Of a stretch of DNA of 41,452 nucleotides, positions 1-41,452 are shown piece after piece. The first letter of the stretch is position 1. Every line of letters starts with the position of its first letter. The notes beneath the pieces are model-generated. The model was not told where the DNA came from, did no database searches, and saw only the letters and a list, made by a program, of their open reading frames with translations. Where the stretch lies: positions 122,366-163,817 of the forward strand of contig DYFK01000006.1 in NCBI GenBank assembly GCA_020725265.1, in the 5' to 3' direction. Source of the DNA: Hydrogenophilus sp. (GTDB taxonomy: Bacteria > Pseudomonadota > Gammaproteobacteria > Burkholderiales > Thiobacillaceae). The translations under genes and the position numbers were made by a program.

Positions 1-349
1 CGGCGAGTTCGGCCTGACGGGCGAAGAAGGCATCCATCTCGCCATAGCTGGCGAACACGTCCGGTTCTTCCAGCAGGTCGTCGGCGCGTGGCGAGATCGG
101 TCCGCCGCCGTCGACCCCGGTCAGGGTCAGCAGGATGGCGCCGGCCGGAATGCCGGTGGCCGGGCCGCGCGCCGATTCGACGCGGACCTCCTCGCCGTGC
201 GTGACCAGGCTCAGGCCGAGCCAGGGCTGGCTGGTGGCGTGATGGAGGACGATCGCCCAGGCGGCGAGGTTGATCAGCGCCACCACCAGCAGGGTGTGGC
301 CAGGGGTGACGCGGCCGGCGCGCGGCATCGGTGTCGGGAAGGAAGGCAT
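1..349 (-). CDS. Unknown membrane-anchored protein, N-terminal part (runs off the left edge)
   Basis: An open frame reads leftward from an ATG at 349 and has no stop before the window edge, giving about 116 residues. The start reads MPSFPTPMPRAG and is followed by one hydrophobic segment (about residues 18-36, HTLLVVALINLAAWAIVL). After that comes a soluble stretch beginning WLGLSLVTHGEEVRVES, with GIPAGAILLTLTGVDG a little further on. The pattern of short strands and a 'GxxAGAILLxL' turn resembles the PDZ-like extracytoplasmic parts of some membrane sensors, but I do not recognise the family. No good ribosome site precedes either ATG (349 or 328), so the start is uncertain. It diverges from the lipoprotein gene. 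Confidence 0.5.
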   Translation of the reverse strand, partial: MPSFPTPMPRAGRVTPGHTLLVVALINLAAWAIVLHHATSQPWLGLSLVTHGEEVRVESARGPATGIPAGAILLTLTGVDGGGPISPRADDLLEEPDVFASYGEMDAFFARQAELA

Positions 350-374
350 GGGTGGGACGGAAGACGCGGGACGA

Positions 375-445
375 AGAACGAACAGGGCTGCACCAAAAAG
401 AACCGAACAAAAAAGCACCGCACCGGAAAGAGCCGAACAATAAAG
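375..445. repeat. Short A-rich direct repeats (AGAACCGAACA type)
   Basis: Two 17-bp copies at 399-415 and 429-445 differ at two positions (AGAACCGAACAAAAAAG and AGAGCCGAACAATAAAG). A shortened relative lies at 375-384 (AGAACGAACA). They sit in the 238-bp gap between the divergent membrane-protein and lipoprotein genes, which otherwise holds nothing I can name. The A-rich copies stand out against the GC-rich surroundings. Confidence 0.5.
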
Positions 446-587
446 GCTCAACAAGCCAGAACGATCCATGAATCAAAACGGCAAGGGCCGGGTGGGCAAT
501 GGCCATCCCGAGAACACGGGATTGTCGCCCAACCTGGGCCTGGACAAGAATCGGCCGGTCTTGTTCAACCAACCGGGAGCATTCTTC

Positions 588-1766
588 ATGCCATCACGAT
601 TCCTGAAACCCCTGGCGGCGATTTGCGCTGGCGCCCTGCTGGCGATCGGCCTGTCCGCCTGCAACTCATCCTCGTCCGGTGACGATCACGCCGGCGGCGA
701 CGGCGGCGCGGTGGCGACGCCGACTTCGGTGCATGGGGTCGCCATGGCCGGGCCACTTGCCGGTCAGGTCTGCGCCCATGTCGCCACGTCCAGCGGCGTC
801 GCCGGCGGCGCGCCCATCGCCTGCGTCGACACCGTGCCCGCGACCGGCGCTTTCCCGGCCATGAACATTCCGGCCGAAATCAAGGCAATCGTCCTGATCG
901 CGACCGGTACCTATGTCGACGAAGCAACCGGCCAGACCGTCACGGTCGGCGCGGGCAGCCCGTTGCGCTCCCATGCCAGTTGGGATGTCTCCGGCGGCAG
1001 CGTGAGTGTCGCCATCACACCGCTGACCGAAGCCGCGATCCGTTCCGCGGTGGCCGCCGGCGGGCTGAACCATGACCGCTTCGGCGCCAGCCTGCACGAC
1101 CTCGCCCAGGCGCTTGGCCTGGATGCCGGCAGCGGCACCGCCGCCATCGCCGAACTGGTCAACACCCTGCCGGCCGTGGGCGGCGATCTCGATGCCCAGG
1201 CCCATGCGCGGCTGCTGGCCGTGCTGTCGCGGGCGCAAAGCAATTTCTGCGCGGGCAATGCCGCCTGTTCGCTCGATCACTATCTCGACCATGTCGCCAC
1301 CTACATCGGCTCCGGTTCCGTCGACTGGGCGCCGTTCCGGCAAGCCGTCGAACAGGCCCTGGCCGATTGGGAAGCGGCCAATCCGGACGACGGCGTCACC
1401 TGCCAGTTCACCGGCGGCAAACTGACCTGCGCGCTGACCGGTGGTGGCAACGGCGGTGGTGGCAACGGCGGTGGCGCGATCCCCACCGGCAACTGGAATC
1501 TGGACATCGTGGTCACCGCCAGCGGCGTCACCGCGCCGGCGATCCGGATCGAGAACATCCCGAAGCCGGCCAGTCAGGCCGAGTTCTGCGCGGCCGAGAA
1601 CATGCAGGGTTTCCAGCAGACCGTCGAAGGCTTCACCGGCACCTGGCAGATCACCAGTTGCACGTTCAACGGCACGGTCGGCAACATCAGCGCGGTGCTG
1701 AGCATCACCAGCCCGGTCAACATGACGGTTCCCTATTCGGTCGTTTACACCTACACGCCCCGATAA
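588..1766 (+). CDS. Putative lipoprotein of unknown function
   Basis: The 392-aa product begins MPSRFLKPLAAICAGALLAIGLSAC, a type II signal peptide with lipobox LSAC, so it should be lipid-anchored at cysteine 25. This fixes the start at ATG 588, which has a GGGAG ribosome site at 574-578. A longer in-frame ATG at 468 would bury the signal. The mature part is rich in Ala, Gly and Thr. It has a low-complexity linker (GGGNGGGGNGGG, coded near 1441-1475) that divides an N-terminal domain of about 260 residues from a C-terminal domain of about 100 residues. Several cysteine pairs suggest disulfides in the periplasm. A strong terminator follows. I do not recognise the family. Confidence 0.75.
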   Translation: MPSRFLKPLAAICAGALLAIGLSACNSSSSGDDHAGGDGGAVATPTSVHGVAMAGPLAGQVCAHVATSSGVAGGAPIACVDTVPATGAFPAMNIPAEIKAIVLIATGTYVDEATGQTVTVGAGSPLRSHASWDVSGGSVSVAITPLTEAAIRSAVAAGGLNHDRFGASLHDLAQALGLDAGSGTAAIAELVNTLPAVGGDLDAQAHARLLAVLSRAQSNFCAGNAACSLDHYLDHVATYIGSGSVDWAPFRQAVEQALADWEAANPDDGVTCQFTGGKLTCALTGGGNGGGGNGGGAIPTGNWNLDIVVTASGVTAPAIRIENIPKPASQAEFCAAENMQGFQQTVEGFTGTWQITSCTFNGTVGNISAVLSITSPVNMTVPYSVVYTYTPR

Positions 1767-1802
1767 GAACGAATATCGACAACCTCCGCGCGCGAGATTG
1801 TG

Positions 1803-1824
1803 GCCCCTTCGGGGGCTTTTTTTT
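1803..1824 (+). terminator. Rho-independent terminator after the lipoprotein gene
   Basis: Perfect 5-bp stem GCCCC/GGGGC around a TTCG tetraloop (1803-1816), followed by eight T residues (1817-1824). It ends the lipoprotein transcript, and it argues against starting the next gene at the in-frame ATG at 1800, which lies inside it. Confidence 0.85.
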
Positions 1825-1904
1825 GCCCGGGCGTCGCGTGCGTTGCCGCTTGCGCGGGGCGTCCAGTACCATCCCGGGTTCCGTTGAAACTTGGTTGCGG
1901 TACC

Positions 1905-3134
1905 GTGGAAGCCCAGCACATCCCCCTTTCCGCCATTGGCAGGAACCCGCGCGACGAAGTCGCGGATGCCGCGCCAGCGCATGGTGGCGACCGCCTGCCG
2001 GTCATCGAGGTTCTGGCCGAAATCGCCAGCAGCATGAGTTCGGACGCCAATACCGAGCAGATGCTGATGCGCTTCCTGGAGATCATGGTGCGCATTTCCA
2101 ACGCCAAGGCCGGCGCGGTGCGCGTGCTCACCGCCGATGGCGCGCACATGCGCATGGTCGGCTCGATCGGCCTGAGTCCGGCGCTGGTGGAAAAGGAGCG
2201 CTACGTGCCGCTCGAGTGCGGTATCTGCGGCAAGGCGACGCTGACCCACGCGACCCAGAACGACAGCGTCATGGAGGTTTGCCAGAAACAGGTGCGCCAC
2301 ATCTATTTCGCCCAGCGCTGCCATACCGTCTACGCGGTGCCACTGCGCCACAAGGGCAAGGTGATGGGCGTCTACAACATGTTCATGGACAACCCGGAGC
2401 CGCTGCCGGAGGACATCCGCTACCTGTTCAACTCGATCAGCGAGCACCTCGGCATGGCGCTGGAGAATTCCCGGCTGACCCGCGAGAACATGCGTATCTC
2501 GCTGATGAACGAGCGCACCATGCTGGCCAACCAGATCCACGATTCCCTGGCGCAGACCCTGGCCTACGCCAAGATGCGACTGAGCGTGCTCAACGAAGCG
2601 TTCGCCGATGACGATCGCGAGCGTGCCAACCGGTATCTGGGCGAGGTCGAGGAAGCCGTGGACATGGCCTACTCGGAGCTGCGTAACCTGATCACCCAGT
2701 TCCGCGACCGCATCGATCCGCGCGGCCTGGTGCCGGCGCTCCAGGAGATGGCCGAGAGTTTCAGCAAGAAGGCCAACGCCGACGTCGACTTTCTCAACGT
2801 CGCCCAGGACGTGGTGCTGACGCCGGAAGAGGAAATCCAGGTCTTCCACATCATCCAGGAATCGCTCTACAACATCTGCAAGCACGCGCGCGCGCGCCAT
2901 GTCGTCGTCACCCTCGACCTGCACGAGAACGAATACGTGGTCAATGTCGCCGACGACGGCGTCGGCCTGCTCGGCAGCGCGCTGTCCAACATGGGCAAGA
3001 GCTTCGGCCTGACCATCATGCGCGAGCGCGCGGCCAAGCTGGGCGGGCGGCTGACCATCGAAAGCCGGCCGGCCGGCGGCACCATCGTGCGCCTGAGCTT
3101 CCCGGCGCGGTCCGGTCTGGAGGTACAGTCGTGA
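1905..3134 (+). CDS. Soluble GAF-domain sensor histidine kinase (NarX/NarQ family)
   Basis: About 409 aa from GTG 1905; TTG 1884 is an alternative and ATG 2034 would cut into the GAF domain. Residues about 35-190 form a GAF domain. Residues about 200-270 are a HisKA_3 dimerisation domain with the phospho-acceptor in ANQIHDSLAQTL (His212). The C-terminus is an HATPase with an N box (IIQESLYNICKHA) and DDGVGL. There is no signal or membrane segment, so it senses something in the cytoplasm. The GAF domain has four cysteines, C105-x2-C108-x17-C126-x12-C139, a plausible redox, Fe-S or sulfur-sensing site (inference). The stop overlaps the start of the response regulator (GTGA), as in NarXL-type operons. 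The signal it senses is not shown by the sequence. Confidence 0.85.
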   Translation: MEAQHIPLSAIGRNPRDEVADAAPAHGGDRLPVIEVLAEIASSMSSDANTEQMLMRFLEIMVRISNAKAGAVRVLTADGAHMRMVGSIGLSPALVEKERYVPLECGICGKATLTHATQNDSVMEVCQKQVRHIYFAQRCHTVYAVPLRHKGKVMGVYNMFMDNPEPLPEDIRYLFNSISEHLGMALENSRLTRENMRISLMNERTMLANQIHDSLAQTLAYAKMRLSVLNEAFADDDRERANRYLGEVEEAVDMAYSELRNLITQFRDRIDPRGLVPALQEMAESFSKKANADVDFLNVAQDVVLTPEEEIQVFHIIQESLYNICKHARARHVVVTLDLHENEYVVNVADDGVGLLGSALSNMGKSFGLTIMRERAAKLGGRLTIESRPAGGTIVRLSFPARSGLEVQS

Positions 3135-3799
3135 GCCGGCTGTCCGTCATCCTGGTCGATGACCACACGCTGTTCCGCAAGGGACTCGCCGAGCTCCTGG
3201 AAAGCCAGGGCGCGGTCAACGTCGCCGCGATCACCGGCGATCCGACCGAGGTCGCCGGTCTGCTACGCGAGCACCGGCCGGATGTACTGTTGCTTGACCT
3301 CAACATCGGCGGCATCGATGGCATCCAGGTCATGCAGGGATTGCGCGCCCAGGGTTTCGACCTGCCGGTGCTGCTGCTCACCGTCAGCGAGGCCGAGGAG
3401 GACATGGCCCGGGCGCTGCGCAATGGCGCCAACGGCTATCTGCTGAAAAGCATGGAGCCGGATGAGCTGGTCGACGCCATCCTGCGCGCCGCGCGCGGCG
3501 AGACCGTGGTGGCGCCGGCGATGACCGCCAAGCTGGTGCGCATGCTCGACGGCAAGAACACCAGCGCCACTTCGCTGCTGGAATCGCTGACCCAGCGTGA
3601 GCGGGAAATCCTTGCCCACCTGGCGCGCGGCGAGAGCAACAAGGCGATCGCCCGCCAGCTCGACATCAGTTACGACACGGTCAAGCTGCACGTGCGCCAT
3701 ATCCTCGCCAAGCTCAACCTGTCATCACGGGTGGAGGCGGCGGTGTTCGCGGTCGAAAACAAGCTGACGCCGGGCTTCGACGTCGGTCGCAAGAGCTGA
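3131..3799 (+). CDS. NarL/FixJ-family response regulator
   Basis: 222 aa. An N-terminal receiver domain has the acidic pocket VDD (residues 9-11), phospho-acceptor Asp56 (LLLDLNIGG) and the conserved Lys in GYLLKS. A C-terminal LuxR-type helix-turn-helix follows (LTQREREILAHLARGES, then SNKAIARQLDISYDTVKLH). The GTG start lies within the kinase stop codon and has GGAGG at 3118-3123, so the two genes are translationally coupled. Family members bind short TAC-type heptamers. Such motifs occur upstream of dsrA (9413-9464), which makes dsr control a testable idea, not a demonstrated one. Confidence 0.9.
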   Translation: MSRLSVILVDDHTLFRKGLAELLESQGAVNVAAITGDPTEVAGLLREHRPDVLLLDLNIGGIDGIQVMQGLRAQGFDLPVLLLTVSEAEEDMARALRNGANGYLLKSMEPDELVDAILRAARGETVVAPAMTAKLVRMLDGKNTSATSLLESLTQREREILAHLARGESNKAIARQLDISYDTVKLHVRHILAKLNLSSRVEAAVFAVENKLTPGFDVGRKS

Positions 3800-3810
3800 C
3801 CGGTCGCCGT

Positions 3811-4923
3811 TCAGCGCGTCGGTCGGCTGCGGGTGCCGGGGTGGAACCAGATCGCCAGCGCGATCAGCAGGATCGGCAGCGGCAAGAACAGATAGGCGCC
3901 GCCGAATCCGCGCGCGAGCACCACCTTGCCGGGATCTTCGGGGTCGACCCAGCAGGTCGCGGCGTCGCCGTGCCGATGCGCCGCCAGAAGCGCCGCGACT
4001 TCCCCGGTGGTGTAGCTGAGCCGGCTGTCGGTCGAGAAGCCGAGCGCGTGGTGAGATTCGCCGTCGCTGGCGTGGCGCAGCGAAAACACCGGTTTGAAGC
4101 GCGCCTCGACGGGGCGTCCGTCCGCTCTGGTGGTCTGGCTGGCCCGGGCGTGCTTGAAGTTGGCGTCGACGATCTCGCAGCGCGTTTCCCGGTATGTCGA
4201 CAGCACCCGCCAGTCCTCCCAGGCCATGACGCCGAACAGCATCAGGAAACCGATGCCGACGAACGCGCCGCTGGTGGCGGAGACCGCGCGCAGGCGCCGG
4301 GACAGTAGCGCGGTGGCATCCGCGTCCTCGCTGGTGGTGGCCCAGGCCAGGCCGGCGGCGACCAGCCAGAGCCCAAGAAATGTCAGGACCAGGACGCCGG
4401 CGCGGCTGATGCCCCAGCCGTTGGTCAGTGTGATCATGGCCGGTGCCGGGGGCGTGACGATCTCGATACCGATGGTGTCGCCCGCCCAGCGGTCCGGTGG
4501 TGTCTGGATGTTCAGGGCGAACGAGGCGTGCGTGGAGGCGTCGGGCAGCGCGATCAGGCGCGACTCGCAGTGCCAGTCCTGCCCACCGTCGATGGGGCCC
4601 TCGTACAACAGTTGCCGGGACTCGGCATCGAACCGGGCGAAACAATCCGGCGGCAGTGGCTCGGCCAGGAACAGATCGACCGGAATCGCGAACGTGACCC
4701 GCGTGTAGTGGGTCGTGTCGCCGTCGTTGCGCACGCGCAGGCCGATCGTGAATGCCTGGCCGGCGACGATGACGGCGGGCGCATCAAGGATTCCGGAGCG
4801 CGTGAAGGCCGGGTCGGCCCCCTCGGCGCGGGCGCTGGCCGCCGCCATCGGCAGGATCGCTCCGGCGAGCAGGGCGAGCGCCCACCGACCGGCGCGGGTC
4901 GTGGTCAGGCCCAGAATTTCCAC
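3811..4923 (-). CDS. DUF3592-domain membrane protein
   Basis: From GTG 4923 the product is 370 aa. The N-terminus (VEILGLTTTRAGRWALALLAG, with ASARA about ten residues later) looks like a signal peptide. A periplasmic region of about 150 residues rich in beta strands follows, then membrane segments (about residues 185-205, 225-245 and near 345-365). Between the last two lies the DUF3592 signature: TRCEIVDANFKHA, ARFKPVFSLRH and CWVDPEDPGKVVLAR. The start overlaps the end of the hemerythrin gene by 19 bp, and no clear ribosome site is visible, so coupling to hemerythrin translation is likely. An in-frame start at 4983 would lie well inside the hemerythrin gene and is less likely. Function unknown. 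It is convergent with the response regulator, with 11 bp between stops. Confidence 0.75.
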   Translation of the reverse strand: MEILGLTTTRAGRWALALLAGAILPMAAASARAEGADPAFTRSGILDAPAVIVAGQAFTIGLRVRNDGDTTHYTRVTFAIPVDLFLAEPLPPDCFARFDAESRQLLYEGPIDGGQDWHCESRLIALPDASTHASFALNIQTPPDRWAGDTIGIEIVTPPAPAMITLTNGWGISRAGVLVLTFLGLWLVAAGLAWATTSEDADATALLSRRLRAVSATSGAFVGIGFLMLFGVMAWEDWRVLSTYRETRCEIVDANFKHARASQTTRADGRPVEARFKPVFSLRHASDGESHHALGFSTDSRLSYTTGEVAALLAAHRHGDAATCWVDPEDPGKVVLARGFGGAYLFLPLPILLIALAIWFHPGTRSRPTR

Positions 4924-5396
4924 CAGGGCCGCTCGCGGCTGGCGGCGACGGCACGGGCTTCCCGCTCCCATTGCCGGGTGCAATAGCCGGCCTTGCGCAG
5001 CGCGGCCGCGTACTTGCGGTCGGTGCCCGTGATGTGGTCGCGCAGCCAGTGCTTGAGGAAATTGAGCAGCTCGAAGGTGACGCTCTTGTTTTCAATCATC
5101 GACTTGCGCGCGATGTCCTCCATCCGGGCGATGAAGCCATGATGCTGGGCGAGATGGGCGTCGAATTCCGGACCACCGTAACCGGCGTCGCGCATCAGCC
5201 GTTCCTCCAGCGCGAAATGGGTGCGCGTGTAATCGAGCAGCCCGTCGAGGATTTCGCCGATGATCTGGTCGCTCTTGCGCTCGACCACCGCCGCGAAGAG
5301 CTGGTTGAGAAGGTCGATCAACACCCGGTGCTGGCTGTCGATCTCATCGATGCCGACACTGAGGTCGGTACTCCACTGGAACAGCTTGTCCGTCAT
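4905..5396 (-). CDS. Bacteriohemerythrin
   Basis: 163 aa. Single-domain hemerythrin with the full di-iron ligand set: His23, His60, Glu64, His81, His85, His121 and Asp126 (motifs DSQHRVL, THFALEERL, HLAQHHGF, WLRDHITGTD). Such proteins reversibly bind O2 in the cytoplasm and may store, deliver or sense it. A C-terminal extension of about 30 residues (CTRQWEREARAVAAS to the end) ends in a Trp-rich tail. The ATG has a strong GGGAGGA site upstream. In a sulfur oxidizer it may protect or supply oxygen-sensitive enzymes (inference). Confidence 0.92.
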   Translation of the reverse strand: MTDKLFQWSTDLSVGIDEIDSQHRVLIDLLNQLFAAVVERKSDQIIGEILDGLLDYTRTHFALEERLMRDAGYGGPEFDAHLAQHHGFIARMEDIARKSMIENKSVTFELLNFLKHWLRDHITGTDRKYAAALRKAGYCTRQWEREARAVAASRERPWWKFWA

Positions 5397-5553
5397 GATC
5401 CGGTCCTCCCGATTCCTTGTTTATCAACGAGCGCCGACATCCTCGAAGCGGGGATGGGCACCGTCAACGGGGTGGAGGGATGAACGGAACGGACAGGGGC
5501 GGGACTGGTCGCGGAGCCAGGCCGTCGGTCGGCCGCGCCGCCCGCTGGGGCGT

Positions 5554-6486
5554 TCAGACGCCGCGCAGGTCGCGCAGCGGATCGTGATAGCGGGCGCGGT
5601 AGAGCAGACGGCGGTGCCCGGGGGTGTCGGAGAAGCCGGCGCGGGTGTGCAGTACGTTGTTGCAGATCAGGCCCATGCCGGGTTGCAGGCGCAACGTGAA
5701 ACGGCCGAAGGCGGGTGCCGCCAACAGATCGTCGAGCGCCTGTAGCGCGGCCTGCGTGGCGGCATCGGCTTTCCAGGCGATGCTCTTGGTGCGCGCGGTG
5801 TAGCGCAGGTGCAGACGGCCGTTTTCCACCAGCAGCGCCGGTCCGGTCTCGTCGCCGCGCGCGGTGCCCTGTTCGTCGACACGCGCCGGAATGGTCATGG
5901 CATCCGCCGCCAGCAGCGCGCGGATGTGCGCCGGATCGGCATCGCGCAACGCGATGTAGGCGAGTTCGTGGTCCATCAGGTCGTTTTCGCCGCCCGTTTC
6001 AGCCTGCCGCACGCAATGCAGGGTCATCGCCAGGATGCGGCGCTCGGGCGGGTTGTAGTAGCCGTCGGTATGCCAGCGGATGCGATGGTGGGTGTAGGGA
6101 ATGTAGTCGCCACGTTTGCCGGGATCCTGGCCGGCCGGACGCGCGGCCGGATCGCTGGTGTCGTCGTCGCGCGGGGTCAGGCTGGAGATGCCGTCCTCGT
6201 CGGCCAACCAGTTGGCGTCCAGACGTTCCAGCCCGAACTGGCGGGAAAGCGCGCGCACCGCCGGCTTGTCCTCGTTCTCGCCGAGACGGGTGGCGTAGAT
6301 CGCCATGTTGGTCTTGGCGATGCGTTGCCAGATCGCCTCGTATTCGGCGGCGGTCAGCCGATGCGGATCGGCGACCTCGACGATCAGATCCTCACCCCGC
6401 CCCGGATAACCGGCGAGCTTGGCCGCGCGCCAGGCCCGGTAGCCGGATTCGTTGTCGGGGTGGAAGGGAGAGTCGGGTGGGATCAT
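5554..6486 (-). CDS. TauD/TfdA-family Fe(II)/2-oxoglutarate dioxygenase
   Basis: 310 aa from ATG 6486 (MIPPDSPFHPDN). An in-frame ATG at 6534 would overlap the neighbouring gene and add a poor leader. The iron-binding facial triad is visible as H-x-D in RWHTDGYYN and a distal His in NNVLHTRAGF. The 2-oxoglutarate-binding Arg is in RRLLYRARY. Family enzymes hydroxylate sulfonates, sulfate esters, aryloxyacids or amino acids; the substrate here cannot be read. It is the last gene of the minus-strand sulfur-linked block. The start codon is preceded by CCCCACT heptamer repeats instead of a ribosome site. Confidence 0.85.
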   Translation of the reverse strand: MIPPDSPFHPDNESGYRAWRAAKLAGYPGRGEDLIVEVADPHRLTAAEYEAIWQRIAKTNMAIYATRLGENEDKPAVRALSRQFGLERLDANWLADEDGISSLTPRDDDTSDPAARPAGQDPGKRGDYIPYTHHRIRWHTDGYYNPPERRILAMTLHCVRQAETGGENDLMDHELAYIALRDADPAHIRALLAADAMTIPARVDEQGTARGDETGPALLVENGRLHLRYTARTKSIAWKADAATQAALQALDDLLAAPAFGRFTLRLQPGMGLICNNVLHTRAGFSDTPGHRRLLYRARYHDPLRDLRGV

Positions 6487-6487
6487 G

Positions 6488-6558
6488 GTGGGGAGTGGGG
6501 AGTGGATGCCGTGACCGGTTTTATTCCTTGCCACTCGCCACTTGCGACTTACGATCTC
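6488..6558. repeat. Heptad-periodic bipartite repeat (copy 1)
   Basis: Left arm 6488-6505 is GGGGAGT-type (two and a half units, the complement of CCCCACT). Right arm 6531-6558 reads CCACTCG, CCACTTG, CGACTTA, CGATCTC, four 7-bp units. GTGGGGAGTGG in the left arm is nearly the inverse of CCACTCGCCAC in the right arm. The left arm directly precedes the dioxygenase start. The right arm codes the C-terminus (about KSQVASGKE) of the 199-aa protein. Confidence 0.6.
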
Positions 6559-7120
6559 CCGGATAAAACCCGTCCATGTTCTTCTTGACCATGCCCATCG
6601 CTTCCGGCACCTCGATGTCCATGAGTTGATCCTGGATCCAGGTCTGGTCGGATTCCAGCATGTCTTCCCGAATCATCAGGCTCAGGTAGCGCAGGGCCTG
6701 GAAGCTGGCCTTGTCCTCCGGAAACTCGAACTCGGAATAGTCGACCATGCGCTGGTTGAGGCGGTCGATGTAGGCCTGCTGGTAGTCGTAGTCCGGGTCG
6801 CGCTCGCCGCCGGTGAAGTCGAGCACGTTCTGTTCCATGATTTCGGCCAGACGCACGCCGAGGGCGCTGACCAGATCCTGGCGCTTGTCGTCATCCATGC
6901 GCTCGAACGCCAGGCGGTCGACGTAATGCACCAGGAAACTGGTCAGTTCGGCGATGATCTTGAAGCCGCGTTGCGGGGTGACAATGTCGAAATTGGCCTT
7001 GGACAGGTTGTCGACGGCCTTGTCGGCCAGTCGCCAGATGGTCGAGGCGAGCACGGTGGCGACCTCGTCGGCGGGACGCTCGCCTTCCTTCTTGAACCAG
7101 ACGGTCTTGACGCGCAGCAT
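6521..7120 (-). CDS. Conserved-looking hypothetical protein, 199 aa
   Basis: MLRVKTVWFKKEGERPADEV opens a mainly helical, acidic soluble protein with no signal peptide, no membrane segment and no cysteine. Segments such as ASTIWRLADKAVDNLSK, KIIAELTSFLVHYVDRLAFERM and LVSALGVRLAEIMEQNVLDF are amphipathic helices. The ATG has GGAGAA upstream and lies 6 bp after the rhodanese stop, so the two are surely co-transcribed. The last nine residues are coded within a heptad repeat, suggesting that the repeat altered the 3' end. I do not recognise the family. Its place between a rhodanese and a dioxygenase suggests a sulfur-related role, by context only. Confidence 0.8.
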   Translation of the reverse strand: MLRVKTVWFKKEGERPADEVATVLASTIWRLADKAVDNLSKANFDIVTPQRGFKIIAELTSFLVHYVDRLAFERMDDDKRQDLVSALGVRLAEIMEQNVLDFTGGERDPDYDYQQAYIDRLNQRMVDYSEFEFPEDKASFQALRYLSLMIREDMLESDQTWIQDQLMDIEVPEAMGMVKKNMDGFYPGDRKSQVASGKE

Positions 7121-7126
7121 GGCTGT

Positions 7127-7975
7127 TCATTCTCCAGTCGCGACCGGTCGGGACGGGTCGCGGATCCACTCGCTCCAGGAGCCCGGATACAGGCGAGAGC
7201 CAGGCAGTCCGGCGATTTCCATGGCGAGCAGGTTGTGACAGGCGGTGACGCCGGAACCGCAGGAATGGATGACCCGCCAGGGCGGACGCCCCTTGAGCAG
7301 GGCCTGGAAATTCTCGCGCAAGGCTTCCGGTGGCATGAACGTGCCGTCGATGTCGATGTTTTCCTCGAACGACCAGTTGATCGAGCCGGGGATGTGGCCG
7401 GCGACCGGGTCGAGCGGTTCGAACTCACCGGTGAAGCGACGTTCCGGGCGGGCGTCGATGATCAGGAAATCGCCGTTGGCCGAGGCGCGCAGCACGTCAT
7501 CGGCATCGACGATCTGGCTGGGTTCGGGCAGGCAGGCGCAATTGCCCTTGCGCGGTTCCGGAAGATCGGCGGTGACCGGGCGCATTTCACGCGCCCATTT
7601 CGGGTAACCGCCATCGAGCAGGGCGACACCGGGGTGGCCGAGCCAGCGCAACATCCACCACATGCGCACGGCCATGGCGCCGTAGCTGTCGTCGTAGACC
7701 ACGACCTGCTTGTTGACGCCGACGCCCCAGGCGCAGAGCTTCTCGGCGAATCCGCCGGGGTCGGGTAGCGGATGACGGCCGCTGGATTCGGTGACTGGCG
7801 CGGACAGATCGTCGTCGAGATGGACGTAACGCGCGCCGGGGATGTGATTCCTCAGATAGGCCTGGCGGCCGGCGTCGGGGTCGGTCAGCGTGAAGCGGCA
7901 ATCGAATACGACCCAGTTGGGGTCGTCCAGATGCTGGGCCAGATCTTCGGTGGTGACGAGGGTGTTGGTGAACAT
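7127..7975 (-). CDS. Sulfurtransferase, tandem rhodanese (SseA / 3-mercaptopyruvate type)
   Basis: 282 aa with two rhodanese domains. The N-terminal one (residues about 5-130) is the inactive structural copy (FDCRF, GARYVHLDDDLS, DGGYPKW). The C-terminal one has the active-site loop HSCGSGVTACH with Cys239, and the CGSGVTA form is typical of SseA-like 3-mercaptopyruvate sulfurtransferases. It moves sulfane sulfur to thiols and, beside dsr, may feed the DsrE/TusA/DsrC relay (inference). No clear ribosome site precedes the ATG. An 11-bp hairpin separates it from the upstream dsrC-like gene. Confidence 0.9.
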   Translation of the reverse strand: MFTNTLVTTEDLAQHLDDPNWVVFDCRFTLTDPDAGRQAYLRNHIPGARYVHLDDDLSAPVTESSGRHPLPDPGGFAEKLCAWGVGVNKQVVVYDDSYGAMAVRMWWMLRWLGHPGVALLDGGYPKWAREMRPVTADLPEPRKGNCACLPEPSQIVDADDVLRASANGDFLIIDARPERRFTGEFEPLDPVAGHIPGSINWSFEENIDIDGTFMPPEALRENFQALLKGRPPWRVIHSCGSGVTACHNLLAMEIAGLPGSRLYPGSWSEWIRDPSRPVATGE

Positions 7976-7996
7976 GGATGTCAGTGCGTGCCCAAA

Positions 7997-8052
7997 GCGG
8001 AGAGCCGAGCGCCGGGAGTCATTCCCGGCGCTCTACTCTTTACTCTCGACCG
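7997..8052. repeat. Heptad-periodic bipartite repeat with 11-bp central hairpin (copy 2)
   Basis: Left arm (GCGGAGAGCCGAGCG, 7997-8011) matches the left arm of the repeat after dsrC (GTGGAGAGTCGAGCG) at 13 of 15 positions. Right arm 8032-8052 reads TCTACTC, TTTACTC, TCGACCG. The centre is a perfect hairpin, GAGCGCCGGGA (8007-8017) and TCCCGGCGCTC (8023-8033) with a 5-nt loop. It lies directly 3' of the dsrC-like gene. It lacks a T-run in the minus direction, so it is more likely a processing or stability element than a full terminator. Confidence 0.65.
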
Positions 8053-8056
8053 CCGC

Positions 8057-8389
8057 TCAGTAGCCGCCCTTGCCGAACGGCTTGGGCAAACCGGCGACCT
8101 TGGCCGACTGACGGTTGGGCTGCAAGGGGAACAGCTCATACAGGACTTTTTTCCAGTCGACGCTGTCATCCTCGTCGGTGAGCATGGCCACCATGTTGCG
8201 GAAGTTGGGGGTGTGACCGTCTTCCTGATAGCGCTCACGCATGAAGCGGACGACCTGCCAGTGCTGATCGGTCAGGGTGATGCCCTCGGCCTCGGCGATG
8301 ATGGGCACGATGTCGTCGCTGAAATTGGGTTCGACCAGAAAGTTCTCGTCGTCGACTTCCAGTTCCTCACCGTTCAAAACGTATCCCAC
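8057..8389 (-). CDS. DsrC/TusE/RspA-superfamily protein lacking both redox cysteines
   Basis: 110 aa, clearly homologous to the DsrC encoded at 13263 (shared HWxVVxFxRExY, YELFP and the C-terminal KxAGLPKP). The flexible C-terminal arm reads QSAKVAGLPKPFGKGGY, whereas DsrC reads QACKIAGLPKPTGCI. The upstream Cys is Ala, and the penultimate Cys is replaced by Lys at the aligned position, in a tail three residues longer. It therefore cannot form the DsrC trisulfide or disulfide. Cys-less members of this superfamily have been proposed to act as regulators (RspA). AGGAGAG precedes the ATG. It lies between the Cas6-like and rhodanese genes. Confidence 0.88.
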   Translation of the reverse strand: MGYVLNGEELEVDDENFLVEPNFSDDIVPIIAEAEGITLTDQHWQVVRFMRERYQEDGHTPNFRNMVAMLTDEDDSVDWKKVLYELFPLQPNRQSAKVAGLPKPFGKGGY

Positions 8390-8436
8390 GGTTCTCTCCT
8401 ATTACACACGGGTTGCAAAATATTCCCAGACGGCGT

Positions 8437-9090
8437 TCAGCCGATGGGCACTTCCTTGATCGATTTGTGCGGTATGAAGATGCCGCATCCATAGCCGCGA
8501 TGCAGTCCCAGCCCGATTTCCTGGAGGGTCAGCGACTGCATCAGGCTGACATCGTGCAGCATCAGGCTGTAACCGCCAATTACCCCATTAGGGGTGTGCA
8601 TTTCTCGGCGCTTGCCCGGGATCATGCCAGCCTGGATGCCGAGCTCGTCGAGACGACGGCTGGCCTCGTCCAGAAAGGCGGCCTCCTCGACCGGGCCGAG
8701 CACGACGAAATGCGAATACAGCGTGGCATATGGCGTCAGCGTTTTTTCTTTCAAGGCGCCGATGCCGAGTGGGCCGGCGCCCGGATCGATGGTCTTGCCG
8801 ACCAGTTCGCCAGCGGCCTCCAGGCGATCGACCGGCAGGCGCAGAACCAGCTTGACCCGGCGATTGATGACCAGATTGGCATTGCGGCCGCTGGGCGCGC
8901 CATGCACGGGATGAATGCCGGCTTCCGGGATTTCGCGCAACCAGGGCAGGAGTCGGGCGATTTCCTCATGGAGCGCGGCGCCATGGTCGGCCGGGATTTC
9001 CATGCCGACCAGGTCGAACTGCAAATCCTTGACCTTCGCGGTGTAATCGAAATCCTTGATGGCTTCCCATTCCGGGTTGTACATGCGCAT
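8437..9090 (-). CDS. Cas6/Cmx6-family RAMP protein (orphan, no CRISPR array)
   Basis: 217 aa. The pattern matches what I know of the type I-MYXAN Cas6/Cmx6 family: an N-terminal VGMEIPADHG with a candidate catalytic His36, then GIHPVHG, LVLRLPVDRL and LVGKTID. TPYATLYSHFVV and FLDEASRRLDELGI follow, then SLTLQEIGLG. Near the C-terminus lies the Gly-rich loop GLGLHRGYGCGIFIP (Gly193-Gly203) that binds RNA in Cas6 proteins. Cas6 enzymes cut CRISPR precursor RNA at repeat hairpins. No array or other cas gene is visible here, so a CRISPR role is doubtful. GGAGAG precedes the ATG, which follows the small upstream gene by 3 bp. Possible RNA target: dsr hairpins (inference). Confidence 0.72.
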   Translation of the reverse strand: MRMYNPEWEAIKDFDYTAKVKDLQFDLVGMEIPADHGAALHEEIARLLPWLREIPEAGIHPVHGAPSGRNANLVINRRVKLVLRLPVDRLEAAGELVGKTIDPGAGPLGIGALKEKTLTPYATLYSHFVVLGPVEEAAFLDEASRRLDELGIQAGMIPGKRREMHTPNGVIGGYSLMLHDVSLMQSLTLQEIGLGLHRGYGCGIFIPHKSIKEVPIG

Positions 9091-9093
9091 GGA

Positions 9094-9336
9094 TCAGCTC
9101 TCCTCCGTATCCGGACCGGGATTCAGGGGCGAGGCCCATTTCAGCATCTCCTCCGCCCAGTATTTCGCGGTCACCGGATCGACATCGAAAATGGTGAAGC
9201 GGGCACCGCGTTCGCGGATGCGCAATCGCAACATTGGCGTGCCGCCGGCTTCGTACCGGACATCCTGCAATTCGATTTCCTGGTTGCCGAAAGGATTGCG
9301 GAATTTCGCGATGGCGGTGATCTGGTCCATAATCAT
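9094..9336 (-). CDS. Small hypothetical protein, 80 aa, first gene of the divergent block
   Basis: MIMDQITAIAKFRNPFGNQEIELQDVRYE opens a short soluble protein without cysteines. It looks like mixed beta strands (IELQDVRY, PMLRLRIRERGARFTIFDVD) ending in a helix (PVTAKYWAEEMLKWAS). ATG 9336 or 9330 may be the start; neither has a strong ribosome site. It ends 3 bp before the Cas6-like gene, so the two are likely coupled. I do not recognise the family. Its fixed spacing to the RAMP gene makes it a candidate partner. Confidence 0.7.
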   Translation of the reverse strand: MIMDQITAIAKFRNPFGNQEIELQDVRYEAGGTPMLRLRIRERGARFTIFDVDPVTAKYWAEEMLKWASPLNPGPDTEES

Positions 9337-9607
9337 CAGAATTTCTGGATGTGCTTATTGTCTGACATTTTCACTCAGGTATAAGCGCGGCGGTATGGGT
9401 TCGTGCGGGACCTACCCGATCGGGTAGGTGTCAGGTTACCCGAGCGAAATACCCGGTTACCCCTTCGGAATGATGGTGGCCCCGATAAGCGCTCCCTAAT
9501 ATGGGCGCACTCGTTCCGCCTGGGGTATCGGCCGGCGGAAAGGTGCTGTGAGTAGTGGCAACACCTCGTACGTACACTGTGGTTCAAGACTTCAAGGAGA
9601 AAGACAG
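9337..9607. promoter_or_regulatory. Divergent control region between the RAMP/DsrC-like block and dsrA
   Basis: This 271-bp region is the longest non-coding stretch in the window. It holds a 20-bp palindrome (9410-9429), further TACCCG-like motifs to 9464, two GGTTACCC direct repeats 21 bp apart (9434 and 9455), and a candidate -10 box TAATAT at 9497-9502 for dsrA, without a convincing -35. An AT-rich stretch near 9340-9385 could hold the minus-strand promoter. The dsrA ribosome site AAGGAGAAA lies at 9594-9602. Confidence 0.6.
9410..9429. promoter_or_regulatory. Perfect 20-bp palindrome, candidate operator
   Basis: ACCTACCCGATCGGGTAGGT is its own reverse complement over all 20 bases. It has no loop, so it looks like a protein-binding dyad rather than an RNA hairpin. 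Half-site TACCCGA (9413-9419) recurs at 9437-9443 and in related form at 9450 (TACCCGG) and 9458 (TACCCCT). Confidence 0.65.
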
Positions 9608-10915
9608 ATGGCTAAGCAAATGATCAATACGCCGAACCTGGATGAGCTGGAATCCGGTCCGTGGCCTTCCTTCGTGACCGGCCTGAAGCGTCTGGCCAAG
9701 GACAACGACATGATGGTCGACCTGATGGGCCAGCTGGAAACCTCCTACGAGACCAAATTCGGTTACTGGAAGGGTGGTACCGTCGGCGTGGTTGGTTATG
9801 GCGGCGGCGTGATCCCGCGCTTTACCGAACTGAAGGATGAAAACGGCAAGCCGAAATTCCCCGAGGCCGCCGAGTTCCACACCCTGCGCATCCAGCCGCC
9901 GGCCGGCATGCACTACACCTCCGACCTGCTGCGCCAGATGTGCGACGCCTGGTTGGAGACCGGCGGTTCCGGCCTGATCGCCTTCCATGGCCAGTCTGGC
10001 GACATCATGTTCCAGGGCATCAAGACCGAGGACGTCCAGCGTTCCTTCGACAAGTTCAATGAAATGGGCTTCGACCTCGGTGGCGCCGGTCCCGCGCTGC
10101 GCACCTCGATGTCCTGCGTCGGTGCCGCCCGTTGCGAAATGTCCTGCTATGACGAGGCCCGCGCCCTGCGCACCGTCATCAACAACAACCTGGACGACAT
10201 GCATCGTCCGTCGCTGCCGTACAAGTTCAAGTTCAAGTTCTCCGGCTGTCCGAACGACTGCGTCAACGCCATCCAGCGTTCCGACATGGCCACCATCGGT
10301 ACCTGGCGCGACAACATCCGCGTCAATGAGGGCCAGGTTCGCGAGTACTACAACGCCAAGGGCATGAACACCCTGGTCAACGACGTCATCAGCAAGTGCC
10401 CGAGCAAGGCGATCACGCTGGAGTCCGCCGCCAAGGTCGACAAGTCGAACGCCGGCCTGTCGGTGGCCGATCTGGGCGACGGCAACGCCATGTGCATCGA
10501 CAACAAGAACTGCGTGCGCTGCATGCACTGCCTGAACGTCATCCCGGGTGGTCTGCTGCCTGGCAAGGACAAGGGCGTCACCATCCTGGTCGGCGGCAAG
10601 GGCGTGCTGAAGATTGGCGCGACCATGGGTACCGTGGTGATCCCGTTCATGAAGATGGAGTCCGACGAGGATTTCGAGAAGCTGAACGATCTGGCCCGCA
10701 ACATCCTGGACTTCTTCGCCGAGAACGCGCTGGAGCACGAGCGCACCGGCGAGATGATCGAGCGTATCGGTCTGGTCAACTTCCTCGAAGGTCTGGATAT
10801 CGAGGTCGACCCCAACATGATCGTGCATCCGCGTACCAACCCGTACGTCCGCACCGACGGTTGGGATGAAGAAGCCGAGAAGTGGTTCGAGCGCAAGCAG
10901 GCCGCCGCCGCCTGA
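9608..10915 (+). CDS. dsrA: Reverse-type dissimilatory sulfite reductase, alpha subunit
   Basis: 435 aa from ATG 9608, with AAGGAGAAA just upstream; an in-frame GTG at 9548 has no support. DsrA carries siroheme (amide) coupled to a [4Fe-4S] cluster. The ligand pattern C170-x5-C176 (SCVGAARC) and C214-x3-C218 (SGCPNDC) is intact. A ferredoxin-like insert has C264, C302, C305 and C308 (NCVRCMHC). In sulfur oxidizers the cytoplasmic alpha2beta2 enzyme runs backward, oxidizing DsrC-bound sulfur to sulfite. It is the first gene of the operon. A 14-bp hairpin follows its stop. Confidence 0.98.
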   Translation: MAKQMINTPNLDELESGPWPSFVTGLKRLAKDNDMMVDLMGQLETSYETKFGYWKGGTVGVVGYGGGVIPRFTELKDENGKPKFPEAAEFHTLRIQPPAGMHYTSDLLRQMCDAWLETGGSGLIAFHGQSGDIMFQGIKTEDVQRSFDKFNEMGFDLGGAGPALRTSMSCVGAARCEMSCYDEARALRTVINNNLDDMHRPSLPYKFKFKFSGCPNDCVNAIQRSDMATIGTWRDNIRVNEGQVREYYNAKGMNTLVNDVISKCPSKAITLESAAKVDKSNAGLSVADLGDGNAMCIDNKNCVRCMHCLNVIPGGLLPGKDKGVTILVGGKGVLKIGATMGTVVIPFMKMESDEDFEKLNDLARNILDFFAENALEHERTGEMIERIGLVNFLEGLDIEVDPNMIVHPRTNPYVRTDGWDEEAEKWFERKQAAAA

Positions 10916-10925
10916 GTCGAGTGTT

Positions 10926-10956
10926 CCGCCTTGCCGCCATTCTGGTGGCGAGGCGG
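10926..10956 (+). other. Intercistronic hairpin between dsrA and dsrB
   Basis: Arms 10926-10939 (CCGCCTTGCCGCCA) and 10943-10956 (TGGTGGCGAGGCGG) pair over 14 bp with two G-U pairs and a 3-nt loop. There is no T-run, so it looks like an mRNA stability or processing element, not a terminator. Confidence 0.7.
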
Positions 10957-10994
10957 GGATAACAAGTTTCCGATTTCACTAGTTGGAGAGAAGT

Positions 10995-12068
10995 ATGGCT
11001 GAAAGGACTCACGAAACCATCGAATCCGGCGCGCCGGACCCGATGCCCTACATGCACCCCGTGATGAAGAAAAATTACGGCAAGTGGAATTTCCACTCGC
11101 ACCCGAAGCCGGGCGTGCTTTATCACCGCGCCGAAAGCGGTGACGAGATCTGGACCGTCAAGGCCGGCACCCAGCGTCAGATGGACCACTACACCGTGCG
11201 CAAGCTGGCCGATCTGGCCGATCAGTTCGCCGATGGCTACGTTCGCTTCACGACCCGTTCCAACATCGAATACATGGTGACCGACCAAGCCAAGGTGGAG
11301 CCCCTGATCAAGGCGCTCACCGACAATGGCTTCCCGGTTGGAGGCACCGCCAACTCGGTGTCCATGGTTGCCCACACCCAAGGCTGGCTGCACTGCGACA
11401 TCCCCGGCACCGACGCCTCCGGCGTGGTCAAGGCGCTGATGGATGACCTGTATCACGACTTCGTCAACTGTGAGATGCCGAATCGCGTGAAGCTGTCGAC
11501 CTCCTGCTGCGAAATCAACTGCGGCGGTCAGGCTGATATCGCCATCATCGTCCAGCACACCAAGCCGCCGAAGATCAACCACGATCTGGTCGCCAACGTC
11601 TGTGAGCGTCCCTCCGTCGTCGCCCGTTGCCCGGTCGCGGCCATCCGTCCCGCCCTGGTCAATGGCAAGCCTTCCCTGGAAGTCGACGAGAAGAAGTGCA
11701 TCTGCTGTGGCGCCTGCTTCCCGCCGTGCCCGCCGATGCAGATCAACGATCCCGAGCATTCCAAGATCGCGATCTGGGTGGGTGGCAAGAACTCCAATGC
11801 CCGTTCCCGTCCGACCTTCCACAAGCTGGTCGCGGCCGGCCTGCCCAACAACGCACCGCGTTGGCCTGAAGTCGGCGCCGTGGTCAAGACCATCCTCGAG
11901 GCCTACAAGGCCGATGGTCGTCCGTGGGAGCGCATGAACGACTGGATCGACCGGATCGGTTGGCCCGCGTTCTTCGAGAAGACCGGTTTGCCGTTCACCA
12001 AGTATCACATTGATAACTGGCGCGGTGGCCGCAACAGCTTGAACGCTTCGGCGCACATCCGCTTCTGA
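10995..12068 (+). CDS. dsrB: Reverse-type dissimilatory sulfite reductase, beta subunit
   Basis: 357 aa from ATG 10995, preceded by GGAGAG at 10985-10990. Partner of DsrA. It shows the DsrB form of the cluster motif (STSCCEINCGG and later ARCPVAA) and a ferredoxin-like domain (KKCICCGACFPPCPPM). In characterised DsrAB the beta subunit binds the catalytic siroheme at the subunit interface and the C-terminal arm of DsrC enters the cleft. The 78-bp gap to dsrA contains a strong hairpin, as does the gap to dsrE. Confidence 0.98.
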   Translation: MAERTHETIESGAPDPMPYMHPVMKKNYGKWNFHSHPKPGVLYHRAESGDEIWTVKAGTQRQMDHYTVRKLADLADQFADGYVRFTTRSNIEYMVTDQAKVEPLIKALTDNGFPVGGTANSVSMVAHTQGWLHCDIPGTDASGVVKALMDDLYHDFVNCEMPNRVKLSTSCCEINCGGQADIAIIVQHTKPPKINHDLVANVCERPSVVARCPVAAIRPALVNGKPSLEVDEKKCICCGACFPPCPPMQINDPEHSKIAIWVGGKNSNARSRPTFHKLVAAGLPNNAPRWPEVGAVVKTILEAYKADGRPWERMNDWIDRIGWPAFFEKTGLPFTKYHIDNWRGGRNSLNASAHIRF

Positions 12069-12075
12069 TCGACCT

Positions 12076-12101
12076 CCGGTCCCGGTGCTCGCCGGGGCCG
12101 G
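12076..12101 (+). other. Intercistronic hairpin between dsrB and dsrE
   Basis: Arms 12076-12085 (CCGGTCCCGG) and 12092-12101 (CCGGGGCCGG) pair over 10 bp with one G-U, loop TGCTCG. No T-run follows. Probably modulates mRNA stability at the dsrAB/dsrEFH junction. Confidence 0.6.
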
Positions 12102-12135
12102 TGCCAATCGGATATTCGGAGATAGGGATACTTAA

Positions 12136-12528
12136 ATGAAAATCGGTGTATTAGTTAGCGAAGGGCCTTATACCCATCAGGCCTCGGATACCGCTTACAA
12201 CTTCGTCAAGGCCGCGCTGGACAAGGGCCACGAAATCTTTCGCGTGTTCTTCTATCACGATGGCGTCAACAACGCGACGCGCTTGACCGAGCCGCCGCGC
12301 GACGACCGCAATATCGTCAATCGTTGGAGTGAGCTCGCCAAGGAGCACAAGCTCGATCTGGTGGTGTGCATCGCCGCCGCCCAGCGTCGCGGCATCATGG
12401 ATGAGAACGAAGCCAAGCGTCAGGGCAAGGATGCTCACAACATCGCCGAGGGCTTCCGCATTTCCGGCCTGGGTCAGTTGGTCGAGGCCGGCATCCAGTG
12501 CGATCGTCTCGTGACTTTTGGTGATTGA
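12136..12528 (+). CDS. dsrE: Sulfur-carrier protein DsrE
   Basis: 130 aa, the same length as the Allochromatium vinosum protein. It has a DsrE/F-fold core and the active Cys78 in LVVCIAAAQRRG, the residue that accepts sulfane sulfur, and forms a cytoplasmic E2F2H2 hexamer that hands sulfur from TusA to DsrC. The start ATG 12136 has GGAG and AGGGA further upstream. dsrE, dsrF and dsrH follow each other at 10-12 bp spacing. Presence of dsrEFH is the mark of a sulfur-oxidizing, not sulfate-reducing, Dsr system. Confidence 0.97.
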   Translation: MKIGVLVSEGPYTHQASDTAYNFVKAALDKGHEIFRVFFYHDGVNNATRLTEPPRDDRNIVNRWSELAKEHKLDLVVCIAAAQRRGIMDENEAKRQGKDAHNIAEGFRISGLGQLVEAGIQCDRLVTFGD

Positions 12529-12538
12529 GGGAAAAGCG

Positions 12539-12928
12539 ATGAGCGACGAAATGATGGAAGAAGATGGCGTCATCAAGAAGTTCATGTTCGTGAACCGCAA
12601 GGCGCCCTATGGCACGATCTATGCGCTGGAAGGCCTGGAGGTCGTGCTGATTTCCGCCGCCTTCGAGCAGGATGTCAGTCTCGCGTTTGTGGACGATGGC
12701 GTCTTCGAGCTGAAGAAAGGCCAGGACACCAAGGCGCTCGGCCAGAAGAATTTCTCGCCGACCTACCGCGCGCTGGAAGGTTACGACATCGAGAAGCTGT
12801 ACGTGGAACGCGAGTCCATGGAGGCGCGTGGACTGAGCGAGGAAGACCTGCTGGTCGACGTCCAGGTCGTTTCCGCCGCCGAGATGGCTGATCTCATGGC
12901 CGAGCAAGATGTCGTGATCAGCTTCTGA
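12539..12928 (+). CDS. dsrF: Sulfur relay protein DsrF
   Basis: 129 aa from ATG 12539, preceded by GAGGGAAAAG. Second subunit of the DsrEFH hexamer, homologous to TusC. The sequence KKFMFVNRKAPYGTIYALEGLEVVLISAAFEQDV is typical of the family. It contains no cysteine, in line with a structural role beside DsrE and DsrH. An in-frame GTG at 12518 lies inside dsrE and has no ribosome site. Confidence 0.96.
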   Translation: MSDEMMEEDGVIKKFMFVNRKAPYGTIYALEGLEVVLISAAFEQDVSLAFVDDGVFELKKGQDTKALGQKNFSPTYRALEGYDIEKLYVERESMEARGLSEEDLLVDVQVVSAAEMADLMAEQDVVISF

Positions 12929-12940
12929 GGGAGAAGAGCA

Positions 12941-13240
12941 ATGTTGCACATCGTCAATAAATCGCCGTTCGAACGGAACTCGCTGGAGAGTTGCCTGCGT
13001 CTGGCGAAACAAGGCTCCGCGGTTCTGCTGATCGAGGACGGCGTCTATGGCGCCGCCCAGGGCAGCAGCGTGGAGGCGAAAGTCCAAGGCGCCATGGCCA
13101 ATGTCAAGGTTTATGCCCTGGACGCCGATCTCCAGGCGCGTGGCATGGCCAACAAGGTGTTGGATGGTGTCACGGTCGTCGATTACGGCGGTTTTGTGGA
13201 TCTGGTCGCTGAACACAGCAATCTCCAGTCCTGGTTGTAA
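12941..13240 (+). CDS. dsrH: Sulfur relay protein DsrH
   Basis: 99 aa, TusB/DsrH family: MLHIVNKSPFERNSLESCLRL carries the single conserved Cys18, and AVLLIEDGVYGA is the second signature. It completes the DsrEFH complex that passes sulfur to DsrC. GAGGGAGAAG precedes the ATG, 12 bp after dsrF. Confidence 0.96.
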   Translation: MLHIVNKSPFERNSLESCLRLAKQGSAVLLIEDGVYGAAQGSSVEAKVQGAMANVKVYALDADLQARGMANKVLDGVTVVDYGGFVDLVAEHSNLQSWL

Positions 13241-13262
13241 TTTTTCTTGAAGGAGTAACGCT

Positions 13263-13598
13263 ATGCCCATGGTTGAAGTTGCCGGTAAAACTTTCGAGGT
13301 CGACGAAGAGGGCTACCTGACCAATCTGGCTGATTGGAACATGGATGTCGCCGGTTATTTGGCCGCCGAGGAAAAGGTCGAGATGACCGACTCTCACTGG
13401 GAAGTGGTCAATTTCCTGCGCGAGTACTACGACGAGTACCAGATCGCCCCCGCCGTTCGCGTGCTGACCAAGGCGATCGCCAAGAAGCTGGGCGCCGACA
13501 AGGGTAACAACAAGTACCTGTACGAGTTGTTCCCCTACGGTCCCGCCAAGCAGGCCTGCAAGATCGCTGGTCTGCCCAAGCCGACCGGTTGCATCTGA
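13263..13598 (+). CDS. dsrC: Sulfur-carrier protein DsrC
   Basis: 111 aa with both C-terminal redox cysteines, Cys99 (QACKIAGLP) and the penultimate Cys110 (PTGCI). DsrC carries persulfide from DsrEFH to DsrAB. Its trisulfide or disulfide form is the substrate of the DsrK catalytic subunit. The ribosome site is AAGGAG at 13250-13255. A TTCG hairpin and then an intrinsic terminator follow, consistent with the high and partly separate expression known for dsrC in other species. A cysteine-less paralogue is encoded at 8057-8389. Confidence 0.98.
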   Translation: MPMVEVAGKTFEVDEEGYLTNLADWNMDVAGYLAAEEKVEMTDSHWEVVNFLREYYDEYQIAPAVRVLTKAIAKKLGADKGNNKYLYELFPYGPAKQACKIAGLPKPTGCI

Positions 13599-13611
13599 TA
13601 TCGCGGTATCG

Positions 13612-13627
13612 GCCCGGTTCGCCGGGC
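13612..13627 (+). other. TTCG hairpin after dsrC
   Basis: GCCCGG-TTCG-CCGGGC, a perfect 6-bp stem with a stable tetraloop 13 bp after the dsrC stop and no T-run. Likely a 3' stabiliser for dsrC mRNA upstream of the terminator. Confidence 0.65.
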
Positions 13628-13654
13628 TGATCTCTCGGCTGTTACATCATGGCC

Positions 13655-13729
13655 GGGAGTGGAGAGTCGAGCGTGAAAACCTCGGCCCGGGGTTTTTTTA
13701 CCTCAAGATCGACTCTCCACTCTCGACTC
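13655..13729. repeat. Heptad-periodic bipartite repeat enclosing a terminator (copy 3)
   Basis: Left arm reads GGGAGTG, GAGAGTC, GAGCGTG (13655-13675). Right arm reads TCGACTC, TCCACTC, TCGACTC (13709-13729). Bases 13657-13670 and 13709-13722 are a 14-bp perfect inverted repeat. The centre is the terminator at 13676-13699. Left-arm sequence is close to that of the repeat at 7997. Confidence 0.65.
13676..13699 (+). terminator. Intrinsic terminator between dsrC and dsrM
   Basis: Arms 13676-13683 and 13689-13696 (AAAACC paired with GGTTTT, plus a T-G and a C-G pair) enclose a 5-nt loop, and the T-run continues to 13699. Because dsrM has no other obvious promoter, it is probably leaky, lowering expression of the membrane complex relative to dsrABEFHC. 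Confidence 0.7.
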
Positions 13730-13748
13730 GCTGTTGCAAGAGGAACGG

Positions 13749-14486
13749 ATGACTTCGCTGACTGTTCTATACACGGCTATTTACTATTTCGCCGCGATCG
13801 TTTTCATCGCGGGCGTGGCCTATCGGATTTATGAGTACAGCCGCACACCGGCCCCACTGGTGATCCCGACCACGCCGGCGCCGACCAGCAACAGTGGTGT
13901 TGCTCTACGCATGGCGCGCGAAGTCGTCCTGTTTGAATCACTGTTCAAATCCAATAAATGGATATGGGTGTTCGGCTGGCTTTTTCATGTCGGACTGGCG
14001 CTGGTGCTGTTGCGGCATTTTCGCTATTTCCAGGAGCCGGTCTGGTTCTGGGTCGAGTTCATCCAGCCGTTCGGCAAGTACGCGAGCTTCGCCATGGTCG
14101 CGGGCCTGGCAGGCCTGTGGGCACGACGCTTCCTGGTTGATCGTGTTCGTTACATCTCGACACCGTCCGACCACCTGATGCTCGCGCTGCTGATTGGTAT
14201 CGGCATGTCCGGCATGATGATCACCTTCGTCGCGCATACCGACATCGTCGCGCTCAAGGCGTTCACTCTCGGCCTGATGACCTTCGACTGGCATCCCGTG
14301 CCGGCCGATCCGATCCTGCTGATCCATCTGGCGCTGGTCGCGTTGCTGATGATCATCTTCCCGGTCAGCAAGCTGCTGCACGCGCCCGGCATCTTCTTCA
14401 GTCCGACCCGCAACCAGAAGGACAACCCGCGCGAGACCCGTCACATCGCGCCATGGGCGTCCGCCATGGAACGCGACAAGGCCTGA
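13749..14486 (+). CDS. dsrM: Membrane cytochrome b subunit DsrM
   Basis: 245 aa from ATG 13749 with AGAGGAAC upstream. NarI-like integral membrane protein with about five to six hydrophobic helices. Histidines within helices (FHVGLALVLLRHF, TPSDHLMLALL, LIHLALVALL, SKLLHAPG) are candidate ligands for two b hemes. In DsrMKJOP it links quinone to the cytoplasmic subunit DsrK. First gene after the dsrC terminator. Confidence 0.95.
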   Translation: MTSLTVLYTAIYYFAAIVFIAGVAYRIYEYSRTPAPLVIPTTPAPTSNSGVALRMAREVVLFESLFKSNKWIWVFGWLFHVGLALVLLRHFRYFQEPVWFWVEFIQPFGKYASFAMVAGLAGLWARRFLVDRVRYISTPSDHLMLALLIGIGMSGMMITFVAHTDIVALKAFTLGLMTFDWHPVPADPILLIHLALVALLMIIFPVSKLLHAPGIFFSPTRNQKDNPRETRHIAPWASAMERDKA

Positions 14487-14541
14487 TCGCCGAACGTACC
14501 GACAACCCGTTGTGAACGCATAAGAGAGTCAAGGAGCCAAC

Positions 14542-16065
14542 GTGGCAGCCGCCGAGTTCGAAGTCCCCACGCTGACGGATTACACCGACGTCCCCAAAAT
14601 CCAGGAAGGGGCGACGGCGCATGTCAAATCGTTCATCGCCCCGCAAGGTCCCCAGGAATACCTGGGATATCCCTGGGAGCTGGCCGAGAACTGGAAAGAG
14701 CGCGCCATCGACAAGATGGGCGATCTGCTGGGTAAATACCGTTCGTTGCGGGTGTTCATGGATGCCTGCGTGCACTGTGGAGCCTGCACCGACAAGTGTC
14801 ATTACTTCCTGGGCACCGCCGACCCCAACAACATGCCCGTCGCGCGTCAGGAGCTGATGCGCAAGGTCTACCGCCGCTATTTCACGTTGCCGGGCAAGAT
14901 CGCTCCGTGGCTGGTGGGCGCGGAGGATCTGACCGAGGATGTGTTGAACCAGTGGTACAGCTACTACCATCAGTGTTCCGAGTGTCGTCGCTGCTCGGTT
15001 TTCTGCCCGTACGGCATTGATACCGCCGAGATCACCATGGCTGGCCGGGAGATCCTGAACCATGTCGGCATGGGCCAGAAATACTCGAACGAGATCCTGG
15101 TCAAGGTTCAGAAGATCGGCAACAACCTCGGTCTGCCCGGTCCCGCGCTGGAGGACACCCTGGCTGGACTGGAAGAGGATATCGAGGCCGATACCGGCGT
15201 GCCGGTGAAAATGCCGCTCGATGTCGAGGGCGCGGAAATCCTGCTGGTGACGCCGTCCGCGGACTTCTTCTCGGAGCCGCACGTTGAATCCCTGATCGGC
15301 TATGCCAAGGTATTCCATGCCGCCGGTGTCTCCTGGACGCTGTCGAGCAAGGCTTCTGAAGCCGGCAACTTCGGCCTGTTCAACGGTAACTACGAGACCA
15401 TGCAAAAGGTCGCCATGCGCATTCGCGATGCCGCCCTTGAACTTGGCGTCAAGCGCATCATCGTCGGTGAATGCGGGCACGCCTGGCGGGTCGCCTACAG
15501 CTTCTGGAATACCCTGACCGGCATCGGCTATGGTGGCGGCGATCCGTTCTCGAAGAAACTTCAGGAACAACTCGATCACCGTTATCCGCAGCCGATGCAC
15601 ATCTGCGAATACACCTGGGATCTGATCGAGAAGGGCGCGCTCAAGTTCGACAAATCGTTGAACGACGACCGAGTCATCACCTTTCATGATTCCTGCAACG
15701 TGTCGCGCGGTTCCCGGATGGGCACTGAACCGGGCGGGCAGTTCACGATCCCGCGCAACATCATCAAGGCCGTGGCCAACAATTTCCACGACATGCCCGC
15801 GGAAACCATCGGTGAGTCGACCTTCTGCTGTGGCGGTGGTGGCGGTTTGCTGACCGATGACCTGATCGAGATCCGTGTCAAGGGCGCGTTGCCCAGAATG
15901 AATGCATACAACAGCGTTGCTCAGAGACAAGGCGTGAATTTCTTGGCCTTGATCTGCGCAATCTGCAAGGCCCAGTTCACCAAGGTTCTGCCGTACTACG
16001 GCTTCGACCGCAACCAGGTCGGCGGTGTGCATCAGCTGGTGAGCACCGCGATCAAGCTGGATTGA
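14542..16065 (+). CDS. dsrK: HdrD-like iron-sulfur subunit DsrK
   Basis: 507 aa from a GTG start fixed by AAGGAG at 14531-14536. Two [4Fe-4S] motifs (C76-x2-C79-x2-C82-x3-C86, and CSECRRCSVFCPYG) precede two CCG-type regions (GECGHAWR and STFCCGGGGGLLTDD) that bind the special catalytic cluster of HdrD-like proteins. DsrK faces the cytoplasm and is thought to act on the DsrC disulfide or trisulfide, passing electrons through DsrM. Confidence 0.97.
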   Translation: MAAAEFEVPTLTDYTDVPKIQEGATAHVKSFIAPQGPQEYLGYPWELAENWKERAIDKMGDLLGKYRSLRVFMDACVHCGACTDKCHYFLGTADPNNMPVARQELMRKVYRRYFTLPGKIAPWLVGAEDLTEDVLNQWYSYYHQCSECRRCSVFCPYGIDTAEITMAGREILNHVGMGQKYSNEILVKVQKIGNNLGLPGPALEDTLAGLEEDIEADTGVPVKMPLDVEGAEILLVTPSADFFSEPHVESLIGYAKVFHAAGVSWTLSSKASEAGNFGLFNGNYETMQKVAMRIRDAALELGVKRIIVGECGHAWRVAYSFWNTLTGIGYGGGDPFSKKLQEQLDHRYPQPMHICEYTWDLIEKGALKFDKSLNDDRVITFHDSCNVSRGSRMGTEPGGQFTIPRNIIKAVANNFHDMPAETIGESTFCCGGGGGLLTDDLIEIRVKGALPRMNAYNSVAQRQGVNFLALICAICKAQFTKVLPYYGFDRNQVGGVHQLVSTAIKLD

Positions 16066-16112
16066 TTTGACTGACACACCGACGTGGTTCGCCGCGTCGC
16101 CGAGAGTTGACC

Positions 16113-16143
16113 GCGATGCACACCGGCCGGATCGGTGGATCGC
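16113..16143 (+). other. Hairpin between dsrK and dsrL
   Basis: Two stacked stems, GCGAT/ATCGC (16113-16117, 16139-16143) and CACCG/CGGTG (16121-16125, 16133-16137), separated by a small internal loop and capped by 7 nt. It lies 26 bp before dsrL in a 104-bp gap. No T-run. Confidence 0.5.
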
Positions 16144-16169
16144 ATGAAATTGACGATAGGAGAGCGAAG

Positions 16170-18128
16170 ATGGCTGTCACATCCAAGGATGTTAAGAAAA
16201 CTGAAGGTCTGACCTGGCGCCGTTACAAGGATGGCGAGACGGAAGAAAACTATCGTCGTTCGCAGGAAAAGATCTTCCAGGCCAGCTGGACCCACAAGTG
16301 CCCGGAATACGTGCACTCGACCCCGCCCTGCCAGGGTTCCTGCCCGGCCGGCGAGGACATCCGCGGCTATCTGAATATCGTACGCGGCATCGAGAAGCCG
16401 ACCAACGGCATGAGCTGGCAGGAATACGCCTTCCGTCGCCTGACCAGCGCCAACCCGTTCCCCGCCGTCATGGGCCGTGTCTGCCCGGCGCCATGCGAGT
16501 CCGGTTGCAACCGGAATCAGGTCGAGGAGAACGTCGGCATCAATTCGGTCGAGCATTTCCTGGGCAACTGGGCTCTTGACAACGGCATGGCCTTCGAGAA
16601 GCCCGCCACCGAATCCGGCAAGAAGGTCGCCATCATCGGTGGTGGTCCCGCCGGCCTCGCCGCCGCTTACCAACTGCGACGCATGGGTCATGGCGCCACC
16701 ATCTTCGACGATCACGCCGAGCTGGGCGGCATGATGCGCTACGGCATCCCGGGTTTCCGGACTCCGCGTGAGGTCCTCGATGGCGAGATCAAGCGGATCA
16801 TCGACATGGGTGTCGAAACCCGCATGAACACCCGGGTCGGCACCGATGTGCCGATGGAACAGATCGAACAGGAATTCGATGCCGTCCTGATCGCCCTTGG
16901 CGCCCAGGGAGGCCGCTCGCTGCCGGTCGACGGCGCCGACGCGCCCAACTGCGTGACCGCCATGGCCTTCCTGCGCGCCTTCAACGAAGGCCGCCTGCAG
17001 CACGTCGGCAACAAGGTCGTGGTCATCGGCGGTGGCGATACCTCCATTGACGTCGCCACGGTTGCCCGTCGTCTGGGCAAGATCACCAATGCTTCCACCA
17101 CCGACCTGCCGGAAATGGTGCTGGCTGGCCATGCCGCGCATGACGTCGCTTCCATCGCCGCCCGTCAGGGCGTGGAAGTCGTGCTGGTTTCGCGCGCCAC
17201 CATCGACAAGATGGCCGCCAACAAGCACGAAGTCGAGCAAGCCAAGGCCGAAGGCATCGAGATCGTCGGTGGCGTCACCCCGGTCGCCGTGGTCAAGGGG
17301 CCGGATGGCCGTGCCACCGCGCTTCGCGTCGCCGAGTTCGAAGTGGTAGGCAAGGAGACCAAGATCAAGGAAGGCACCGAGTTCGACATCACCGGCGATC
17401 TGATCGTGTCCGCGATCGGCCAGGCGGTCGACTTCACCGGGCTGGAGGCCTTCAACAACAACAACGGTCTGGTTCGCGCCGACAAGAATTACCGCTTCCC
17501 GAACAAGCCGAACGTTTTCGTCGCCGGCGACGTCATTCGTCCGCATCTGCTGACTACCGCCATTGGCCATGCCCGCATCTGCGCTGACGGTATCGACGCT
17601 TTCCTGCGCGGCGAGGAACTGGACAAGCGCCCGAAGGTGGATGTCGCCCATTGGGACATGGTGCGCAAGTGGGTTGAGAGCGGCCACGAGTACAAGGAGC
17701 ATCATGGCCAGGATTGGGGTACCTCCGAATGGAAGGATACCCTGCACAATTACGAGGACCGCTCTGGTCGTTACGTGATTCCGTCCACCGAAATGTTCCT
17801 CGGCCACTTCCTTCACACCCCGCGCAACCAGCGTGGCGTGACCGTGCTGGACAAGGAATCCGCGCTCGGCAACTTCGAGGATCGCCTGCACGCGCTGGAC
17901 GAGAAGCAGACGGTGGCCGAGGCCAAGCGCTGCATGTCCTGCGGTCTCTGCTTCGAATGCGACAACTGCGTGGTGTACTGCCCGCAGACCGCCGTGTTCA
18001 AGGTCAAGAAAAAGGACAATCCGACCACCGGCCGCTACGTGGACACCGATTACAGCAAGTGCATCGGCTGCCACATCTGCGCCGACGTTTGCCCGACCGG
18101 TTACATCGTCATGGGCATGGGCGAGTAA
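16170..18128 (+). CDS. dsrL: NAD(P)H:acceptor oxidoreductase DsrL
   Basis: 652 aa from ATG 16170 (AGGAGAG upstream). Flavoprotein related to the GltD subunit of glutamate synthase. The N-terminal Cys-rich domain contains PPCQGSCPAGEDIRGY and RVCPAPCESGCNR. The FAD site is VAIIGGGPAGLAAA, the NAD(P) site VVVIGGGDTSIDVA, and a further FAD motif is NVFVAGDVIRP. The C-terminus has two ferredoxin clusters (CMSCGLCFECDNCVVYCP and CIGCHICADVCP). In sulfur oxidizers DsrL associates with DsrAB and takes up electrons from its reverse reaction, reducing NAD+. Confidence 0.97.
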   Translation: MAVTSKDVKKTEGLTWRRYKDGETEENYRRSQEKIFQASWTHKCPEYVHSTPPCQGSCPAGEDIRGYLNIVRGIEKPTNGMSWQEYAFRRLTSANPFPAVMGRVCPAPCESGCNRNQVEENVGINSVEHFLGNWALDNGMAFEKPATESGKKVAIIGGGPAGLAAAYQLRRMGHGATIFDDHAELGGMMRYGIPGFRTPREVLDGEIKRIIDMGVETRMNTRVGTDVPMEQIEQEFDAVLIALGAQGGRSLPVDGADAPNCVTAMAFLRAFNEGRLQHVGNKVVVIGGGDTSIDVATVARRLGKITNASTTDLPEMVLAGHAAHDVASIAARQGVEVVLVSRATIDKMAANKHEVEQAKAEGIEIVGGVTPVAVVKGPDGRATALRVAEFEVVGKETKIKEGTEFDITGDLIVSAIGQAVDFTGLEAFNNNNGLVRADKNYRFPNKPNVFVAGDVIRPHLLTTAIGHARICADGIDAFLRGEELDKRPKVDVAHWDMVRKWVESGHEYKEHHGQDWGTSEWKDTLHNYEDRSGRYVIPSTEMFLGHFLHTPRNQRGVTVLDKESALGNFEDRLHALDEKQTVAEAKRCMSCGLCFECDNCVVYCPQTAVFKVKKKDNPTTGRYVDTDYSKCIGCHICADVCPTGYIVMGMGE

Positions 18129-18134
18129 GGAAGG

Positions 18135-18599
18135 ATGACTGGCATGGCGAGACTGGGCCACTGGCTGCGCCTCGCCGTCTTCCTGGGCATGGCGGCCGTT
18201 CTGGCTACCCCGTCCCAGGAAGCGGCGGCGGGCGTGAATCTGCCCAAGCTGGAAAAGGGCAAGGGCGATGCGTGCGTGGAAGACACGGAGACCATGCGCC
18301 GGCATCACATGAGCATGCTGAAACACCAGCGTGACAAGACCATGCGTCATGGCATCCGCACCACCAAGCACAGCCTCAAGGGCTGCGTCGAATGCCATGC
18401 CGGCAGCAAGACCGGTAGTGTCGCCTCCACCAAGGAGGATTTCTGCATGGCCTGTCATGCCTATGCCGGTGTCAAGCTGGACTGCTGGGATTGCCATGCC
18501 ACCAAGCCAGCCCCGAAAACGCCCGGACCGGTTGGCAAGGCGCCGCGTCCGGATGCTTCGCCGCTACTCGCCGCCACGGTGAATGGAGCAAGCCAATGA
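18135..18599 (+). CDS. dsrJ: Periplasmic triheme cytochrome c DsrJ
   Basis: 154 aa from ATG 18135. ATG 18144 is also in frame, has better spacing from GGAAGG and may be the true start. The signal peptide core is LRLAVFLGMAAVLA. Three c-type heme sites are visible: CVECH, CMACH and CWDCH. Cys47 (GDACVED) matches the residue that ligates one heme with unusual His/Cys coordination in A. vinosum DsrJ. Part of DsrMKJOP. Its stop overlaps the dsrO start (ATGA). Confidence 0.96.
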   Translation: MTGMARLGHWLRLAVFLGMAAVLATPSQEAAAGVNLPKLEKGKGDACVEDTETMRRHHMSMLKHQRDKTMRHGIRTTKHSLKGCVECHAGSKTGSVASTKEDFCMACHAYAGVKLDCWDCHATKPAPKTPGPVGKAPRPDASPLLAATVNGASQ

Positions 18600-19348
18600 G
18601 CGAGCAGAACAATCTTGAAGGCCGCGCGGACGGCGATCGGCGCGAATTCCTGAAGACCGGCGCCGCGATCACCGGTGCCGCCCTGGCACCGGGCGTGCTG
18701 CTGTACGGCGTTGCCCACAGCCGCGCGCCGGAGCAGCCGGCTTCCGCCGAGGTGCGTTGGGGCATGCTGATCGATACCGCCAAATGTGGCGATGGCTGTT
18801 CCGACTGCGTCACCGCCTGCAACACCGAAAATGGTTTGTCCGGCAAGACCGGGCCGCAGGATACCCAGTACATCCGAAAGCTGGACATCAAGGATCTTCG
18901 GAACGGCCGTGTGCACAGCCTGCCGATGCTCTGCCAGCATTGCGAGCATCCGCCTTGTGTCGATGTCTGCCCGACCGGCGCGTCGATGAAACGCGCGGAC
19001 GGCATCGTGCTGGTCGACCGTCACATCTGCATCGGCTGCCGCTATTGCATGATGGCCTGCCCGTACAAGGCCCGCTCCTTCGCGCACGAGCCGATCACCG
19101 ACCAGAACCCCGAGGTGCCGCGTGGCAAGGGCTGCGTCGAATCCTGCACGTTCTGCGTCCAGCGTGTCGATCGCGAAGAGCTGCCCGCCTGTGTCGAGGC
19201 CTGTGAGGCCAATGGTCACCAGGCCATGCTGTTCGGCGATCTGATGGATCCACAAAGCGCGATCTCGCAGGCGCTCAAGTCGCAGCCCTCGACCGAGGTG
19301 CGCGCGGATCTCGGCCTCAATACCGGCGTTCGTTACCAGGGAATCTGA
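18596..19348 (+). CDS. dsrO: Periplasmic iron-sulfur protein DsrO
   Basis: 250 aa from ATG 18596, overlapping the dsrJ stop. The N-terminus has a twin-arginine export motif, DRREFLKTG, then a hydrophobic stretch. Four [4Fe-4S] clusters are indicated by CGDGCSDCVTAC, CQHCEHPPCVDVCP, CIGCRYCMMACP and CVESCTFC, with a later CVEAC. It resembles HybA/NrfC electron-transfer subunits and connects DsrJ and DsrP. Confidence 0.97.
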   Translation: MSEQNNLEGRADGDRREFLKTGAAITGAALAPGVLLYGVAHSRAPEQPASAEVRWGMLIDTAKCGDGCSDCVTACNTENGLSGKTGPQDTQYIRKLDIKDLRNGRVHSLPMLCQHCEHPPCVDVCPTGASMKRADGIVLVDRHICIGCRYCMMACPYKARSFAHEPITDQNPEVPRGKGCVESCTFCVQRVDREELPACVEACEANGHQAMLFGDLMDPQSAISQALKSQPSTEVRADLGLNTGVRYQGI

Positions 19349-19351
19349 TCG

Positions 19352-20557
19352 ATGGCCAACGATACCTGCTTCAACCAGCAAACCTGCAAACCCGGCCTGT
19401 TCTGGACGTTGCTCGGGCTCGGCGGCATCGTCGTGCTCGGCATGCTCTATGCCTTCTTCACGCTGGAACACCATGGCCACGTCCTGACCGGCATGGACAA
19501 CCAGATCGTCTGGGGCCTGCCGCACGTGTTCGCGGTGTTCTTGATCGTCGCCGCGTCTGGCGTGCTCAACGTCGCCTCGATCGGCTCCGTGTTCGGCAAG
19601 CAGATCTACAAGGCACGCGCGCCGCTGTCCGGGATGCTGGCCCTGGCCATGCTCGCCGGTGGCCTGGCCGTACTGGTGCTCGATCTGGGCCGCCCGGACC
19701 GCCTGATCGTGGCCATGACGTATTACAACTTCAAGTCCATCTTCGCTTGGAACATGATCTTCTACAACGGCTTCTTCGCCATTGTCGGTCTGTACCTGAT
19801 CACGTTGATGGACCGCAAGTTGAAAGCCTATTCCAAGCCGATCGGTTTCATCGCGTTCCTCTGGCGACTGGGTCTGACCACCGCGACCGGCTCGATCTTT
19901 GGTTTCCTGGTGGCGCGCGCGGGCTACAACTCCGCGATGATGGCGCCGATGTTCATCATCATGTCGTTCGCCTACGGTCTGGCCGTGTTCCTGGTCGTGC
20001 AGACGGCGATGTACAAGTGGAACAACCTGAGCCTCGACGAGCGCATCCTCAGCCGCATGAAGAATCTGCTCGGTGTGTTCATCGCGGCATCGCTGTATTT
20101 CACCGTGGTGTTCCATCTGACCAACCTGTATTTCGCCAAGCAGTGGGAATTCGAACGTTTCATCCTGCTTGAGGGTGGCGTCTACACCGCCCTGTTCTGG
20201 TTGGGGCAGATCGTGATCGGCGGGCTCGTGCCTTTGGCCCTCCTCTACAGTCCCGGCGCGCGTCAATCGATCGGTACCGTCATGGTCGCCGCCCTGCTGG
20301 TCATCATCGGCGGCATCGCCCAGATGTACGTCACCATCGTCGGTGGCCAGGCATTCCCGCTGGATCTGTTCCCCGGCTATGCCGAAAGCAGCAGTTTCCA
20401 TGATGGCGTCGTGCATGCATACGCGCCGACCATCTACGAATTCCTGCTCGGTTTTGGTGGGATCGGCGTGGCTTTCGTGCTGACCGTCGCGGCGGTCCGC
20501 GCCTTCAAGTTCCTGCCCCAGGACGACTTCAAGACGTTGGAAGCCGAAGAGGCCTGA
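19352..20557 (+). CDS. dsrP: NrfD-like membrane subunit DsrP
   Basis: 401 aa, about ten hydrophobic helices (for example FWTLLGLGGIVVLGMLYAFF and LALAMLAGGLAVLVLDLG). NrfD/PsrC family quinone-interacting subunit of DsrMKJOP, with no hemes expected. It starts 3 bp after dsrO and ends shortly before a strong terminator, so it is the last gene of the main transcript. Confidence 0.97.
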   Translation: MANDTCFNQQTCKPGLFWTLLGLGGIVVLGMLYAFFTLEHHGHVLTGMDNQIVWGLPHVFAVFLIVAASGVLNVASIGSVFGKQIYKARAPLSGMLALAMLAGGLAVLVLDLGRPDRLIVAMTYYNFKSIFAWNMIFYNGFFAIVGLYLITLMDRKLKAYSKPIGFIAFLWRLGLTTATGSIFGFLVARAGYNSAMMAPMFIIMSFAYGLAVFLVVQTAMYKWNNLSLDERILSRMKNLLGVFIAASLYFTVVFHLTNLYFAKQWEFERFILLEGGVYTALFWLGQIVIGGLVPLALLYSPGARQSIGTVMVAALLVIIGGIAQMYVTIVGGQAFPLDLFPGYAESSSFHDGVVHAYAPTIYEFLLGFGGIGVAFVLTVAAVRAFKFLPQDDFKTLEAEEA

Positions 20558-20610
20558 TCCGCCGACGGCACGTCGTTCCCGGCGTTCCGGATACGGAGAT
20601 GGCATTGACA

Positions 20611-20645
20611 AGCAAAAAGCCGACAAAATTAGTCGGCTTTTTGCT
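20611..20645. terminator. Strong bidirectional terminator between dsrP and dsrN
   Basis: Perfect 14-bp stem AGCAAAAAGCCGAC (20611-20624) and GTCGGCTTTTTGCT (20632-20645), loop AAAATTA, with A and T runs built into the arms so that it can work on either strand. It should separate dsrN from the main dsr transcript. TTGACA at 20605-20610 lies just before it. Confidence 0.85.
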
Positions 20646-20655
20646 TTGGCATGGA

Positions 20656-20661
20656 TAAAAT
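20656..20661 (+). promoter_or_regulatory. Candidate -10 box just before dsrN
   Basis: TAAAAT ends 6 bp before the dsrN ATG, so transcription could begin at or next to the start codon. No ribosome site lies between. A clear -35 is not visible at the right spacing. Confidence 0.35.
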
Positions 20662-20667
20662 ACGCGC

Positions 20668-22083
20668 ATGGCCTATCTGTATCTCTCCGCCGCCCACAAA
20701 TCCTCCGGCAAGACCACGGTGACGCTCGGTCTTTGCCGAGCGCTGCGCGACCGGGGCCAGGTCGTGCGGCCATTCAAGAAGGGGCCGGATTACATCGATC
20801 CGATCTGGCATGGGCTGGCCAGCGGCCACCCCAGTTACAACCTCGATTTCCACATGATGCGCGAGACGGAGATCGTCGAGCTGTTCGCCAGCCGGATGCG
20901 TGGCGTCGATATCGGTCTGATCGAGGGCAACAAGGGACTGTACGATGGCATGGATCTGGAAGGCGGTAACAGCAACGCCGCGCTCGCCAAGCTGTTGGGC
21001 GCCCCGGTGGTGCTGGTGCTCGACACGGTGGGCATGACCCGCGGCATCGCGCCCTTGATCCTCGGCTATCAGGCATTCGATCCGGCCGTCAACATCGCCG
21101 GTGTCATCCTCAACAAGGTGGGTGGCCCGCGCCATGAGGAGAAGCTGCGCGCGGTCATCGAACGCTATACCGATCTGCCGGTACTGGGGGCGATCCGTCA
21201 GGATGCCGGGCTGTCGATCGCAGAACGGCACCTCGGCTTGGTTCCCGGCAATGAAAGCGCGGAGGCAGAAGCGCGCATCGCGGCCATCGCGGCGCGCGTC
21301 GCCGAACAGGTCGATCTGGACAGGCTGCGGGCACTTGCCGCCACCGCGCCGTCGCTCGCGCCGGCCAGCTCCTCGTCGGCCAGCTCCACGCCAGCGAGTC
21401 CGCAAGGTGGCGGACCGCGGCTTGCCTACGCGCATGACCGTGCCTTCGGTTTCTACTATCAGGAAGATCTCGACAACCTGCGCGCCTCCGGGGTCGAACT
21501 GATCGCGCTCGATACCCTTAACGACACCATCCTGCCGGATGTCGACGGACTGCTGATCGGCGGCGGGTTCCCCGAGGTATTCATCGAACGCCTGGCCGCC
21601 AATACCGGTTTGCGCGCCAGCCTGCGCGCCGCGATCGAACAGGGTCTGCCGGTCTATGCCGAATGTGGCGGCCTGATGTATCTGGCGCGAGCCCTGCGCT
21701 GGAACGAACGTCACGGTGAAATGGTTGGCATTCTGCCCGGCGACGCGGTCATGGCCGCGCGTCCGGTCGGTCGCGGTTACGCGCTGCTTCGGGAAACCTG
21801 CGACGCACCCTGGGCGCCGCTCGAGGACGCCGTGCCCGCGCACGAATTTCATTACTCACGGCTGGAAAATCTCCAGCCCGGCCTGCGCTACGCCTACCGG
21901 GTCGAACGTGGGCATGGCATCGATGGCGAGCGCGATGGCTACGTGCATCGCAACCTGCTGGCTTCCTACTGCCATCGCCGCGGCAGCGGCGAGCGGGGCT
22001 GGATCGCGCCATTCCTGGAGAAGGTTCGCGCCTATCACCAGGCATCGGAAAAAAACCGGAACGCGGCCCGACTCGCCGCTTGA
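20668..22083 (+). CDS. dsrN: Siroheme amidase DsrN (CbiA/CobB family)
   Basis: 471 aa. N-terminal ATP-binding domain with P-loop SAAHKSSGKTTVTLG, DYIDPIWH and EGNKGLYDG. C-terminal glutamine amidotransferase domain with the nucleophile in PVYAECGGLMYL and a later EFHYSRLE. Homologous to cobyrinic acid a,c-diamide synthase; in sulfur bacteria DsrN amidates siroheme for DsrAB. A Ser/Ala-rich linker (residues about 230-250) joins the domains. The gene follows a strong terminator and has no ribosome site, suggesting its own, possibly leaderless, transcript. Confidence 0.93.
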   Translation: MAYLYLSAAHKSSGKTTVTLGLCRALRDRGQVVRPFKKGPDYIDPIWHGLASGHPSYNLDFHMMRETEIVELFASRMRGVDIGLIEGNKGLYDGMDLEGGNSNAALAKLLGAPVVLVLDTVGMTRGIAPLILGYQAFDPAVNIAGVILNKVGGPRHEEKLRAVIERYTDLPVLGAIRQDAGLSIAERHLGLVPGNESAEAEARIAAIAARVAEQVDLDRLRALAATAPSLAPASSSSASSTPASPQGGGPRLAYAHDRAFGFYYQEDLDNLRASGVELIALDTLNDTILPDVDGLLIGGGFPEVFIERLAANTGLRASLRAAIEQGLPVYAECGGLMYLARALRWNERHGEMVGILPGDAVMAARPVGRGYALLRETCDAPWAPLEDAVPAHEFHYSRLENLQPGLRYAYRVERGHGIDGERDGYVHRNLLASYCHRRGSGERGWIAPFLEKVRAYHQASEKNRNAARLAA

Positions 22084-22106
22084 ACCACGTTACGAAAGGA
22101 AACGAC

Positions 22107-22481
22107 ATGATCAGTTTGACCAAGGCCGCCGCCGACCAGATCCGGATCGCCGCCAGCCAGTCGGGTGCCGAAAACATGGCCCTGCGCATCGCCGCGCGCG
22201 TCAACGACGCCGGCATGCTGGAATTCGGCATGGGCTTCGATGATGAACGCGGCAACGACGCCGCCGTCGATTCCTGGGGCGTGACGTTGTTGATCAACGC
22301 CCAGTCCAAGCCCTATCTGGACGACGTCACCATCGATTTCACCGAAGTCGCGCCGGGTGAATCGCGTTTCGTGTTCAGCAAGGCCAGTGCCGGTGGTTGT
22401 GGAACCGGTGGTGGCGGTGGCGGCGGTTGTGGCAGCGGTGGTTGCGGCTCCGGTGGCTGCGGCTCCGGCACCGGCAGCTGA
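22107..22481 (+). CDS. dsrR: DsrR, A-type iron-sulfur-carrier-like protein with Gly/Cys tail
   Basis: 124 aa from ATG 22107 (AAAGGAAAC upstream). The first 90 residues have the IscA/HesB fold (MISLTKAAADQIRIAA, FGMGFDDER, GVTLLINAQSKPYLDD, SRFVFSKASAGG) but lack the Cys that IscA has near residue 35. A. vinosum DsrR, about 104 aa, also lacks IscA ligands and acts after transcription. Here the end is a tail of GCGSG-type repeats with four cysteines, so metal or cluster binding may have been regained. Coupled to dsrN by a 23-bp gap. Confidence 0.9.
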   Translation: MISLTKAAADQIRIAASQSGAENMALRIAARVNDAGMLEFGMGFDDERGNDAAVDSWGVTLLINAQSKPYLDDVTIDFTEVAPGESRFVFSKASAGGCGTGGGGGGGCGSGGCGSGGCGSGTGS

Positions 22482-22500
22482 TTCGACGGGAGCGGGGTGT

Positions 22501-22574
22501 GGGAAGTAGGAAGTAGAAACCAACTACCCACCCGCAGACCACCCCACTCCCCACTCCCCACTCCCCACTCCCCA
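22501..22574. repeat. Heptad repeat block before cysG, including (CCCCACT)4.7 (copy 4)
   Basis: CCCCACT occurs four times in tandem from 22542 to 22569 and then CCCCA to 22574, ending 8 bp before the cysG ATG. The left arm has GGGAAGT and AGGAAGT (22501-22514). GTAG and CTAC between them can form a small hairpin. The same heptamer precedes the dioxygenase start at 6486 on the other strand. Confidence 0.75.
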
Positions 22575-22582
22575 TCACTACC

Positions 22583-24028
22583 ATGGACTACCTACCGATA
22601 TTTCTTGATCTGCGCGGACGCAATGGTCTGATCGTGGGCGGTGGCGACACCGCCGCGCGCAAGGCTTCCCTGATGCTCTCGGCGGGGGCCTGGGTCACCG
22701 CGATCTCTCCGGAACCGCTCGCCGCCGCGTTCGGGGAACTGGCTGGCACCGACCGGCTGATCCACCGCCAGGAAACCTTCCGGCCGGAGCATCTCGACGG
22801 CATGGACGTGGTTTTCGCGGCCAGTGATGACACCGCGCTCGACCAGGCGGTGCATGACGCCGCGCGCGCGCGTCACCTGCCGGTCAACGTCGTCGACAAG
22901 CCCGAGATGTGCGGTTTCATCATGCCTTCGATCATCGACCGTTCTCCGGTGATGGTGGCGGTGTCCAGCGGTGGCGAGGCGCCGGTGCTGTCGCGTCTGC
23001 TGCGTGCCCGCCTGGAAACCCTGATTCCGGCCGCCTATGGCCGTCTCGCCGGTCTGGCAGGCCGCTTCAAGAAAGCGGTGCGCGCCAAGTTCGGCAGCAC
23101 CGAGCAGCGCCGCAAGTTCTGGGAACGGGCCTTTCTCTCGCCGATCGCCGAAATGGTCTTTTCCGGCCGCGAACAGGAAGCCGAGCACAGTCTTCAGGCC
23201 ATGCTCGACGCCGAGGCCGACGCGCCGGGCACCGGCGAGGTCTATCTGGTCGGCGCGGGCCCCGGCAACCCGGACCTGTTGACGTTCCGCGCCCTGCGCC
23301 TGATGCAGCAGGCCGACGTGGTGGTCTACGATCGTCTGGTCAGCCCGCCCATCCTCGACATGTGCCGGCGCGACGCCGACCGTCTCTATGTCGGCAAGGA
23401 GCGCGACAACCACGCGGTGCCGCAGGACGAGATCAACATGGTACTGGTGCGCCTGGCCAAGGAAGGCAAGCGCGTGCTGCGCCTGAAGGGCGGCGATCCG
23501 TTCATCTTCGGCCGTGGCGGCGAGGAGATCGAAACCCTGCGCGAGCACGGCGTGCCGTTCCAGGTGGTGCCGGCGGTGACGGCGGCGGCGGGCGTGGCGT
23601 CCTACGCCGGCATTCCGCTCACCCACCGCGACCACGCCCAGGCGCTGATCCTGGTCACCGGCCACCTCAAGGACGGCACCATGGACCTCGACTGGGACAT
23701 GCTCTGCCGGCCGCGCCAGACCATCGTCATCTACATGGGCCTGAAGGGGCTGGTGACGTTGTGCGACGAGATGAAGAAGCACGGGTTGCCGGGGTCCACG
23801 CCGGCCGCCATCGTCCAGCAGGGCACCACGCTGAACCAGAAGACCGTGACCGGCACCCTGGACACCCTGCCGGCGCTGGCCGCCCAGGCGGAGCTGAAGC
23901 CGCCGACGCTGATCATCGTCGGCAGCGTGGTCAGCCTGCACGCCAAACTGAACTGGTTCCACCCGGAACCGGCCGCCGACGACCACTGGCATACGCCGCT
24001 GGACAAGCCGGCGTCGTTGTCGATGTGA
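22583..24028 (+). CDS. cysG: Siroheme synthase CysG (uroporphyrinogen methyltransferase / precorrin-2 dehydrogenase / ferrochelatase)
   Basis: 481 aa, full-length fusion. The N-terminal dehydrogenase/chelatase domain has the NAD site [18 protein letters not shown] and [19 protein letters not shown]. The C-terminal SUMT domain begins [15 protein letters not shown] and shows [26 protein letters not shown] and [20 protein letters not shown]. It makes siroheme, which DsrN then amidates for DsrAB. There is no ribosome site; heptamer repeats occupy that position, so expression may depend on them or on read-through from dsrR. Confidence 0.96.
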
Positions 24029-24064
24029 TGCCGACGCGGGGCCATGGAGCCCCGCGTCGACCGG

Positions 24065-26740
24065 TCAGAGCACGCGCGCGATCTTGCGCACGCTGTCGTC
24101 CTCCGGATGCGGCTCGACCCGGAAGCCCAGGCTTTCCGCCAGCTTGAGCATGCGCCGGTTGGACTTCAGCACTTCACCTTCCATCACCTTCAGACCCTTG
24201 GCGCGGGCCACGTCCATGAGCACGTCCATCAGCTTGTGGCCGATCCCCTGCTTCTGCCACTGGTCGTTGACCACCAGCGCGAACTCGCAGGAGGTCGCGT
24301 CCGGGTTGATGGCGTAGCGGGCGACGCCGAGCTCGACCTCCTTGCCGTCGATCTCGGTCACCGCCAGCAAGGCCATCTCGCGCGTGTAGTCGATCTGGGT
24401 CAGGCGCGCGAGCATGGTCGGCGACAGTTCGCGCACCGAATCCATGTAGCGGAAGTACTTGGTTTCCTCGGACAGGCTGCGCACGAAATTCTGGGTCAGG
24501 TCGGCATCCTCCGGCCGGATCGGGCGGATCAGCACGTCGTTGCCGTTGGGCAGCTGCCAGTGCGTGACCAGATGCGACGGGTAGGGGTGGATGGCCATGT
24601 GGCCATAGCGGTCGGCGGTCGGCACGCGCGGCGCGATGATGATGCGCGCGTCCAGCGCCAGCGCGCCGTGTTCGTCGACCAGCAGCGGGTTGATGTCCAG
24701 TTCCGACAGCCAGGGCAGTTCGCAGACCATTTCCGACAGGCGCAGCAGCACGTTTTCCAGCGCGTTCATGTCCACCGCCGGCCGGTTGCGGAACTGGTCG
24801 AGCAGGGTGGCGACCCGGGTGCGGCCGATCAGGTCGCGGGTCAGATAGCGGTTGAGCGGCGGCAGTGTCACCGCGCGGTCCTTGAACGCCTCGACATCGA
24901 CGCCGCCGGCGCCGAACACGATGACCGGACCGAGCACCGGGTCCGAAGTCATGCCCAGCAGCACCTCGCGCGCATGCGGGCGGCTGACCATGGGCTCGAC
25001 GACGACGCCGTCCAGGCGGGCGTCGGGCAGCTTGCGGCGGACCTCGCCGAGCATCTCGCCGAACGCCGAGCGCACCGCCTGGCCGCTGGACAGGCCCAGG
25101 CGCACGCCATGCACCTCGGACTTGTGGGTGATGTCCGGCGAATTGATCTTCATCACCACCGGGAAACCGATCTGCTGGGCCATCAGCATGGCCTCGGTCG
25201 GGTCGCGCGCGATCAGGGTCTGCGCCACCGGGATGCGGAAGGCCGACAGCAGCGCCTTGGATTCCACCTCGGTGAGCAGATGGCGGCCCTGGGCCAGCGC
25301 GCCCTCGATGATCAGGCGGGCACCCTCGATGTCCGGCTCGGCCTCCTGCGACAGTGGCCCCGGCGTCTGCATGAGCTGGCGCTGGTTCTCGTAGAACGCC
25401 GACAGGAACGAGAACACCTCGACCGCCGGTTCCGGCGTGGTGAAGTAGGGAATGCCGGCTTCCTTGAACAGGCGCCGGCCCTCGGCGACCTGGCCTTCGC
25501 CCATCCAGCAGGTCAGCACCGGCTTGCGCGAATCCCTGGCGACTTCGATCACGGCCTGGGCCGCCTCGGTTGGCCGGGTCATGGCTTGCGGCGTCAGCAT
25601 CACCAGCACGCCATCGACGTTGCCATCCTCCAGGCAGCCGCCGACGGCGGCCCGGTAACGGTCGGCGGCGGCGTCACCGATGATGTCGAGCGGATTGCCG
25701 CGCGACCAGTTGGTCGGCAACACGGTGTTCAGCTTCTCGATGGTGGCCGGCGCCAGTTCCGCCAGGCGCACGCCCAGATCGACGGCGCGATCGGTGGCCA
25801 TGACGCCGGGGCCGCCGCCATTGGTGACGATGGCCAGGCGGTTGCCGGTCGGCTGGAAGTGGGTGGACAGCGCGCGCGCGCAGGAGAACAGTTGCAGGAT
25901 GGTGTTGACCCGGACCACGCCGGCGCGCCGCACCAGCGCGTCGAACACCGCGTCGGAACCGACCAGCGCGCCGGTGTGCGACTGCACCGCCTTGGAGCCG
26001 GCCTCGTGGCGGCCGACCTTGACCAGCACGATCGGCTTGAAGCGCGCGGTCGCGCGCAGCGCGCTCATGAACCGGCGGGCGTCGCGGATGCCCTCGATGT
26101 ACAGCAGGATGCCCTTGGTCTTGGGGTCGTAGGCCAGGTAATCGAGGATCTCGCCGAAATCGAGGTCGGCCGAGGCGCCGGTGGAAATCACGCTGGAAAA
26201 GCCGATGCCGTTGTTTTCCGCCCAGTCCAGCATCGCCGTGCACAGCGCGCCGGATTGCGAAACCAGGGCCAGATCGCCGGCCAGCGTGGCGCCCTGGCTG
26301 AAGGTGGCGTTGAGGCCGATGCCGGGGCGCTGGATACCCAGACAGTTGGGGCCGATGAAGCGGATGCCGTGGCGGCGCGCCACGCTCATCAGATTCGCTT
26401 CCAGCGCCGCGCCCTCGGCGCCGACCTCGCGGAAGCCGGCCGACAGCACGATGGCGTTGCGGATGCCACGCTGGCCGCAGGCTTCCAGAATGCCGGCCAC
26501 GGTACGCGCCGGCGTCGCGATCAGCGCCAGATCGGGCGCCGACGGCAGCTCGGCGGCGGAAGCGTAGCAGCGCTCGCCGGCCAGGGTCTGGTGCTTGGGA
26601 TTGATCGGGTAGACCTGGCCGGTGTAGCCGGAAGCGCGCAGGTTGCGGAAGAGGATGCCGGCGACCGAGTCCTCGCGCTCGCTGGCGCCGAACACCGCGA
26701 CGGAGCGGGCATTGAACAGGGGGTCGAGATAGTGAGCCAT
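24065..26740 (-). CDS. Protein lysine acetyltransferase, Pat/YfiQ (PatZ) type
   Basis: 891 aa. Residues about 1-690 form an ADP-forming acyl-CoA-synthetase-like region: CoA-binding start FNARSVAVFGASERE, then FIGPNCLGIQRPG, SHTGALVGSD, VTNGGGPGVMA and an ATP-grasp part with FPVVMKINSPDITHKSEV. Residues about 730-885 are a GNAT acetyltransferase (LIRPIRPEDADL, NDQWQKQGIGHKLMDVL) with the acetyl-CoA loop QKQGIG. Proteins of this build acetylate acetyl-CoA synthetase and other enzymes. It diverges from a deacetylase gene, suggesting reversible control of carbon metabolism. Confidence 0.92.
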   Translation of the reverse strand: MAHYLDPLFNARSVAVFGASEREDSVAGILFRNLRASGYTGQVYPINPKHQTLAGERCYASAAELPSAPDLALIATPARTVAGILEACGQRGIRNAIVLSAGFREVGAEGAALEANLMSVARRHGIRFIGPNCLGIQRPGIGLNATFSQGATLAGDLALVSQSGALCTAMLDWAENNGIGFSSVISTGASADLDFGEILDYLAYDPKTKGILLYIEGIRDARRFMSALRATARFKPIVLVKVGRHEAGSKAVQSHTGALVGSDAVFDALVRRAGVVRVNTILQLFSCARALSTHFQPTGNRLAIVTNGGGPGVMATDRAVDLGVRLAELAPATIEKLNTVLPTNWSRGNPLDIIGDAAADRYRAAVGGCLEDGNVDGVLVMLTPQAMTRPTEAAQAVIEVARDSRKPVLTCWMGEGQVAEGRRLFKEAGIPYFTTPEPAVEVFSFLSAFYENQRQLMQTPGPLSQEAEPDIEGARLIIEGALAQGRHLLTEVESKALLSAFRIPVAQTLIARDPTEAMLMAQQIGFPVVMKINSPDITHKSEVHGVRLGLSSGQAVRSAFGEMLGEVRRKLPDARLDGVVVEPMVSRPHAREVLLGMTSDPVLGPVIVFGAGGVDVEAFKDRAVTLPPLNRYLTRDLIGRTRVATLLDQFRNRPAVDMNALENVLLRLSEMVCELPWLSELDINPLLVDEHGALALDARIIIAPRVPTADRYGHMAIHPYPSHLVTHWQLPNGNDVLIRPIRPEDADLTQNFVRSLSEETKYFRYMDSVRELSPTMLARLTQIDYTREMALLAVTEIDGKEVELGVARYAINPDATSCEFALVVNDQWQKQGIGHKLMDVLMDVARAKGLKVMEGEVLKSNRRMLKLAESLGFRVEPHPEDDSVRKIARVL

Positions 26741-26881
26741 GGCCTGCCTATGAAATCTTCGTTCTTGGTTGGAGGGAATTCCGGAGCGGAATCGAGGCTA
26801 TGCTAGGCGATGCATCGTTACGGCGCCATCCCGCCGGGCGTATAGTCAGTATTGAATTTCCGCCCGACTCCCGCGCCGACC
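26741..26881. promoter_or_regulatory. Divergent promoter region, acetyltransferase/deacetylase
   Basis: The 141-bp gap holds GGAATTCC near 26778 and a candidate -10 TATAGT at 26841-26846 for the rightward gene, with no convincing -35. No repeat or operator is obvious. Confidence 0.35.
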
Positions 26882-27805
26882 ATGCATACCGCCTACATCA
26901 GCCATCCCGAATGCCTGCGCCACGACATGGGCCATCTGCATCCGGAAAGCCCATCCCGTCTGCGCGCCGTCGAGGACCGTCTGCATGCCGCGCACCTGTT
27001 CGACTACCTGATCCACCACAACGCGCCACTGGCGCACCGGGCGCATCTGGCGCGGGTGCACGATCCGGCCTACATCGACGCGGTCGAGGCGGCCTCGCCC
27101 TACGAGGGGCTGCATGCGCTCGATCCCGATACCAGCATGAATCCGCACAGTCTGGATGCCGCCTACCACGCCGCCGGTGGCGGGATCATGGCGGTCGATC
27201 GCATCCTGCGCGGCGAGGTCCGCAACGCCTTCGTTGCCTGCCGCCCGCCCGGTCACCATGCCACCCGAGACCGCGCCATGGGTTTCTGCCTGTTCAACAA
27301 CGTCGCCGTCGCTGCCGCCCACGCCCTGGAACAGCACGGCCTGGAGCGGGTCGCCATCGTCGATTTCGACGTGCACCACGGCAACGGCACCGAGGACATC
27401 TTCCGCGACGATCCCCGGGTGCTGTTCTGCTCCACCTTCCAGCATCCGTTCTACCCATACTGCGGCGCCGACACGGTCAGCGATCACATCGTCAACGTGC
27501 CACTGCCGGCCGGCACCACCGGCAAGCGCTACCGCGAGGAATTCGAGGCGCGCATCCTGCCGCGCCTGGAGGCGTTCCAGCCGCGCATGGTGTTCTTTTC
27601 CGCCGGTTTCGATGGCCACCGCGAGGACGACATGGGCCAGTTCGGGCTGGTCGAGGCCGATTACGTCTGGATCACCGAACAGGTCATGGCCGTCGCCGCG
27701 CGCCACGCCGACGGCCGCATCGTCTCGGTGCTGGAGGGCGGCTACGACCTGAGCTCGCTCGGCCGCGCCGTCGCCGCCCATATCAAGGTTCTGGCGGAAC
27801 TCTGA
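26882..27805 (+). CDS. Histone-deacetylase-family (AcuC-like) protein deacetylase
   Basis: 307 aa from ATG 26882 (MHTAYISHPECL); weak ribosome site. Zinc-dependent deacetylase signatures: the His pair in CRPPGHHATRDRAMGFC, metal ligands in VDFDVHHGNGTEDIF, FFSAGFDGHREDDMG and LEGGYDLSSL. The fold acts on acetyl-lysine or acetylpolyamines. Beside a Pat-type acetyltransferase, the likeliest role is removing regulatory acetyl groups, as AcuC does for acetyl-CoA synthetase (inference). Confidence 0.9.
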   Translation: MHTAYISHPECLRHDMGHLHPESPSRLRAVEDRLHAAHLFDYLIHHNAPLAHRAHLARVHDPAYIDAVEAASPYEGLHALDPDTSMNPHSLDAAYHAAGGGIMAVDRILRGEVRNAFVACRPPGHHATRDRAMGFCLFNNVAVAAAHALEQHGLERVAIVDFDVHHGNGTEDIFRDDPRVLFCSTFQHPFYPYCGADTVSDHIVNVPLPAGTTGKRYREEFEARILPRLEAFQPRMVFFSAGFDGHREDDMGQFGLVEADYVWITEQVMAVAARHADGRIVSVLEGGYDLSSLGRAVAAHIKVLAEL

Positions 27806-27809
27806 GATC

Positions 27810-30203
27810 ATGGCTTTCGGGAGGAACACGCAGCGTCCACGCCAGCGCGCGGCGCACATCGCGTTGCTCTATCTGGCGTTCGCCAGTCTCTGGATCTTCG
27901 CATCCGATCGCCTGCTCAGCCTGACCACCAGCGATCCCGAAGTGCTCGCCATCATCGGCATGGCCAAGGGCTTCACCTTCGTCTTCGTCACCACGCTGCT
28001 GCTCTATCTGCTGATGCGGGCCTGGCACGAATCACCGGCGCTGGCCGACATCGAAGCCACGATGCCGCCGCGCCGCCGCGCCCTGATCCTGGTCTTCATC
28101 GGCCTCGGCCTGCTGGTGCCGGCGCTGGCCGCCAGCATCGTGCTGCTGCACGGCCCGCACATGCGCGAGCGCGCCTTCGACGACCTGCGCAACATCGCTG
28201 ATCTCAAGGCCGGCCAGATCGAAGCCTGGCTGGCCGAGCGCCGGAGCGACGCGGCGGTGTTGGGCGCCAGCGACGGCTTCATCGCCAATGTCGCCAGCAT
28301 GGCCAGCGGCGGGCCGGACGCCGAGGCGGCGGCGACGTCCGTGCGCAAGCGTCTGGCCGCGCTCGCCGACGCGCACGGTTACGAGATCGAACTGTTCGAT
28401 GCGAACGGCCACGCGCTGATGCCGGCCGCCGGCGCGTCGGTGATGCCGTCGCGGCAGGCCTGGCTGCGGGCGGCCCTGGATAGCGGCCAGCCCTGGGTCA
28501 GCGACCTTTACCTGGATGAAGGCGGCCGCCCGCGCCTGGATCTGATCGCGCCATTGCGGGGCGGCACCGAGGACGACGGACGCGTGATCGGCGCGGTTTT
28601 CCTGCGCGCGCCGGTGGCCGCGTTCCTGTACCCGCTGATCCAGACCTGGCCGACTTCCAGCCGCAGCGCCGAAATCGTGCTGGCCCGGCGCGACGGCGAT
28701 GCCGTGCTCTACCTCAATGAACTGCGCCATCGCCCCGGTTCGGCGATGTCGTTCCGGTTGCCGCTGACCGATTCCGATCTACCGGCGGCGCGCTCCATCC
28801 AGGGGGGCGGACGGGCGGTCCTGGAGGGCGTCGACTATCGCGGCGTGCCGGTGCTGGCGGCGACCCGGCCGGTCGCGGGCACGCCCTGGCATCTGGTCGC
28901 CAAGGTCGACAGCGTGGAAATTCTGGCGCCGCTGCGCGACCTGATCTTCTGGGTCAGTGTCGTCGCCTTCTTCGCCATCGCCGCCTTCGCCGCCGTCGTG
29001 CTCATGCTCTGGCGCCTGCAACGACAGGCGTACGCGCTGCAACTACGCGCGCAGGCGGCCGAGAAGGATCGTCAGCTCAAGCTGTTCTACGAACTGCCGT
29101 TCATCGGCATGGCCATCACCGACCCGCGCAGCCGCCGCTGGCTGCACGCCAACCAGCGCCTGAGCGACATCCTCGGTTACCCGCGCGGGGAATTGCTGGA
29201 AAAGACCTGGGCCGATCTGACCCACCCGGACGATCTCGCCGACGACGTTGCCCTGTATGAGCGGGTTCTGGCCGGCGCCATCGACGGCTACCAACTGGAA
29301 AAACGCTATCTGCGCAAGGACGGCCAGGTCATCGACGCGGTCATCGACGTCAAGGCGGTGCGCGCGGCCGACGGCGGCGTCGAGTTCTTCGTCTGCACGG
29401 TCGACGACATCAGCGAGCGCAAGCGCGCCGAACGTGAGATCCAGCGGCTCAACGCCGGGCTGGAAGCGCGCGTGCGCGAACGCACCGCGCAACTGGAGGC
29501 GGTCAACAAGGAGCTGGAATCGTTCACTTATTCGGTTTCGCACGACCTCAAGGCGCCGTTGCGCGGCATCGACGGCTACAGCCGCATGCTGGAAAAGAAC
29601 CACGCGGCGGCGCTCGACCAGGAGGGCCGCGAATTCGTCGCCAACATCCGCCAGGGCACCCGGCGCATGGCGCGCCTGATCGACGACCTGCTCGCGTATT
29701 CGCGCCTCGAACGTCGTGCCGCGCAAACCGGGCCGGTGCGCCTGGCCGACGTGATCGAACCGTTGCTGGACGAGCGCGCCGGAGAGATCGGCGAACAGGG
29801 GGTCGACATCGAGCTCCGGCTTGATTGCCCGCCGGTATCGGCCGATGCCGAGGGGCTGCGTCTGGCCCTGCGCAACCTGATCGACAACGCGCTCAAGTTC
29901 ACGCGCGGCGTCGAATCCCCGCGCATCGAGATCGGCGCCCGACCAGGCGCGGACGGCTGCCGCATCTGGGTGCGCGACAACGGTGTCGGCTTCGACATGC
30001 GCTTCCACGACCGCGTCTTCGAGATTTTCCAGCGCCTGCATCGCGAGCAGGATTACCCCGGCACCGGCATCGGCCTGGCCATGGTGCGCAAGGCCATGCA
30101 ACGCATGGGGGGTCGGGTCTGGGCGGAAAGCAGCCCCGGTGCCGGCGCGACGTTCTATCTTGAAGTTACCGAATCCGCTCCGACGGATCGGCGGGAGGAA
30201 TGA
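27810..30203 (+). CDS. Membrane sensor histidine kinase with PAS domain
   Basis: 797 aa. Three hydrophobic segments lie near the start (about residues 15-37, 46-70, 91-113). An extracytoplasmic sensor of about 255 residues (Cache-like in layout) follows, then a fourth segment (about 376-401). Next comes a PAS domain (about 425-545, LFYELPFIGMAITDP), a short coiled coil and HisKA with SYSVSHDLKAPLRG-type H box (TYSVSHDLKAPLRG). The HATPase has NLIDNALKF, DNGVGFDM and GTGIGLAMV. Its stop overlaps or abuts the next gene, so the two make a signalling pair. The signal is unknown. Confidence 0.92.
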   Translation: MAFGRNTQRPRQRAAHIALLYLAFASLWIFASDRLLSLTTSDPEVLAIIGMAKGFTFVFVTTLLLYLLMRAWHESPALADIEATMPPRRRALILVFIGLGLLVPALAASIVLLHGPHMRERAFDDLRNIADLKAGQIEAWLAERRSDAAVLGASDGFIANVASMASGGPDAEAAATSVRKRLAALADAHGYEIELFDANGHALMPAAGASVMPSRQAWLRAALDSGQPWVSDLYLDEGGRPRLDLIAPLRGGTEDDGRVIGAVFLRAPVAAFLYPLIQTWPTSSRSAEIVLARRDGDAVLYLNELRHRPGSAMSFRLPLTDSDLPAARSIQGGGRAVLEGVDYRGVPVLAATRPVAGTPWHLVAKVDSVEILAPLRDLIFWVSVVAFFAIAAFAAVVLMLWRLQRQAYALQLRAQAAEKDRQLKLFYELPFIGMAITDPRSRRWLHANQRLSDILGYPRGELLEKTWADLTHPDDLADDVALYERVLAGAIDGYQLEKRYLRKDGQVIDAVIDVKAVRAADGGVEFFVCTVDDISERKRAEREIQRLNAGLEARVRERTAQLEAVNKELESFTYSVSHDLKAPLRGIDGYSRMLEKNHAAALDQEGREFVANIRQGTRRMARLIDDLLAYSRLERRAAQTGPVRLADVIEPLLDERAGEIGEQGVDIELRLDCPPVSADAEGLRLALRNLIDNALKFTRGVESPRIEIGARPGADGCRIWVRDNGVGFDMRFHDRVFEIFQRLHREQDYPGTGIGLAMVRKAMQRMGGRVWAESSPGAGATFYLEVTESAPTDRREE

Positions 30204-30205
30204 TC

Positions 30206-33070
30206 ATGCGTGTGCTCTATATCGAAGACTCCGCCACCGACGCCGACCTCGCGCGCATCGCCCTGGCCGACAGCGCGCCCGACATCGAACTGGAAATCGC
30301 CACCGGCGTCGCCGCCGGGCTGGCCCTGCTGGAGCCGGACGCGTCCGGTTTCGACCTGATTCTGTCCGACCTGAGCCTGCCCGATGGTTCCGGCCTGGAC
30401 GTGCTCGCGCACGCGCGCGAACGCCGGCTGCCGGTGGCGGTGGTGATCCTGACCGGTTCCGGCGATCAGGGCGCGGTGATCGCCGCGCTCAAGGCCGGCG
30501 CCGACGATTACCTGGTCAAGCGTGACGAGTATCTGGAGCGCCTGCCCACCATCCTGCGCGCGGCGCTGACGCGCTTCCGCGATGCCTCGCGCCGGCGCGG
30601 CCAGATCCTGCGCGTGCTGTACGCCGAACCGAACGCTTTCGACGCGGACCTGACCCGCCGTCATCTGGCCGCGCACGCGCCACACATCCGTCTGCGCGTG
30701 GTCGCCGACGCCAGCGCCGTGCTCGCGTGTCTGCCCGACCGCCCCGACGAGTCGGCGGAGTTCGACGTGGTGTTGCTCGATTACCGGCTGTCCGGTTTCG
30801 ATGGCCTGGAGCTGGCCAAGCAGTTGCGCCATGAACGCGGCCTGACCCTGCCCATCGTCCTGATCACCGGCCACGGCAGCGAGGAAGTCGCCGCCCAGGC
30901 GCTGCATCTGGGTGTCGACGATTACCTGGCCAAGCGCGACGGCTATCTGTACGAGCTCGCCGCCACCCTGGAAAAGGTGCAGCGGCAGGCGGAGCTGTCG
31001 CGGGAACAGGCCGCGCTGCGCGAGAGCACGCAACGACTCACCCATCTGCTCGCCACCAGCCCGGCGTTGCTGTACAGCCTGCGCGTCGACGGGCAGGCGT
31101 TGTCGCCGAGCTGGGTCAGCGACAACGTCGAGCGCCTGCTCGGCTATACCCGGGAACAGGCGTTGACGCCGGGCTGGTGGCAGGCGCGCCTGCATCCTGA
31201 GGATCGGGCGTCGGCGTTGGCCGGCGCTGGCGCCGTGCTGGCCGAGGGCGAGCTGGCGCGCGAATTCCGTTTCCAGCGCGCCGACGGCGAATATCTCTGG
31301 GTGCGCGACGAGCAGCGCCTGATCCGGGATGGCCAGGGCACGCCGGTGGAAGTGGTCGGCGTCTGGCACGACGTCACCGAACGCCGACGCGACGAGAACC
31401 GCCTGCGCCAGGCGGCGGCGGTGTTCGAGAGCACCCGCGACGGCGTGTTGATCACCGACCTGACGCCGTGCATCGTCGCGGTCAACCGCGCCTACAGTGA
31501 AATCACCGGCTATGACGAAGCGGAGGCCCTGGGCGCCAATCCCAGCCAGTTGAAGTCCGGCCGCCACGACCAGTCCTTCTACCAGGCCATGTGGGCCAGC
31601 CTGCTGGAAACCGGCCACTGGCAGGGCGAAATCTGGAACCGGCGCAAGAATGGCGAGGTATACCCGCAATGGCTGAGCATCAGCAGCGTGCGCGACGCGC
31701 GCGGCGAGCCCAGCCATTACGTTGGCGTGTTCACCGACATCAGCCAGATCAAGCAGTCGGAGGCGCGACTGGAGCATCTGGCCCACTACGATCCGCTCAC
31801 CGGCCTGCCCAACCGCCTGCTCGCGCAATCGCGCCTGCGCCACGCCATCGAGCGCGCGGAGCGCCACCGTTACCGGATCGCCGCGCTGTACATCGACCTC
31901 GACCGTTTCAAGACGATCAACGACAGTCTCGGCCATCCGGTCGGCGACGAACTGCTGGCCGCCATCGCCGAGCGCCTGCGCGCCCGTCTGCGCGACGAGG
32001 ACACCCTGGCCCGGCTGGGCGGCGACGAATTCCTGCTGGTGCTGGAATACCTGCAACGGCCGGAGGACGCGATCAGCGTCGCGGCGTCGCTGATCGCGGT
32101 ACTGGCGCCACCGTTCCAACTGGCCGAGGGGCGTGATGTCTATGTCAGCGCCAGCATCGGCGTCAGCCTGTATCCGGACGATGCCGGCAACGTCACGGAA
32201 CTGATCCAGCACGCCGACGCGGCCATGTACCAGGCCAAGGAGCAGGGCCGCAACACCTACCGCTTCTACACCGAGGCGCTGACCGTCGCCGCGCACGAGC
32301 GTCTGGCGCTGGAAACCCGGCTGCGCCAGGCGCTGGAACGCGACGAGTTCGTGCTCCATTTCCAGCCGCTGATCGGTGCCCGCGATGTCCGCCCGATCGG
32401 TGTCGAGGCGCTGGTGCGCTGGGCGCCGCCCGGCGAGCCGCTGGTGCCGCCCGGAAATTTCATCGCGCTGGCCGAGGAAACCGGCCTGATCGTGCCGCTC
32501 GGCGACTGGGTGCTGCGCGCCGCCTGCGCCCAGGCGCGGGCCTGGATGGATGCCGGCTGGCCGCGTCTGGTGGTCGCCGTCAACCTGTCCGGCCGCCAGT
32601 TCCAGTCGCGCGACATGGCCGCTCTGGTGCGCGCCGTGCTCGACGAGACCGGCCTGCCGGCCGACCGGCTGGAACTGGAACTGACCGAGAGCATGATCAT
32701 GGAACAGGGTCGCGGCGCGGTGGCCACGTTGACGATGCTGAAGGATCTCGGCGTGCGCCTGGCGATCGACGATTTCGGCACCGGCTATTCGTCGCTCGCC
32801 TATCTCAAGCGCTTCCCGATCGACAAACTCAAGATCGACCAGAGCTTCGTGCATGGCCTGGCCCACGACAGCGACGACCGCGAGATCGCCGCCACCATCA
32901 TCGCGATGGCGCGCAGCCTGAATCTGGAAGTGCTGGCGGAGGGCGTGGAAACCGAGCAGCAGCTCGCCTTCCTGCGCCTGTATGGTTGCGATGCCTACCA
33001 GGGCTTCCTGTTCGGCCGGCCGATGCCGGCCGGGGAACTGGCGGCGTGGATGGCGGACCGGATGCCTTGA
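30206..33070 (+). CDS. REC-REC-PAS-PAS-GGDEF-EAL cyclic-di-GMP regulator
   Basis: 954 aa from ATG 30206, 7 bp after GGAGG; ATG 30200 overlaps the kinase stop but is too close to the ribosome site. Domains in order: receiver 1 (Asp55, LILSDLSLPDG), receiver 2 (VVLLDYRLSGFDG), two PAS domains (about 275-395, 400-515), then a diguanylate cyclase with intact GGDEF (RLGGDEFLLVL) and an RxxD inhibitory site five residues before it. The EAL phosphodiesterase has intact motifs (GVEALVRW, ELTESMIM, DDFGTGYSSL). It could make or degrade c-di-GMP under control of the upstream kinase. Confidence 0.94.
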   Translation: MRVLYIEDSATDADLARIALADSAPDIELEIATGVAAGLALLEPDASGFDLILSDLSLPDGSGLDVLAHARERRLPVAVVILTGSGDQGAVIAALKAGADDYLVKRDEYLERLPTILRAALTRFRDASRRRGQILRVLYAEPNAFDADLTRRHLAAHAPHIRLRVVADASAVLACLPDRPDESAEFDVVLLDYRLSGFDGLELAKQLRHERGLTLPIVLITGHGSEEVAAQALHLGVDDYLAKRDGYLYELAATLEKVQRQAELSREQAALRESTQRLTHLLATSPALLYSLRVDGQALSPSWVSDNVERLLGYTREQALTPGWWQARLHPEDRASALAGAGAVLAEGELAREFRFQRADGEYLWVRDEQRLIRDGQGTPVEVVGVWHDVTERRRDENRLRQAAAVFESTRDGVLITDLTPCIVAVNRAYSEITGYDEAEALGANPSQLKSGRHDQSFYQAMWASLLETGHWQGEIWNRRKNGEVYPQWLSISSVRDARGEPSHYVGVFTDISQIKQSEARLEHLAHYDPLTGLPNRLLAQSRLRHAIERAERHRYRIAALYIDLDRFKTINDSLGHPVGDELLAAIAERLRARLRDEDTLARLGGDEFLLVLEYLQRPEDAISVAASLIAVLAPPFQLAEGRDVYVSASIGVSLYPDDAGNVTELIQHADAAMYQAKEQGRNTYRFYTEALTVAAHERLALETRLRQALERDEFVLHFQPLIGARDVRPIGVEALVRWAPPGEPLVPPGNFIALAEETGLIVPLGDWVLRAACAQARAWMDAGWPRLVVAVNLSGRQFQSRDMAALVRAVLDETGLPADRLELELTESMIMEQGRGAVATLTMLKDLGVRLAIDDFGTGYSSLAYLKRFPIDKLKIDQSFVHGLAHDSDDREIAATIIAMARSLNLEVLAEGVETEQQLAFLRLYGCDAYQGFLFGRPMPAGELAAWMADRMP

Positions 33071-33094
33071 CGCCGGCTCCGGCCCGGAACCCGG

Positions 33095-34135
33095 TCAGTT
33101 GCGCCGGACCATGTTCTTGTCGACCCAGCCGGCGCCGTCGTTGCCTTCCACCGACAGGAAACCGTCCTTCTCCTTGCCGGTGAACACGACTTCCTCGCCG
33201 CGCGGCAGCGTCGCCACCACCTTGGCCGATTTGTTCGGGCTGGCGTAGATCTTGAGGCCGCCGATCTTGCCGGACAGCACGTCGCCTTCCTCGAACACCG
33301 CGCCGGCCCTGGCCGGCTTGCTGGATTCGTCGCGCAGGTCGATCTGGGTGCGCGCGAGCTGAGGGTTGCCGCGGATCGAGCGGACGATGTTGTTCCAGTT
33401 GTCCAGGAAGCTGGCCGCCACCACCTTGCCCTCGGCGGTGTTCTCGTAGGCGCCCAGCGCGCCGACCGCGCCGCCGCCGCCGAGGATGCCGCCGAGCGCC
33501 CAGTCGGTCTTCTTGGCGGTGCCCTGGGCCGCCGCCACCTGGAGGCTGGAGCGGGCGTCGGCCAGCAGCATGCTGGTCTGCGCCTCCTTGAACTTGAGTC
33601 CGCCCGCGACCAGGCCGGCCACCGCGCCCCAACGGCCACCCAGGCCGCCGAGCGCGCCGCCGATGCCGCCGGCATCCTTGTTGGAGAACACCACGTCCGG
33701 CGTCAGCACGAAATCGGCGGTGACCATCTGGCCACCGCCCATGTTCGAGTTGGAGCGCAGCATGCCGCTGCCGGCCAGCTCGCGTTCCTGCATCAGGTTC
33801 TTCATGGCGCGGCCGCGCTCGACCACGACGAAGCAGTTGGACTGCTGGATCATCATCCGGATCAGGCCCACCGGCGACGGCAGGCCGTAGCTCATCAGTG
33901 CCTGGCCGACGTAATCCTGCGGCTCGGAAACCGCCAGCGTGCCGAACGGCTTGTCACAGGTCTCCAGCTTCGGCGAAGCGTCCACCGCGCCGTCCGGTCC
34001 GGCGCCGCCGGGGGTCGGGTTGTCCTTGTTGTCGGCGCTGTCGCTACCCAGGTTGAAGCCGAGGAAGGCATGGGCGGGCACGGCGGCGTGGGCCAGGAAC
34101 AGGCCGGTGAGCAGGGCGGGCAGAAGCTTCTTCAT
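33095..34135 (-). CDS. Periplasmic CsgG-like protein with C-terminal SH3 domain
   Basis: 346 aa from ATG 34135 (GGAGACCCC upstream). Signal peptide MKKLLPALLTGLFLAHAAVPAHA. The middle (CDKPFGTLAVSE, QSNCFVVVERGRAMKNLMQERELAGSG, TADFVLTPDVVF) resembles CsgG/HfaB-family proteins, which form or assist outer-membrane secretion and surface assembly. A Gly-rich stretch (GGIGGALGGLGGRWG) follows. The last 65 residues (KIYASPNKSAKVVATLP, GEEVVFTGKEKDGFLSVEG, GWVDKNMV) are a bacterial SH3 domain, often cell-wall binding. Unlike CsgG there is no lipobox. The family call rests on pattern memory. Confidence 0.72.
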   Translation of the reverse strand: MKKLLPALLTGLFLAHAAVPAHAFLGFNLGSDSADNKDNPTPGGAGPDGAVDASPKLETCDKPFGTLAVSEPQDYVGQALMSYGLPSPVGLIRMMIQQSNCFVVVERGRAMKNLMQERELAGSGMLRSNSNMGGGQMVTADFVLTPDVVFSNKDAGGIGGALGGLGGRWGAVAGLVAGGLKFKEAQTSMLLADARSSLQVAAAQGTAKKTDWALGGILGGGGAVGALGAYENTAEGKVVAASFLDNWNNIVRSIRGNPQLARTQIDLRDESSKPARAGAVFEEGDVLSGKIGGLKIYASPNKSAKVVATLPRGEEVVFTGKEKDGFLSVEGNDGAGWVDKNMVRRN

Positions 34136-34221
34136 GGGGTCTCCGGAAATCATGGTGGGATCGGGCGATGCGCGCGACTGTAGCCCGGCCGCGCGCAGGC
34201 TTCAACCGCGCCGCGACCGCG

Positions 34222-36120
34222 CTACATCGCTGGCGTGAACTCCTCGCGGCCGTCGGTGTAGACGTGATAGACGCCTTTGCCGGCCAGTTTGGCCAGATAC
34301 ATGGCATGGTCGGCTTTTGCGATCACCGATTTGACGGTGTCGCCGGCTTCCCGGCCAAACACCGCGATGCCGACCGATACGCCGACGCGCGCGGTCTGGC
34401 CTTCCATCTCGATCGGCTCGGACAGACGCTGGATGAGCTTCTCGGCGATGCCGATGGCGGCCGTCTCGGCGTCGCGCGCGTCGTCGATGAGCAGGGCGAA
34501 TTCATCGCCGCCAAGCCGGGCGGCCAGATCGCTCTCGCGCACGCAGGTGGCGAACCGGCGCGCGCACTCCTTCAGCACCTTGTCGCCGGCTTCGTGGCCG
34601 AGTTTGTCGTTGACGTGCTTGAAGCCGTCCAGGTCGCAATAGAGCACCGCGCCGTGGCCTTCCATGCGCCGGGTCCGGGCCATCGCGCGCTTGACCGCGT
34701 CGAAGAACACCCGGCGGTTCGCCAGCCCGGTCAGGGTGTCGTAATTGGCCAGTTGCGCCAGCTTCTTCATGGCCATGTGCCGGCGGCTGGTTTCCAGGTT
34801 GAACTTGTCGAGCACGGCGTTATAGAAGGTGGCGATCCGGTCGGCCTCGGTTTCCGGCTCGACCCGCACCTGGCGGCTGAAGTCGCCGCTCTGGCGCTGC
34901 TCGTCCATCTGGGTGACCAGATCCAGCAGCGACGTGGTGGCGCCGTGCTCGGCGATGTTCAGGCCGATCACTTCCTCGCGCGCGGTCACCCGCAGACGCG
35001 CGAAGCGCTTGATCAGATAGAGCAGGCCGAAGCTCAGTCCGAACGAATAGGCGCCGATGACCACCACGCCTTCGAGCTGGATCAGGAATTGCCGCCAATG
35101 GCCGACCCCGTCGGGCAGCTCGGCGCCGGGCGCGAACAGCGCCACCGCCAGCGTGCCCCAGATCCCCGCGAACAGATGCACTGGCACGGCGCCGATGGCG
35201 TCGTCGATCCGCAGGCGTTCGAGCAGGGCCGCGCCAAGGAACGCGATCAGACCGCCGGCGGCGCCGATGGCGAGCGCCGACAAGGGGCCGACCAGATGAC
35301 AGCCGGCGGTGATCGCCACCAGGCCGGCGATGGTCCCGTTCATCACCCGGTCGGCGACCGGGCGCCCCGACAGCGTCCAGCTCGCGGTCATGCCCAGGAG
35401 ACCGCCGGCGGCGCCGGCCAGCGTGGTATTGACGATGATCATCGGGATCTGGTCGTTGAGCGCCAGCGTGCTGCCGCCGTTGAAGCCGAACCAGCCGAAC
35501 CACAGCAGGAACACGCCGAGCGCGGCCATCGGCAGGCTGTGCCCCTCGATGTGCCGGCCGCCGCTGCCGAAGCGCCCGCGTCTCGGCCCGATCAGGAGAA
35601 TGGCCGCCAGCGCCACCCAGCCGCCCACCGAATGCACCACCGTCGAGCCGGCGAAATCGATGAAGCCGGCCGCCGCCAGCCAGCCGGCCGGCGTGCCGTC
35701 GGCCGCCTTGGCCCAGGCCCAGTGGCCGACCAGCGGGTAGATCAGGCCGGACAGGATCACGGCGGTGATGACGTAGCCGGAAAAACGCATGCGCTCCGCC
35801 ACCGCGCCGGAGACGATGGTGGTCGCGGTGCCGCAGAACACCGCCTGGAAAAAGAAGAAGGTGCGATCCCAGGCGGTGTCGGCGTTATCCAGGAAAAAAC
35901 CGTCGATGCCGATCAGTCCGTTCCAGCTCGCGCCGAACATCAGGGCATAACCGAAAACCGCGTACAGAATGATGGAAACGCAGAAGTCGACCAGATTCTT
36001 GATCGCCACGTTGATGCTGTTCTTGGCCCGCACCATGCCGCTTTCCAGGCAGGTGAAGCCGGCCTGCATGAGCACGACCAGAAAACCGCAGACCAACATC
36101 CACAGCAAATCTTCCGTCAC
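34222..36120 (-). CDS. Ammonium transporter fused to a diguanylate cyclase (Amt-GGDEF)
   Basis: 632 aa. Residues about 1-400 are an Amt/AmtB domain of about 11 helices. It keeps the conserved features of a conducting pore: FIDFAGSTVVHSVGGW (Asp and first pore His), the second pore His in VPVHLFAGIWG, and FCGTATTIVSGAVAERMRFSG. A linker helix leads to a GGDEF domain (about 470-620) with LYCDLDGFKHVND, RESDLAARLGGDEFALL (intact catalytic and RxxD inhibitory sites) and KADHAMYLAK. It probably couples ammonium passage or sensing to c-di-GMP. It lies directly downstream of ntrBC. Confidence 0.93.
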   Translation of the reverse strand: MTEDLLWMLVCGFLVVLMQAGFTCLESGMVRAKNSINVAIKNLVDFCVSIILYAVFGYALMFGASWNGLIGIDGFFLDNADTAWDRTFFFFQAVFCGTATTIVSGAVAERMRFSGYVITAVILSGLIYPLVGHWAWAKAADGTPAGWLAAAGFIDFAGSTVVHSVGGWVALAAILLIGPRRGRFGSGGRHIEGHSLPMAALGVFLLWFGWFGFNGGSTLALNDQIPMIIVNTTLAGAAGGLLGMTASWTLSGRPVADRVMNGTIAGLVAITAGCHLVGPLSALAIGAAGGLIAFLGAALLERLRIDDAIGAVPVHLFAGIWGTLAVALFAPGAELPDGVGHWRQFLIQLEGVVVIGAYSFGLSFGLLYLIKRFARLRVTAREEVIGLNIAEHGATTSLLDLVTQMDEQRQSGDFSRQVRVEPETEADRIATFYNAVLDKFNLETSRRHMAMKKLAQLANYDTLTGLANRRVFFDAVKRAMARTRRMEGHGAVLYCDLDGFKHVNDKLGHEAGDKVLKECARRFATCVRESDLAARLGGDEFALLIDDARDAETAAIGIAEKLIQRLSEPIEMEGQTARVGVSVGIAVFGREAGDTVKSVIAKADHAMYLAKLAGKGVYHVYTDGREEFTPAM

Positions 36121-36172
36121 TGCCGTTCCTTTCCGCCATGCCCGGCATCGCGGCGTAGCGTGCCGGTGGGGT

Positions 36173-37584
<1,412 letters not shown>

Positions 37585-37588
<4 letters not shown>

Positions 37589-38721
37589 TGCGGTTTCCTG
37601 TGTGGGGTGGACGGTACGCGGTCAGCGCTGGCGGACGGCGCCTCCGGCGTGGGCGGGGATTTGGGCTCGCTGTTTCCGGTGTCCCGCTCGGCATGCTTGA
37701 TCGGCAGATAGATCGAAAAACAGGTGTGGCCGGGTTCGCTTTCCACGTGGATCGCGCCTTCGTGGCGCTGCACCAGGCTTTGCGCCAGGGTCAGGCCGAG
37801 TCCGGAACCGCCTTCGCGTCCCGAGACCAGCGGAAAGAACACGCGGCCGAGGATGTCATCGGGAATGCCGGGGCCGTTGTCGACGATGTCGATGCGCACC
37901 GCCAGCCGCCAGCGCTTCATCGCCAGGGTGACCTGACGGGCGACGCGCGTGCGCAGTGTGATGCGGCCCTCGCCGCGCAGGGCCTGGGCGGCGTTGCGGG
38001 CGATGTTGAGGGCGGCCTGGATCAGTTGTTCCGGGTCGCCTTCCAGTTCCGGCAGGCTGATGTCGTAGTCGCAATGGAAGCGCAGGCGCGGAAACTCGGC
38101 CTGCAACAGGCTGCGCACCCGTTCCAGCACCTCATGCACGTTGATGACCTGGACCACCGGTCGCTTGGCCGGCGCCAGCAGGCGGTCGAGCAATCCTTGC
38201 AGGCGGTTGGTCTCCTGGATGATGACCTGGGTGTATTCGCGCAGATCGGTCGATTCCAGCTCCGCCTCCAGCAATTGCGCGGCGCCGCGGATGCCACCGA
38301 GCGGATTGCGGATTTCGTGCGCGAGCTGGCGCAGCAGGTGCTGGCTGGCCTGGGTCTGGGCCATGACCTGCTCGTCGCGGGCGATGCGCGCGTTGCCGGC
38401 GGCGGGATGCAGTTCGATCAGCGCGGCGCCGGGCCTGTCTTCCATCGGCGACACGGTCGCGGACAACACCTGGCTGTGGCCGCTGACGTTGAGCATCAGG
38501 TCGTGCTCGGTATAGCTCGCGCCCTCGGATAGTGCGCTGTCGAGCGCGCGCACTATTTCGGTGCAATCGCCGAACACCTGCTCGATGGCCTTGCCGCGCG
38601 CGTGGCTGGCCGAAATGCCGAGCAGATTCTCCGCCGCCGGGTTGAGATATCGGATCACGCGTCGTTCGTCCGCGATCACCACGGCGGTGGCGAGAAGGTC
38701 GGCGCTGGGCAGGGTGGGCAT
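37585..38721 (-). CDS. ntrB: Nitrogen-sensing histidine kinase NtrB
   Basis: 378 aa. N-terminal PAS domain (VVIADERRVIRYLNPAAENLLG), then the H box RQLAHEIRNPLGGIRGAA with His135, N box NIARNAAQAL, DNGPGIPDD and GGSGLGLTLAQSLV. Soluble; in known systems controlled by PII. Overlaps ntrC by 4 bp. A short, Pro/Ser-rich C-terminal tail (EPKSPPTPEAPSASADRVPS) extends past the usual end. Confidence 0.95.
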
Positions 38722-38871
38722 GGGAATTCGCGTGGTTGAATGTCTTCAGAGTAGCAAGAAGCAGGCCACGGGGGCAGGGGCGGGGGACGGCCGGCGTCCT
38801 GGCCGGAAATGCGCTGGCCGGAGCGTGACCCGCATAAAATCGCGGTCATCCGGGTTTCCATGCGAGCGGCG
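38722..38871. other. Divergent gap between ntrB and the pyruvate:ferredoxin oxidoreductase gene
   Basis: 150 bp, very G-rich in the middle. CTGGCCGG occurs at 38799-38806 and 38813-38820, with a related CGGCCGG just before. TAAAAT at 38835-38840 may be a -10 box for the rightward gene, but no -35 and no sigma-54 element with correct spacing is visible. Confidence 0.3.
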
Positions 38872-41452
38872 ATGACCAGTGATCTGAACGTGGACGGCAA
38901 CGAGGCGGCCGCGCGCATGGCCTATCTGTGCAACGAGGTGATCGCCATCTATCCGATCACGCCGTCGTCGAGCATGGGTGAATGGGCCGACGAATGGGCG
39001 TCACGGGGCCGGCCGAATCTGTGGGGCGCGCCGCCCAGGATCATCGAGATGCAGTCCGAGGGCGGCGCCGCCGGCGCGCTGCACGGCGCGTTGACCTCCG
39101 GCGCGCTGGCGACCAGCTTCACCGCCAGCCAGGGCCTGTTGCTGTTCATTCCCAATCTGTACAAGATCGCCGGCGAACTGACGCCGTTCGTGCTGCATGT
39201 CGCCGCGCGCGCGGTGGCGACGCACGCGCTGTCGATCTTCGGCGACCATTCCGACGTGATGGCCTGTCGCGCGACCGGCTGCGCGCTGCTGTGCGCCAAT
39301 TCGGTGCAGGAGGCGCAGGACTTCGCGCTGATCGCGCAGATGGCGACGCTGGCCGGGCGCATTCCGGTGATCCATTTCTTCGACGGTTTCCGCACCTCGC
39401 ACGAGGTGGCCAAGATCGCCGGCCTCGACGAGGCGACCGCGCGCGCGCTGATCGACGATGAAACCGTGCGCGCGCACCGGGCGCGCGCGCTGTCGCCGGA
39501 GCATCCGGTGCTGCGGGGCAGTTCGCAGAATCCGGACGTGTTCTTCCAGGCGCGCGAGCGGGCCAATCCCTATTACGACGCCTTCCCCGGCGTCGTCCAG
39601 GCGGCCATGGATCGCTTCGGCGCGCGCACCGGCCGGCATTACCGGCTGTTCGACTATGTCGGCGCCGAGGATGCCGAGCGCGTCATCGTGCTCATGGGGT
39701 CCGGCGCCGAGACCGTCGAGGAAACCGTGGCGCATCTGCGCGCGCGCGGCGACAAGGTCGGCGTGCTCAAGGTCCGCCTGTTCCGGCCGTTTTCCGCCGC
39801 CGCGCTGCTCGCCGCGCTGCCGGCGAGCGCGAGCGCCATCGCCGTGCTCGACCGCTGCAAGGAACCCGGCGCCGACGGCGAACCGCTGTACAAGGACGTG
39901 ATGACCGCGCTGGCGCGCGCCGCCGCCGACGGCCTGCGCGCGATGCCGCGCGTGCTCGGCGGCCGCTACGGCCTGGCCGGCAAGGAATTCACGCCGGGCA
40001 TGGTCAAGGCGGTGTTCGACGAACTCGCGACGGCGAAACCCAAGCCCGTTTTCACCGTTGGCATTCACGACGACGTCAGCCACCTGTCGCTGGATTGGCA
40101 GGCCGATTTCCGCACCGATGCCGCGCGTCGGCTCCGCCACGCGGTGTTCTGGGGGCTCGGCGCCGATGGCACGGTGTCGGCCAACAAGAACTCGATCAAG
40201 ATCCTCGGCGAAGCCACCGACCTGTTCACGCAGGGTTACTTCGTCCACGACTCGAAGAAGTCCGGCGCGGTGACGGTGTCGCACCTGCGCTTCGGCGAGG
40301 CGCCAATCCGTTCCAGCTATCTGGTGGAACACGGCATGGCCGATTTCGTCGCCTGCCACCAGACCGTGTTCACCGAGCGTTACGAACTGCTCGCGCACGC
40401 CGCGCCGGGCGGCGTGTTCCTGCTGAACACGCCGGCGCCGCCGGATCGTGCCTGGGACACGCTGCCCGCCGCGCTGCGCCGGCGGATGCACGACAAGCGC
40501 CTGCGACTGTGGGTGATCGACGCCTACGCGGTCGCCGCCGAAGCCGGCCTGGGCCGGCGCATCAACACCATCATGCAGACCTGCTTTTTCGCGATTGCCG
40601 GCATCCTGCCGAAGGAACAGGCCATCGCCGCGATCAAGCAGGCGGTGGAGCGGACCTATGGCAGGAAAAGCCGGCGTCTGGCCGAGCAGAATTACCGCGC
40701 CATCGACATGACCCTGGCGGCCTTGCATGAAGTCGCCGTCCCGCCGCTCGCGCGGGCTGAAGAGGCGCCGGGGGAAAGACCCCTTTCCCCGACCCTCCCG
40801 GACTTCGTGCGCGACGTCACCCTGCCGATCCACTTCGGCCACGGCGACGACCTGCCGGTGTCGCGGATGCCGGTGGACGGCACCTTCCCGCTCGGCACAG
40901 CGCGCTATGAAAAGCGCAACATCGCGCTGGAAATCCCGGTGTGGGAGGCCGACCTGTGCACGCAATGCGGCAAGTGCGTGTTCGTCTGCCCGCATTCGGC
41001 CATCCGTTCCCGCGCCTTTGCCGCCGAACTGGCGGCCGGCGCGCCGCCGACCTTCAAGCACGCGCCGGCGAAGAGCAAGGAATACCCGGCCGGCACCCGC
41101 ATCAGCTACCAGGTGGCGCCGGAGGATTGCACCGGTTGCGGCGATTGCGTCGAAGCCTGCCCGATCCACGACAAGTCCAACGTCAGCCGCCGCGCCGTCA
41201 ACATGGCGCCGCAGCCGCCGCTGCGCGACCAGGAACGCGACAACTACGCCTTCTTCCTCGCCCTGCCGGCGTTCGACCGCGCCGCCGTCAAGCACACGAC
41301 GATTCCCGGCGCCATGCTGCTCGACCCGCTGTTCGAGTATTCCGGCGCCTGCGCCGGCTGTGGCGAGACGCCCTACATCCGCCTGGCCACGCAGTTGTTC
41401 GGCGACCGCATGCTGATCGCCAACGCCACCGGCTGCTCGTCGATCTACGGCG
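38872..41452 (+). CDS. nifJ: Pyruvate:ferredoxin (flavodoxin) oxidoreductase, partial (3' end outside the window)
   Basis: 860 residues of about 1,180 are present. The start is ATG 38872 (MTSDLNVDGNEAAARMAYL); an in-frame ATG at 38860 is possible. Domains in order: pyrimidine-binding domain with IAIYPITPSSSMGEWADEW, domain II, the gamma-like region with GADGTVSANKNSIKI, the EKR motif (RYEKRNIAL), two [4Fe-4S] clusters (CTQCGKCVFVCP and CTGCGDCVEACP), then the start of the TPP-binding domain (SGACAGCGETPYIRL, GCSSIYG). It interconverts pyruvate and acetyl-CoA + CO2 with ferredoxin. It may serve nitrogen fixation or carbon metabolism. Confidence 0.95.
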   Translation, partial: MTSDLNVDGNEAAARMAYLCNEVIAIYPITPSSSMGEWADEWASRGRPNLWGAPPRIIEMQSEGGAAGALHGALTSGALATSFTASQGLLLFIPNLYKIAGELTPFVLHVAARAVATHALSIFGDHSDVMACRATGCALLCANSVQEAQDFALIAQMATLAGRIPVIHFFDGFRTSHEVAKIAGLDEATARALIDDETVRAHRARALSPEHPVLRGSSQNPDVFFQARERANPYYDAFPGVVQAAMDRFGARTGRHYRLFDYVGAEDAERVIVLMGSGAETVEETVAHLRARGDKVGVLKVRLFRPFSAAALLAALPASASAIAVLDRCKEPGADGEPLYKDVMTALARAAADGLRAMPRVLGGRYGLAGKEFTPGMVKAVFDELATAKPKPVFTVGIHDDVSHLSLDWQADFRTDAARRLRHAVFWGLGADGTVSANKNSIKILGEATDLFTQGYFVHDSKKSGAVTVSHLRFGEAPIRSSYLVEHGMADFVACHQTVFTERYELLAHAAPGGVFLLNTPAPPDRAWDTLPAALRRRMHDKRLRLWVIDAYAVAAEAGLGRRINTIMQTCFFAIAGILPKEQAIAAIKQAVERTYGRKSRRLAEQNYRAIDMTLAALHEVAVPPLARAEEAPGERPLSPTLPDFVRDVTLPIHFGHGDDLPVSRMPVDGTFPLGTARYEKRNIALEIPVWEADLCTQCGKCVFVCPHSAIRSRAFAAELAAGAPPTFKHAPAKSKEYPAGTRISYQVAPEDCTGCGDCVEACPIHDKSNVSRRAVNMAPQPPLRDQERDNYAFFLALPAFDRAAVKHTTIPGAMLLDPLFEYSGACAGCGETPYIRLATQLFGDRMLIANATGCSSIYG

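Follow-up and report, generated by a model that had tools for sequence, protein, structure and literature searches.

We propose that the 217-aa protein encoded beside the dsr operon of this Hydrogenophilus genome is a CRISPR-independent, dsr-associated Cas6, an assignment in which we have high confidence. By computation it has the Cas6 fold, shows no linkage to CRISPR, co-occurs with and is linked to dsrA, has a neighbour ending in KGGY and belongs to a set of genes under purifying selection. With roughly even confidence, we further propose that this Cas6 left CRISPR and became a stable part of the Dsr module of its class, where it would bind a specific host RNA together with the DsrC-like protein encoded next to it. 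The class is taken here as Gammaproteobacteria in the GTDB sense, from the names of the named loci, and the window is the whole 41,452-nucleotide stretch of DNA that was analysed. Its relevant features are as follows.

5554..6534, minus strand: TauD/TfdA-family dioxygenase-like protein (PF02668)
6521..7120, minus strand: 199-aa protein without a family match, a conserved neighbour (neighbour comparison)
7127..7975, minus strand: 3-mercaptopyruvate sulfurtransferase-like double rhodanese, the next operon gene after the DsrC-like gene (profile match)
8057..8389, minus strand: DsrC-like paralogue, 110 aa, GTG start, ends in GKGGY (PF04358); likely functional partner
8437..9090, minus strand: dsr-linked Cas6, 217 aa (PF09559/TIGR02807 fold; purifying selection in relatives)
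9094..9336, minus strand: DUF6967 small protein, 80 aa, first gene of the operon (PF22295)
9410..9429, no strand: perfect 20-bp palindrome ACCTACCCGATCGGGTAGGT, operator candidate, between two divergent promoter-like regions
9512..9540, plus strand: stem-loop, likely at the 5' end of the dsrA transcript; weak candidate RNA target (folding of leaders)
9608..10915, plus strand: dsrA, divergent from the Cas6 operon (open reading frame and match)
10995..12068, plus strand: dsrB (open reading frame and synteny)

The coordinates confirm the arrangement first described for this locus, with the 217-aa gene between a small gene and a DsrC paralogue, divergent from dsrA, and the 80-aa frame 3 bp upstream (gap 9091-9093). 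The 80-aa product belongs to PF22295/DUF6967 (98 bits, cut-off 27), and the window holds a reverse-acting dsr cluster (dsrABEFHCMKL...). Downstream of the Cas6 operon, at 1800-3796, lie a GAF-domain histidine kinase and a LuxR-type response regulator, in a position kept in a number of close relatives. The host genome has a second dsrA (G000:C25:26223-27482) and one Cas6 match only.

Family, fold and residues of the dsr-linked Cas6

The Cas6/Cmx6 pattern that the original prediction had recognised is borne out far above chance, as the protein scores 178.8 bits against PF09559 (cut-off 26.7) and 141.7 bits against the TIGR02807 equivalog (cut-off 98.85), and its predicted structure matches solved Cas6, giving it a Cas6 fold. 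Residues were compared in an alignment of 139 dsr-linked rows, which leaves out duplicates, rows shorter than 185 aa and one further locus (L141), retains two duplicates (window/L001 and L177/L194) and includes seven loci from genomes without a dsrA match. The C-terminal Gly-rich loop, likewise anticipated, is present, with G193, G195 and G203 in 139/139 dsr-linked rows and in all seven rows of cyanobacterial Cas6. R78, R84 and E136 are invariant in the 139 dsr-linked rows and K209 is found in 137 of them; among the seven cyanobacterial proteins R78 occurs in one, E136 in none (Pro in all seven), and H208 and K209 in none. The basic residues common to dsr-linked and CRISPR Cas6 are K80, R84 and R198. 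The dsr-linked Cas6 is a subfamily with its own invariant residues, and in the tree a branch (100/98) separates 75 dsr-linked rows from six CRISPR-linked and one unlinked cyanobacterial Cas6, with L177 placed in the gamma_dsr group though its genome (G512) has no dsrA match. The subfamily is under purifying selection, with a median dN/dS of 0.29 over 853 non-independent pairs.

His36, the candidate catalytic residue, is present in the window protein, in 111/139 dsr-linked rows and in 7/7 cyanobacterial rows. It is replaced by Asn, Ser or Tyr in the other 28 dsr-linked rows, mostly from loci named Thiobacillus or Hydrogenophilales, and Asn also occupies this position in 8fcj_B when aligned with the window protein. 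Net charge also differs between dsr-linked and cyanobacterial proteins. In 71 dsr-linked rows the median charge is -2 and the median pI 6.6 (49 rows below 7), and in another set of 30 rows the medians are -6.5 and 5.8 (29 rows below 7), whereas the seven cyanobacterial proteins are basic, with a median charge of +7 and a median pI of 9.4. We weigh the mostly acidic character of dsr-linked Cas6, against that of its basic cyanobacterial kin, as pointing to a specific RNA or a protein partner and not to broad RNA binding.

These same features bear on an alternative in which the Cas6 fold has given up RNA and now binds a protein or ligand, serving the Dsr machinery as an adaptor that would bring the KGGY DsrC-like protein, or else a sulfur carrier, into contact with DsrAB or with its regulators. 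The acidic charge, the absence of His36 from 28 rows, the new near-invariant residues (R78, E136 and H208-K209) and the steady presence of a DsrC-like neighbour would all suit such an adaptor, whereas the retention of the loop glycines in every row, of the basic residues shared with CRISPR Cas6, and of His36 in 111 rows speaks against it, and we regard the adaptor as a possible but rather doubtful explanation.

Linkage to dsrA and separation from CRISPR

A comparison of neighbourhoods across dsr-bearing genomes extends the link between Cas6 and dsr far beyond the single window in which it was noticed. Cas6 was found in 36 of 61 genomes, host included, and the gene order dsrA, DUF6967, Cas6, DsrC-like, sulfurtransferase is identical in the first 30 loci (30/30). 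Among named genomes 382 relatives were found, and the analysis used the best 80 of them, some from the same genomes as the set of 61; these best 80 comprise Thiobacillus, Sulfuricella, Sulfuriferula and Parasulfuritortus together with many metagenome bins. In the analysis as a whole several loci are represented twice, under two names. Among the best 80 a divergent dsrA is present in 79/80, DUF6967 in 80/80 and the DsrC-like gene in 79/80, the exceptions being L104, with no dsrA within its stretch, and L118, with no DsrC-like gene. The double-rhodanese sulfurtransferase gene adjoins in 30/30 of the first loci and in 79 of these best 80 of 382. One metagenome bin titled Bordetella parapertussis (L076) carries the dsr-Cas6 locus, and its name is probably wrong. 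Carriers also include a laboratory strain, Thiobacillus thioparus DSM 505 (L091).

With dsrA scored as present at E below 1e-40, a draw of 300 genomes of the order contained both genes in 58, Cas6 alone in none, dsrA alone in 6 and neither in 236 (PF09559 in 58, dsrA in 64), and a draw of 369 genomes of the class contained both in 111, each gene alone in 7 and neither in 244 (each gene in 118). Since related genomes do not count as independent rows, a Fisher test on such tables overstates the case. When Cas6 and dsrA lie on one contig they are nearly always close and, if close, divergent without exception: within 3.5 kb in 57/58 genomes of the order and within 6 kb in 82/84 of the class, a count of same-contig genomes only, with Cas6 and dsrA on different contigs in 27 further class genomes. 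One family departs from this pattern, with Cas6 and dsrA 42 kb (G435) and 518 kb (G649) apart and about 8 kb between Cas6 and the KGGY gene; in a third member (G551) the three genes lie on three different contigs. Co-occurrence and dsrA linkage of this kind within the class are what a component of the dsr pathway would show.

The association has a taxonomic boundary. In a phylum draw of 229 genomes dsrA occurs in 47 and PF09559 only in the two of this order, and none of the 45 dsrA genomes outside the class carries PF09559, so that Cas6 is a class-level trait and no requirement of reverse Dsr. PF09559 is also lacking in 6/64 dsrA genomes of the order and 7/118 of the class (13 in total, of which a few class cases may be assembly gaps). 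Reverse Dsr can therefore run without Cas6. The class draw includes five dsrA genomes of 1.0-1.1 Mb, and every one of them encodes Cas6 in an open frame of 221-226 aa, accompanied by matches to dsrA and to the TauD-like, small and KGGY genes; that genomes of this size retain it suggests that its function is needed. Alternatively, Cas6 may have arrived next to dsr on a single occasion and been a passenger ever since, contributing nothing to sulfur metabolism and possibly serving on its own in defence or RNA decay, which would fit the 45 genomes outside the class that do without it. This passive explanation is difficult to reconcile with purifying selection, with retention in the five 1.0-1.1 Mb genomes and with a DsrC-like neighbour in 28/30 class loci despite otherwise different gene order, and we consider it improbable.

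Separation from CRISPR, which had been proposed from the window alone, extends to the relatives. Scanning the window found no CRISPR-like array, and PADLOC gave only weak matches for nine other window proteins, to regulator domains and one oxidoreductase stretch, in keeping with the earlier impression that no other cas gene lies nearby. Eighteen Cas queries taken from the host genome and cyanobacterial plasmids, used at 1e-5 together with an array search, found nothing in 80/80 named loci (best 80 of 382 relatives; 4.5-16.7 kb each), while the same queries matched 8/8 CRISPR control loci. No match to the Cas queries was obtained in any of the 205 dsr or Cas6 loci tested. One of those 205, L211, a locus without Cas6, has a three-copy repeat. 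The linked array and cas3/cas8/cas7/cas5 genes that would place a type I-MYXAN equivalog within a CRISPR-Cas system were thus not found with this Cas6.

Seven class genomes carry Cas6 with no dsrA match. Six of their seven loci include a DsrC-like gene, and in one of these six a fragment of dsrA lies at the edge of the contig; the remaining locus is a contig of 3.5 kb. Since the DsrC-like gene is present at 6/7 and a Cas-query match at 0/7, we do not take these as CRISPR cases. Plasmid relatives of Cas6 number eight, all cyanobacterial, and six of the seven fetched adjoin cas3. A Gloeobacter morelensis plasmid (NZ_CP063846.1; L183 4974-5765) encodes a Cmx6-type Cas6 in a 10.6-kb stretch where neither annotation nor matching shows any cas gene, in a gene row with a PAPS-reductase family protein and a cupin protein, and is perhaps another Cas6 outside CRISPR.

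The protein might instead process crRNA in the ordinary way, acting in trans on arrays at other sites in the genome, as its match to the TIGR02807 equivalog and the presence of Cas1 in 31 of 71 Cas6-bearing genomes (picked for good assembly from 199 distinct ones) would allow. Cas1 is absent from the other 40, the gene is linked to dsrA and not to cas genes, and 58/58 Cas6 genomes of the order carry dsrA. The host genome itself has two Cas1 genes. One lies in a type I-C locus (L188) with Cas3, Cas5c, Cas8c, Cas7, Cas4 and Cas1c and an array of at least 13 repeats (L188 11477-12369), and the other in a type II locus (L189), on the window's own contig, beside a Cas9 of 1100 aa and an array of at least 10 repeats (L189 8351-8985). 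Type I-C crRNA is processed by Cas5 and type II crRNA by RNase III, so neither system needs a Cas6. An array with a matching Cas complex that relies on this Cas6 alone, the case that would have refuted the original prediction, was not found, the Cas1-bearing systems of the host being types I-C and II. Because these host systems were found, we give CRISPR service in trans almost no weight.

The DsrC-like neighbour and DUF6967

The gene downstream of Cas6 encodes a clear member of the DsrC/TusE/RspA family (PF04358). Co-occurrence of Cas6 with such a gene, expected from the window, proved general, with a DsrC-like gene no more than 1.3 kb from Cas6 in 143/147 non-cyanobacterial loci (some fetched twice). 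All 143 of these DsrC-like proteins end in KGGY where true DsrC has its last cysteine; the name RspA has been used for DsrC-like proteins that lack the cysteines. One cysteine is kept among the last 25 residues in 18/143, in 17 of them within the run GCR (ACK in the DsrC of the window). The GCR-bearing loci come from the Thiobacillus-type group (L081-L116, L140) in which Cas6 is often without His36, and the GCR cysteine and the absence of His36 may be linked. In 30 class loci a TauD-like gene is usually followed by one for a small protein (about 70 aa), in some cases by a further one (about 230 aa), and then by Cas6 and the DsrC-like gene, which is present in 28 (two on the other strand); in many class loci other than the window the TauD-like gene thus adjoins the small-protein gene and Cas6 on their upstream side.

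The KGGY protein and Cas6 are not always retained together. Six dsrA genomes of the order are without Cas6, and at the four of their dsr loci that are readable past dsrA, DUF6967 is kept (4/4) and neither Cas6 nor the KGGY protein is present, two of these genomes (G248, G306) having the KGGY protein elsewhere. As for the class dsrA genomes without Cas6, the KGGY gene lies at a contig edge in G436 and G537, so that a gap in the assembly may account for the missing Cas6; in G533 a KGGY gene occurs with no Cas6 nearby, G406 has a KAGY tail, and no KGGY-type tail was found in G397, G449 or G679. Outside the class, six dsrA genomes were examined and the KGGY protein was present without Cas6 in two (G863, G780) and absent from four. 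The KGGY proteins of these two genomes, which are without PF09559, are 63-64% identical (L233/L234) to that of L157. DsrC-like queries gave no match in ten genomes without a dsrA match at 1e-40.

The 80-aa DUF6967 protein had been suggested as the partner of Cas6. Among 27 Cas6-bearing genomes it is present in all 12 of the order and in 0/15 from the rest of the class. We therefore place it second as an obligate partner, since it is restricted to the order and stays at the four Cas6-less dsr loci, and it is a less convincing partner than the DsrC-like protein. Other class members have a gene for a protein of about 70 aa where DUF6967 would lie; a comparison of the two by hhalign (E 0.029, probability 1.7%) does not support relatedness.

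Candidate RNA targets, a model and known systems

The stem in the dsrA leader (CCGCC/GGCGG in the window) is a weak candidate for the RNA target. Its consensus energy across 35 distinct leaders was -4.5 by alifold, against shuffles near 0, with 0/100 as low; variation in the stem is mostly C-G to U-G, with few two-sided changes, and the mean single-sequence z is -1.2. Six sets of dsr intergenic sequences gave consensus energies of 0 to -1.0, their gappy alignments making this a weak test, and dsrF-dsrH is too short to fold. Rfam gave no match across 5500-14600, the leader stem included. A hairpin between the DsrC-like and sulfurtransferase genes was set aside as an RNA target, as it is not conserved in 44 other loci compared.

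The palindrome ACCTACCC-N4-GGGTAGGT at 9410-9429 was initially considered an RNA hairpin; its position upstream of the two promoter-like boxes, themselves judged by eye, led us to interpret it as an operator instead. Allowing up to 2 mismatches, it has a single match in the window and no other in the genome. In an alignment of 38 near relatives most have a version of it, with changes, at the corresponding position, some with longer arms, and most of a few more distant loci compared lack it. By its position it looks like a dsr-specific operator for the divergent promoters.

In the model that we propose, a Cas6 moved out of CRISPR and settled as a lasting component of the module with which the class oxidizes sulfur by reverse-acting Dsr. 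With its Gly-rich loop and K80, R84 and R198 kept, it would bind one particular RNA of the host, perhaps the dsrA 5' leader, and we put RNA binding as its mechanism at an even chance. The DsrC-like protein would act with Cas6 and report sulfur load, such that dsr expression would follow sulfur supply. Cleavage would be optional, being possible in the window protein, which keeps His36, and unlikely in the Thiobacillus-type and other lineages that lack it. We entertain only tentatively a stronger form of the model, in which a CRISPR RNA-processing enzyme was domesticated early among dsr-bearing class members as a core regulator of sulfur oxidation, Cas6 and the DsrC-like protein without the last cysteine forming a complex that senses sulfur and controls dsr mRNA by binding or cutting RNA. 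The original prediction, a Cas6-derived ribonuclease or RNA-binding protein recruited to sulfur metabolism, holds as to fold, separation from CRISPR and link to dsr, and is weakened in its RNA function by the acidic charge and the rows without His36. These two signs, together with the C-G to U-G variation and the modest z of the leader stem, count against RNA binding, and the dsrA genomes without PF09559 (the 45 outside the class and the 13 within the samples), the KGGY proteins without Cas6 and Cas1 in 31/71 genomes are also counted against the model.

Should the model hold, energy metabolism would have gained a Cas protein as a fixed component, and the locus would offer a handle on dsr gene control and on the role of DsrC paralogues that lack the last cysteine. 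If Cas6 is part of sulfur oxidation, then sulfur oxidizers throughout a class, down to forms with genomes of about 1 Mb, carry an unstudied component next to their key enzyme. Automatic annotation labels these genes as CRISPR, which hides them.

No link between Cas6 and dsr appears in the titles and abstract openings searched, nor in the passages available from PMC5728499, PMC10952691, PMC7540712, PMC5944118, PMC4164917, PMC8889020, PMC11267869 and PMC3368242; most subscription papers were beyond reach, so novelty in print is unproven. In the part available of one report, DsrC of A. vinosum binds DNA upstream of dsr, and an extra DsrC-like gene, THSYN_22565, is numbered next to a dsr cluster with Cas6 unmentioned in that part (PMC5944118).

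Compared with the reverse-acting dsr clusters of sulfur oxidizers, the loci described here add a divergent unit of Cas6 and DsrC-like genes that goes unnamed in the available passages on those clusters. Within the DsrC/TusE/RspA family (PF04358), the neighbour of Cas6 is a member, but one in which KGGY takes the place of the last cysteine (143/143). The closest known kin of the window protein are the Cas6/Cmx6 proteins of types I-B and I-MYXAN (TIGR02807, PF09559), including the Cas6 of a type I-B CAST (8fcj_B). Unlike these CRISPR proteins, the dsr-linked Cas6 is encoded next to dsrA with no adjoining array or cas genes, is mostly acidic, and combines invariant residues of its own with a His36 that is not universal.
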